Shown here one piece after another: positions 1-38,513 of a stretch of 38,513 bases of DNA. Where the stretch lies: IMG/VR virus record IMGVR_UViG_3300025914_000474, positions 1 through 38,513 of that record; one strand, written 5' to 3'. Positions within the stretch are counted from its first letter, which is position 1; each line of letters begins with the position of its first letter. The position numbers and the translations under genes are program-made. This stretch comes from a virus. Under the pieces are notes generated by a model. That model was not told the DNA's origin, did no database searches, and worked only from the letters and a program-made list of their open reading frames with translations.

Positions 1-2130
1 AAAGCTATCAGCAAAGCTAAAGCAAAAGCCAGGAGGGATTATAATTTAGATGTAAAAATAGGCTCGGCCCACTTTACGGGCTCCAGCACGGTAGCATTCT
101 CAGACATCTCGATAGTGCCCGAACAGCGCGACAGTTTACTCCACATCAAAAACCTGGTAGTAAGTGTAAAACTATTGCCGCTTATTATTGGCGATATTAA
201 GCTGGCCGATGTTTCTTTGCAGGATGGGTTTATAAACCTGACCAGCGTAAAGGGGGTCAAAAACTTCGACTTCCTGTTTAAAAAGAAAAAGGATACTACC
301 GCCACGCATGATAAGGTTGACCTGGCCGATCTGGCCGATCACCTGGTGAACGAAGTACTTTACAAAATCCCGGACAACCTGCACCTGAATAATTTTTCGA
401 TCAGTTTCAGGGACGACAGCACCCGGTTAAAATTGCTGGCCAAAACCGCGTTGATCAAAGATGGTAACCTCACTTCAACTATTGATGTGGATAACGGCGC
501 TGCTACCTGGCATGTTGCCGGTAAAATGCACCCTTCGGATAAAGATATCGATGTAAAATTGTATGCCGATGGAGGAAAGGTTGAACTCCCGATCATCGAA
601 AAAAAGTTCAAACTTAAATTAAATTTCGACACCATTAGCACCAAGCTCACCAAGGTGGAGCATAGCGGTGGCGAAACAAAAATTTATGGTTCATGGGCTG
701 TACATAACCTGCTCATTAACCACCCGGGTATATCATCAAGCAATATTGTTTTTCCTGATGCATCCATTGATGCTAATGTATTTGTAGGCAGCAACTATGT
801 ATCTGTTGATAGCTCTTCGCTCATTCATGTTAAAAAGCTTACCGCGCACCCTTTTATCAAGTACACGCTGAACCCGGTAAAAATATATGAACTTAAGATC
901 AATACCGGCTGGTTAAACGCGGCGGATATTTTCGACGCCTTCCCTTCGGGGATGTTTGATGCCCTGGATGGTATACAGGTGGCTGGAAAACTCAACTACG
1001 CGCTTAATTTTTACATGGATGCCTCCAAACTTGACGATCTGCGGTTTGATTCGCGCCTGAGCAAGGATGGCTTCCGGATAGTGAAGTTTGGCAAAACGGA
1101 TCTCACCAAGCTTAACAGCTCTTTTGTTTACACGCCATATGAAAAAGGCAAGCCCATGTCGCCGCATCTGATCAGTCCCGAAAACCCGGAGTTTACTCCC
1201 CTTTCTGAGATATCACCCAACCTGCGCAATGCGGTAATGACAGCAGAAGACCCTTCATTTTATACTAATCACGGTTTTGTAGAAGAAGCCTTCCGCAAAT
1301 CATTGGTTACCGATTTTAAAACCCGCAAATTTAAACGTGGTGGTAGCGGCATATCTATGCAGCTGGTAAAAAACGCCTTCCTGAGCCGGGAAAAAACCCT
1401 CGCCCGCAAGGTTGAGGAGATCCTGATCGTGTGGATGATCGAAAACAACCAGATCATGAATAAAAACCGGATGCTGGAAGTTTACCTGAATATTATTGAA
1501 TGGGGCCGCGGCATTTACGGTATATCTGAGGCATCGCATTATTATTTTGGTAAATCGCCGTCTGAACTTAGCCTGGGCGAAAGTATTTACCTGGCAAGTA
1601 TTGTTCCTTATCCAAAGGGTGGCTTATATGCTTTTCAGCCCGATGGTACGCTGCGCCCTGGCCTTCATGGATACTTTAACCTTATTGGCAAGTTAATGGC
1701 GCAGAAGGGCTATACGGCCCGCGATACCAACGCTTACGGCTTTTATGGCGTTCGTCTGCGGGAAAGCCTGCGCCGGGCCATTGCACCGGTGGATACCGCT
1801 ACTGCTGACAGCTTGATGAAACAAAGCGACGACAATGAAGTAATGCCGGTATTGGAAGATCCTGTAAAAAAACCAAACTTCTTTCAGCGTCTTTTTGGTA
1901 AAAAAGATACTACCGGTAAAAGGGCAGAAGAGCAGGAAAAGGTAAAAGAGAAAACCGCTAAAGAGAAACTAAAGGAGCAGATTGAAGCCCTTAAACAGGA
2001 GTATAAGTTAAAAATAGATAATATTGATACTGCTGGTAAAACCCGCAAAGATATAAGACAGGAAAAACGACGTCTGAGAAAAGAGCAAGATGACAAAGAG
2101 GATGAGCTGAAACAAAAAGCCAACTTATAG
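1..2130 (+). CDS. AsmA-like / GT51 transglycosylase fusion protein (5' truncated by window)
   Basis: The frame is open from base 1, so the true start lies outside the window. The first ~390 visible residues read as an AsmA-like beta-rich repeat region, of the kind found in envelope lipid-transport proteins. Then comes a glycosyltransferase-51 domain with all its signature blocks: AEDPSFYTNHG (the EDxxFxxHxG catalytic Glu motif, near 1243-1275), RGGSGISMQLVKN, ARKVEEILIVWMIE and NRMLEVYLNIIEWGRGIYGI. GT51 enzymes polymerise lipid II into peptidoglycan glycan strands. No transpeptidase domain follows. The last ~90 residues are a Lys/Glu-rich, probably coiled-coil tail. AsmA plus GT51 in one chain is a Bacteroidota-style arrangement. 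The biosynthetic role is inferred from the domains. Confidence 0.85.
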   Translation, partial: KAISKAKAKARRDYNLDVKIGSAHFTGSSTVAFSDISIVPEQRDSLLHIKNLVVSVKLLPLIIGDIKLADVSLQDGFINLTSVKGVKNFDFLFKKKKDTTATHDKVDLADLADHLVNEVLYKIPDNLHLNNFSISFRDDSTRLKLLAKTALIKDGNLTSTIDVDNGAATWHVAGKMHPSDKDIDVKLYADGGKVELPIIEKKFKLKLNFDTISTKLTKVEHSGGETKIYGSWAVHNLLINHPGISSSNIVFPDASIDANVFVGSNYVSVDSSSLIHVKKLTAHPFIKYTLNPVKIYELKINTGWLNAADIFDAFPSGMFDALDGIQVAGKLNYALNFYMDASKLDDLRFDSRLSKDGFRIVKFGKTDLTKLNSSFVYTPYEKGKPMSPHLISPENPEFTPLSEISPNLRNAVMTAEDPSFYTNHGFVEEAFRKSLVTDFKTRKFKRGGSGISMQLVKNAFLSREKTLARKVEEILIVWMIENNQIMNKNRMLEVYLNIIEWGRGIYGISEASHYYFGKSPSELSLGESIYLASIVPYPKGGLYAFQPDGTLRPGLHGYFNLIGKLMAQKGYTARDTNAYGFYGVRLRESLRRAIAPVDTATADSLMKQSDDNEVMPVLEDPVKKPNFFQRLFGKKDTTGKRAEEQEKVKEKTAKEKLKEQIEALKQEYKLKIDNIDTAGKTRKDIRQEKRRLRKEQDDKEDELKQKANL

Positions 2131-2146
2131 CTTGCGATAGGTGTTG

Positions 2147-2180
2147 ATGTAAATTGAATGTTTAAACATTCAATTTACAT
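2147..2180. promoter_or_regulatory. 34-bp perfect palindrome between the GT51 and nitroreductase genes
   Basis: Bases 2147-2163 are exactly reverse-complementary to 2164-2180, with no loop, and the centre is TGTTTAAACA. It begins 16 bp after the transglycosylase stop. No T-tract follows, which argues against a simple terminator. The same GTTTAAAC core recurs twice in the next 60 bp, so an operator for a dimeric redox or MarR/HxlR-type regulator of the nitroreductase is the more likely reading (inference). Confidence 0.6.
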
Positions 2181-2197
2181 AGGAGTGACCATTTTAA

Positions 2198-2228
2198 ATG
2201 TTTAAACATCTAATTTTGTTTAAACAAA
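2198..2228 (+). promoter_or_regulatory. Nitroreductase promoter with two further GTTTAAAC palindromes
   Basis: Two palindromes, 2198-2209 (ATGTTTAAACAT) and 2215-2228 (TTTGTTTAAACAAA), share the GTTTAAAC core of the upstream 34-bp palindrome. TAATTTTG at 2211-2218 fits the Bacteroidota -7 box TAnnTTTG and overlaps the second palindrome. The start codon at 2240 follows about 20 bases later. Repressor binding here would block the promoter directly; this is inference from layout. Confidence 0.5.
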
Positions 2229-2239
2229 TAGAAAATATC

Positions 2240-2776
2240 ATGTCATTCATAGAAAATTTACAATGGCGCTCTGCCATTAAAAAATTTAACCCCGCTAAAA
2301 AACTAACTGCTGCACAGTTGGATAGCTTATTAATTGCTGTACAATTGGCACCATCATCATACGGCTTACAATCATACAAAGTAATTGTTGTTCAGGATGC
2401 AGAAACCAAAGCCAAACTGCGTGCTGCCGGTTATAACCAGGCACAAATTACAGATTCATCTGTTCTGTTCGTTTTTGCGTCACTAACCACGCTTGATGAA
2501 GATTTTGGCAAAAAATTCATCGACCTGATTGCCTCAACCCGCAATGTTGCCCGCGAAACCCTGCAAGGTTATGAGCAGATAATTTTAGGAAGCCTGAGCA
2601 GCCGTACCGACGAACAAAAAGTAGCCTGGTCACACAGACAAGCTTACATAGCTTTAGGTGTTTTGTTAAGCGCCGCCGCCGAGCTGGGTGTTGATGCAGG
2701 CCCGATGGAAGGTTTTGATGCCGAGAAATTTGATGAAATATTAGGGCTGAAAGAAAAAGGCTTAATAAGGGGCTAA
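2240..2776 (+). pseudogene. NfsB-type nitroreductase, 5' fragment (interrupted by the prophage)
   Basis: This is an FMN-dependent NAD(P)H nitroreductase/quinone-reductase-type protein. The start is placed at 2240 (MSFIENLQWR), not at the upstream in-frame ATG inside the operator at 2198. Family marks are the N-terminal RSAIKKF segment and PSSYGLQSYKV, which contributes to the flavin site. The host-encoded part ends at GLKEKGL. The next codons (IRG, stop at 2774-2776) come from phage DNA, giving a 178-residue chain instead of about 209. The missing end, found at 37579-37683, carries the IAAVGYR strand that helps close the FMN pocket, so the fragment is probably inactive. Confidence 0.9.
2762..2765. 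repeat. Left target-site duplication (TTAA)
   Basis: TTAA directly precedes the proposed first phage base and matches TTAA at 37576-37579. Joining left host sequence, one TTAA and right host sequence gives an unbroken nitroreductase frame (…KGLTTSVIAAVGYR…). Mu normally duplicates 5 bp; only 4 bp match perfectly here. Confidence 0.75.
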
Positions 2777-2911
2777 AAACAAAATGTATAAATATATAAA
2801 ATGGCAAAAATGGCAAAAATGGCGTTTTTGATATGATTGAGGCCTATTTTAAAACGACAATAAAAAAATGGCGAAAATCGAAAAGTATAATTTTGTATCA
2901 TTTGTATATAA
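2766..2911. promoter_or_regulatory. Left phage end with putative transposase-binding sites
   Basis: Site L1 at 2780-2792 (CAAAATGTATAAA) matches right-end site R2 (CGAAATGTATAAA) at 12 of 13 positions. Site L2 at 2879-2890 (CGAAAAGTATAA) is identical to right-end site R1. A weaker third site is centred on GTATA at 2904-2908. Between L1 and L2, a 9-bp unit ATGGCAAAA recurs in tandem at about 2798-2823. No gene is encoded between 2766 and the repressor stop at 2997. The role as a transpososome assembly site follows from Mu biology and is inferred. Confidence 0.7.
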
Positions 2912-2963
2912 TACCAACGCCCTTTTACATGGCTAACAGTAGATAACTTTACCGCAATTACTA

Positions 2964-3001
2964 TTTAAAGATATTATAACACCATTTAAACGGTGTTTAT
3001 T
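2964..3001. repeat. TTTAAA 11-bp-phased array, copy i (3' of repressor)
   Basis: TTTAAA occurs at 2964 and 2985, with related AT-rich words near 2974 and 2996, giving steps of 10-11 bp. AACACC (2978-2983) and GGTGTT (2992-2997) also form a small inverted repeat around the array, overlapping the repressor stop codon. Four similar arrays occur elsewhere in the phage. Confidence 0.5.
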
Positions 3002-3797
3002 TGGCTTTCAAAAGCGTCTCAATCAACGCCAACCGTCCCTCCAGATCATTGATCCTGGTGTATACAGTGCCGGGCTCAGGTGACTCCCTTATTATTGATG
3101 CCCGCCAATACCATAGCTCAATAACATCCTCAGGCGCTACTGGATAGTTTGGGTACTCCCTCTTATTATCATTGTCTGATATAAGTATCAGCTTGTTATC
3201 CTCTTTAATTCTATTTAAAACCCTTTTTAAAACGATACCATCAGTTTTAGTGACCACTATATAGATACGCCTATCCCGTATATCATTAAATGATTCAACG
3301 TACCTGCCTATAGCTATAGATCCGCTGTGATGTGTTGGCAGCATTGAGTTTCCTTTGATCTCAAATGCCCTGTGTGTTTGCCCTTTTAAACCAGGTAGGT
3401 TAATAGATTGCAGTGTCTCAGTATACTCAGGATCAGCAAACCCATTCAAATAACCTGCAGCTGCCTTTGCGGTAACAAATAAAGTATTCTCCTCCTGGGT
3501 TGAGCTATCAATTGTCAGGATTTTAGGAGCGTTTAAAGCAGGGAAAGAACCTGTCTTTTTTGAGATAGGTGCAATAATGGGTGCAACATTAGGTGCAATT
3601 TCTTTCCCATCAATCAACCAGTCGTATGTTTTGTGATAAATTCTAACAATCTGCTTGATAGTTTCAAGTGTAGGGTATTGTTTGCCTCCCTCAATTTGAG
3701 CATAGTTTGGCCTTTTGAGTCCTATGGATGTTGCAAAATCCTCCTGACTCAATCCCGCTTCCTGTCTTAACTCTTTTAACCGGGCGTAGATGCTCAT
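2997..3797 (-). CDS. Phage repressor: XRE helix-turn-helix plus S24/LexA-type self-cleaving domain
   Basis: 266 residues. Residues ~1-60 form an XRE HTH (LSQEDFATSIGLKRPNYAQIE). Residues ~105-235 resemble the LexA/CI peptidase fold: an Ala-Gly bond at 114-115 (KAAAGYLNGF) is a candidate cleavage site, Ser151 lies in KGNSMLP and Lys191 in GIVLKRVL. Such repressors keep the prophage silent and autocleave on RecA activation after DNA damage. It is transcribed leftward, divergent from the early genes across a 94-bp operator region, the classic lysogeny-switch layout. Mu itself uses a non-cleaving c repressor, so SOS control is a lambda-like feature here (inference). Confidence 0.9.
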   Translation of the reverse strand: MSIYARLKELRQEAGLSQEDFATSIGLKRPNYAQIEGGKQYPTLETIKQIVRIYHKTYDWLIDGKEIAPNVAPIIAPISKKTGSFPALNAPKILTIDSSTQEENTLFVTAKAAAGYLNGFADPEYTETLQSINLPGLKGQTHRAFEIKGNSMLPTHHSGSIAIGRYVESFNDIRDRRIYIVVTKTDGIVLKRVLNRIKEDNKLILISDNDNKREYPNYPVAPEDVIELWYWRASIIRESPEPGTVYTRINDLEGRLALIETLLKAK

Positions 3798-3891
3798 TGA
3801 ATTATATTGTTAGAATTTCTTGCTTTTGTGAGAAATACTTACAATCTTTGTTTCGTTGTTCGCAACAAAGAAAACGAAAAACTTTCAAAAA
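3798..3891. promoter_or_regulatory. Divergent lysogeny-switch promoter/operator region
   Basis: This 94-bp gap separates the repressor start from the small rightward early protein. It holds two inverted repeats: ATTTCT (3815-3820) with AGAAAT (3831-3836), and CTTTGTT (3846-3852) with AACAAAG (3864-3870). Both are plausible repressor or Ner/Cro operators. I could not place -33/-7 boxes confidently on either strand. Confidence 0.5.
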
Positions 3892-4098
3892 ATGGAAAAT
3901 AAAAAGAAAGATGACACTGCAACCCTTACAGCTCAGGCACATAATTGCAAACCTGCTTATGTAAGGATGATTGTACGGGGTGTTAGAAATGCTAACACTG
4001 ACTTAGCTAAAGCGGTACTGGATACTTATAACAAGATCCTCGAAGCAAAGAATAACCTGTCAAAACCTGCAGAATCCACCGCTGAAAGCTCCAATTAA
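3892..4098 (+). CDS. Small Ner/Cro-like putative DNA-binding protein
   Basis: 68 residues from ATG 3892 (MENKKKDDTA). An in-frame ATG at 3856 lies inside the operator repeat and is less likely. The middle of the chain (AQAHNCKPAYVRMIVRGVRN) reads like the recognition half of a short HTH: CKPAYVRMIVRGxR resembles the Bacteroidota pattern in which a helix is followed by a basic loop. As first rightward gene opposite the repressor, it occupies the position of Mu ner or lambda cro, so a role as early autorepressor is inferred from position and weak HTH resemblance. Confidence 0.6.
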   Translation: MENKKKDDTATLTAQAHNCKPAYVRMIVRGVRNANTDLAKAVLDTYNKILEAKNNLSKPAESTAESSN

Positions 4099-4121
4099 GC
4101 CACAATAAAACTCAAAATAAG

Positions 4122-4400
4122 ATGAAAAAAGTACTATTAATTGCCAGTATCACTATTGTATTATTTACAAACAAGTCAAATGCTCAGACAGTGGTAAGCG
4201 CTGGAGGCGTAACCATTAAGTTGAACACTGAGCAGGTTTCATACCTCCGCAAATTTAATAACAGCGCCATCAATAAGGCGCTCTCAGGCAGCATCAACAT
4301 CAAGTATAACTCCACTGCAGATGTAATCATATCCCTGCTTAAAAACAGAAAGCCAGTAAAGGATACCGCTACATTAATTGCCAAACAAAGCCATAAATAA
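4122..4400 (+). CDS. Small secreted hypothetical protein
   Basis: 92 residues. MKKVLLIASITIVLFTNKSNAQ is a clear Sec signal peptide ending in NAQ, typical of Bacteroidota. The mature part is about 70 residues without recognised motifs. A CCACAATAAAA leader word ends 11 bases before the ATG. It sits between the Ner-like gene and the transposase, an unusual place for an exported protein. Superinfection exclusion or envelope modification by the prophage is possible, but nothing in the sequence shows it. Confidence 0.65.
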   Translation: MKKVLLIASITIVLFTNKSNAQTVVSAGGVTIKLNTEQVSYLRKFNNSAINKALSGSINIKYNSTADVIISLLKNRKPVKDTATLIAKQSHK

Positions 4401-4404
4401 AACA

Positions 4405-4450
4405 ATCCCGGCTTAGAGAATAGCCAGCAGAGCGATACTGCAGCCGGGAT
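4405..4450 (+). repeat. 46-nt bulged stem-loop element, copy 1
   Basis: Outer stem ATCCCGGCT (4405-4413) pairs with AGCCGGGAT (4442-4450). A 13-nt bulge follows on the 5' side, then inner stem GCAG/CTGC closes a 7-nt loop. It begins 4 nt after the preceding stop codon and ends 14 nt before the transposase ATG. There is no T-run, so it is not a standard terminator. Same length and architecture as the copies at 9092, 9401 and 10199. Confidence 0.85.
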
Positions 4451-4464
4451 CATTAACCCATAGA

Positions 4465-6447
4465 ATGAGGATACTGGATAATATATTGTTTATTGAATTT
4501 GCCGAAATGGAGCTGTGTGATGTTCCACGCCGGACAATATTATCATGGGACAATGTTAAGGATCCATCTGATAAGCGTAAAGTGCTGATCCGCTATGATA
4601 AGTTAAAGGATAAATACCAACATGCTATCATTAAAAAGTTTGGTGATCCTTATTTGTATTGCCACAACCAACTCATTAAGCAATACCTGAGAGTAGATGT
4701 TAAGGCAATAGATTTCTTTTCGAGCGTGTACAGGGTTGCTGATGGATCTGCACTAAAGCCAGAGCGCCAAAGGGAGTATGTTACATGCGCCAACTGGCTC
4801 AACTTACTTATAGAGCTGGATAATAACTGGAGCAATTGCAAAAAATTCTTAGGTATGGCTGCTAAGCCAGAGCTGTATGATGCAGTTATAAAGATTTTTG
4901 AGGCTGAGGTAATTGATCTGCCTAAAACATATCAAACCATTAAGCGCAAAATAGCTGATTATAAAACTGAGAGTTATTACTGCCTACCATCTAAAAAGTT
5001 TGGCAATAGCAATAGTAAAAAGGTCAAGGATGAGGAAAATCATGCTTTACTGATTGAAATGCTGAGCCATCCAGCTCAATATGATGATACTTTCATCTCA
5101 ATAAAGTACAATAAAGTAGCTGAGCAGGTAGGATTTAAGACAATAACCCCGGTTACTGTAGGTAATTACAGGCATAAAAACGCTGTAATTATCAATGGAT
5201 ACCGCAAAGGTAAAGAGGTTTGGTATGATGAGGCTGGTAAAGTTATCCATCAAAACAGGCCATCAGCTCCACTATTATTGATCAACTCTGATGATAATGA
5301 GCTGGATTTATACTTTCAGCAGGTTAAGGTTAACAAAAAGGGCCATAACGTTGCACATCATTACTACAGACCTACCTTATACGTGGTAATTGATGCCTTT
5401 AACGATCTCATTTTAGGCTATGCAATAGGTGATACAAACACTCAGGATCTGGTTAAAGCAGCTTATTTGAACGCTGCAAACTACGTTAAGCAAATGACAG
5501 GAGGCCGGTACTTCTGGCATCAGATAAAAACTGACCGTTGGGGTATTGATCCCAAAAAGAAAAATGATTTTTCTCAATGGTTTAGCGCTCAGGCAGAGTT
5601 TACACCTACTCAACTAAAAAACTCCAGAGGTAAAGTTATTGAACAGAGCTTTAGAGGCCACTGGAGCAGCAAGCTAAAAGAATTATTCCCGCAAAACTAC
5701 TCAGGGACTAACATAACCAGCAAAGGCAAACTAAATAGAGAGTGGGTTGAATCCAACAAACACAATTTCCCGACCATTGACCAGGTATCTGATAAGGTAA
5801 GCCAGTTCATTAATGCCATGAGGCAAATTGAAGTTAAAGGAACTGGCAAAACCAGAGAGCAGGTTTGGCGGGATGCGTTTATGACAATGCAGGAAAGCAA
5901 AAAACGTCTGATCAGTGATGAGCAGCATTTTAATCTCCTGGGATATACACATTTCAACTCCTATAACAACCGCATAGAGAGCAATAGAGTTACCAAAAGC
6001 GGATTAATGCCGACCATAAACGGCCAGCAATTCATTTTTGAAGTGCCTAAAAATATGTTTCTGGATACCATTGGCACTGAGGTACACATCAAATATGATC
6101 CATACGATATGAGCCAGATCCTGGCTGTAAGTAAGGACGAAAAACTTAAAATGGTTTGCAATCAATATGAGCGGATGCCAATGGCAATTGCTGATTACAC
6201 ACCAGATACTCCAGCAAAATTAAACAACCTTATTGGTGAGAAAATAAGCCATACTAAGCAAATAGCTGCAGGTAAAGAGCAGCGTTTAAACACCCTTAAA
6301 AGGATGCAGATGGATGCAGAGAGCGCTCTCAGAGCGGGTGTAGTGGTTAAGGAGCTTAAACATTCAGCAACCAGGATTTCAGAGGGTGATTTTTCGAGCT
6401 ATGAGGAGGTTGAGGAGGATGATATTGATATCAGGGATATGATGTAA
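4465..6447 (+). CDS. MuA-like DDE transposase
   Basis: 660 residues, close to MuA's 663. It cuts and joins the phage ends to target DNA for integration and replicative transposition. The retroviral-integrase-like core shows a candidate DDE triad: Asp310 (LYVVIDAFNDLILGYAIG), Asp357 (IKTDRWG) and Glu393 (KVIEQSFRGHW), the last in the IExxFR context typical of MuA. An N-terminal DNA-binding region and a C-terminal acidic tail (EEVEEDDIDIRDMM) follow the MuA plan; in Mu the C-terminus contacts MuB and ClpX. The MuB-like ATPase gene is next, 59 bp downstream. Confidence 0.93.
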   Translation: MRILDNILFIEFAEMELCDVPRRTILSWDNVKDPSDKRKVLIRYDKLKDKYQHAIIKKFGDPYLYCHNQLIKQYLRVDVKAIDFFSSVYRVADGSALKPERQREYVTCANWLNLLIELDNNWSNCKKFLGMAAKPELYDAVIKIFEAEVIDLPKTYQTIKRKIADYKTESYYCLPSKKFGNSNSKKVKDEENHALLIEMLSHPAQYDDTFISIKYNKVAEQVGFKTITPVTVGNYRHKNAVIINGYRKGKEVWYDEAGKVIHQNRPSAPLLLINSDDNELDLYFQQVKVNKKGHNVAHHYYRPTLYVVIDAFNDLILGYAIGDTNTQDLVKAAYLNAANYVKQMTGGRYFWHQIKTDRWGIDPKKKNDFSQWFSAQAEFTPTQLKNSRGKVIEQSFRGHWSSKLKELFPQNYSGTNITSKGKLNREWVESNKHNFPTIDQVSDKVSQFINAMRQIEVKGTGKTREQVWRDAFMTMQESKKRLISDEQHFNLLGYTHFNSYNNRIESNRVTKSGLMPTINGQQFIFEVPKNMFLDTIGTEVHIKYDPYDMSQILAVSKDEKLKMVCNQYERMPMAIADYTPDTPAKLNNLIGEKISHTKQIAAGKEQRLNTLKRMQMDAESALRAGVVVKELKHSATRISEGDFSSYEEVEEDDIDIRDMM

Positions 6448-6458
6448 ATCCCATAAAC

Positions 6459-6476
6459 GGCCCCGGTTAAAGGGCC
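6459..6476 (+). other. Stem-loop between transposase A and B genes
   Basis: GGCCC (6459-6463) and GGGCC (6472-6476) can pair around an 8-nt loop. The interval starts with ATCCC directly after the transposase stop, as the 46-nt elements do, and is followed by CCACAATAAAA. It may be a degenerate relative of those elements, but the sequence match is weak. Confidence 0.4.
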
Positions 6477-6506
6477 ATTAATGAGCCACAATAAAAATCA
6501 AATATA

Positions 6507-7376
6507 ATGACAAACGATTCAAAAATTAAAATTAAAAGCCTGCTGCAGGATTTTGTATCTGGATTTAGCAGCCAGGCAAAGGCTTCAAAGGCCCTAACTG
6601 ATGTATCTGAGGGCACAATATCTCAGATCCTAAATGATAAATGGGCGCTAATTGCTGATCGCATGTGGATAAACATAGGTAAGCAGGTAGGCTTTGAGGC
6701 TGGCAACTGGAACAACGTGCCAACCAATAACTATAAAAAGATTAAAGAGCTTTTAACGGATGCAAAGGATCTGAGCCGGGTTCATGCTATTACTGCAGGT
6801 GCTGGTTGGGGCAAAGATACAGCAGCAAAGGATTTTGATAATGAGAACGACAATGTTTATCTGATCAATTGCGGAGATTACTTTAACAGGAGGTATTTTA
6901 TGATAGATCTACTCCGTAAAATGGGATTAGATACAAACGGATCATTGCCAACCCTGGTGGAGCGTGCTGTTACTGAAATTAACAGGGCGGTTAAGCCTAT
7001 CATTATTATCAATGAGGCTGATAAGCTGCCTGATTCTACCTTATATTTCTTTATCACCATTTACAACCTGTGTGAGGGCAAATGCGGTATTGTGCTAATG
7101 GCAACCAGGGCGCTGATTGACAGACTAACGGTTAACGGTGTACCTCGCAATAAAAAGGGATATCCTGAGATTTTCTCCAGGTTAGGCAGCAAGTTTATTG
7201 AGTTGCAACGGCCATCCAGAAAAGATATCACCATGATCTGTACTGGCAACGGAGTAACTAATCCTGATACTATAGCTGAGATATGCAATAGCTGCCTTAA
7301 CGTGAATGGAGATCAACGCAGGGCAAAAAAAATGATCCAAAACAAAGCAGAAGTTAAGGGAGATCTTGCAGCATGA
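6507..7376 (+). CDS. MuB-like transposition ATPase / target-DNA activator
   Basis: 289 residues. Residues ~1-65 form an XRE-like HTH (SQAKASKALTDVSEGTISQILN), as in MuB. The AAA+ core follows with a P-loop-like TAGAGWGKDTA at 96-106 and a hydrophobic Walker B strand, KPIIIINEADKL. The P-loop is off-consensus: the residue after Lys103 is Asp, with Thr next. MuB binds target DNA in an ATP-dependent way, delivers it to MuA and confers target immunity. Its position directly after the transposase supports the call. A CCACAATAAAA word ends 10 bases before the ATG. Confidence 0.88.
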   Translation: MTNDSKIKIKSLLQDFVSGFSSQAKASKALTDVSEGTISQILNDKWALIADRMWINIGKQVGFEAGNWNNVPTNNYKKIKELLTDAKDLSRVHAITAGAGWGKDTAAKDFDNENDNVYLINCGDYFNRRYFMIDLLRKMGLDTNGSLPTLVERAVTEINRAVKPIIIINEADKLPDSTLYFFITIYNLCEGKCGIVLMATRALIDRLTVNGVPRNKKGYPEIFSRLGSKFIELQRPSRKDITMICTGNGVTNPDTIAEICNSCLNVNGDQRRAKKMIQNKAEVKGDLAA

Positions 7377-7621
7377 TCACTATAGAATTTGAGGACAAAG
7401 GCCAGGATTTTCTTGAATGGGATATAGATTCCGAATCTGGCAAAGTAGTCGATTGCAGGCCATTTCAAGCCAGCATCTGGACTAAATTTCATGTTGCCTT
7501 GCATGATCAGTTGGAGGTGGGTGATAAAGTTGATATCTGTGAGGATCCGATTGATTATAACAGTACTGAACAGTATTTCAGAACAGTAAACTATAAAATT
7601 ATCTCAGTAAAGGAGGTTTAA
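7373..7621 (+). CDS. Hypothetical early protein, 82 aa
   Basis: It overlaps the MuB-like gene by ATGA, indicating translational coupling. The product is acidic with a beta-strand-rich pattern (LEVGDKVDICEDPIDYN…YKIISVKEV), without recognised motifs. It belongs to the same early operon; function unknown. Confidence 0.7.
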   Translation: MITIEFEDKGQDFLEWDIDSESGKVVDCRPFQASIWTKFHVALHDQLEVGDKVDICEDPIDYNSTEQYFRTVNYKIISVKEV

Positions 7622-7623
7622 AA

Positions 7624-8043
7624 ATGAATACACTACCTAAAAAAAAGCATTACAGCATAGTTAAACTGCAAATATTAAACAATGAGCAGTTGGTGCAGGC
7701 AGTACTGGATTGGGATAATGAGCAGTACTGCTGGTTTAAGTATGAGGCTGGCATTGCTTATGCCAAACGCATGACAGATAATGATGCTATTGGCTTTGAT
7801 TTCCTAATCAAAACAACCTTTTACTGGAACTGGTGGAAAAACGAATGGGCAAAGAGAGATGCAGAGTTTTTACAGTACTACTCTGGCACCTCAAATAAGT
7901 CTTTGCTGCATGATCAATACCTTTTCCAGCACAATATACAGCGCTTAAAAAGTGATGACCTGATGGAGCGTAAAGCCTGCTCAATGGTAGGTTATTGCTT
8001 TGATGAGCTGCATAAAAAGGGTAAAAAGGAATTAGTTAAATAA
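7624..8043 (+). CDS. Hypothetical early protein, 139 aa
   Basis: It starts 2 bases after the previous stop. The product is rich in aromatic residues (tryptophan/tyrosine: TFYWNWWKNEWAKRD), probably all-helical and soluble. No signal peptide, membrane segment or known catalytic motif. Coupled position in the early operon suggests a role in early replication or host takeover, but the sequence gives no function. Confidence 0.75.
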   Translation: MNTLPKKKHYSIVKLQILNNEQLVQAVLDWDNEQYCWFKYEAGIAYAKRMTDNDAIGFDFLIKTTFYWNWWKNEWAKRDAEFLQYYSGTSNKSLLHDQYLFQHNIQRLKSDDLMERKACSMVGYCFDELHKKGKKELVK

Positions 8044-8051
8044 TCAGCGAC

Positions 8052-8399
8052 ATGGTAAAGTTAAAATTAAACAGGGAGGAGTTGCAGGTGATTACACTAT
8101 GCACAAACCCTCGATTATTAGAGCAAAGGATATTAGGATCTATAAAAAACCAGCACCTCACAGATCTGGAATACCTGTTTATACTGATGGATATTGGAGA
8201 AAAGCTGACTAAGAAATTTTATTTCAGCTGTAAGCCTAAAAATAACATATCTCTAAAGCCTGCGGAGGTCGCTGCTTATTTGACTTATATGGATGAATTA
8301 CAAGCAGGCCGATGGGATCCATATACGGGAAATGTGATTGAGCAGGTAAAAAACCAGCTGCACCAATCATTAACAAACTATAAACAACGCATTTTATGA
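8052..8399 (+). CDS. Hypothetical early protein, 115 aa
   Basis: Helical, soluble, about 115 residues with no recognised domain. The central part (KPAEVAAYLTYMDELQAGRWDPYT) looks like a packed helix pair. It is separated from the previous gene by only 8 bases and overlaps the next small ORF at ATGATGA. Function unknown. Confidence 0.75.
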   Translation: MVKLKLNREELQVITLCTNPRLLEQRILGSIKNQHLTDLEYLFILMDIGEKLTKKFYFSCKPKNNISLKPAEVAAYLTYMDELQAGRWDPYTGNVIEQVKNQLHQSLTNYKQRIL

Positions 8400-8551
8400 T
8401 GAGTGATAAAAAAAAGGAGCTGGAGGAGGAGATAAAAGCACTGGAGGAGCGCTTGCAAACCTTACCAGATAATCAGTTTGAGGAGCGCATTGAGATCCGC
8501 AAAAAACTGATCAGAAAACGAATTGAATTAGGACAAACAATAAACATTTAA
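8396..8551 (+). CDS. Small coiled-coil protein, about 50 aa
   Basis: Two adjacent in-frame ATGs at 8396 and 8399 overlap the preceding TGA. From 8399 the product has 50 residues and reads MSDKKKELEEEIKALEE…, a strongly charged Lys/Glu/Arg helix with heptad-like leucines. Stop at 8549-8551, 10 bases before the Gam gene. The tight spacing and amphipathic helix make it credible despite its size. A helper or subunit of neighbouring early proteins is possible. Confidence 0.65.
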   Translation: MMSDKKKELEEEIKALEERLQTLPDNQFEERIEIRKKLIRKRIELGQTINI

Positions 8552-8561
8552 AATTAAAATC

Positions 8562-9086
8562 ATGGGAAAGACACGCCAAAAGAGGGTATTACTACCAAAC
8601 ACAATTACTAAAGCTGAGGCTGAGGAGGCATTTGCAGATTATGCTCAGTCAGATGCAAAGCAGCAACAACTTACCTCTAAAATGGATGAGGCTATTACAA
8701 AAATAAGAGACAAGTACGCTGCAGAGATCAGTGAGCTAAGCGAAAAAAAGGAAAGCGCATTTGAGATAATGCAAACCTATGCCGAAAACAACAGGGATGA
8801 TTTTGGAAAGAAAAAATCTATGGATTTAACGCATGGTACAATCGGTTTTAGGACTGGCACTCCAGCATTAAAAGCAGCCAAAGGCTTCACCTGGAAAAGT
8901 ATCACGGTATTATTATCTAAGGGGTATCCTGATTTCGTAAGACAGGTTACTGAGCCAGCTAAGGATAAGATACTGGCAGATCGCCTAACACCGGGCACAA
9001 GGGTTATGATGGCTGAGTGCGGTATAATAGTAGATCAGGCAGAAACATTCTTTGTAGAGCCTAAAAAGGAGCTTGTAGAGGCCTAA
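8562..9086 (+). CDS. Mu Gam-like DNA-end-protecting protein
   Basis: 174 residues, the length of Mu Gam. Residues ~15-80 form a long charged helix, then a compact domain with KKSMDLTHGTIGFRTGTPALK, which matches the Gam family pattern of an L-hydrophobic-GxIxFR strand pair after the coiled coil. Gam is a Ku-like dimer that binds double-strand DNA ends and blocks host exonucleases such as RecBCD/AddAB. The early-operon position after A and B matches Mu. Confidence 0.87.
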   Translation: MGKTRQKRVLLPNTITKAEAEEAFADYAQSDAKQQQLTSKMDEAITKIRDKYAAEISELSEKKESAFEIMQTYAENNRDDFGKKKSMDLTHGTIGFRTGTPALKAAKGFTWKSITVLLSKGYPDFVRQVTEPAKDKILADRLTPGTRVMMAECGIIVDQAETFFVEPKKELVEA

Positions 9087-9091
9087 TAATT

Positions 9092-9137
9092 ATCCCGGCT
9101 TAGAGGATAGCAAGCAGAGCAGTACTGCAGCCGGGAT
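9092..9137 (+). repeat. 46-nt bulged stem-loop element, copy 2
   Basis: Same plan as copy 1: perfect 9-bp outer stem (9092-9100 with 9129-9137), 13-nt 5' bulge and 4-bp GCAG/CTGC inner stem with a 7-nt loop. It starts 5 nt after the Gam stop and is followed by a CACAATAAAA leader before the ORF at 9161. Confidence 0.85.
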
Positions 9138-9160
9138 CCACACAATAAAAAATTAAAACA

Positions 9161-9412
9161 ATGATTTCATTTTACAAAGCGCCCATTGAACATGGGGAAA
9201 ACCTGCATTATGAAAGGTTAATGCAGTTTGCAGAGGCGGTGATCACTCAGCGCCCTGATTCAAGTTTGCACTCAGTATTAAGTATTCTGAGGACTTACAT
9301 ATCCATAACCCAAACAAAGACAAACTTTCATGCCTCAGGTAGGAAAAACGAGATTGTAATCAAGTCCAGAATAACAAAAAAGCCTCTGGCATTTATCAAA
9401 ATCCCGGCTTAG
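9161..9412 (+). CDS. Hypothetical cassette protein, 83 aa
   Basis: Small soluble protein without recognised motifs. The gene lies exactly between 46-nt element copies 2 and 3, and its stop codon (TAG 9410-9412) is provided by copy 3. Its last residues, IPA, are encoded by the element's first bases. This cassette-like embedding is its most telling feature; function unknown. Confidence 0.6.
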   Translation: MISFYKAPIEHGENLHYERLMQFAEAVITQRPDSSLHSVLSILRTYISITQTKTNFHASGRKNEIVIKSRITKKPLAFIKIPA

Positions 9413-9446
9413 AGAATAGGCTGCAGGTCGTTACTGCAGCCGGGAT
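9401..9446 (+). repeat. 46-nt bulged stem-loop element, copy 3
   Basis: Same 9-bp outer stem (9401-9409 with 9438-9446), 13-nt bulge and GCAG/CTGC inner stem. In this copy GGCTGCAG (9419-9426) can also pair with CTGCAGCC (9434-9441), giving an alternative 8-bp hairpin that competes with the outer stem. It overlaps the stop of the preceding ORF and ends 4 nt before the methyltransferase ATG. Confidence 0.85.
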
Positions 9447-9450
9447 CAAC

Positions 9451-10194
9451 ATGAAACAATTAACATTAGGTAGTTGGTATTCGGGGGGGGTAGATGGGTT
9501 TGCATACGCAGCCTCAGAGCTTGGAATCAAAACCCTATACCACATAGAAAGCAACAAAGATTTATGGAAATATTTAAAAAACACTTATGGATCTGATACA
9601 CCAATACACAGATACGATGGATTTTGCGGAGCCAAAAACCTGCCCTTTACAAACATTATCGCAGGTGGAGATCCATGCCAGCCATCCAGTACATCCGGGC
9701 TCAGAAAGGGCAAAACAGATGACCGTTACCGCTGGCCGGAAATGTTTAGAGGAATTTCAGAGCTCCGGCCCGATTGGGTTATTAACGAAAATGTTGCTGG
9801 ATCAGTCAGTAACATGGTACTCGACCAAAAGATTACTGATCTGGAAAGCATCGGTTACACCTGCCAAGCGTTCAATATACCAGCTGTTGCCGTTAACGCC
9901 GACCATACAAGGCAAAGAATTTGGCTTATTGCCAACTCCAATGTACAAAGATGGGGAGAGTTATTACATTTTGACACTGGATCAATCTTTCAAAAGAGTG
10001 GACAAAAGTATTCATTGGGGGCACAAGGCAATGCTTTTTTACGGTTTGAAAAAAGCGAAAGTCAACCCGCAATTCTCCCTCTTTCTCATGGGATACCCGA
10101 CCACATTACTAAACTTGGAGCGGTCGGAAACTCAATTGTGTATGTCATTCCTATGATAATAATGCAGTGCATTCAACACATTGAAAATATATAA
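9451..10194 (+). CDS. C5-cytosine DNA methyltransferase, possibly phase-variable
   Basis: 247 residues. Motif I region GSWYSGGVDGF (7-17), motif IV AGGDPCQPSS with nucleophile Cys76, motif VI INENVAG (111-117), motif VIII HTRQRIWLIAN (152-162) and motif X LGAVGNSIV (222-230) are all present. It should transfer methyl groups from SAM to a cytosine in a specific DNA word. No nuclease partner is adjacent, so it is probably an orphan enzyme protecting phage DNA from restriction or marking replication. The target-recognition segment between motifs VIII and X is short. A run of eight Gs lies in motif I, and a 189-codon ORF overlaps in another frame. It lies between 46-nt elements 3 and 4. Confidence 0.88.
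   Translation: MKQLTLGSWYSGGVDGFAYAASELGIKTLYHIESNKDLWKYLKNTYGSDTPIHRYDGFCGAKNLPFTNIIAGGDPCQPSSTSGLRKGKTDDRYRWPEMFRGISELRPDWVINENVAGSVSNMVLDQKITDLESIGYTCQAFNIPAVAVNADHTRQRIWLIANSNVQRWGELLHFDTGSIFQKSGQKYSLGAQGNAFLRFEKSESQPAILPLSHGIPDHITKLGAVGNSIVYVIPMIIMQCIQHIENI
9483..9490 (+). repeat. G8 homopolymer inside methyltransferase motif I
   Basis: Eight consecutive Gs encode part of Ser-Gly-Gly in motif I, at codons 11-13. With G7 the frame meets TAG immediately after the tract; with G9 it runs into a stop about 40 codons later. A slippage-prone tract at this position is the usual form of a phase-variable methyltransferase. Confidence 0.75.
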
Positions 10195-10198
10195 CACA

Positions 10199-10244
10199 AT
10201 CCCGGCTTAGAGGATAATCAGCAGAGCAGTACTGCAGCCGGGAT
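10199..10244 (+). repeat. 46-nt bulged stem-loop element, copy 4
   Basis: Outer stem 10199-10207 with 10236-10244, 13-nt bulge and GCAG/CTGC inner stem. It begins 4 nt after the methyltransferase stop and is followed by CCACAATAAAA and the ATPase start at 10270. Together with copy 3 it bounds the methyltransferase as a direct-repeat cassette. Confidence 0.85.
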
Positions 10245-10269
10245 CCACAATAAAAACTTAATTAATTAA

Positions 10270-10944
10270 ATGGCAACTACAGGTATAAACGATTTTTTAA
10301 ACAAGAAATACAAAGAGTTGGATTTTGATGGAGAGTGGCTGGCCTCCTTTGGTAAGCCTGAGAAAAACTTTAAATGTTGTGTGGCTGGAGCCTCTGGCAA
10401 TGGTAAAACTGAGTTTGTAATTAAACTCACTAAGTATCTGGCCAGCTTTACTAAGGTGTACTACAATAGCCATGAACAGAAATTTAGCAAAAGCCTGAGA
10501 GATGCTTTACACCGCAATAATATGCGTGAAGTAAACGGGAAAGTGGTTTTTGCAGATGGAGAGAGTGTTGAGGAAATGGATGAGCGCCTGAGTAAACGTA
10601 ACAGCCCTGGAGCCATCGTAATTGATAGCCGGGATTATATGAAGCTCACTATTGATCAGTTTGTTTACCTGATTAATAAGTATCCACACAAATGCTTTAT
10701 AGTGATTTGCTGGGCCAGCGGATCTAAACCAAAGGGCTCACACGCTGAGGCCATTGAGTACTGCTGTGATGTAAAGATCCTGGTTAAAGATTTTAAGGCC
10801 TTAATGAGGAGCCGTTTTGGAGGTAACAAGCCCTTTGATATCTGGCCAGATCGTAATAACAAGGCCAAAACCCCGGCAAAAGGTGAGCAAAGCGACCTGT
10901 TTAGTGCCACATTAAATGCAGAAATACCCACAATAAACGCCTAA
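10270..10944 (+). CDS. RecA-fold / AAA ATPase of the early region
   Basis: 224 residues with a textbook Walker A at 40-47 (GASGNGKT) and Walker B at 114-119 (GAIVID). A third strand ending ICWASG (residues ~146-151) may be a sensor. The layout of a single small RecA-like core without HTH resembles phage recombination or replication ATPases such as Sak4-type or terminase-like NTPases, but I cannot assign it to one family. Its place after Gam suggests DNA replication or repair during transposition. Confidence 0.75.
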   Translation: MATTGINDFLNKKYKELDFDGEWLASFGKPEKNFKCCVAGASGNGKTEFVIKLTKYLASFTKVYYNSHEQKFSKSLRDALHRNNMREVNGKVVFADGESVEEMDERLSKRNSPGAIVIDSRDYMKLTIDQFVYLINKYPHKCFIVICWASGSKPKGSHAEAIEYCCDVKILVKDFKALMRSRFGGNKPFDIWPDRNNKAKTPAKGEQSDLFSATLNAEIPTINA

Positions 10945-10948
10945 AAAG

Positions 10949-11353
10949 ATGCAAAAAAGACATACTAAAGCAACGTTTTTACGCATGATAAAGGCTCTTA
11001 ATGCTGCAGATCAGTACACCAGGAGGCATGATTATGCTTTTAGGCACTCTGGAGAGCGTACTGAAAGCACAAAGGACTTGTATGATGATGAGATGCTGGC
11101 AGTAATAAAAGAGCTGGAGGACACTTTTAAGGTAGAGGATCAGTGCGATGTGATGCGCAAAAAAATCATATCAAAGGCACATCAAATGTTTTGGGAATTA
11201 CCAAACGGAAACGCCGACATAGCCCGGATTGATCAGTGGTGTGTTGAGCAAGGCCCGTTTAAAAAGCTCTTTAATAAGCACACGATAAAAGAGCTGCCTA
11301 CACTGGTAAGTGTGTTTGAGAAAGTGTATAAACATTACATGAGCAAAATATAA
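10949..11353 (+). CDS. Hypothetical early protein, 134 aa
   Basis: Basic-acidic mixed helical protein without recognised motif. It starts 4 bases after the ATPase stop, behind a CCACAATAAA word that lies within the ATPase 3' end (10928-10937), so the two genes are co-expressed. Possible partner of the ATPase; not demonstrated. Confidence 0.7.
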   Translation: MQKRHTKATFLRMIKALNAADQYTRRHDYAFRHSGERTESTKDLYDDEMLAVIKELEDTFKVEDQCDVMRKKIISKAHQMFWELPNGNADIARIDQWCVEQGPFKKLFNKHTIKELPTLVSVFEKVYKHYMSKI

Positions 11354-11357
11354 AACG

Positions 11358-11579
11358 ATGCGGAATAGTAGCCTTATCAATCGCAGAAACAAACTCATAT
11401 ACGCAAAGTATGCTGAGTTATGGGGCCAGGGCCTCAGGGAGGAGTTAATCTGGCCTGAGCTTGTACTGGCATTTCACCTGGAGAGAGACACCATCTACAG
11501 GATAGTATTAAAACAAAGCAAAATAATTGAGGCGGTATCACCTGAGCTGCCATTGGAGGATAAAGATGCAGCTAACTAA
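11358..11579 (+). CDS. Small helix-turn-helix protein, possible Mor-like or late activator
   Basis: 73 residues. KYAELWGQGLREELIWPELVLAFHLERDTIYRIVLKQSK (residues ~15-54) reads as a helical core with a recognition helix after FHLERDTI. Mu uses Mor and C, small HTH proteins late in the early operon, to switch on middle and late genes. Size and position fit such an activator, but the family is not certain. Its 3' end overlaps the next start by 14 bases. Confidence 0.5.
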   Translation: MRNSSLINRRNKLIYAKYAELWGQGLREELIWPELVLAFHLERDTIYRIVLKQSKIIEAVSPELPLEDKDAAN

Positions 11580-12270
11580 ATTCAAAATAACCGCTCCCAA
11601 ATTGGACGGTTATATGATGGTAATATACCACGACAATAATTTTAAGAGCGTTTTAAATGAGTTTAAACCCGCTTTAACCGAAAAGCAACTCAACGCTATT
11701 TTAAACTATATACCTAATGATCCAGCTCAGATCAAAGGCATATTTAATCAGGTTTACTCCGGCAAACTGATAGTTGAAAAGGTGCACGCCATTGGTGCTG
11801 AGCCTGAGGTAAAGCCAGCAGAGCCAGATAATGCGGAGGCAACTGATTACCCGGCAAATAAAAAGATTGAGCTGTTCTGCAGGTTGTTCATGGATCACCA
11901 TAAGGATCAGTTAGGCAATCCGATAAAGTATAAAACAGGCGCTGCTGAATCAGGTAAAATGAAAGCGCTGGTAATTACACCTGCAGAGCTGGAGCTGCTG
12001 TTAGGCGTTTACATGGCCTCTGATGAGTGGTTTACTAAGCCAAAGAGCATCAGCAATTTCATTAACAAGTATAATGAGATCAGGGTGCTGGCCTATTCAG
12101 AACCTAAAGCTAAGACCAAAAACTTTCCACTGCCTTATGATCAGGAGTTTTTTGCACGCCTGGGCTTTACAGATCAGCGCCTGTATTGGGATCACCTGAG
12201 GGCTAATGGCTACAAGTGGGTAGAATCACCAGGCAGAGGCGGGAAATGGTTAAAACAAGACACAATATAA
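11566..12270 (+). CDS. Hypothetical early protein, 234 aa
   Basis: The start is placed at ATG 11566, overlapping the preceding stop region; the in-frame ATG at 11527 would overlap much more. A Pro/Glu-rich linker (AEPEVKPAEPDNAEATDYP, residues ~74-92) separates an N-terminal ~70-residue part from a larger helical C-terminal part. The C-terminal end, with DHLRANGYKWVESPGRGGKW, resembles a winged-helix tip, so DNA binding is possible. No established family recognised. Confidence 0.65.
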   Translation: MQLTKFKITAPKLDGYMMVIYHDNNFKSVLNEFKPALTEKQLNAILNYIPNDPAQIKGIFNQVYSGKLIVEKVHAIGAEPEVKPAEPDNAEATDYPANKKIELFCRLFMDHHKDQLGNPIKYKTGAAESGKMKALVITPAELELLLGVYMASDEWFTKPKSISNFINKYNEIRVLAYSEPKAKTKNFPLPYDQEFFARLGFTDQRLYWDHLRANGYKWVESPGRGGKWLKQDTI

Positions 12271-12282
12271 AAAACAACAAAT

Positions 12283-12723
12283 ATGAAAATTTACGTAGCA
12301 AGTAGCTGGAGGAACGGATTTCAGCAGGAAGTAGTTAAACAGTTGAGAGAGGCTGGCCATGAGGTTTATGATTTTAAAAATCCTCCTGGAGGCACCGGGT
12401 TTAGTTGGTCTGATGTTGATCCTGATTGGCAAAAATGGACTAATGAGCAATACTTAAATGCTTTGGATCATCCAGTATCCGAAAGGGGGTTTAAATCTGA
12501 CTTTGATGCAATGGAGTGGGCTGATGCCTGTGTTATGGTTATGCCGTGCGGTAGATCTGCTCATGTTGAGGCTGGCTGGATGCAAGGAGCTGGAAAACCT
12601 ACTGCTATACTGATAACGGAGGCTGAGCCAGAGCTGATGTATAAAATGTTTTCACTGGTAACAGATAGTTTAAGCGATGTGATACACCACATGGCATTGC
12701 AGGACTTATTATTAAAAATGTAA
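12283..12723 (+). CDS. Nucleoside 2-deoxyribosyltransferase-like protein
   Basis: 146 residues. N-terminal KIYVASSWRN and C-terminal CVMVMPCGRSAHVEAGWMQG are signatures of the nucleoside 2-deoxyribosyltransferase fold: a nucleotide-binding beta strand, then the catalytic-Glu-containing segment (Glu in HVEAGW). Such enzymes swap or cleave bases of deoxynucleosides or nucleotides. Role in the phage could be nucleotide salvage, precursor supply for a modified base, or NAD-type hydrolysis; only the fold is supported. Its stop overlaps the next start. Confidence 0.78.
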   Translation: MKIYVASSWRNGFQQEVVKQLREAGHEVYDFKNPPGGTGFSWSDVDPDWQKWTNEQYLNALDHPVSERGFKSDFDAMEWADACVMVMPCGRSAHVEAGWMQGAGKPTAILITEAEPELMYKMFSLVTDSLSDVIHHMALQDLLLKM

Positions 12724-13028
12724 TGGAACAAGGAGTATATATTTCAGGGAAAATCACTGGCCTGCCTATGCAGGAGGTCACTGATAAGTTTATTAAAGCA
12801 GAGCAGCATCTGTATAAAGCAGGTTTCAGGGATATCATTAACCCTGTATTTCTTGATCATTCTGCCAATACAAACGAGGATCATAATGAGTTTATGAAAA
12901 CCGATATTAAGGCAATGATGAGCTGCAATACAATTTATGTTTTGCCTTGCTGGAAAGATAGCAAGGGGGCAAAAATAGAGCTGCAGCTGGCTATACAGTT
13001 AAACTTTAATATCATTTGGGGCGATTAA
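12723..13028 (+). CDS. DUF4406-like protein (deoxyribosyltransferase-related fold)
   Basis: 101 residues. VYISGKITGLP at the N-terminus and KTDIKAMMSCNTIYVLPCWKDSKGAKIELQLA match the DUF4406 pattern, a short relative of the nucleoside deoxyribosyltransferase fold; Glu in AKIELQ corresponds to the catalytic position. The start codon overlaps the stop of the upstream related gene (TAATG), so two related enzymes are made together. It is the last gene of the early operon before the terminator at 13062. Confidence 0.75.
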   Translation: MEQGVYISGKITGLPMQEVTDKFIKAEQHLYKAGFRDIINPVFLDHSANTNEDHNEFMKTDIKAMMSCNTIYVLPCWKDSKGAKIELQLAIQLNFNIIWGD

Positions 13029-13061
13029 AAAGCCTCAATAACGTGCACAAACACCCACAAT

Positions 13062-13087
13062 AAACCCTCAAAACATGAGGGTTTTTT
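13062..13087 (+). terminator. Rho-independent terminator of the early operon
   Basis: AAACCCTCA (13062-13070) pairs with TGAGGGTTT (13076-13084), with a 5-nt loop and a T6 run at 13082-13087. The ATG at 13075 lies within this hairpin, so it is not used as the start of the next gene. Confidence 0.85.
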
Positions 13088-13101
13088 ATTTAACTTTGAT
13101 T

Positions 13102-13518
13102 ATGTATAAAGAAAAAAAACTCACTGGCTATGTTGATCCAGGTAAAGTATACAACTGGCAGGATGTAAAAATATATCTGGATGGCAAGGAAGTTAAGGGC
13201 AACTATACTGTTAATGCAGTTGCTTATCCTAAAGAGATGGATCTAAAAACATTTGAATTTAACGAGGACTTTATTAAAGATACTTTAACCAATTACTTTA
13301 AAGGCTTTTTTGATGATATGCGGATTGTTTTTGGTGAAGTTGAGGGCTGGCCAGCCTTTGGCTTTATAGGCAAAAGAGCTGGAAACGAATATTGCTATTC
13401 CTTTGATGTTAGAAAATTTGATGCAGAGAAAAAAGATGGCATGTTATATCATTGGCTGGAGAGTATCATGGGAGAGATTGTAAAAAGTGAGCAAACTATA
13501 TTATTAGAGAAGAAATGA
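13102..13518 (+). CDS. Hypothetical protein, 138 aa
   Basis: The start is set at ATG 13102 (MYKEKKLTGY), because the upstream in-frame ATG at 13075 is inside the terminator. The sequence is beta-rich at the N-terminus and contains an aromatic-rich middle (YFKGFFDDMRIVFGEVEGWPAF); no family recognised. It overlaps the following secreted TPR gene by ATGA. No promoter was identified between the terminator and this gene; low read-through or a promoter in 13030-13100 is possible. Confidence 0.65.
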   Translation: MYKEKKLTGYVDPGKVYNWQDVKIYLDGKEVKGNYTVNAVAYPKEMDLKTFEFNEDFIKDTLTNYFKGFFDDMRIVFGEVEGWPAFGFIGKRAGNEYCYSFDVRKFDAEKKDGMLYHWLESIMGEIVKSEQTILLEKK

Positions 13519-13949
13519 AAAAACTATTAATCATCATTATACTGGCAGTATCAGCGCTGACCAGTCGGGCTCAGTCAACCGCTCTGGACGTTGCTGATAA
13601 ATACTTTGCTAATAAGGAGTACTCCAAAGCCTCTGATTATTATGATCAGGTTTTAAAGGCAGATCCGGCAAATGTAAAAGCGCTCAGGCGTATGGGGTTT
13701 TGCATTATGAACTTTCAGGGCCAGGAGCTCAATGCAACTCAATTCTTTAACAGAGCGCTTAAAATTGAGCCAAAGGATCCGGTATCTAATTACTATATGG
13801 GGGTTATATTCATGGATCAGGCAAAGCTGGCCAGCAATACAAATGAAAAAAGCGATTACAAGGCTAAGGCTGCATTATATTTAAAAAACGCTGTCAACTA
13901 TGGCAGCGAAGATGCTAAGGGCGCTATAAAGGATTTAAACGGTATTTAA
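13515..13949 (+). CDS. Secreted TPR-repeat protein
   Basis: 144 residues. MKKLLIIIILAVSALTSRAQ is a signal peptide with xAQ cleavage. The mature part has two to three tetratricopeptide repeats (ADKYFANKEYSKASDYYDQV; then FFNRALKIEPKDPVSNYYMG). TPRs mediate protein-protein contacts, here in the periplasm. It could be a lysogenic-conversion gene. The stop is followed by a TTTAAA array and a bidirectional terminator facing the leftward block. Confidence 0.75.
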   Translation: MKKLLIIIILAVSALTSRAQSTALDVADKYFANKEYSKASDYYDQVLKADPANVKALRRMGFCIMNFQGQELNATQFFNRALKIEPKDPVSNYYMGVIFMDQAKLASNTNEKSDYKAKAALYLKNAVNYGSEDAKGAIKDLNGI

Positions 13950-13950
13950 A
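13934..13950. repeat. TTTAAA 11-bp-phased array, copy ii
   Basis: ATTTAAACGGT occurs twice in tandem, TTTAAA starting at 13934 and 13945, 11 bp apart. It spans the end of the TPR gene and the convergent intergenic region. Confidence 0.55.
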
Positions 13951-13971
13951 CGGTAATAATGTAAAAGGTGT

Positions 13972-14001
13972 AAAGCCTCTCAGATCTGAGAGGCTTTTTT
14001 T
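13972..14001. terminator. Bidirectional terminator between convergent blocks
   Basis: Bases 13972-13997 form a perfect 26-bp palindrome (13-bp arms centred on AGATCT) with T-runs on the + side (13995-14001) and A-rich bases on the other. It separates the rightward TPR gene from the leftward structural block, whose last stop codon (14000-14002) abuts it. Confidence 0.85.
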
Positions 14002-14575
14002 ATGGCATTATAAAACCATCGGTAAACGGAGTGCCTGGAGGCCTGCTGGTTTGCTTCACTCTGAGCACCGTTACATCCGGATCTGCCATTACAAAGTTTC
14101 TGGTGTAGTCTGAGGCGATATCATCTATCACCGTACCAAAATCAACCATGCTGGTAATAATCATATCCTGAGCCGTATCCTCATTGTCGCTAACCCGCTC
14201 CAGAGATTTCATGCCCGGCAAACTAAATCCGTTTAAAGCCATGTTGAGCTGTTCTGAATACTCAAAAAACTGTAAGGCTAATTCCTGGTTTACTGAGCCT
14301 GTAAAAGAATCTGCATAGTTTTCAAAATACAGGTAAAAGCGGATATAGCCATCACCCCGCTGCTGGTTTTTACCAACCGTTTTCCAGTTAAACTGGCCGT
14401 ACTCCATCAGCACACAAGGCAACGGTATGGCGTATGAAAGTTCTGGATTAGTAAACTGGCCCATCTGTTTATCAAAATGCTGCAGATCTGGCAAATTAAG
14501 CTCAGGCGGTAAATCTTTGAGCGTTGCCATCAGGTAAGCGCCTATCTGTTTAAAAAGATCTTTTTTTATGCTCAT
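14000..14575 (-). CDS. Phage structural-type protein, 191 aa (possible tail terminator)
   Basis: Last gene of the leftward block, overlapping the gpG-like gene by 4 bases. The product is a mixed alpha/beta protein with GDGYIRFYLYFENYAD and a following acidic helix pair. Tail-terminator or gp37-like proteins of Mu-type phages sit next to gpG and have this size, but I see no diagnostic motif. Structural role is inferred from position. Confidence 0.5.
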   Translation of the reverse strand: MSIKKDLFKQIGAYLMATLKDLPPELNLPDLQHFDKQMGQFTNPELSYAIPLPCVLMEYGQFNWKTVGKNQQRGDGYIRFYLYFENYADSFTGSVNQELALQFFEYSEQLNMALNGFSLPGMKSLERVSDNEDTAQDMIITSMVDFGTVIDDIASDYTRNFVMADPDVTVLRVKQTSRPPGTPFTDGFIMP

Positions 14576-15162
14576 TGCTCATCTACTTTAAAATACTTGT
14601 TAAGCTCATCGGTTATGTAATCTTTTATGTTACGCTCCAGTATGGCGCTATCTCCAATAAACTGCCTTTTAGGTATGGTTATATGATCCTTTTTGGAGAT
14701 AGCCAGATTGAGGTAAAATTGTGCAGTTTCACTCAGCTGCTTTGGCGTGCCTCTGGCAGTTTTCTGGCCACCTCCGTATTTATAATACATAGCCCAAAAA
14801 AAGCGCCTCATTTGTGCCGTGATCTTTATCTCCCCGCCGAAATTGTGTATCTCAGCATACGGGATACCCTCATCAACGCCAACTGTAGCGCCATCAATGG
14901 AGGTGTGTTTTATTCTTACGCCTCTTTTTAGTGTACCGGCCCCCGGGCCAGTACCCACAAGCAGCGCCCGGACTTTGTTATTTGGGCCTCCTTTTCTGGC
15001 TGGCCATTTAACCAGGGCCTGATCAGTAAAGCCCTGGTTAGTAAAGCTGGCCTTAAAATGATTGATAGCCATAATAGCTGCCTGCTGGATCATTCTGAGC
15101 TTTAATGCCCGGTATCCGTTTAGTAGCTCATCAAATTCGTGTGCGTGCCTATTCTCTGCCAT
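14572..15162 (-). CDS. Mu gpG-like virion morphogenesis / tail completion protein
   Basis: 196 residues. HFKASFTNQGFTDQALVKWPARKGG (residues ~34-58) and DEGIPYAEIHNFGGEIKITAQMRRFFWAMYYKYGG are the characteristic blocks of the Mu gpG/phage virion-morphogenesis family, with the Y-A-x-I-H-N-F-G-G motif and the C-terminal IPKRQFIGDS. The protein acts at head completion or tail joining. It follows the tape measure gene after 1 base. Confidence 0.85.
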   Translation of the reverse strand: MAENRHAHEFDELLNGYRALKLRMIQQAAIMAINHFKASFTNQGFTDQALVKWPARKGGPNNKVRALLVGTGPGAGTLKRGVRIKHTSIDGATVGVDEGIPYAEIHNFGGEIKITAQMRRFFWAMYYKYGGGQKTARGTPKQLSETAQFYLNLAISKKDHITIPKRQFIGDSAILERNIKDYITDELNKYFKVDEQ

Positions 15163-15163
15163 G

Positions 15164-16744
15164 TTATTGAGATCCTAAAGCCAGTTCGCTATCATGTACA
15201 ACTCCAACCAGTAGCTCTGTTAATTGGCGTTTAAGATCTGCAGTGCTGGCTCCGGTGATATTGGTTGTATGAAACTCCAGGCGCTCGATGAGCTTGTGTA
15301 TATCAACCTTAACGTTTCGTACTGATTTGCCCCCGGCTAAACTTGTATCACTGCTATCACCTTTATGTTTGCCTGTAGATACTGAAAACGGAGTGTTTTT
15401 GCCTTTGCCTGGTTTTGTCACCAGGTCGGTTGCCGTGCCTTTGGCCTTTTCTTCATCCTCTTTTTTGCTTTCCGCTAATGATTGATCGTAGCCACGATTA
15501 AAAGCGCCGGAGATCCCGCCATCCTGTACAACTTTGGCAATGCCATCATAAGCATCTTTAAAGCCCTTTGCAATTAGCACCGGGTTCATAGTAAGAGCGC
15601 CTAAAATAGTTTCGCCCACGCCTTTAAAAATGGGCACTAACTCACTGGCAACCTCTCCAATGCCGGATAATACGGCCCTGAATGTTTCGGAATGTTTATA
15701 GGCCAAAACAAGCCCGCCAATAAGGGCACCGATACCAGTTATTATGATACCAACGGGGTTGGCATCCATAGCCACATTAAGCGCCCATTGCGCTGCAGTC
15801 ATTATGGCCATAGGAGCCTCCAGCGCCAAAACAGATAGCTGGTATATGCCATAGGCTGCAGCGGTTGTGCCTACAACAATACCCACATCAATGAGCAGCT
15901 CTTTATTTTCACCTATCCACTTAGTTGCATCCTGTACGCCATGTACGACATCAACCAGAGCAGGCACGACAACGTTAAGGCCATCAGTAACCAGGCTACC
16001 AAAGGTTTTTTTAAGCTCCTCACTTTCCTGGTTTAAATCGCCCATCGGCCCCAACACTTTACGGGCTGCAACTGCTGATCCTCCAAACTCTGTGTTAAGC
16101 TCTTTTAAAATAATGCCCTGAGCCTTTTGGATCTGGCCGTGCTCTACCAATACGGCAATTTGAGCCTTTTGTGCATCACTGAAAGACACACCAACACGCC
16201 TCAGGGCATTGATGCCTGCAATAGGATCGTTTAAGGCTTTACCAACCTGAATGGATGCTCCCTTTAAATCTGCAGGGCCATCACCAGCCATACGTTGTGC
16301 CAGATCCTGAATAGCCGGGATTGCCTCATCAAATATTTTGCCCCTGATGTTGGTAAAGGTTAATAGCAATGAATCTGCAGCCAGTGTATCCTCATCACCA
16401 AAAAGCGTTTGCTTTTCCAGCGCCTCGGCCTTTTCCCTGAGCTCATCCAGGCTTTTGCCTGCTAAGCCTCCGGTTGTGGTAATAGCCTGGTTAACCTGAG
16501 CAGCTGCAGCCTCTGATTTTTTAAAGGCCTCTCTGGATTCGTTGCCAAACTCAATGATTTTCTCTGCAGCAAAAACACCCGCTATAATCCCCCCAACCCT
16601 GCCAAATACTTCACCTAATCCTCCGGCGTGTTCATGCGTGCTTTGTACGGCCTCATCGAGGCCCTGCACTTCGGTTTTAGCTTTTTTAGCCCCGCCGAAA
16701 TCGCCGTCTTTTAAATTGATTATGTAATCTAAACCCTTAGGCAT
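15164..16744 (-). CDS. Tail tape measure protein (short)
   Basis: 526 residues. N-terminal charged helices, an Ala/Gly-rich stretch around GGIIAGVFAAEKIIEF (~52-67), then a prophage tail-length tape measure-like core (AIPAIQDLAQRM…LKGASIQVGKALNDPI) and hydrophobic helices at ~285-350 (VGIVVGTTAAAYGIY, GIIITGIGALIGGLVLAY). It sets tail length and spans the tail tube lumen. The usual neighbour, the tail chaperone, is instead on the opposite strand at 27592, about 11 kb away. The charged Ser/Lys/Gly segment near 425-470 is low complexity. Confidence 0.8.
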   Translation of the reverse strand: MPKGLDYIINLKDGDFGGAKKAKTEVQGLDEAVQSTHEHAGGLGEVFGRVGGIIAGVFAAEKIIEFGNESREAFKKSEAAAAQVNQAITTTGGLAGKSLDELREKAEALEKQTLFGDEDTLAADSLLLTFTNIRGKIFDEAIPAIQDLAQRMAGDGPADLKGASIQVGKALNDPIAGINALRRVGVSFSDAQKAQIAVLVEHGQIQKAQGIILKELNTEFGGSAVAARKVLGPMGDLNQESEELKKTFGSLVTDGLNVVVPALVDVVHGVQDATKWIGENKELLIDVGIVVGTTAAAYGIYQLSVLALEAPMAIMTAAQWALNVAMDANPVGIIITGIGALIGGLVLAYKHSETFRAVLSGIGEVASELVPIFKGVGETILGALTMNPVLIAKGFKDAYDGIAKVVQDGGISGAFNRGYDQSLAESKKEDEEKAKGTATDLVTKPGKGKNTPFSVSTGKHKGDSSDTSLAGGKSVRNVKVDIHKLIERLEFHTTNITGASTADLKRQLTELLVGVVHDSELALGSQ

Positions 16745-16747
16745 GTG

Positions 16748-17560
16748 TTAATCCTCCTCGTTTAAAATGTCTTTAACCTGGTTGTTTATGGTTTTTGCTA
16801 TGCCTTTTGATACATCAAAATAGGGGTGTGTATCTGGAAACACTACACCTGTTTGCCCTACATTATTTTGAAACATCTCCGGGATATCTGGCAGGCTGCT
16901 GGCTGGCTCTCTAACCTCTTTAGTTTCGGTTGTAGGTACGGCATCACATCTGCAGCCCCAATCATTAGGCGGGTAATAGGTACTCCAGAAAGGATCATCT
17001 AAAGGCAAGGTTATGCCCTCTAAAATGGCGTGCTCCTCCCTTACCCGGTCATCATTGGCGGTTTGATAGGTAAGCATCTCCACTCCGTTGTTTTCAAAAT
17101 CCTGCCATGCCTGAGCCATCTGAGCGGAGGCTATGGCATTGCTATACTCTGCAGCCAGATAAACCTCATTGTAGGTTTTGTCTACCTTTAAAACATCTTC
17201 TAAAAAGTCGTTAAATGGCTTTAAAGTGCCCTCATCTGTTTTGAGCAGCATAGTGGTTTCAACCAGCTGAGCATGATTTTTGAACCCACTGAACACATAA
17301 ACATTATCATTGATCTTGTTTAAAAATGTGCGATCTGCAGGTGTAAGCTTTTTAGATTTAAGATCTTTGCCATAGCCTTTAAAAATGCCTTTCATAAGCT
17401 GATCAGCTATCTTTTTAACTATGGCCTTATCAATCTGGCCCGGCTTTAGTTTGCCGTCATAAATGAGTTTCGCAACCCTTTTTAATTCAGGCTCCAGTCC
17501 ATCCAGTTTTATAGATAGCGTGATGATGCCGCATTTTTCACACATTTGCCAGCCCTCCAT
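16748..17560 (-). CDS. MuF-like minor head protein
   Basis: 270 residues; an alternative start at 17545 is equally possible. The C-terminal third has DDRVREEHAILEGITLPLDDPFW (~167-189) and NDWGCRCDAVP, the diagnostic MuF/SPP1 gp7 blocks (R-x-x-H, then P-N-x-W-x-C-R-C). This head protein sits at the portal vertex and may enter the host with DNA. It overlaps the portal gene by about 20 bases, the conserved portal-MuF order. A CEKC pair at the N-terminus could bind zinc. Confidence 0.9.
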   Translation of the reverse strand: MEGWQMCEKCGIITLSIKLDGLEPELKRVAKLIYDGKLKPGQIDKAIVKKIADQLMKGIFKGYGKDLKSKKLTPADRTFLNKINDNVYVFSGFKNHAQLVETTMLLKTDEGTLKPFNDFLEDVLKVDKTYNEVYLAAEYSNAIASAQMAQAWQDFENNGVEMLTYQTANDDRVREEHAILEGITLPLDDPFWSTYYPPNDWGCRCDAVPTTETKEVREPASSLPDIPEMFQNNVGQTGVVFPDTHPYFDVSKGIAKTINNQVKDILNEED

Positions 17561-18926
17561 AATAGAGCTTTTGCAGCTTAGCGTGAAGCTGTAAAAGCTT
17601 TTCGGCGCTCATTTCCTTGTCCTCCTTTTCAGGATCTTCTGGCTTATCATCCTTTGGATCTGGAGGCGCTGCAGGTAATTTAAGGCCTATGATTTTTGTG
17701 CCAAATTTCTCCTCAACCTGTTTAGGGTCAATTTGAAAGCCCATAGCATTAACACCGGAGAAAATTTTAAGTAGAGCCTGCAGATCCTCAGGATGATCCC
17801 ACTCCATCGTATCACCCTCATCCAAAGGCCAGCCGTGAACGTCTCTCAGGATAGGTATAAGCATTTCATTAAAAAGCGTTTTTACAAAAAGCTCATCATC
17901 CTTTGTGATCTGATCCATTACACGCTCATGTACTTCGCCCTGAGATCTGCTGGAGCCGTTCATTGAGGTCATAGTTTGGCCACATATCAAAATTGCCAGC
18001 TCCTCATTGGCTGCTTTGATCAGCTGAGCGAACACGTTAAAGGCATCAGATTGCTTACTCTCTTTGATATCCAGCTCAGTGCCTGCAGGGAAAATGCCGT
18101 ATGAAGATGTGCTCATATCCCTCAGCCATCCCTCAATTTCACCTAATACCCGTTGATCCTGTGAGGCTGTTTTTACTGTACGGATAGGCATCCCGAATAT
18201 TTCAGCAAACTCATCCCAATTTTGCCAGCCATGTTTTTTCAGGATCGCCATTGGTGTTGCCTTGTTAAGCAGGCCTAAATCATACCGATCACCAGCCGGG
18301 AAAACGTATTTTTTCAGCGGATCCTCGCAAAAATCAAAACCCTCAAAATCGCTTTGAAATCTGGTAACTACTCGTAATTCGGGATTGACGTTTTTACGGG
18401 GTAATAAAATAAGTTTGTTGATCCATGCGGTTTTGCCGTCAAAAAGAAGCTCATCAATATAAGGCAGAGAAAAGCCATAGAATATACTCTCTAACCACCA
18501 TTTAAAAAGCTCTCTAACCCATCCTTTAGTAAACAGATCCGTTTTAACCTGGTCAAACTCTTTTTTGACATTCAATATTTTAATAGGCTTGTTTTTAACA
18601 GGCAGTATCCGGTGATTGTATATCAAGCCACTAATGAAGTTATCCAGGATAATATCATCGTAAATATCATATAACAGGGTTCTGATCGGATAAATTGGAT
18701 TTTCAGCCATTGCCCTGGCAGCAATCCAGTCTTCCATTGCTTTAGAATACAAAGAGCGCTGCTGTTTAACTATTGCAGCCATCACCATTCCCGGATCATT
18801 TTTTATCTGAGCCTTTGTGAATGTTGTGCCATCCTTTAGGGTAATAGTTCCACCATGTTTAAGGCCTGTTAATGGCCCTTTTTTTGTAGCCGGGGCGGTT
18901 GCCTTTGTATTGGTTGTTTTTTGCAT
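17538..18926 (-). CDS. Portal protein, Mu gp29-like (DUF935)
   Basis: 462 residues, the normal size. Recognisable blocks are NPIYPIRTLLYDIYDDIILDN, FEGFDFCEDPLKKYVFPAGDRYDLGLL, the WDEFAEIFGMPIR segment and ELAILICGQTMTSMNGSSRSQGEVHERV, all typical of DUF935 portals. It forms the dodecameric vertex for DNA entry. A TTTAAA array (18926-18958) is its leader. The C-terminal tail is rich in Pro/Asp/Lys/Glu. Confidence 0.92.
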   Translation of the reverse strand: MQKTTNTKATAPATKKGPLTGLKHGGTITLKDGTTFTKAQIKNDPGMVMAAIVKQQRSLYSKAMEDWIAARAMAENPIYPIRTLLYDIYDDIILDNFISGLIYNHRILPVKNKPIKILNVKKEFDQVKTDLFTKGWVRELFKWWLESIFYGFSLPYIDELLFDGKTAWINKLILLPRKNVNPELRVVTRFQSDFEGFDFCEDPLKKYVFPAGDRYDLGLLNKATPMAILKKHGWQNWDEFAEIFGMPIRTVKTASQDQRVLGEIEGWLRDMSTSSYGIFPAGTELDIKESKQSDAFNVFAQLIKAANEELAILICGQTMTSMNGSSRSQGEVHERVMDQITKDDELFVKTLFNEMLIPILRDVHGWPLDEGDTMEWDHPEDLQALLKIFSGVNAMGFQIDPKQVEEKFGTKIIGLKLPAAPPDPKDDKPEDPEKEDKEMSAEKLLQLHAKLQKLYYGGLANV

Positions 18927-18958
18927 TTTAACGGTGTTTAAATGGTCTTTAAATGGGG
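18926..18958. repeat. TTTAAA 11-bp-phased array, copy iii (portal leader)
   Basis: TTTTAA (18926), TTTAAA (18937), TTTAAA (18948) and TTTACC (18959) are spaced by exactly 11 bp, filling the 33-bp gap between the gp36-like and portal genes. On the minus strand this is the leader directly before the portal ATG. Confidence 0.6.
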
Positions 18959-18959
18959 T

Positions 18960-19373
18960 TTACCATCTCTTTGAATATTTCCTATTTGTGCCTAATCGCA
19001 TTGCTGGATCTGGAGTTGTTACCGGGAGTGCTGGCAGATCCGGTATCAGGTCGCCTGTGTTAACGCTGGTTAACCAGGTGATAGCAGCACTAAACCTGTC
19101 ATCTCTGGATTTTGGCACCACACGGGATGGCGTATTGCTATGTAAATGATAGAGTATTAAGTCAATCATATACATGATAATAAGCGGGTTTCTGGCAGGC
19201 CCTGAGGCTGAGAATGTTGCAGCAACATCAAACCGGGTTCGCAGGTATGAGCTCATTTGCTCCTGAGCAGCCAGCTCTGAATTGTCGAGGGTTGTCTCGC
19301 TTATTTTTAAAACCGCCAATACCTCATTACGTACCTGGAATTGTACGAAATCATCATCTGTTAAAAAATTCAT
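18960..19373 (-). CDS. Mu gp36-like protein (DUF1320)
   Basis: 137 residues. The start MNFLTDDDFVQFQVRNEVLAVL with SYLRTRFDV and the central NPLIIMYMIDLILYHLHS match the gp36/DUF1320 pattern, a small protein encoded beside head and tail-joining genes in Mu-like phages. Exact role is unknown. It lies between the small coiled-coil gene and the portal. Confidence 0.83.
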   Translation of the reverse strand: MNFLTDDDFVQFQVRNEVLAVLKISETTLDNSELAAQEQMSSYLRTRFDVAATFSASGPARNPLIIMYMIDLILYHLHSNTPSRVVPKSRDDRFSAAITWLTSVNTGDLIPDLPALPVTTPDPAMRLGTNRKYSKRW

Positions 19374-19375
19374 AA

Positions 19376-19678
19376 TTAATCAGTGTGGTTTTTGTTGAAG
19401 ATTTTTAATTGACTGCTCAGCTTACTTACTTCCAGAGCCAGCTTGTTTTTTTCCTCCAGCTCTTTGTAATACTTTTCACGCCAATCTTTTACATCGTTTT
19501 TGAGCAATGTGATTTCGTGATTATTCTCATTCACGTTTATCTGTAGCTGTTCAACCAACATCACTAAAGCATTATACTGCTCGTTTTTGGTCATGCTAAA
19601 CCTGTCTACAATAGTTTTGAAAATACCTCCGGTGAATACGGCGCCAATCGTGCTGGCTACTAATCCTAATATTGTCAT
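19376..19678 (-). CDS. Small protein with N-terminal membrane segment and coiled coil, 100 aa
   Basis: Residues 1-20 (ILGLVASTIGAVFTGGIFKT) form a hydrophobic segment. Residues ~40-95 form a charged coiled coil (NENNHEITLLKNDVKDWREK). It sits directly between the terminase and gp36-like genes. Topology recalls small phage membrane or spanin-like proteins, but no family can be named. Holin or spanin function is possible; a holin candidate exists elsewhere at 33096. Confidence 0.6.
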   Translation of the reverse strand: MTILGLVASTIGAVFTGGIFKTIVDRFSMTKNEQYNALVMLVEQLQINVNENNHEITLLKNDVKDWREKYYKELEEKNKLALEVSKLSSQLKIFNKNHTD

Positions 19679-19679
19679 A

Positions 19680-21266
19680 TTACCATCCTCTTTTTTTTGG
19701 TTTACCTATAATGGGTTTAAAATTTGCTTGTGGTTTGTGCTGATCCAATAAATTCCACGCTCCCTGATCAGCATCAGGTGAATCATCAGGCGTTTGATAT
19801 CCTGGCTCAATTCCTTTGAGTTGGTTGTTGCCCTCGATCATATCAGGGTTATACAGCTCATCCTGATTGTAAAAGTTTTCACCGTTTATGTAGGATGGCT
19901 GCATTTGAGCAATGCGAATGTATTTATTGATTTTATCGGTAGTATCCTCCAGGACAACCAACTCCTTTTTGCTCTCTGCCTTTCGGTTTTTATTGTGCGC
20001 TGCAAGGGCATCCCTAAAGGGCTTAGTTGAAAACTGTTTTTCGATGTACCAAAGGATGCCAACGCCTGCAGGTAGTTTGTCATTGAGTGCAGACATGAAC
20101 TCAAAGGCATCAATAATGGGCACCCTGCGAACGAATGATTTTAAGCAATGCCTTTCCCAATCTCCAGAGGCTTTTGATAAGCCAGCCCAAACCCGCACCG
20201 CTTTAAAATCAGAGGTAGGGTTATTCTCAAATGAGGGGTCAAAGTACCCTATGATCATAGTGTACTGTTTTAGCAAGTGCCACATTTTTATCCAGTGGAT
20301 ATAAGCATCCTTAAATAATTCGCCCTCGACATGGTTCTCATGGAAAAACTCTGTACGTCCGTATATGCCTGCAGCTTTAACCTTGCTATTAATCATAGCA
20401 AGCGTGTACCGTTGCCACCAGGCAGGCTGGCCAGTTTTGGGATCAATGGCAAAAATTTTAGAATGATATATGCCCTCTCTTTTTGGAGCGCCCGGCTTAA
20501 TATCGCCAACCATGTGAGCCAAAATGGATTGAGCATGTATCCTGTTACCAGCTACAACCAGCGTGCCTCCCCTGGTATCAAGTGCAAAGAACATTGCACC
20601 CATGATTTTTTTGATGACCTTTTTAACCCGTTTCTGATTGTTTACGATATCATCATCATCCACATCATCACACGCTCCATAGTTTGGCCTGAGCTGGCCT
20701 TTACGTGCTCCACGTGGAGACTGATCACGGCCAAAAGCTAAAAACCGGATTCCCTCTTTTGTGGTAAAGTCACCATCCTGCCAATCGCCAAAATTAAACT
20801 GCTCTCCAAAATCGTGAATAAACAAAGCGTTGTGCTGCAGTTGGGCCTGAATATCGCTCAATAGATTACACGCATCATCCTCATTTTTACCCATTAGTAG
20901 CATACCTGTAAGCGTTTTACGGGCAATTTTCCACATAGGGATTAGGATGGTTACGTGTACAGATTTGGCGTGCTCTCTGGGCCATTCCGCAACGGCAATT
21001 TTGTTTGGGTCGGATTCTGGCCGTTTCTTTAACTCAACCTCATTGGCTAAGTCAACTTGAAAATCAGCGCAATCTGTTTTACCCTCATCGGTATAAACGG
21101 GGAAATAGGTTTTAACAAAAAACCTGTAGTCAACCAGCGCCCTCTTTATACGAGCTGCTTGATCCTGTTTTGTTTCAGATATATTAACAGCGGTGCTATC
21201 CTGTACCTGATCGCAAAAGAGTTTCCAATCGTCATAGGTTCTACGCTCAATTACTTTACTGGCCAT
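19680..21266 (-). CDS. Terminase large subunit (Mu gp28-like)
   Basis: 528 residues. ATPase part: WPREHAKSVHV around Lys101 is the terminase P-loop variant, and YGACDDVDDDDIV (~207-219) is Walker B. The nuclease part starts at YFDPSFENNPTSDFKAVRVW, whose Asp residues should hold metal ions. It packages DNA by headful with host ends, as in Mu. It overlaps the small terminase gene by 11 bases. Confidence 0.92.
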   Translation of the reverse strand: MASKVIERRTYDDWKLFCDQVQDSTAVNISETKQDQAARIKRALVDYRFFVKTYFPVYTDEGKTDCADFQVDLANEVELKKRPESDPNKIAVAEWPREHAKSVHVTILIPMWKIARKTLTGMLLMGKNEDDACNLLSDIQAQLQHNALFIHDFGEQFNFGDWQDGDFTTKEGIRFLAFGRDQSPRGARKGQLRPNYGACDDVDDDDIVNNQKRVKKVIKKIMGAMFFALDTRGGTLVVAGNRIHAQSILAHMVGDIKPGAPKREGIYHSKIFAIDPKTGQPAWWQRYTLAMINSKVKAAGIYGRTEFFHENHVEGELFKDAYIHWIKMWHLLKQYTMIIGYFDPSFENNPTSDFKAVRVWAGLSKASGDWERHCLKSFVRRVPIIDAFEFMSALNDKLPAGVGILWYIEKQFSTKPFRDALAAHNKNRKAESKKELVVLEDTTDKINKYIRIAQMQPSYINGENFYNQDELYNPDMIEGNNQLKGIEPGYQTPDDSPDADQGAWNLLDQHKPQANFKPIIGKPKKRGW

Positions 21267-21690
21267 TGCTTACTAATTCGTTAATGAATGCCCTTTGATG
21301 TTTGTTGAACTCTTTGGCCAGTTCTGGATTTTTAGCAAATAGCCAGATGGTAAATTCTTTGGCGCAATTGATATGATGAGAAATAGTGACCTTTTTATTT
21401 GAGAGAAATTCGATTGACTTAGTAACCTTAATTAAAGCATCGGCATCAATCTTATCTGCATCCACCAGTTTCTCCAACCGGAGGTATAATTTTTTGATGA
21501 TGTTGGCAGCTGTTATGGTAGATGCCCCTTTCAGAGAATCCCATTGACCTTTTTCTTTATTTTCTGTAAATGTCTTTTCTGTCCATCCAACTATTTCACA
21601 GATTTCTTTCTGTGATTTGTCTGTATTCAAATACATCTCCAGTGCCAGATCCCTTTTTCTCTCTCTGCTTAATTTGGTTTCTTTAGCCAT
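21256..21690 (-). CDS. Terminase small subunit-like protein
   Basis: Start chosen at MAKETKLSRE (ATG read from 21690), as the in-frame ATG at 21711 falls within an inverted repeat. About 144 residues. LALEMYLNTDKSQKEICEIVGWTEKTFTENK is an HTH of the DUF1804/terminase small-subunit kind; a helical oligomerisation part follows. Small terminases recognise packaging sites. First gene of the leftward block, directly upstream of the large terminase. Confidence 0.8.
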   Translation of the reverse strand: MAKETKLSRERKRDLALEMYLNTDKSQKEICEIVGWTEKTFTENKEKGQWDSLKGASTITAANIIKKLYLRLEKLVDADKIDADALIKVTKSIEFLSNKKVTISHHINCAKEFTIWLFAKNPELAKEFNKHQRAFINELVSNGQ

Positions 21691-21703
21691 GTTTTTACTT
21701 GTG

Positions 21704-21721
21704 TGATACAAAAATGTATCA
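21704..21721. promoter_or_regulatory. Candidate operator between divergent structural blocks
   Basis: TGATACA (21704-21710) and TGTATCA (21715-21721) are inverted copies around AAAA, in the 184-bp gap between the leftward terminase and the rightward protease gene. This is where a late activator would control both blocks. The -7 boxes are unclear. Confidence 0.45.
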
Positions 21722-21874
21722 AATCAGGGCCTTAAATAAATGTGAATTTCATTACTGTACAGGTTTCTGTAATTTATCTACCAGTTCTTGATAATTACTG
21801 AATTATCTGTTTTTTTTCTGTGTTTTATCGCAGCATTTTTGGGCTTCAATAAAGAAATAAGCAAAAATTGCTGC

Positions 21875-22906
21875 ATGAAAAAGAGTACCAAAACCTTTGT
21901 GTTATCGGATGAGTCTTTAAACCTCTATGCGTTTAAAGTGCTTACTGCAGGCATTGATCTGGATAGTTTTAAAGCAAACCCCATTATGCTTTATGACCAT
22001 GACTACACTAAGCCAATAGGCCAGTGGACTGACCTGCAGATCCAGGGAACTCAGCTTACAGGAGTGCCCATGTTTGATGAGGAGGATCCTGAGGCTATGA
22101 AGTTTTGTAGCAAGGTAGAGCAGGGTATTTTAAAGGGTGCAAGTATTGGCATATCGCCAATTCAATTTAATGAGGCTACCGGTGAAATGGAAAAATGCAG
22201 CATTAAAGAAACAAGCATTACCCCTGTACCTGCCAACAAAAACGCTATTGCCCTCTACAACTCAAAAGGCCAAAAACTCAACGGCGAAGAGGCTAAACAG
22301 TATCTCCTTTCATTGCGGTCAACCGAAGCTGCACCAAAAACAGAAAAACAAACCAATATGTATCAAAAAACAATCCCCGCTCTGGTTGCACTGTGTTTGC
22401 AGGCCGGGCACACAGTCAATTTAAGCGCCCAATCAACCGATGATGAGGTAGAGGCAGTTGTTAAAAAAGTAGGTGATAAAATCACTGAACTAACCGGAAA
22501 GGTTTTGACGCTGGAAACTCAGGCCAAAACTGCCAAAGAAAAAGAGGTTGAGGATCTGGTGGATGCTGCCATAGCCGAAAAAAGGTTGAGCGCAAGCGAT
22601 AAACAGGCTTTTGTTGATTTCGGCAAAATGAATTTAACGGCCTTAAAAACAACCCTGATAGCCTTAAAAGCTCCAGAAGTAAAAGCCACAATAACAGCAC
22701 CTGCAGGAGGTGCGGGCGCACCAGGAGCCGGAGCTCCAGCAGCGGATGATAAAGCAGCATGGACATTTGATGATTTCGCTCTTAAAGCTCCAGCCGAATT
22801 GGAGTTAATGCAGGGTGCTGATCCAACCAGGTTCCAAAAACTACTATCTGCAAAAACCGCAAGTGTGCGTGCAATTGCCCAAATAGGTGACAAAGTAAGT
22901 GCCTAA
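21875..22906 (+). CDS. Prohead protease with C-terminal scaffold
   Basis: 343 residues from ATG 21875 (MKKSTKTFVL). The upstream in-frame ATG at 21788 adds a hydrophobic stretch unlike the family and is rejected. HK97/S78-type protease marks: His42 in LYDHDYTKPIG and Ser90 in ILKGASIGISP. Residues ~162-343 are a Lys/Glu-rich and Ala/Pro/Gly-rich scaffold (linker APAGGAGAPGAGAPAAD near 285-301). Protease-scaffold chains ripen the capsid and digest themselves. It precedes the capsid gene, as Mu gene I precedes T. Confidence 0.85.
   Translation: MKKSTKTFVLSDESLNLYAFKVLTAGIDLDSFKANPIMLYDHDYTKPIGQWTDLQIQGTQLTGVPMFDEEDPEAMKFCSKVEQGILKGASIGISPIQFNEATGEMEKCSIKETSITPVPANKNAIALYNSKGQKLNGEEAKQYLLSLRSTEAAPKTEKQTNMYQKTIPALVALCLQAGHTVNLSAQSTDDEVEAVVKKVGDKITELTGKVLTLETQAKTAKEKEVEDLVDAAIAEKRLSASDKQAFVDFGKMNLTALKTTLIALKAPEVKATITAPAGGAGAPGAGAPAADDKAAWTFDDFALKAPAELELMQGADPTRFQKLLSAKTASVRAIAQIGDKVSA
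22358..22906 (+). CDS. Nested scaffold protein from internal start (putative)
   Basis: An in-frame ATG at 22358 (MYQKTIPALV, residue 162 of the protease chain), preceded by an A-rich leader ending ACCAAT, lies exactly at the protease-scaffold boundary. Translation from it would give a 182-residue separate scaffold, as Mu gene Z is nested in gene I. The start is not proven; the arrangement is a family parallel. Confidence 0.45.
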   Translation: MYQKTIPALVALCLQAGHTVNLSAQSTDDEVEAVVKKVGDKITELTGKVLTLETQAKTAKEKEVEDLVDAAIAEKRLSASDKQAFVDFGKMNLTALKTTLIALKAPEVKATITAPAGGAGAPGAGAPAADDKAAWTFDDFALKAPAELELMQGADPTRFQKLLSAKTASVRAIAQIGDKVSA

Positions 22907-22956
22907 ACACCCACAATAAACGATTAAAAAGTAACAAAAAACTAAACTATAAACTG

Positions 22957-23976
22957 ATGAAATCAGCATTTAAAAACAATTTACAAGCGTTGGCAATCAA
23001 CGCATTAGCGGGCATCTTAATCGCATTTATTTGCGGATTTAATCCCGTTTACGGAGCTGTAGGCGCTAACACGCTTATGCTGGTGTTTGCATTCGTAAAA
23101 ACACTGTACACCGGAAAGCCTATCATGCAAGCTGGCCGACTTTACGCAGGTCTATTCAAAGAGATCTGGATCGGTAAACTAATGGAAAAATTCTATCCGG
23201 ATGATTCCTGGTTGGTTCGTAGCGTGGATATGACTGCATTTGTGGAAAACAACACTATTAATTTAGCAGATGCCGGAGTTGACCCTGTTGTTTTGGTTAA
23301 CAATACTACATATCCGATACCAATGTCGGAGCGCACGGATACACCTATCGCACTGCCTTTGGATTACTTTGATACTGAAAACACAGTGGTGCGTAATGCA
23401 ACATCAATACAGTTAGCTTATAACAAGCTGGAAAGTGTTATACGTCAACACCGTTTGGCTTTGAGAAAAAAGAACACTCAAAAAGCTGCTCATGCGTACG
23501 GCCCTACATCTGATACTCCAGCTACTCCTGTACTGCAATTAGGCGCAAATAACATTATAGATGTTTTGATTGATATGGAGGCTAAATTTAATGCCTTAGA
23601 TATCCCTCAGGAGGATCGTATTGCTCTGTTATGCCCTGCACACAATGCAGCGCTTAAAAAGGCAGATAAAGTATTGTTTAAAGATGTTTTTGGCCAGAAC
23701 GGATCAAAAAACCTGTACAGCTTCCAGGTATACTCCACAAGCGTAACCCCAACTTATAATGCTGGTGTTAAAAATGCTTTTGGTGCTGCACCTGCAGTTG
23801 GTGATGTGCCATCATCTTTATTTTACTCTGCTCAGGAAGTAATGAGAGCAGATGGCGAATATGATATGTTTTCACGCCTTAAAGATCCTGAGGCTCGTGG
23901 TGACATTATTGGCTTTCAAAAACGCTTTGTTGCCCTGTCAATCCGCAATATCGCCAACGGCGCAATTGTAGGATAA
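22957..23976 (+). CDS. Major capsid protein
   Basis: 339 residues. The body reads like HK97-fold Bacteroidota phage capsids: NNTTYPIPMSERTDTPIALPLDYFDTENT (~113-141), then RLALRKKNTQKAAHAYG, LCPAHNAALKKADK and EARGDIIGFQKRFVALSI at the end. It is placed right after the protease-scaffold gene, as expected. Residues 1-50 contain two strongly hydrophobic stretches, unusual for a capsid protein. They may be a cleaved delta-like region or an over-extended start; later Met codons at residues 41 and 58 exist. Confidence 0.85.
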   Translation: MKSAFKNNLQALAINALAGILIAFICGFNPVYGAVGANTLMLVFAFVKTLYTGKPIMQAGRLYAGLFKEIWIGKLMEKFYPDDSWLVRSVDMTAFVENNTINLADAGVDPVVLVNNTTYPIPMSERTDTPIALPLDYFDTENTVVRNATSIQLAYNKLESVIRQHRLALRKKNTQKAAHAYGPTSDTPATPVLQLGANNIIDVLIDMEAKFNALDIPQEDRIALLCPAHNAALKKADKVLFKDVFGQNGSKNLYSFQVYSTSVTPTYNAGVKNAFGAAPAVGDVPSSLFYSAQEVMRADGEYDMFSRLKDPEARGDIIGFQKRFVALSIRNIANGAIVG

Positions 23977-24004
23977 TTAACGAAATACCCCCATTTATAC
24001 TGAG

Positions 24005-24036
24005 CCAGCGGAGGTGCTTTAAGCCCCTCCCGGCCA
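24005..24036 (+). other. GC-rich hairpin downstream of the capsid gene
   Basis: GGAGGTGC (24010-24017) pairs with GCCCCTCC (24023-24030), 7 of 8, around TTTAA; flanking GCC/GGC extend it weakly. No T-run follows. The position right after the capsid gene matches the known Mu-gpT-DE RNA motif of Mu-like phages, but sequence identity to it has not been tested. Confidence 0.5.
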
Positions 24037-24063
24037 GTTGGGTAAACCTTAAATTTTAATAAA

Positions 24064-24600
24064 GTGAAAGTAAATCAACAAAGAGCTGAGGCAGCTAAAG
24101 CGTGCTTCGAGTTCAATCCAAAATTTGATAAAGTTCATGTTACTGCAGATTGCAAATGCTTTGAGCATCAAAACGATGCTGTAGGCCATGCCAGGACATT
24201 AGCCGATAAAACAATAGATGTTTTTGAGAAAGACGGTGATGATGTTGAATTTGATGAGGATGCTGCAGATGAGGTAAGTGATGAGGCTAAGGATATACCT
24301 GATCATTTAGTAGCCAGTATAAAACGCCAAACAGGTAATCTGGATGCCAAATTTGAAAAGTTTGAATATCCAGCACCTGAGGAGCCTGTTGTGACTGATA
24401 CCCCTGTGATATCTACAGATATCCTGCCAGTTGCCGGATCAGATGCCAATTACGCAGCTGTTGTCAATGAGCCTGCAGGTGATGCTCAGCCAGCTGCTGA
24501 GGGAGCGCCTCATAATTCGCCAATCATGGATACTATTAACCACGTGATTGAGCATGTTTTTAATGCCAATCCAAATCCTGATCAAAACGCACAACAATAA
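24064..24600 (+). CDS. Acidic hypothetical protein, 178 aa
   Basis: Start GTG 24064 (no better ATG in frame). N-terminal ~45 residues contain CxC (DCKCFEHQ), then an extended acidic stretch (DGDDVEFDEDAADEV), and a Pro/Ala-rich C-terminal half. No domain recognised. Its stop overlaps the endolysin start (TAATG). Position between capsid and lysis genes could suit a head decoration or completion protein; not shown by sequence. Confidence 0.6.
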   Translation: MKVNQQRAEAAKACFEFNPKFDKVHVTADCKCFEHQNDAVGHARTLADKTIDVFEKDGDDVEFDEDAADEVSDEAKDIPDHLVASIKRQTGNLDAKFEKFEYPAPEEPVVTDTPVISTDILPVAGSDANYAAVVNEPAGDAQPAAEGAPHNSPIMDTINHVIEHVFNANPNPDQNAQQ

Positions 24601-25160
24601 TGGCCGGGCAAAAGATAACCACTGATCAGATAAAGGCGCTTGCTGCATCTTATGGCATTGAGTACGCCTCGCTTATGGCTGTGATCACGGTGGAAAGCTC
24701 TGGCGTTGGGTTTAATCCTCCGACCGGAAAAATCATAATCCGATTTGAGCCGTCATGGTTCAAACGGTTGAAAACCGACTGGCAAAAGGATACTAAACAC
24801 CTTACCTGGCAAAATACTGGATCAGGCAATCAGGCAGCGCAATGGCTGGCGTTTAACGATGCTTTTGCTGAGTCGCCAAATTGCGCCATGAAATCAACCA
24901 GTATTGGCATGATGCAGGTTATGGGATTCCATTTTGCTGAGTTGGGTTTTGCTACTGTTGGGGCAATGTGGGATTATGCCAAAGTAAGTGAGGCTAACCA
25001 GGTAGAGCTTGGTTTGCGGTTCATTAAGTCGATCCCGGCGCTGTACAAGGCGCTTAAAGCTAAGGACTGGCAAACCTTTGCTTATTACTATAACGGCGAA
25101 AATTATAGAGTAAACAACTATGATAAGCGCCTATTGACAGCTTACAACAAATTCATTTAA
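24600..25160 (+). CDS. N-acetylmuramidase endolysin
   Basis: 186 residues. AVITVESSGVGF (~27-38) has the catalytic Glu typical of the N-acetylmuramidase family (PF11860-like), followed by IIIRFEPSWFKR and TSIGMMQVMGFH. It cleaves glycan strands to lyse the cell at the end of infection. There is no signal peptide, so release should depend on a holin; a holin candidate is at 33096. The spanin-like gene follows 1 base later. Confidence 0.88.
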   Translation: MAGQKITTDQIKALAASYGIEYASLMAVITVESSGVGFNPPTGKIIIRFEPSWFKRLKTDWQKDTKHLTWQNTGSGNQAAQWLAFNDAFAESPNCAMKSTSIGMMQVMGFHFAELGFATVGAMWDYAKVSEANQVELGLRFIKSIPALYKALKAKDWQTFAYYYNGENYRVNNYDKRLLTAYNKFI

Positions 25161-25161
25161 C

Positions 25162-25791
25162 ATGATAAACTTGAAAAAATATTATAAGCATATGCCTAAG
25201 ACGATAATCGCAGCTATGCTCTTAATGGTTTCAGCGCTGATGTTTAACTCCTGCAGTGTAATTAAACCGGAGGTTGACCACACCCAAACAGATTCAACCG
25301 TAACCAGCTTTAAGCAGGTTGATATTAAGCTGCAGGGAGCTAAAGTATTTGCCGGAGTAAATATTGATAGCCTGTATCACGCTGCATTGATGGCCAGGGA
25401 TCAGCGGTCTGAGGATTCGATTGCCCGGCTTAATATGGAGCTGAAATATAAACAGGATTCTATTGCTGCTTTAAAAGCCAACAAACCTGTACCGCCAAAA
25501 CCAATTTACATACAGTCACCGCCACAAAAGCAATTTGTTACAGATCCCGAAACTAAAGCTCAACTCAGTTACTGGATTGATGCTTATGGTAAATTCCAGA
25601 TTTCCTGTGAGAGTAAGGATCAAACCATACACTCTCTGCAGGCTCAGGTAACAAAGCTCACTAAGGACATAACAACTCAAAAATTGCTGGTGGATAAAAC
25701 GCCAACATGGAACTGGATTGCAATGGCGGTGCTGGCAACGCTCCTGGTGATCAGTGTGCTCATTAATTTTTTAAACCGAAAATCCGCATAA
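25162..25791 (+). CDS. Spanin-like lipoprotein with C-terminal membrane helix
   Basis: 209 residues. N-terminal lipoprotein signal (MLLMVSALMFNSC; lipobox Cys at ~30-31) should anchor it to the outer membrane. A long charged helical middle (~70-175) includes Pro-rich KPVPPKPIYIQSPP. A hydrophobic helix (WIAMAVLATLLVISVLINFL) sits near the C-terminus. Outer-membrane lipid plus inner-membrane helix in one chain is the u-spanin plan, fusing the two membranes after endolysin action. ATG 25162 or 25192 may be the start. Next to the endolysin. Confidence 0.75.
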   Translation: MINLKKYYKHMPKTIIAAMLLMVSALMFNSCSVIKPEVDHTQTDSTVTSFKQVDIKLQGAKVFAGVNIDSLYHAALMARDQRSEDSIARLNMELKYKQDSIAALKANKPVPPKPIYIQSPPQKQFVTDPETKAQLSYWIDAYGKFQISCESKDQTIHSLQAQVTKLTKDITTQKLLVDKTPTWNWIAMAVLATLLVISVLINFLNRKSA

Positions 25792-25792
25792 G

Positions 25793-27034
25793 ATGAGGCC
25801 GAACGTAACCATAAACAAATTAAACGGCAAATTAGGCCGTAGAAATCCGAACACGGATGCCGTGTTTGCAATGGTGCTCTCAGCGCCGGAGGTTGCTGGT
25901 GATGGCAACCTAAAAAACGGAGTTTCCTATGCACTGGCCAGCCAAAAGGATGCCATTGCCATTGGTGTAACTGCAGCTTATGATACAGCCAATACCGTAT
26001 TGGTGTATCACCATATTGATAGGTTTTTCACCCGTAACCCTAATGCAACCCTATACTTTTTAACCGCTCCGCAAACTGCAGCATTGGCTGATATGGCTAA
26101 CGTGGCAAATGCCTACGCTAAAAAGCTATTAAGGGATCAGCAGGGCAAAGTTAAATATGTAGGCATAGGCAGAAACCCTGTAGCTGGCTATGAGCCTGTT
26201 TTAGCAAATGGGCTTGATTCTGATGTCGTGGCTGCAGTAGCAAATGCTCAGGCGCTTTATCAAAGCGAATTTAGCCAGTTCCGTTATGCCAGTTTCTTAA
26301 TTGAGGGCCGGAGCTTTAATGGTACGGCTGCAGCTGCAAAAGATCTTAGGACTTTAACAGCGCCAAATGTAAGTGTAACTATTGCTGCAGATCCAGCTAT
26401 CAGCAATTCAAATGCAGCTTTTGCTGGTTATGCTGCCTTAGGTGATGTTTTGGGCTTGATCAGCCTTGCTGCAGTAAGTCAGGATCCTGGAGAGCTTGAT
26501 CCCGCATTTAACCTGCAAAATACCGGCTTAGGCTTATTTACAACTGCAGGCCTGAGCTCAAATCAGGATATCAACTCTTATGTTGATGCAGATCTGGATC
26601 AGCTGAATGACAAAGGGTACATATTCCCTGATGTGATTTCTGGCCTGCCAGGGTTCTACCTCAGCGATTCGCACACCTGCTCTGCCATTGGTAACAATGA
26701 CTATGCCTATATAGAAAACAACCGCACTATTGAAAAGGCTATTTTCTTAGCACGTACCGCCATACTGCCAAAAGTTAAATCGAGGCTTAAAGTAGATCCA
26801 TCAACCGGGCAACTGGAGGATGATGACCGCAAGGCGCTGGAAACTACAGGTAAAAAGGCGCTGGAGAAAATGCAGGATGATGGCGATATCTCAGGCGGTA
26901 TTGATTGCTATGTGGATCCTGAGCAAAATGTTTTGGCAACCTCAAATGTAAACGTTGAGATAGCCTTTACACCGCTGAGCATAGGCAGGCAGATTGTGAT
27001 ATCAATTGGATTCTCAAACCCTTTTAAATCTTAA
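25793..27034 (+). CDS. Tail sheath protein (DUF2586-like)
   Basis: 413 residues. The DUF2586 contractile-sheath pattern includes RNPNTDAVFAMVLSAPEVAG, YHHIDRFFTRNPNATLYFLT, the LIEGRSF strand and YAYIENNRTIEKAIFLARTAILPKVKSRL, with a C-terminal NVEIAFTPLSIGRQIVISIGF strand. Sheaths drive contraction; this makes the phage a myovirus. Tail tube follows. Confidence 0.87.
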   Translation: MRPNVTINKLNGKLGRRNPNTDAVFAMVLSAPEVAGDGNLKNGVSYALASQKDAIAIGVTAAYDTANTVLVYHHIDRFFTRNPNATLYFLTAPQTAALADMANVANAYAKKLLRDQQGKVKYVGIGRNPVAGYEPVLANGLDSDVVAAVANAQALYQSEFSQFRYASFLIEGRSFNGTAAAAKDLRTLTAPNVSVTIAADPAISNSNAAFAGYAALGDVLGLISLAAVSQDPGELDPAFNLQNTGLGLFTTAGLSSNQDINSYVDADLDQLNDKGYIFPDVISGLPGFYLSDSHTCSAIGNNDYAYIENNRTIEKAIFLARTAILPKVKSRLKVDPSTGQLEDDDRKALETTGKKALEKMQDDGDISGGIDCYVDPEQNVLATSNVNVEIAFTPLSIGRQIVISIGFSNPFKS

Positions 27035-27037
27035 AAA

Positions 27038-27469
27038 ATGGCAACTGAAAAAGCAATAAACGGAATGCTATACAGCTGGAGCGACATCAGGGTAAACCTG
27101 TTGGGTAGATCTCTGGTAGGAATATTAGCCATTGATTACAGCGATAGTCAGGATACAAAATCAGTTTATGGCCGTGGTAAAAAACCAATTGGCCGGGTAT
27201 CTGGCAACTATAAAACTGATGGATCAATCACCCTGGAGATGAGCGAAGTTGAGGCCTTAAACCTTTCATTGGCTCCAGGTACTTCAATTTATGATATCCC
27301 TCCATTTGATGTGGTTGTGGTTTACACCAATCCTGAGCAGCTGCTGGTAACGCACGTGCTTAAAGGCTGTGTTTTCACCAAACAAGACAGGAGTAGCAAA
27401 TCCGGTGATGTTAAGGAAATCGAGGTTAAACTACCTCTTTACATCACTGAGATTGATTGGGCTGCATAA
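27038..27469 (+). CDS. Tail tube protein
   Basis: 143 residues, all-beta. SDIRVNLLGRSLVGILAIDYSDSQD, GRVSGNYKTDGSITLEM and a C-terminal EIEVKLPLYITEIDW fit the two-sheet tube fold common to contractile tails. Placed between sheath and tail chaperone, the normal gene order. Confidence 0.83.
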   Translation: MATEKAINGMLYSWSDIRVNLLGRSLVGILAIDYSDSQDTKSVYGRGKKPIGRVSGNYKTDGSITLEMSEVEALNLSLAPGTSIYDIPPFDVVVVYTNPEQLLVTHVLKGCVFTKQDRSSKSGDVKEIEVKLPLYITEIDWAA

Positions 27470-27482
27470 CATTTAGCACATC

Positions 27483-27498
27483 GTTCTTTGAACATATT
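27483..27498 (+). promoter_or_regulatory. boxA-like antitermination sequence
   Basis: GTTCTTTGAACATATT resembles the leader boxA of Bacteroidota rRNA operons and the E. coli boxA core (TCTTTAACA). It lies in the 122-bp gap after the tail tube gene and precedes a hairpin at 27512. A NusB/E-dependent antitermination role for the distal tail genes is possible. Confidence 0.4.
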
Positions 27499-27511
27499 AA
27501 CACAAATCATT

Positions 27512-27540
27512 AGCTCTCCAGTGATGAGCTGGAGGGCTTC
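27512..27540 (+). terminator. Terminator-like stem-loop before the tail chaperone
   Basis: AGCTCTCCAG (27512-27521) pairs with CTGGAGGGCT (27529-27538), 10 bp including one G-U pair. A short TC/T-rich end follows. It would attenuate the tail-chaperone transcript. Confidence 0.6.
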
Positions 27541-27549
27541 TTAAAATCA

Positions 27550-27577
27550 TTTAAACGCTATTTAAACACCATTTACA
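27550..27577. repeat. TTTAAA 11-bp-phased array, copy iv
   Basis: TTTAAA at 27550, TTTAAA at 27561 and TTTACA at 27572, each 11 bp apart, between the hairpin and the tail-chaperone start. Confidence 0.6.
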
Positions 27578-27591
27578 TAAAACTTAAAGCA

Positions 27592-27954
27592 ATGGCAAAC
27601 CCAACAAAAGATCAATCAAAAGAATCAACAAACACCATGTTACCCGGCAATGTATCTCAGGGCACACTTGATGGCTGGAAAGAGCAATTTAAAGAGGTGC
27701 ACATTGTTACCGTAACGGTAAACGAGCATGAAAAGTTAACAGGATACTTTAAAAAACCGGGCCGTGATATCATGGCTAACTGTGTGAATTTGTCGCAGGA
27801 GGGCAAAGTATTTGAGGCCAGAGAGTTTTTAGCTAACAACACCTTTATTGGCGGTGACAAAACGATCCTGTCAAACTTTGATGCAGCTGTGATTACTCAA
27901 ACTAAACTCTGGAGCGCACTAAATTTTTTGAAAGCGGAGGTAGTGAAGTATTAA
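27592..27954 (+). CDS. Tail assembly chaperone (short form)
   Basis: 120 residues, no signal peptide. Follows the tail tube gene and has the size of gpG/gp41-type chaperones that hold the tape measure protein during tail assembly. Near its end sits AAATTTT (27921-27927, read A AAT TTT), a -1 slippery heptamer, and the -1 frame is open beyond the stop. The tape measure gene is not downstream here but in the leftward block. Confidence 0.75.
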   Translation: MANPTKDQSKESTNTMLPGNVSQGTLDGWKEQFKEVHIVTVTVNEHEKLTGYFKKPGRDIMANCVNLSQEGKVFEAREFLANNTFIGGDKTILSNFDAAVITQTKLWSALNFLKAEVVKY

Positions 27955-28154
27955 GTATCTGCAAAACTATCTCATCAAAGCAGGGCAATGATATTCTTTT
28001 TAAAGCTGAGGCATTAATCCAATATCATTTTAAAGTAGATCCTGATAGCCTTTCAGATGAGCAGTTTTCCAAATACTGGCAACGCCTCCGCTTTTCCCTC
28101 GAATTTGAATCAAAGCGATTCTCTTTAAAAGACGGAGAATCATTAAAACTCTAA
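27592..28154 (+). CDS. Tail assembly chaperone, -1 frameshift extension (gpGT-type)
   Basis: After slippage at 27921-27927 ribosomes would read the -1 frame, which is open to TAA 28152-28154. The product is ~187 residues; the 75-residue extension ends …KYWQRLRFSLEFESKRFS… and has good protein character. This extension has no start codon of its own, which explains why it can be missed. The conserved frameshift of tail-assembly genes is a known myo/siphophage trait. Efficiency cannot be judged. Confidence 0.7.
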
Positions 28155-28157
28155 AAC

Positions 28158-28886
28158 ATGGCACAATCTAACAGCTTTAATATACCAGAGCTATTTCAAA
28201 AAGTTTTCGGCATTACAGGTGTTCGGTTTGCCATTCCTGATGCCAAAAACAACATTGCTCAAACAGCAGCATCCACAGGGGTGTTTGCTGTTGGGCAGGT
28301 TGTTAATCAGGAACTGCAACGGCTAATCAACTCAAATCAGGGATCAGATCCCTTTCAGGTTCAAACCCTGCCATTACCAATTAGCAACATAACCAGCGTT
28401 TTAGGTACTCCAATTTATGAGCAGATTACGCTCACAGTGCCCGCCATTGTTACTGCAGGTAAAATATCCAGCCCTGAGAAAACATACACCTTACCAGATT
28501 GGCCATTGTTTGATATAACTGGCCAGCGGAACATTGTTAAAACCCCAATGCAGGGCAAAGATGGAACGGTAAAGGAGTACATATCTGATGATGATTATGC
28601 CATTACAATCAGGGGGTTTTTAATCAATTATGATTCGTGGGATTATCCTGAGCAGCAACTGCAGGAGCTTATGCAAGTAATAAACGCAAAGGTTGCTATT
28701 GGCATAACCTCTCAGGTTTTTAACCTGCTGGATATACACAATATAGTAATTGAACGCTGGAGCTTTCCAGCGGTGGAGGGATATCAGAATATGCAGCCCT
28801 TTGAGTTGGAGTGCACAAGTGATCAGCCAGTAGAGCTGGAGATAAAATCAGTTAAAACCAAAAAAGCAATTACACCAGGACTATGA
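28158..28886 (+). CDS. Tail protein, 242 aa (DUF6046-like)
   Basis: Starts 3 bases after the frameshift extension. Contains SDDDYAITIRGFLINYDSWDYPEQQLQELMQVI and the closing ERWSFPAVEGYQNMQPFELECTSDQ block, matching a Bacteroidota phage tail family (DUF6046-like). It is followed by a LysM-like protein, as in many contractile tails where it lies between tube and hub. Tail-tip or tube-hub adaptor role inferred from context. Confidence 0.65.
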   Translation: MAQSNSFNIPELFQKVFGITGVRFAIPDAKNNIAQTAASTGVFAVGQVVNQELQRLINSNQGSDPFQVQTLPLPISNITSVLGTPIYEQITLTVPAIVTAGKISSPEKTYTLPDWPLFDITGQRNIVKTPMQGKDGTVKEYISDDDYAITIRGFLINYDSWDYPEQQLQELMQVINAKVAIGITSQVFNLLDIHNIVIERWSFPAVEGYQNMQPFELECTSDQPVELEIKSVKTKKAITPGL

Positions 28887-29191
28887 TCAGCGTGAAAGTT
28901 ATAGACAGGCAAAACCTCATAGATCTGGCCGTACAGTATTACGGATCTGCAGCTGCAGTAATAGATCTGTGTATTGATAATGATCTGGAGCTGGATGATG
29001 TTGTGCCTGCTGGCAGCACTATTTTAATACAGGATACCTATCCCGACTCTGCAGATCCGGATTTTGCCGATTACATCAAAGCCAACAACATTCAAGTTGT
29101 GAGCATGAGTGATGATAATCCAGGTACTGCCTTAGGCACCAATGATGATCAGTTTATAATAACCAATGATGTTAATTATATCAGCGCATAA
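28883..29191 (+). CDS. LysM-like tail protein
   Basis: 102 residues. QNLIDLAVQYYGSAAAVIDLCIDNDLELDDVVPAGSTILI is a LysM-like fold (D-L-A…Y-G…N-x-L…G). In contractile tails these proteins link tube end and baseplate hub. It overlaps the preceding gene (ATGA) and its stop overlaps the collagen-like gene start (TAATGG). Confidence 0.75.
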   Translation: MISVKVIDRQNLIDLAVQYYGSAAAVIDLCIDNDLELDDVVPAGSTILIQDTYPDSADPDFADYIKANNIQVVSMSDDNPGTALGTNDDQFIITNDVNYISA

Positions 29192-29880
29192 TGGATTTAA
29201 TTAAAATACACGATTTACCTGAGGGCACTGCCATAGCCGATGGCCATGAGTTGCCAGTTTCCACCGGGCCGAACCCTGGAGATGTAAAGCGCTTTTCGAT
29301 GGCAATTTTAAAAGCCTGGATCATTGATTTTATTACTCCCCTTTTCACCGGGATCACGCAAGGCCCTGCCGGGCCTGCAGGCGCTCCAGGCGCTCAGGGT
29401 ATTCAGGGGCAAAAAGGTGACAAAGGTGATAAGGGAGATAAAGGTGATCAAGGTATTAAGGGCGACACTGGCCCGGCTGGATCTGTTGGCATACAAGGCG
29501 CAAAGGGTGACAAGGGCGATAAAGGCGATCAGGGTGCTCAGGGCGTTCAGGGTTTAAAGGGTGACAAAGGCGATAAGGGAGATAAAGGGGATCAGGGAGA
29601 GCGTGGCGCTGATGGAGGCATCCCGCCTGTAGAAATCCCTTTTGCAGCTGAAACCCCGTTGCCTATAGAATTGACTGATTTTCAAACCACGTATGAGGCA
29701 TTTGGTGCATACCCTGATATTATGGTGATATACACCTCTGGCCCAAATGCCGGAGATGAGATCAAAACGGCAACCATAAACAGAAACCCGGTTGCATCAC
29801 CTACAACGGTTACTATTAATGCAGCTGACTCAGGCTCTGATACCACTGATTTTGACATCATTATAATTATTAAATCTTAA
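29191..29880 (+). CDS. Collagen-like Gly-X-Y repeat fibre protein
   Basis: 229 residues. Residues ~58-143 are about 28 Gly-X-Y triplets (GPAGPAGAPG, GDKGDKGDKG, GERGADGG), which should trimerise into a triple helix. A short head and a ~85-residue C-terminal domain flank it. Phage collagen-like proteins act as fibre stalks. It precedes the large fibre. Tandem DNA repeats make length variation by recombination likely. Confidence 0.85.
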   Translation: MDLIKIHDLPEGTAIADGHELPVSTGPNPGDVKRFSMAILKAWIIDFITPLFTGITQGPAGPAGAPGAQGIQGQKGDKGDKGDKGDQGIKGDTGPAGSVGIQGAKGDKGDKGDQGAQGVQGLKGDKGDKGDKGDQGERGADGGIPPVEIPFAAETPLPIELTDFQTTYEAFGAYPDIMVIYTSGPNAGDEIKTATINRNPVASPTTVTINAADSGSDTTDFDIIIIIKS

Positions 29881-29884
29881 AACC

Positions 29885-31909
29885 ATGTTAAAAATAAAAC
29901 TACTAATCATCTCAATTATGCTGGCAGGCATGGGGAGCTATGCGCAAACCATTACGCCACAATTTAAGCCTGTATCAGGTGGTTTAATGTCGTATTTCTA
30001 CCCTGGCCATGCGCCTACTGGTTTTGATACGCTTTGGAATGCTCAGGCTATCCGTTCTTTTGTATCATCAGCATCTATTAAAGCAACTAATATCGGTGAT
30101 ATTGCCGGGGGCGCACCTCCTCAGTCGGCATCATTTTATATCGATGGATATGGCATATCTAAAACGGCTTTACTTGCTGGTGATATCATAAATCCAGCCT
30201 CTTTGGGATATTCTCAGTTATTGGCTGGTTCTATGGGAGCTACAAACTTTATTAGAAACCCTGATAATAGCACTAAGATTCAAAGCACATTTAGTGTTAG
30301 TAGCGTAGGTGAAGTATGGGGGATTAATATGCAATCAGGCCCTCCATCAAGTACGGTTAATTTTCAAACAGAAATAAGCGGTAAGCAATTGCAGTATTTT
30401 GCTACTGCTGGTGTCGGATCTGTTGATACAAGTGCTGTAAGCTTACAGGTAAATCCACCAAGCGCTACGAGTGATCATGCTACATTTTCTTATAAAATAT
30501 ATTCAGATCGTGCCTCTGGTACTGTTACTGGAGGATTTCAGAATGTAGGTAATAACCTGCAGGATGCTTTCGGGGTCAACTATGCTAAGATGACCGATAT
30601 AGCAGGTATAGTTAGTGCGGGAAGCGGGTTATACGTAGGAGGTGATGGTAAAATAAATATGGGCGGTACTCTTACTGAAAGCTTGTCTATATCAGGGTAT
30701 AATTATGCACATGATGACGGTGGAGATACCTCTAACTACAATCTACAATTAAGAACACGATTTAATCATATAGCGGGTGATTATGTAGTAGGATATACAG
30801 ATGTTAAAGAAGCGGGCATTAATGTGAGTGCAGTTGATGGATGGATAGAGTTATATAATCAGGCACGAACTACTGGCGGGACTTATAGATATACTGATTT
30901 TAAGATGAAACCCCACAGTATAAGAATGTATTTGGTTTCATCTATTCCGGGGGTTCCCTCTCAGAGTTTTGAGATGAAAGCTGATAGTACTAATTCGGGA
31001 GCGTTACACCCCATGGTTTTGCATGATGATTTAGGTTTAGGAATAACGCTTGATCACGATAACAGCACCACTATAACCGGTAATTCATATACTAATAAAA
31101 TATATGTTGATAGGACTGCCATTGCGAAAGCGGATAGTGTAGTTTCGGCTCACGGCGGTGGTGGAGGCGGTAGCGTAACCTCAATTACTCCTGGATATGG
31201 CTTTACCAGCTCAACTCCAATCACCACAGCTGGCACACTAACTGTTGATACAACCAGCTCAGGCGGTCTGTTAAGCAAATCAAGGGCTAATTTAAATTAT
31301 GTTTATCAGTACGGATCTTATGCAAATCCTACATGGTTAACCTCTTTGGCATGGTCAAAAATAACCGGAACGCCTACCACCTTAGCCGGGTACGCTATAA
31401 GTGATGTATACACTAAAACTGCTGGAGATGCCAGGTACTTACAGCTTACAGGTGGATCTTTAACTGGATCGCTTACTATTACATCAGCCACACCTCAGAT
31501 ATCCATATCTGCAAGCGGGGGAGGTACGGCGCAATATTCGTTGAGCGCTGCATCTGGTAACGTAAGGGATGTTTTATTTCAAACCTCAAATGTGGCCCGT
31601 TGGCTTTTCAGAGTTGATGGTACGGCTGAAACTGGATCAAACATTGGTAGCGATTTTAGCATCAATTCGCGAACAGATGCCGGAGCTGCTTTGTCAACGC
31701 CGTTTTTTATAAAGAGAAGCACGGGTAATGTTATTATAGGAGGATCTACTGATGCAGGGTATAAGCTCGATGTACAGGGGGCACTTAGAACAACAGGCTT
31801 ATTTACTATGAGCAGCACAAGTGCCGGATATGCTCATTATAATACAGTAGATCAAACACTAACTATGAATATGGGGCCGGTATTTGGGCCAGTAATATTT
31901 ATAAAATAA
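29885..31909 (+). CDS. Large tail fibre, N-terminal and central part (3' frameshifted)
   Basis: 674 residues as read. It starts with a signal-peptide-like segment (MLKIKLLIISIMLAGMGSYAQ). The middle has GGGGGGSVTSITPGYGFTSS and KTAGDARYLQLTGGSLTGSL, common in fibre shafts, and TGNVIIGGSTDAGYKLDVQG, typical of fibre C-terminal repeats. The last ~25 residues (TMNMGPVFGPVIFIK) look unlike a fibre end. Homologous-looking fibre sequence continues in the -1 frame (31843-32583), so a one-base deletion near 31855-31866 probably truncated the protein. Confidence 0.75.
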   Translation: MLKIKLLIISIMLAGMGSYAQTITPQFKPVSGGLMSYFYPGHAPTGFDTLWNAQAIRSFVSSASIKATNIGDIAGGAPPQSASFYIDGYGISKTALLAGDIINPASLGYSQLLAGSMGATNFIRNPDNSTKIQSTFSVSSVGEVWGINMQSGPPSSTVNFQTEISGKQLQYFATAGVGSVDTSAVSLQVNPPSATSDHATFSYKIYSDRASGTVTGGFQNVGNNLQDAFGVNYAKMTDIAGIVSAGSGLYVGGDGKINMGGTLTESLSISGYNYAHDDGGDTSNYNLQLRTRFNHIAGDYVVGYTDVKEAGINVSAVDGWIELYNQARTTGGTYRYTDFKMKPHSIRMYLVSSIPGVPSQSFEMKADSTNSGALHPMVLHDDLGLGITLDHDNSTTITGNSYTNKIYVDRTAIAKADSVVSAHGGGGGGSVTSITPGYGFTSSTPITTAGTLTVDTTSSGGLLSKSRANLNYVYQYGSYANPTWLTSLAWSKITGTPTTLAGYAISDVYTKTAGDARYLQLTGGSLTGSLTITSATPQISISASGGGTAQYSLSAASGNVRDVLFQTSNVARWLFRVDGTAETGSNIGSDFSINSRTDAGAALSTPFFIKRSTGNVIIGGSTDAGYKLDVQGALRTTGLFTMSSTSAGYAHYNTVDQTLTMNMGPVFGPVIFIK

Positions 31910-32583
31910 TTACAGCAAATGGGGGCACTGGCACTGCTCGTAATATTCAAATTAGTGCAGGTAATAACGGGGGCAGAGTTTTTAGTGTTAATAATAATCA
32001 AGTAGGCGCATTTTCTTTATTAGCTAACATTAGTCAAGCAGGGGGATATAATGCTATTATAAATGGCATAAACTCAAACACCTCCGGTATAGTATCAAAT
32101 TTAGTTGTAGCCCCGACTATTTCCTCTACATCTACAGGTGGGTATAAAGGTTTAGTAATATCCCCTTTTGAGAGTGGCTTTACTGGTAGTGGCGGGGGCT
32201 TACTTATAGATGCAGGTACTAACAGCAATAGTAATTTTAGCGGAACTCATACATCTAAATTTACGGTAGATAATTTGGGTAATATATCTACCATAGGGAA
32301 TATTACATTATCCGCTCCTGGTGGTAGATTAAATATAGCTGAGGGAACAAACGGGAGGATTGGGCAAACGGCTTTGGTAGCCGGAACAAAAACCGTGTCC
32401 GTTTCTGGAGTTACCACATCAACCAGGGCATTTGTGCAATTAGTAACACCATCAGGCACAAATCTAACAACAAGCTATCAAGCAGTTTGCACAGCTGGCA
32501 CATTAACAATACAGGCTAATATAGCAGCTGGCACCATTAATACTGCAGACACTTCAACTGTAAATTATATAATCATAAACTAA
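31843..32583 (+). pseudogene. Tail fibre, C-terminal part in shifted frame
   Basis: Open from 31843 to 32583 in the frame -1 to the fibre, without a start near the junction. Reads NYEYGAGIW…IYKIITANGGTGTARNIQ…GRVFSVNNN, then ISTIGNITLSAPGGRLNIAEG and a final ~70-residue beta domain (TKTVSVSGVTTSTRAFVQLV…INTADTSTVNYIIIN) of the receptor-binding type. A single added base near 31855-31866 would restore a fibre of ~899 residues. I saw no slippery heptamer at the junction, so mutation or a sequencing error is more likely than programmed frameshifting. A weak internal ATG at 32275 exists. Confidence 0.75.
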
Positions 32584-32588
32584 TAAAA

Positions 32589-32939
32589 ATGAAAAAGACA
32601 ATTTTAATGATCGCCCTTTCGCTGGCCACAACATTTGCATTTGCTCAGGCAAAAAAAGATACCGTTAAAAAGGCAGTAGAATACAAAGCAGATCCGGCCA
32701 GAGTGTACGACATTCATTTGCAGTTAACCTCTGATCAGATCTCAATTTTAAGCACTCCAGAGCATGATATCGAAACCAGCAGCAAACTCACTGGAGAGCA
32801 AATCACCGCTATTAAAGACTTTTTAAAAGAAACCCGCAAGGAGATTAACAAGCAGGCTTACACACAAGCGCTGGCCGATTACCAAAAGTTTAAGGCTGAT
32901 ACTGCTAAAAAGATCCCGGCCAAAAAAGGTAAAAAGTAA
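32589..32939 (+). CDS. Small secreted protein, 116 aa
   Basis: MKKTILMIALSLATTFAFAQ is a signal peptide with xAQ cleavage. The mature part is charged (Lys-rich C-terminus, DTAKKIPAKKGKK). No family recognised. Its stop overlaps the start of the lipoprotein at 32939. It directly follows the fibre. Confidence 0.7.
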   Translation: MKKTILMIALSLATTFAFAQAKKDTVKKAVEYKADPARVYDIHLQLTSDQISILSTPEHDIETSSKLTGEQITAIKDFLKETRKEINKQAYTQALADYQKFKADTAKKIPAKKGKK

Positions 32940-33091
32940 TGAAAGCAATAATTCTATACATCTGCCTGATTGCCCTGTCAGGCTGTGTGGCCAGCAGGCA
33001 GCGAAAGCTGGAGCGCCGGGCGCTTGATACTGTAAAGATGAATAATGCAGCCGGGGCAATAACAGACAGTTTATACACGCTAAAAAAATAG
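32939..33091 (+). CDS. Small lipoprotein, 50 aa
   Basis: ATG 32939 overlaps the preceding TAA. MKAIILYICLIALSGC is a lipoprotein signal with lipobox LSGC; the mature part is ~35 residues, basic and helical. Its stop is 4 bases before the holin-like gene. A small outer-membrane lipoprotein beside a holin recalls an o-spanin, but a spanin-like protein already exists at 25162. Confidence 0.65.
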   Translation: MKAIILYICLIALSGCVASRQRKLERRALDTVKMNNAAGAITDSLYTLKK

Positions 33092-33095
33092 GATA

Positions 33096-33329
33096 ATGAC
33101 AAATACAACATCAGGCTTTTTAAGCTTAAACACACGGGATTGGATCAAAGGGCTGATAGTGGCCATTGTGAGTGGTATTGTTGCCACTGTTGGCGATTCC
33201 ATTCAAAAAGGACAATTCACTTTTGACTTTACAACAATATGGCATACTGCACTTGCTGCAGGTATTGCCTATATGGGTAAAAACTTATTTACACCTGCTC
33301 AGGCGATAACTGCAGAGCCTCAGAAATAA
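33096..33329 (+). CDS. Holin candidate
   Basis: 77 residues with two hydrophobic segments, GLIVAIVSGIVATVG (~19-33) and IWHTALAAGIAYMG (~48-61), and no signal or lipobox. Small two-helix proteins in late phage regions usually act as holins, which release the endolysin. It is 8 kb away from the muramidase gene, so lysis genes are split. Alternative: tail-associated membrane protein. Confidence 0.65.
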   Translation: MTNTTSGFLSLNTRDWIKGLIVAIVSGIVATVGDSIQKGQFTFDFTTIWHTALAAGIAYMGKNLFTPAQAITAEPQK

Positions 33330-33334
33330 CATCA

Positions 33335-34288
33335 ATGCTGAGATTATCATCATATATCAAAATTACTGATCCTACAGGGGTGAATTATCTGGAGTTCAAT
33401 TTTATCAATGAGGTAGAAATTGACAAAAGCCGGAGATCCTTAACCAATACGGCAAAGATTACTATTGCCAGAAAATTAAAGATCCTAAACGGTGATATCA
33501 ACCAGATCATTAAGCGGGGATCTGCTGTAGAAATACAGTTGGGATATGATGGTAATCTCAAAACCATGTTTACTGGCTACGTTACTAATGTTGGCGCAAA
33601 GACACCTGTTGTAATTGACTGTCAGGATGAGATGTGGAGCTTAAAACAAAACAGCTTTACAAAATCGTGGAGCAAAAAGGTAAAGGTTGCTGAGATTGTG
33701 AAATATGTATACTCAGGGCCTGCTCAGGTCATTGATTTATCCATAGGCGGGTTTGTGTTGAAAAGAGAGAGCACCGCTCAGGCGCTTGACAGGCTCAGAA
33801 AATACGGCCTGCAATGTTATTTTTTTAACGGCACGCTGATAGTTGATTTTGCCGGGGTTATACACAACCAGGGTAAAGAGGTGATCTATGATTTTAATAG
33901 AAATATTGTAGAGAACAACCTGGAGTATAAACGCAAGGAGGATGCCAGGATAAAGGTTATCGGGGTATCCAAACAGCACAAAGGTAAAAAGCTGGAGGTA
34001 GTCGCTGGAGATAACGATGGAGAGGTTCACACACTCCATTACACCAACATGGATAAGGATCAACTGCAGAAAATAGTAAACTCTGAAATTGACAAACTGA
34101 AATACGATGGCTTTAAAGGAGATTTTACAACATTCGGCCTACCTCTCATCGAGCCCGGCGATAATGCGCTATTGATGGATAAGGATTATCCAGAGCATAA
34201 CGGCTCATACCTGGTTGAGGCGGTTAAGACAACTTTTAACGTTGATGGCTACAGGCACAAGCCTGAGCTGGAAAGGAAAACAGCATGA
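33335..34288 (+). CDS. Baseplate hub protein (gpD / gp27-like)
   Basis: 317 residues. NFINEVEIDKSRRSLTNTAKITIAR, IQLGYDGNLKTMFTGYVTNV and the FIxExGDNAL-type ending (LIEPGDNALLMDKDYPEHNGSYLVEAVK) fit late-control gpD / hub proteins. It forms the trimeric hub on which the spike sits. Overlaps the spike-like gene by 4 bases. Confidence 0.8.
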   Translation: MLRLSSYIKITDPTGVNYLEFNFINEVEIDKSRRSLTNTAKITIARKLKILNGDINQIIKRGSAVEIQLGYDGNLKTMFTGYVTNVGAKTPVVIDCQDEMWSLKQNSFTKSWSKKVKVAEIVKYVYSGPAQVIDLSIGGFVLKRESTAQALDRLRKYGLQCYFFNGTLIVDFAGVIHNQGKEVIYDFNRNIVENNLEYKRKEDARIKVIGVSKQHKGKKLEVVAGDNDGEVHTLHYTNMDKDQLQKIVNSEIDKLKYDGFKGDFTTFGLPLIEPGDNALLMDKDYPEHNGSYLVEAVKTTFNVDGYRHKPELERKTA

Positions 34289-34881
34289 CACAAACTTTAA
34301 AGGCAGCGGTAAAAAAAATAGCTCAGGGTGATAATCCTACAGATAGAGCTATTGTGCTTTCGGTTGATAAAAACCAGCTTACCTGTGTTGTGCAAACAGT
34401 GGCCGATGAGCTGGAGCTGGAGGATGTTAAACTAAAGCCTGTTTTCAATGATAGCGACCTCAGTAAAATGGGGTTGATATTGTTTCCTGCAGTCGGATCT
34501 TATGTAATCATTAGTGAGGTGGATGGAGATAACACGGATATGATTGTGATCAGCTGCAGCGAAATTGAAAGCATAGGCCTTGATACAGCGACCGCCTTAA
34601 AGCTGCTGATCAGTGGTGATGGTAAACTCAGTTTAAACACTGTTTTAACAACGTTTAATGATGGCAAAAACGGAGGTATCCCACTGCTAAAGCCTTTAAC
34701 AGATATTCTCAATAAGCTGCAGAAAAAGGTAAATGACCTGAGTGATGCTTTTGATAATCATATACACTCAGGCGTATCAGCTGGCACTGCATTATCGGGG
34801 ATACCCACAAGTAAAGCGCCTGCAAGGATAGATCCGCTCATTAAAACCGATGATATTGAAAATAAAAACATTGTGCAATGA
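34285..34881 (+). CDS. Baseplate spike-type protein (gpV/gp45-like)
   Basis: 198 residues. An OB-like N-terminal part (SYVIISEVDGDNTDMIVISC) and an ending with DNHIHSGVSAGTALSG…PTSKAPARIDP match short spike proteins of P2/Mu type. HIHSG may bind metal, as His residues do at spike tips. It follows the hub and precedes the gp46/gp25-like gene, the normal order. Confidence 0.78.
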   Translation: MTQTLKAAVKKIAQGDNPTDRAIVLSVDKNQLTCVVQTVADELELEDVKLKPVFNDSDLSKMGLILFPAVGSYVIISEVDGDNTDMIVISCSEIESIGLDTATALKLLISGDGKLSLNTVLTTFNDGKNGGIPLLKPLTDILNKLQKKVNDLSDAFDNHIHSGVSAGTALSGIPTSKAPARIDPLIKTDDIENKNIVQ

Positions 34882-35174
34882 ATGATATAATATTAGATAA
34901 CAACCTGGATCTGGCCATACAAAACGGAGATTTTTTAATTGATGATTGTGAGCAGCAAAATCAGGAGCTGATTTTGATTGCTACACAAGGCAGTTTTAGG
35001 GAAAGCCCGTTAACAGGTGTAGGAATTGCAAAATATATAAAAAGCAGTTTTTCGGTATCTAAAATTGATCAGCTGAGGCAAAAAATCCGACTGCAGCTGC
35101 AGTACGATGGCTACCAAACTGTAAACACCCAAATTAACTCATTTACTGACATCCAAATTCAAGCAGAAAGATAA
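34878..35174 (+). CDS. Baseplate wedge protein (gp46/gp25-like)
   Basis: 98 residues. NNLDLAIQNGDFLIDDCEQQNQELILIATQGSFRESPLTGVGI matches the Mu gp46/T4 gp25 pattern, with RESPLTGVG as its most typical part. Short gp25-like proteins join sheath and baseplate wedge. Overlaps both neighbours. Confidence 0.83.
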   Translation: MNDIILDNNLDLAIQNGDFLIDDCEQQNQELILIATQGSFRESPLTGVGIAKYIKSSFSVSKIDQLRQKIRLQLQYDGYQTVNTQINSFTDIQIQAER

Positions 35175-35989
35175 TGGCACGTACAACACAACAAATAGAG
35201 GATCAAATTACTGCAGTAAAGGATGCAACTCCAGGGCTGGCCAATTTAAACAGCGTGAGTAATTCAGCGATTTGGAGGCTTTGGGTATTTCTAACCGCTC
35301 AGCTTTTTAATTACCTGGAAACATTGTGGGATAAATTCCAGGCTATTATACAGGCCATTATTGATAATAACCAATATGGTAATGATCCCTGGTGGCAAAA
35401 AAAGGTGCTGGCTTTCCAGTACGGAGATCTGCTGGCATTTATCAACAATATTTATCAATACCCGGTTATTGATGCCACGAAACAAATAGTACAGTTTTGC
35501 TCAATTACCAGCAATGGCGGTAAGGTTCAAATAAAAGCAGCCGGATCCGCTGCTGGTCAGCCAGCAGTGCTGACAGCTGATCAGGTTGCAGGCCTATTGT
35601 CCTACTGCCAAACGATCCGGCCATCTGGAGTGAAATTTACCGTGCAGTCATTAGTAGCGGATACGCTAAAAATGTACCTCAATATTTATTACGATGCCTC
35701 AGGCGATATCAACGTAATAAAAGCTGCAGTAAAAACAGCCATTCAAAATTACCTGAGCAATCTCAACACGGTAACATTTGATGGCACACTGTATGTAAAT
35801 AAGCTGATCGATGCAATTCAGGTTGTACCCGGCGTAATTGGCAACCAGGTAGATGTTATGTCAATCGCTGCTAAAAACGGCCCTGATGCTTACACCACTT
35901 TCACCAGCAGCTATCAACCAAAGGCGGGGTATTTTATGATAGATCCTGATTTTAGCCTGGATACTACAATAACCTATTTAGCAGTATGA
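35174..35989 (+). CDS. Baseplate J-like protein (Mu gp47-like)
   Basis: 271 residues, shorter than typical gp47. N-terminal ARTTQQIEDQITAVKD and C-terminal LSNLNTVTFDGTLYVNKLIDAIQVVPGVIGNQVDVMS match the J-like wedge family. It builds the baseplate wedge. Starts at the last base of the preceding stop and overlaps the next gene by ATGA. Confidence 0.8.
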   Translation: MARTTQQIEDQITAVKDATPGLANLNSVSNSAIWRLWVFLTAQLFNYLETLWDKFQAIIQAIIDNNQYGNDPWWQKKVLAFQYGDLLAFINNIYQYPVIDATKQIVQFCSITSNGGKVQIKAAGSAAGQPAVLTADQVAGLLSYCQTIRPSGVKFTVQSLVADTLKMYLNIYYDASGDINVIKAAVKTAIQNYLSNLNTVTFDGTLYVNKLIDAIQVVPGVIGNQVDVMSIAAKNGPDAYTTFTSSYQPKAGYFMIDPDFSLDTTITYLAV

Positions 35990-36471
35990 AAAACTTTCGG
36001 TTTGATATAGATAAAATGATCCGCTGGCTATTGCCATACTTTTTGGTCAAACCAATACAGCTGGCATGGTTGCAGGTATTATTTACGCCTCTTAAAACCT
36101 TGTACGCAAGCTTTATGAGTTTCCGTACGCTGCAGCTAAAAAATGCTACCATCAACTCAGAAAAAGAAAGGTTACAAACTGCTTTGAGAGATCAGTTTGC
36201 GGACAATACTATTTACATTTTCCACCCTGATGATTATTTGGATCAGGCTTTTATTTATCTGGAGAGAGAGGGAGCAACTCCAGAGTTTGACTATTTAGCC
36301 ATAGAAAACCATGTGCCCGCTGATTACGATTTTACTGAGGCTGAGTACAATTCTCAATTTGATTTTATAGTCAGGATCCCGGCCAGCCTCGCTGGTAGCA
36401 CTCAGGCAATATATGCCTATGTTAAAAAATACATTTTTTCAAGTATCACCTTTACAATCGAAACATTTTAA
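35986..36471 (+). CDS. Baseplate protein (Mu gp48-like position)
   Basis: 161 residues. FRFDIDKMIRWLLPYFLVKP at the start and EADYDFTEAEYNSQFDFIVRIPA-type sequence (ADYDFTEAEYNSQFDFIVRI) near the end. By position after the J-like gene it corresponds to gp48/gpI proteins that join wedge and fibres. Family call is by position more than by motif. Confidence 0.65.
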   Translation: MKNFRFDIDKMIRWLLPYFLVKPIQLAWLQVLFTPLKTLYASFMSFRTLQLKNATINSEKERLQTALRDQFADNTIYIFHPDDYLDQAFIYLEREGATPEFDYLAIENHVPADYDFTEAEYNSQFDFIVRIPASLAGSTQAIYAYVKKYIFSSITFTIETF

Positions 36472-36474
36472 TAT

Positions 36475-37344
36475 ATGAAAGAGCTTTTAACCCTGCAGGG
36501 AGGTTATCCACGCCAAATGGATTACCTCTTAAATTTACAGTCTGAGCTTTACACCCTCGGTAACGGTTTGTTTTCTGCTTTAGGAGTAGATCTGGTTTTA
36601 TCCGGATGTGCAGTGCACGACAATGGCAACGGCACTGTTAATATTGCTGCAGGTTTGGTGTATGTAGCTGGAGAGGCGATTCGCTTTGATGGTGCAAACA
36701 ACATCGTGGCTAATGGTTCACTTGCTATGGCCAAAGGGCCATACACGCCAACGGATCAAAAAACTTTTGCAGATGGATCTCTCAAAAACGTGTACAGAGA
36801 GGCAAAGGCCGTAATAGCCAATGCCACTGGCTCAATAGCTGAAATAAAAATCAGAACTAAGCTTTATGATCTAAAGCAATATATACAAGATGCCGTACAA
36901 TCATTTGAGGTAAGGGGAACAATCAAAGAGGTGTATGATTTTGATGGTAGTTTCCGTGCTAACTTTGATGGCGGGGGTTTAGGAATAACGCCACGCTGGA
37001 TAGGTTGGGCTTTAGACAACGCCAACAACGGTACTCCAGGATCAGAGGGTATGGTGATAGTTGCAGCCGGAACTTTTACAGATACCTCAACCGGAGAGCA
37101 AACTGAATTTGCTATCGGTGATAAAGGTGGGGAGGTAAATCATAGGCTTACACTGAATGAGATGCCAGCGCATGATCACGGTGATGGAAAGGGGTTGTCA
37201 GGCTATGGTACTCATTCTGGTAATCCAGACTCAGAACGTGCGTTTATTCGTGGTGCTGGCCGTACTGACAGTGCTGGTGGAGGTCAGGCACATAACAACA
37301 TGCCTCCTTTCGGAGTAGCCTACAGGGTTGTAAAAATAGTCTGA
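36475..37344 (+). CDS. Tail collar-type fibre protein
   Basis: 289 residues. The C-terminal part has HRLTLNEMPAHDHGDGKG…RAFIRGAGRTDSAGGGQAHNNMPPFGVAYRVVKIV, the phage tail-collar/microcystin-dependent pattern: MPxHxH, then NMPPFxxxxYxxK. Mu gp49-type fibres have this ending. The N-terminal half is a beta-rich baseplate attachment (DGANNIVANGSLAM). Last gene of the late operon. Confidence 0.85.
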   Translation: MKELLTLQGGYPRQMDYLLNLQSELYTLGNGLFSALGVDLVLSGCAVHDNGNGTVNIAAGLVYVAGEAIRFDGANNIVANGSLAMAKGPYTPTDQKTFADGSLKNVYREAKAVIANATGSIAEIKIRTKLYDLKQYIQDAVQSFEVRGTIKEVYDFDGSFRANFDGGGLGITPRWIGWALDNANNGTPGSEGMVIVAAGTFTDTSTGEQTEFAIGDKGGEVNHRLTLNEMPAHDHGDGKGLSGYGTHSGNPDSERAFIRGAGRTDSAGGGQAHNNMPPFGVAYRVVKIV

Positions 37345-37345
37345 G

Positions 37346-37373
37346 TTTAAATGATGTTTAAATAGCGCTTAAT
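37346..37373. repeat. TTTAAA 11-bp-phased array, copy v
   Basis: TTTAAA at 37346, TTTAAA at 37357 and CTTAAT at 37368, each 11 bp apart, directly after the last late gene. The interval 37345-37497 holds no supported gene. Confidence 0.55.
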
Positions 37374-37457
37374 AAATAGTATAACATCTTATTACGTGCA
37401 GCAAAAAGGGGTGATATTTAAGTATTGCCAAATTTTTTTAACGCCTCCAATAGCCTA

Positions 37458-37493
37458 AAAAGCCACTTTTAGATCAAAAAAGTGGCTTTTGCT
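37458..37493 (+). terminator. Late operon terminator
   Basis: AAAAGCCACTTTT (37458-37470) and AAAAGTGGCTTTT (37478-37490) form a 13-bp stem with a 7-nt loop. A-tract and T-tract on both sides make it usable in either direction. Confidence 0.8.
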
Positions 37494-37526
37494 TTAAATG
37501 ATATCTATTTTTAAAAACGATCAAAA

Positions 37527-37575
37527 TTTATACATTTCGTTTTTAAAATTTATACTTTTCGATTTTGCGATTATA
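37527..37575. promoter_or_regulatory. Right phage end with putative transposase-binding sites
   Basis: R1, TTATACTTTTCG at 37550-37561 (complement of CGAAAAGTATAA), and R2, TTTATACATTTCG at 37527-37539, are inverted relative to L2 and L1. R1 and R2 outer edges are 22 bp apart, as are Mu R1/R2. R1 lies 14 bp inside the end, equal to L1 at the left end. Confidence 0.75.
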
Positions 37576-37579
37576 TTAA
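37576..37579. repeat. Right target-site duplication (TTAA)
   Basis: Second copy of TTAA, directly after the last phage base, matching 2762-2765. The nitroreductase frame continues from it. Confidence 0.75.
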
Positions 37580-37683
37580 CCACCTCGGTGATCGCTGCCG
37601 TTGGGTACCGTGCCGAAGATGACGTTTACAGCAAAATGATCAAAGTACGCCGTCCAAAAGAAGAGTTGTTTATCCACGTATAA
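37579..37683 (+). pseudogene. NfsB-type nitroreductase, 3' fragment
   Basis: From 37579 the frame reads TTSVIAAVGYRAEDDVYSKM…KEELFIHV, stop 37681-37683: the C-terminal end of a nitroreductase, with IAAVGYR as the family's conserved end strand. It completes the fragment at 2240-2763. An ATG at 37498 in the same frame belongs to the phage, so any product from it would be a phage-host fusion without function. Confidence 0.9.
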
Positions 37684-37686
37684 TGT

Positions 37687-37771
37687 GAATCAAGATGTAA
37701 GAGTCAAGAACCAAGAGTCAAGACAGGAACCCAACTGTTTTTCTTGATTCTTGACTCTTATATCTTGATTC
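37687..37771. repeat. Host inverted repeat with 30-nt arms
   Basis: Arms 37687-37716 and 37742-37771 are reverse complements with two mismatches and a 25-nt loop. Each arm is itself built of GAGTCAAGA-type units (sequence motif TCAAGA repeated). It starts 3 nt after the nitroreductase stop, so it is probably its 3' hairpin. Repetitive intergenic elements of this style are common in Sphingobacteriaceae. Confidence 0.75.
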
Positions 37772-37843
37772 TTTCTCCTCTCCTAACGCTAAGTCAATCA
37801 ATGGCATGGCCTTTGCACATATATCATAATGATAAAAATGATC

Positions 37844-38209
37844 ATGGCAAAGAAGATCTTGATAGTTGACCATAATGGCTTGATGACGGAGGTAATGTCA
37901 TACATATTAACCAGTAATGGCTATGAAGTAATTACCCTCGACAATGCTGTCCATATATTCAGCAACATCCGCCAAAACCATCCTGATCTTATTATTCTTG
38001 ATGCCGTTTTACCCGGTATAGATGGCATAGATGTGTGCCGCCTCCTCAAATGGAACAAAGAAACCCAAACCCTTCCCGTAATTATCTGTACAGACAGTGA
38101 AAATGCTGAAAACTACCTTAAACAGGACGGGGCCCCTGATGATATACTGCACAAACCTTTTGGTATGAATAACCTGATAGAGACGGTTGAGCACCAGCTG
38201 GCCGCCTAA
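37844..38209 (+). CDS. Single-domain response regulator
   Basis: 121 residues from ATG 37844 (MAKKILIVDHNG); an upstream in-frame ATG at 37829 is less likely. CheY-like receiver: Asp in ILIVDHNG, phospho-acceptor Asp in LIILDAVLPGIDG, Thr in VIICTDS, and Lys in ILHKPFG. The acid pair is D-H instead of D-D/E-D, which can weaken metal binding. There is no output domain, so it acts through protein partners. No sensor kinase is in the window. Confidence 0.85.
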   Translation: MAKKILIVDHNGLMTEVMSYILTSNGYEVITLDNAVHIFSNIRQNHPDLIILDAVLPGIDGIDVCRLLKWNKETQTLPVIICTDSENAENYLKQDGAPDDILHKPFGMNNLIETVEHQLAA

Positions 38210-38282
38210 ACATCTGCCACTGTTTTCTTTAAAATGCCCGATTTAACTACAACAATTGTATATTTACCCCGAGGAGAAAAAG

Positions 38283-38513
38283 ATGGGTCTGCCACTACGA
38301 ATAACATATAACGATACCGACCACGTTTACCAGATAAACACAGCGCCGATTAGTAAAGCTACTACAGAGCTTGAAATATTATTAAACGGCGAGAAAATAA
38401 CCCTTCAAAAAGATATCCGCGGAGCATGGATACAACAGGGAGATGGTCCGCTGATTGATCCGGAATTGGCCCAGGCATTAGGCCGGTCTGTATCCCTGCG
38501 GTTCAGGATGTAA
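38283..38513 (+). CDS. Small hypothetical protein, 76 aa
   Basis: Start chosen at ATG 38283 (MGLPLRITYN), after GAGGAGAAAAAG; the in-frame ATG at 38256 is weaker. The product is beta-rich (ELEILLNGEKITLQKD) and ends LGRSVSLRFRM with the stop at the window's last bases. No family recognised; no signal or membrane segment. Confidence 0.65.
   Translation: MGLPLRITYNDTDHVYQINTAPISKATTELEILLNGEKITLQKDIRGAWIQQGDGPLIDPELAQALGRSVSLRFRM

Follow-up and report, generated by a model that had tools for sequence, protein, structure and literature searches.

In animal mitochondria (tRNA punctuation) and in plant mitochondria (t-elements), tRNAs or tRNA-like structures between the genes of a long transcript are signals for RNase P and RNase Z. 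The tRNA-like domain of tmRNA consists of an acceptor stem and a T-arm and has no anticodon arm. The punctuation model has been treated elsewhere (PMC5474008). Bacterial RNase P cleaves hairpins made of the acceptor stem, T-stem and T-loop alone; for instance, the AT1 hairpin, which combines these parts of tRNA-Phe, is, like minihelices, a model substrate (PMC11143913, PMC11221534). The 3' RCC of a substrate pairs with GGU in the P15/16 bulge of RNase P (PMC11143913, PMC11221534). Phage RNAs processed by RNase P include the M3 RNA and the C4 antisense RNA, and the T4 gene 32 mRNA is also a substrate (PMC11143913). The open-access literature on phage tRNA-like punctuation yielded nothing describing elements of the kind analyzed here.

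The 38,513-nt viral sequence analyzed here (the window) contains four 46-nt bulged stem-loops at 4405, 9092, 9401 and 10199, all on the plus strand. That they mimic a tRNA acceptor stem stacked on a T-arm, without an anticodon, is well supported. The window is from a Mu-like phage with a MuA-like transposase, an AAA ATPase, a Mu Gam protein, a C5 methyltransferase and a second ATPase, and belongs to the Mu-like phages of Bacteroidota. The elements and the genes around them are:

4405..4450, plus strand: tRNA-like element 1, preceding the MuA-like transposase gene; matched by the descriptor and by covariance models
4465..6447, plus strand: MuA-like transposase (PHROG 310 transposase, E 5e-27), downstream of element 1
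6507..7376, plus strand: AAA ATPase in the MuB position (Pfam AAA_22), placed like MuB of annotated relatives
8562..9086, plus strand: Mu Gam-like protein (Pfam Phage_Mu_Gam), upstream of element 2
9092..9137, plus strand: tRNA-like element 2, after Gam; CCA follows T73
9161..9412, plus strand: 83-aa ORF with no assigned function, between elements 2 and 3; its relative in L001 is 46% identical
9401..9446, plus strand: tRNA-like element 3, holding the stop codon of the 83-aa ORF
9451..10194, plus strand: C5-cytosine DNA methyltransferase (Pfam DNA_methylase), between elements 3 and 4
10199..10244, plus strand: tRNA-like element 4, after the methyltransferase gene; CCA follows T73
10270..10944, plus strand: phage ATPase (PHROG 6891), downstream of element 4

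A first-pass annotation had described four copies in a single orientation with a shared plan, and its coordinates and orientation were confirmed. Each of the four copies can indeed form the 9-bp outer stem, 13-nt 5' bulge, 4-bp inner stem and 7-nt loop that it proposed, and this plan occurs six times in the window, counting both strands, against a shuffle mean of 0.15. MFE z-scores of the window copies are -2.4 to -3.1. As the annotation also stated, the copies are tied to stop codons: those ending at 4400, 9086 and 10194 lie 4-5 nt ahead of copies 1, 2 and 4, and the 83-aa ORF ends within copy 3 (stop at 9410-9412). Its claim that copies 2-3 and copies 3-4 enclose one gene each likewise holds, the genes being the 83-aa ORF and the methyltransferase gene, respectively.

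Like the RNase P model substrates, the elements have an acceptor/T-stem stack of ~12 bp, a 7-nt T-loop, no anticodon arm and C74 after the discriminator base. Unlike the synthetic substrates, they are natural and intergenic and have an 11-13-nt linker or a mini D-hairpin, and their cutting is proposed by analogy. With mitochondrial punctuation and t-elements they share the placement of tRNA-like structures between the genes of a message, here that of a phage. By contrast, they are found in bacterial phages, lack an anticodon and are near-identical repeats, and their processing is again presumed from the likeness. M3, C4 and T4 gene 32 are single RNAs, whereas here a tRNA-half element is repeated at gene ends. 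tmRNA also differs in being a single gene, in carrying a tag reading frame and in accepting alanine, none of which is seen in the elements. Integron attC sites are also bulged hairpins after single genes; however, no integron integrase was seen among the early genes scanned (Pfam, PHROG), and the elements have a tRNA-type 3' end and occur as several subtypes before one and the same gene.

The 3' strand of the elements is unbroken, as in tRNA. The outer stem corresponds to the acceptor helix and the inner stem with its 7-nt loop to the T-arm, and the 11-13-nt linker, i.e. the "bulge", stands in for the D, anticodon and variable arms. The annotation's suggestion of an RNA element, for which it had listed processing among the options, stands in that the copies are structured, are tied to stop codons and gene borders and covary strongly, while the acceptor/T-arm plan had been overlooked. 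In element 1, the acceptor is formed by 4406-4412 and 4443-4449, the T-loop-like sequence is AGCGATA, and T73 and C74 follow. In element 3, the stack of acceptor and T-stem is complete at 12 bp, with the loop GTCGTTA. The 7-bp acceptor, 5-bp T-stem and 7-nt loop of a tRNA half were found with one T-stem mismatch in window copies 1, 2 and 4, in which the outermost pair (columns 22/38) is not formed and a 4-bp T-stem is left. The C and R of the T-loop signature C56/R57 (consensus TTCRANN) are present at loop positions 3 and 4 of the window copies, which were found independently of the descriptor scan that demanded these bases. The loops of type 1, the subtype in the window (AGCGATA), fall short of the full T-loop consensus; canonical TTCGA loops are present in G005, G182, TCUEAP3 and the Porphyromonas gingivalis phages.

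A refined fold with a 7-bp acceptor (columns 2-8/39-45), a 3-bp mini D-hairpin (columns 9-11/17-19) and a T-arm explains the conserved bulge better than does a 9-bp stem with a plain bulge. In the type 1 linker, the possible mini D-hairpin is TTA-GNGRA-TAA, with three pairs, all cells paired and only G-U changes; in the CTGGAAGTCA-type linker, a GACT-GGA-AGTC hairpin is predicted. Among 11 distinct copies, in an alignment fitted to the annotation's structure and with only one gapped column, six pairs have both sides changed under the annotation's own structure and seven under the tRNA-like one (0 of 500 shuffles), and this signal is gone when the partners are slid. Several diverged copies are predicted to adopt an MFE fold other than the tRNA-like one, and their z-scores are weak. 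We found no canonical cloverleaf with an anticodon arm, the window having no tRNA called by ARAGORN and no Rfam match; for the mini-elements, Rfam gave no match at the gathering threshold and nothing relevant at a relaxed one. An intrinsic terminator was not found either, as the bases following the elements (TCATTAAC, TCCACACA, TCAACATG and TCCACAAT) contain no U-run.

Related elements are present in other phages and genomes, the metagenomic contigs among these being fragments. An exact-pattern search of IMG/VR gave L001 (two copies) and L006 (one copy); ATPase and transposase searches gave L008/L020 and L009/L019, with one copy each before MuA and a 12-nt bulge; a relaxed pattern added L033; and covariance models added two diverged copies in L023 and one further copy in L008. 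L006/L023 represent a distant phage (MuA 28% identical), in which the element nonetheless precedes MuA at the same position. The canonical T-loops TTCGTTT, TTCGAGA and TTCGAAT are found among the diverged copies of relatives; for instance, the copy at 5702 in L008 reads AACCCGCTATGGAGCATGGC-CGGGG-TTCGTTT-CCCCG-ACCGGGTT and the copy at 6573 in L009 reads AACCCGG-CTGGAAGTCAT-CCCCG-TTCGAGA-CGGGG-ACGGGTT. A descriptor of a 7-bp acceptor, an 8-17-nt linker, a 5-bp T-stem and a 7-nt loop with C at position 3 and a purine at position 4 gave 26 matches in 656 kb, against 2.0 expected. True members all lie between genes, at stop codons, and the few matches inside genes look like chance. The descriptor added L024 (two copies flanking one gene, 12 of 12 bp), L066 (TTCGAAT) and L078. 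Because the L078 element is between tail-region genes, the elements are not confined to early genes. On its contig, the tRNA-like element is of the CTGGAAGTCA type (L085:11541-11585, minus strand) and lies near tail genes, away from any MuA found. With longer linkers and an obligatory C74, the descriptor found two elements in the Elizabethkingia phage TCUEAP3 and one in G503. The structures in relatives grade from fuller tRNA-like forms down to minimal, bare acceptor/T-arm units, and the elements define an RNA family that Rfam does not contain. When 395 and 197 Bacteroidota genomes were searched with covariance models under strict filters, no more type 1 copies turned up and, therefore, type 1 looks rare in the sampled genomes. 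A scan of genome contigs with the type 1 core pattern gave chance matches only, without outer stems, and L018, L032, L043, L079 and L163, which resemble the family, were rejected because they have no stem or are located in coding sequence.

The recurrent position of the element is before the transposase gene. Of 45 MuA start regions sampled from both phages and genomes, the strict descriptor matched in 11 (L143 needs a 37-nt linker), with the element 14-26 nt upstream of the MuA-like ATG, compared with 1 of 9000 shuffled windows. For other genes, the descriptor matched in 5 of 351 cases, all five being members of the tRNA-like element family. Further pre-MuA cases lie outside the strict descriptor: MT835523, seen by eye, G738 (29.3 bits) and the P. 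gingivalis phages. In the last of these (10 phage records), a fuller tRNA-like structure, matching the Rfam tRNA model with 43 bits and not called by ARAGORN, is present just before MuA. In BK068089.1, the annotated MuA start of these phages at 3296 falls inside this structure (L028:3281-3351), and the true start is likely the ATG at 3369. Many MuA loci have no element, including the close relatives L021 and G007. Thus, the element is not essential, and it has been gained and lost. ARAGORN calls tRNAs near early genes of Mu-like phages at L084:1767-1850 (Arg CCT) and L060:8904-8981 (Lys TTT), and the Arg CCT tRNA begins ~10 nt after a stop codon, like the mini-elements.

The elements also have the 3' end of host tRNA genes. 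In the tRNA genes readable in loci L095-L124 of three Bacteroidota genomes (G503, G182 and G238), C74 is encoded in 98%, CCA in 8% and CAA in 35%, and the commonest end is NCAA. All 24 element ends tallied have N73-C74, with CAA commonest and with only 18-20% C at flanking bases; in this tally, each related copy counts on its own, the second scan admitted only matches with C74, and four of the copies fit only with a 6-bp acceptor register. In the first descriptor scan, which did not require C74, family members carry it too. N73 of the elements is mostly U, as opposed to the RCC described for the RNase P contact. The GGU of the P15/16 bulge is present, as GGGUAG, in the RNase P RNA of G300 and G238, from which the window's own host may differ. 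The type 1 5' part CCCGGCTTA (window 4405-4418) matches a stretch, ACCCGGCUUA, that is conserved in host RNase P RNA (L159, L160). Because the stem covaries in relatives, this match is probably a coincidence, and a role as RNase P RNA decoy was rejected since the stem covaries away from ACCCGGCUUA in L006 and L033.

The set of features recognized by RNase P is kept in the elements while the decoding half of the tRNA is dropped, and the most likely function is, therefore, that the message is cut at gene borders. We think it rather probable that the elements are anticodon-less pre-tRNA mimics that act as "tRNA punctuation" and are processed by host RNase P, RNase Z or both. In this model, the copies would sit as tRNA mimics in an early polycistronic phage message, and host RNase P would cleave on the 5' side of the acceptor helix, RNase Z close to its 3' side, or both would act. 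The split would leave the upstream message with a defined 3' end and give the downstream transposase, methyltransferase or ATPase gene a new leader that is short, unstructured and, in the window, ~5-27 nt long. Chances seem about even for the more specific proposal that, in Bacteroidota Mu-like phages, both host RNase P and host RNase Z cut the mimics and thereby fix the 5' end and the dose of the transposase and other genes. It counts against the model that the upstream stop is inside copy 3 and inside copy 2 of L024, from which a 5' cut would remove it; at such sites, folding and cutting may compete with upstream translation, or the 3' cut alone may be used. The non-consensus type 1 loops, the 4-bp T-stems of three window copies, the close relatives with no element before MuA, the deviating folds of several diverged copies and the frequent U at N73 also count against it. 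The model predicts exact RNA ends. If it is correct, the minimal tRNA half recognized by RNase P would be used in bacteria as a natural, repeated mRNA signal, tRNA punctuation would exist outside organelles, with a bacterial-virus counterpart of the mitochondrial system, and transposase expression would be tied to host tRNA maturation.

The first-pass annotation had also considered a recombination site for swapping single-gene cassettes. Such swapping could use a dedicated, integron-like recombinase or homologous recombination between repeats. The annotation had proposed a comparison of the genes between copies in relatives, and gene content does vary: the window order is Gam, element, 83-aa ORF, element, methyltransferase, element, ATPase, while L001, with the order DUF3164, element, ORF84, element, ATPase, has one element fewer and no methyltransferase, and L023 has different small genes between elements. 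However, the methyltransferase gene is preceded by type 1 in the window, by the CTGGAAGTCA type in G005 and by the TGGAGCATGG type in G006. An element is retained there although its subtype differs, which speaks for a role at the site itself rather than for a recombination site that moves around. Likewise, single copies stand alone before MuA in several phages, the early genes scanned showed no integrase, and the helices covary and end in a host-like tRNA 3' end. Cassette swapping is thus not supported as the main function, and we regard it as very unlikely. The window methyltransferase gene (9451-10194) is 86% identical to the G005 copy (L071:6631-7398) compared with only 59% for MuA, which suggests recent exchange, and homologous recombination between copies is plausible as a by-product. 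The annotation had held that relatives with the same genes but no elements, along with an absence of covariation, would refute its reading; the former exist, as G005 and G006 have no element between the methyltransferase and ATPase genes, but base-pair covariation is present.

A tRNA-like cis-regulator could also act without being cut, with a host tRNA-binding factor (a synthetase, EF-Tu or a tRNA-modifying enzyme) or a phage protein controlling translation or stability of the neighboring gene. Strong conservation of linker and loop bases within subtypes (TTAGNGRATA, CTGGAAGTCA) and the position 14-26 nt before MuA are in line with such binding, and the stops inside some copies suit it more than they suit a 5' cut. 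By contrast, acceptor and linker sequences differ widely across phages, which share no more than the general tRNA half and C74, and an enzyme that reads all tRNAs, therefore, fits better than a sequence-specific binder; regulation by binding alone is, in our opinion, rather unlikely. Decaying tRNA pseudogenes or a functionless, spreading tRNA-derived repeat would agree with within-genome copies being mostly more alike than copies across genomes and with the full tRNA genes in similar slots in jmh43 and G574, but not with compensatory changes, retention of C74 and recurrent placement before very different MuA proteins, and this origin is less likely again than cassette swapping. Least likely of all are RNase III processing hairpins, as between phage T7 early genes: although the bulged hairpins, which lie between genes of an early operon and on a single strand, recall these, the helix is just 12-13 bp, and RNase III would need neither the kept loop and linker bases nor N73-C74. 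A palindromic DNA operator is unlikely, as the conserved bases are in the loop and linker and the helix varies in sequence while pairing is kept.

Other repeats were seen in the window. TATTTAAACGG-type repeats lie in short gaps at 2983, 13928, 18924, 27544 and 37345 and are perhaps regulator or transposase sites. A CCACAATAAA motif lies ahead of several start codons (10916, 13043 and 22899) and also after elements 2 and 4, and a late gene has collagen-like 9-nt repeats at 29370-29615.

Follow-up and report, generated by a model that had tools for sequence, protein, structure and literature searches.

A G8 tract in the C5-cytosine methyltransferase gene of a Mu-like Bacteroidota phage, a probable contingency switch

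Among the early genes of a Mu-like Bacteroidota phage is a solitary C5-cytosine methyltransferase gene with a G8 run, a probable slipped-strand contingency switch. The window, the whole stretch of DNA analyzed here (W), is the 38,513-nt virus record IMGVR_UViG_3300025914_000474, read on a single strand; L-numbers denote related loci from scans of viral and genome contigs. The original prediction that the G8 is an ON/OFF switch gains from recurrent tracts in the gene's own clade and from frame-changing length alleles in a related gene, but the six tracts of the clade, all in frame, speak against it. The features of the window that bear on this question are:

4465 to 6447, plus strand: MuA-like transposase, by tblastn to phage records annotated as MuA-like transposase
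6507 to 7376, plus strand: MuB-like AAA ATPase (PF13401, E 9.6e-11)
8562 to 9086, plus strand: Mu Gam-like protein (PF07352, E 1.2e-30)
9402 to 9446, plus strand: 45-nt hairpin repeat, just upstream of the methyltransferase
9451 to 10194, plus strand: C5-cytosine DNA methyltransferase, 247 aa (PF00145, phrog_363, relatives)
9483 to 9490, plus strand: G8 tract, in frame, in motif I, coding S-G-G-V
9578 to 10156, plus strand: nested +1-frame open region of 192 codons, a conserved second protein (phrog_1008)
9587 (ATG) to 10154-10156 (stop), plus strand: nested ORF of 189 aa within that open region
9594 to 9596, plus strand: TGA that would end the methyltransferase frame with a G9 tract; its T lies 7 bases past the A of the nested ATG
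10200 to 10244, plus strand: 45-nt hairpin repeat, just downstream of the methyltransferase
10270 to 10944, plus strand: phage ATPase (phrog_6891), a syntenic neighbour used as bait for finding related prophages

The methyltransferase matches PF00145 with an E value of 1.3e-19 (71.2 bits, cut-off 22) and phrog_363 with 4.6e-35, and scores 42.3 bits against the NCBIfam dcm model TIGR00675, below the NCBI cut-off of 100.65. The best Foldseek matches of its low-confidence model are M.HaeIII and M.HhaI. Besides motif I, the protein has PCQ, ENV, RQR and GNS, which we take to be motifs IV, VI, VIII and X. The tract codons, TCG GGG GGG GTA, specify the glycine turn of motif I, and the S-G-G coded by the tract are conserved residues. 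In the AlphaFold model, with a mean pLDDT of only 57, they form the turn between a strand (residues 5-9) and a helix (12-23). The PF00145 match and the in-frame G8 bear out the proposal that the tract lies in the SAM-binding motif I of a phage methyltransferase.

As in SSR phase-variable genes, the ORF contains a homopolymer of at least 7 and a one-unit change shifts the reading frame. In silico, the G7 version stops at once, as had been predicted, and yields a 13-aa product. The G9 version yields 48 aa and ends 34 codons past the tract; an early stop had been correctly foreseen, though its distance had been put at about 40 codons. Both one-base slips truncate the enzyme, in agreement with the claim that slippage switches it off, but the off state is more than simple loss, since a +1 gene is nested in the same DNA.

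The neighbours of the methyltransferase in the early region, a Gam protein, an AAA ATPase and a MuA-like transposase, mark the element, a Bacteroidota prophage, as Mu-like; carriage by a Mu-like prophage had been rightly proposed. The transposase scores 18.6 bits against PF09299, under the cut-off of 21.7, and the ATPase is presumed to be MuB-like from its position. The hairpin repeat occurs in four copies between early genes (4406-4450, 9093-9137, 9402-9446 and 10200-10244), with fold z-scores of -2.8 to -3.7. At locus L026 the neighbour ATPase is 96% identical, the methyltransferase is absent and a single repeat occupies that place; therefore the methyltransferase behaves as a cassette. The proposal of a phage methyltransferase switch had overlooked these flanking, cassette-like repeats.

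Other features of the window were also noted. Inverted 41-nt AT-rich repeats of the TTTAAACGGTGTTTA type lie near both phage ends (2962-3002 and 37334-37374), with scattered internal copies; these are possibly binding sites, putatively of a transposase or repressor. Positions 115-2776, with transglycosylase and nitroreductase genes, are probably host flank to the left of the prophage. A collagen-like 9-nt repeat region at 29370-29615 lies within a 229-aa ORF.

A lone G8 in 38.5 kb is unremarkable, hardly more than chance, and its presence alone means little, because G8 or C8 also turns up in 126 of 300 sequences of the window's length simulated under a first-order Markov model. There is no other G or C run of at least 7 in the whole window. 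When the methyltransferase was recoded synonymously with phage codon usage, a G run of at least 8 arose in 0.2% of 20,000 draws, under a codon null that took no account of the +1 overlap, which constrains sequence; the window's tract falls outside that overlap. The same null gave 0.3% for L004, 1.6% for L003, 2.3% for L002, 6.6% for L012 and 14% for the G7 of L022.

The clade of the window's gene has eight distinct members (W, L002, L003, L004, L005, L012, L013 and L022), 49-86% identical to W. In the tree its nine rows (eight distinct) group with 100/100 support. L006, whose gene equals that of L005, and L021 and L038, which have the same sequence as L013, were dropped before counting, as were the refetched contigs L007-L011, L027-L029, L042-L046, L053, L085, L086 and L190. 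A G run of at least 7 is present in six of the eight genes, five of them 8-9 long and one G7, at four different sites, and all six genes are in frame:

W and L004: G8 in motif I
L012 (G8) and L022 (G7): loop following motif I
L003: G9 just before PCQ
L002: G9 in the C-terminal tail
L005 and L013: no tract

L002 is the closest relative of W (86% identical) and has its tract elsewhere, and therefore tracts turn over. A slip in the L002 tract would alter the C-terminal tail only and would not switch the enzyme off cleanly. Tandem repeats of 9 and 15 nt are densely packed upstream of the L002 methyltransferase, at L002:4249-4626. Across the four long records (W, L002, L003 and L004), G runs of at least 8 on either strand fall exclusively in the methyltransferase gene; the L004 record has one further G7 outside it. 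Within this group of four, dN/dS is 0.17-0.34.

Five of the 8 clade genes have a G run of at least 8; among 793 background ORFs of at least 200 codons, 6 do. By length, there are 5 such runs in 5,946 clade gene bases against 11 in 1,346,669 background bases (Poisson P 2.2e-9, and 1.3e-7 with the window left out), tests that overstate the odds by counting each related gene as an independent trial, with by-gene and by-record counts that overlap. The background consisted of 95 loci of related Mu-like elements, with nine near-duplicate viral loci and L085 and L086 excluded. The 12 neighbour prophage regions from Chitinophagales, all without this methyltransferase, contain no G or C run of at least 7. 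The recurrence among relatives thus provides strong evidence that the tract exceeds what chance would be expected to give.

For close relatives, a single-protein scan of genome contigs gave no matches, and a profile scan then gave five loci. Searches for the methyltransferase added no close clade member from Chitinophagales (the order of L022; 396 genomes), the Mucilaginibacter family (that of L025; 399) or the order of L021 (Crocinitomicaceae; 42). Homologues in plasmid and phage collections were all under 60% identical. A pattern scan for other lengths of the window's tract site returned eight stretches, with a methyltransferase relative only on the L004 contig.

Length alleles were seen in a related gene. 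A survey of 399 Mucilaginibacter-family genomes gave 14 related prophage regions, one of which, L073, has a divergent C5 methyltransferase about 26% identical to that of the window. The two halves of the L073 enzyme are consecutive in PHROG 363 (54-136 and 135-319) and in PF00145 (1-81 and 82-191), and they lie in different frames that join at a G8. A survey of 80 relatives of L073 in viral contigs placed all tracts of this type at one site:

L073: G8, out of frame
L195 and L196: G9, out of frame
L194, L197, L198 and L199: G10, in frame
L201: G9, in frame
L202: G10, out of frame
L193, L200 and L203: no tract, in frame

At the gene level L194 equals L197, L198 equals L199 and L195 equals L196, leaving six distinct tract alleles, three in frame and three out. 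A G or C tract of at least 8 is present in 9 of the 12 loci with at least 58% identity (L073 included) and in none of the 70 others. The frame is broken at 4 of the 9 tract-bearing loci and at 1 of the 73 that lack a tract (L265), a difference with a Fisher P of 3.4e-4 when near-identical loci are counted separately. The L194 and L195 genes are 99.6% identical, one in frame and the other not, and L194 differs from L196 by a single indel in 4,068 aligned bases, located at the tract. Taken with the recurrence in the clade, these length alleles, which belong to the related gene and differ between contigs, support switching by slippage well for the gene type. The 3-kb flanks of L193-L203 gave no match to 18 other window genes, and these loci probably belong to phages other than the window's.

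The methyltransferase overlaps a second conserved frame. The +1 frame stays open over the last ~190 codons in each of the 12 family members compared, a length never reached by synonymous recoding for 11 of them and reached in 0.4% of draws for L019 (2,000 draws each); the +2 frame is at its null in open length. Between W and L012 the overlap is 61% identical in the +1 protein and 58% in the enzyme (null 26, sd 2.9), and between W and L022 it is 56% and 55% (null 24, sd 2.7). By these comparisons the overlap is conserved in the +1 protein to the same degree as in the enzyme. Over the initial 55 codons, +1 identity matches its null in L005, L012, L013 and L022. The close relatives L002, L004 and, to a slight degree, L003 exceed it, as expected from recent descent. 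The +1 identity fades with distance, to 21% against a null of 18 for L019. The +2 identity in the overlap exceeds its null, yet is lower than the +1, because two overlapping constraints fix most bases.

An ATG lies within the first 14 codons of the +1 open region in all eight clade members. The nested protein of the window matches phrog_1008, named DNA methyltransferase, with an E value of 1.2e-15, and no Pfam or NCBIfam family matched it. A search for solved relatives gave a best E of 0.041, which is not credible, and its AlphaFold model (mean pLDDT 39.9) is too poor for use. In Paenibacillus phage Lily the +1 frame was annotated by the depositors as an internal gene (LILY_63 in LILY_62), and in Paenibacillus phage Bloom two overlapping methyltransferases are annotated (BLOOM_57 in BLOOM_56); a literature search listed no paper on the overlap. 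On comparative grounds the overlap is old, and it is partly annotated already. Overprinted and conserved over ~190 codons, the nested gene merits functional study of its own.

The position of the tract relative to the nested frame varies. In W, L004, L012 and L022 the tract is upstream of it, and a slip cuts the enzyme short while the nested gene stays intact. The tract of L003 and of the L073 type is at or inside the start of the +1 frame, and a slip enters that frame; in L003, L073, L195 and L196 it fuses the SAM-binding N-terminal half to the +1 frame (234 and 231 aa). In L002 the tract is beyond the end of the +1 frame, and tract-free family members also keep the frame open. The equation of a slip with the enzyme being off thus stands for the enzyme but had missed the conserved +1 gene and the slips that lead into it. 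It is possible, though rather unlikely, that the tract switches between the two overlapping genes, trading methyltransferase for nested protein. In such a scheme the G9 slip of the window would end the enzyme just after the nested ATG, where terminating ribosomes could restart. This stop-start overlap is absent from L004, in which the corresponding slip ends earlier.

Eight Gs make a short tract, which counts against a switch, and the G8 could be a neutral by-product of the Gly-Gly codons in motif I, with no switching. The frequency of G8 or C8 in the Markov sequences, the in-frame state of 6 of 6 clade tracts and the conservation of the S-G-G residues are as such a by-product would have them. 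Nevertheless it is a decidedly unlikely explanation when set against the codon null of 0.2% for the window and 0.3-14% in the tract-bearing relatives, the four different sites in the clade, the confinement of tracts of at least 8 to the group of loci with at least 58% identity in the L073 survey (9 of 12, against 0 of 70) and the frame-changing alleles of relatives.

Those alleles might themselves be assembly or homopolymer sequencing errors, as they come from metagenome contigs and one genome, and homopolymers are error-prone. But L195 and L196, contigs whose metagenome ids differ, show no difference over 4,003 bases and share linked substitutions beside the tract that set them apart from the G10 haplotype, and the recurrence of tracts is independent of any frame call. 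Programmed slippage of RNA polymerase or ribosome, by which one allele would give two products and DNA length variation would be secondary, draws on the long conserved +1 frame and on the L003 and L073-type tracts, where a slip makes the fusion proteins. In the window, however, both slips meet stops before the shared frame, the L002 tract is located after the +1 frame ends, tract-free members keep the frame open, and the G9 and G10 alleles of relatives differ in frame at the DNA level. We consider programmed slippage very unlikely and error as the source of the out-of-frame alleles more improbable still.

With the contingency switch as the preferred reading, G8 would specify the complete enzyme (ON), and one G gained or lost would leave at most 48 residues (OFF). 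Methylating and non-methylating members would then coexist in a lysogen or a phage burst, provided that the window's tract slips at a useful rate, and the benefit may be bet-hedging between hosts. Methylated phage DNA would escape cytosine-blocked restriction; unmethylated DNA would escape 5mC-dependent (McrBC-type) restriction and spare the host. If this is true, a stochastic epigenetic switch resides on a mobile phage instead of a chromosome, mixed methylation is predicted in lysogens and lysates, and a trade-off is predicted between the two kinds of restriction.

Tracts were also observed in other phage genes. The phrog_12600 family (L273-L352; first seen at L075:12023) comprises PPCRAWG proteins that are weakly like a DNA methyltransferase PHROG and rich in G/C tracts. 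A run of at least 8 is present in 13 of 77 non-redundant genes against 3.05 expected under the codon null, and the flanks have 2 runs in 272 kb. In one member, L307, halves in different frames are joined at a G8. At L105:8146 there is an in-frame C8 run in the SPPCQ motif of a phage protein resembling C5-type methyltransferases. A different phage has a G16 run at L020:7289, in the gap between two genes and ~575 bases beyond that phage's methyltransferase; being intergenic and in another phage, it was rejected as part of the same phenomenon.

Sorensen et al. in 2021 reportedly described polyG phase variation of receptor-binding proteins in Fletchervirus. Two articles describe such variation of receptor-binding proteins in Campylobacter (Fletchervirus) phages, where phage genes with hypermutable polyG tracts give mixed phage populations, as is predicted here (PMC11868660, PMC11959909). 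The Fletchervirus tracts are in a receptor-binding protein gene, and the host itself has many polyG switches, whereas the gene here encodes a DNA methyltransferase of Mu-like Bacteroidota phages. Bacterial phase-variable methyltransferases (mod genes, phasevarions) are well known, and they too have a simple repeat in the methyltransferase ORF whose slips switch modification on or off (PMC11868660, PMC13076061). The mod genes belong to bacterial restriction-modification; here a solitary phage C5 enzyme has a second gene nested in it. PamA, a Staphylococcus aureus prophage methyltransferase and in that respect alike, is reported to alter host traits, and the available portion of that article does not mention a repeat tract for it (PMC13076061). 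In the accessible portions of the open-licence literature, no phage-borne phase-variable methyltransferase was found in print. Paenibacillus phages Lily and Bloom share the +1 nested frame in a methyltransferase, but their nested gene is annotated without function. Should the proposed switch be true, phage polyG variation extends from host recognition to DNA modification.
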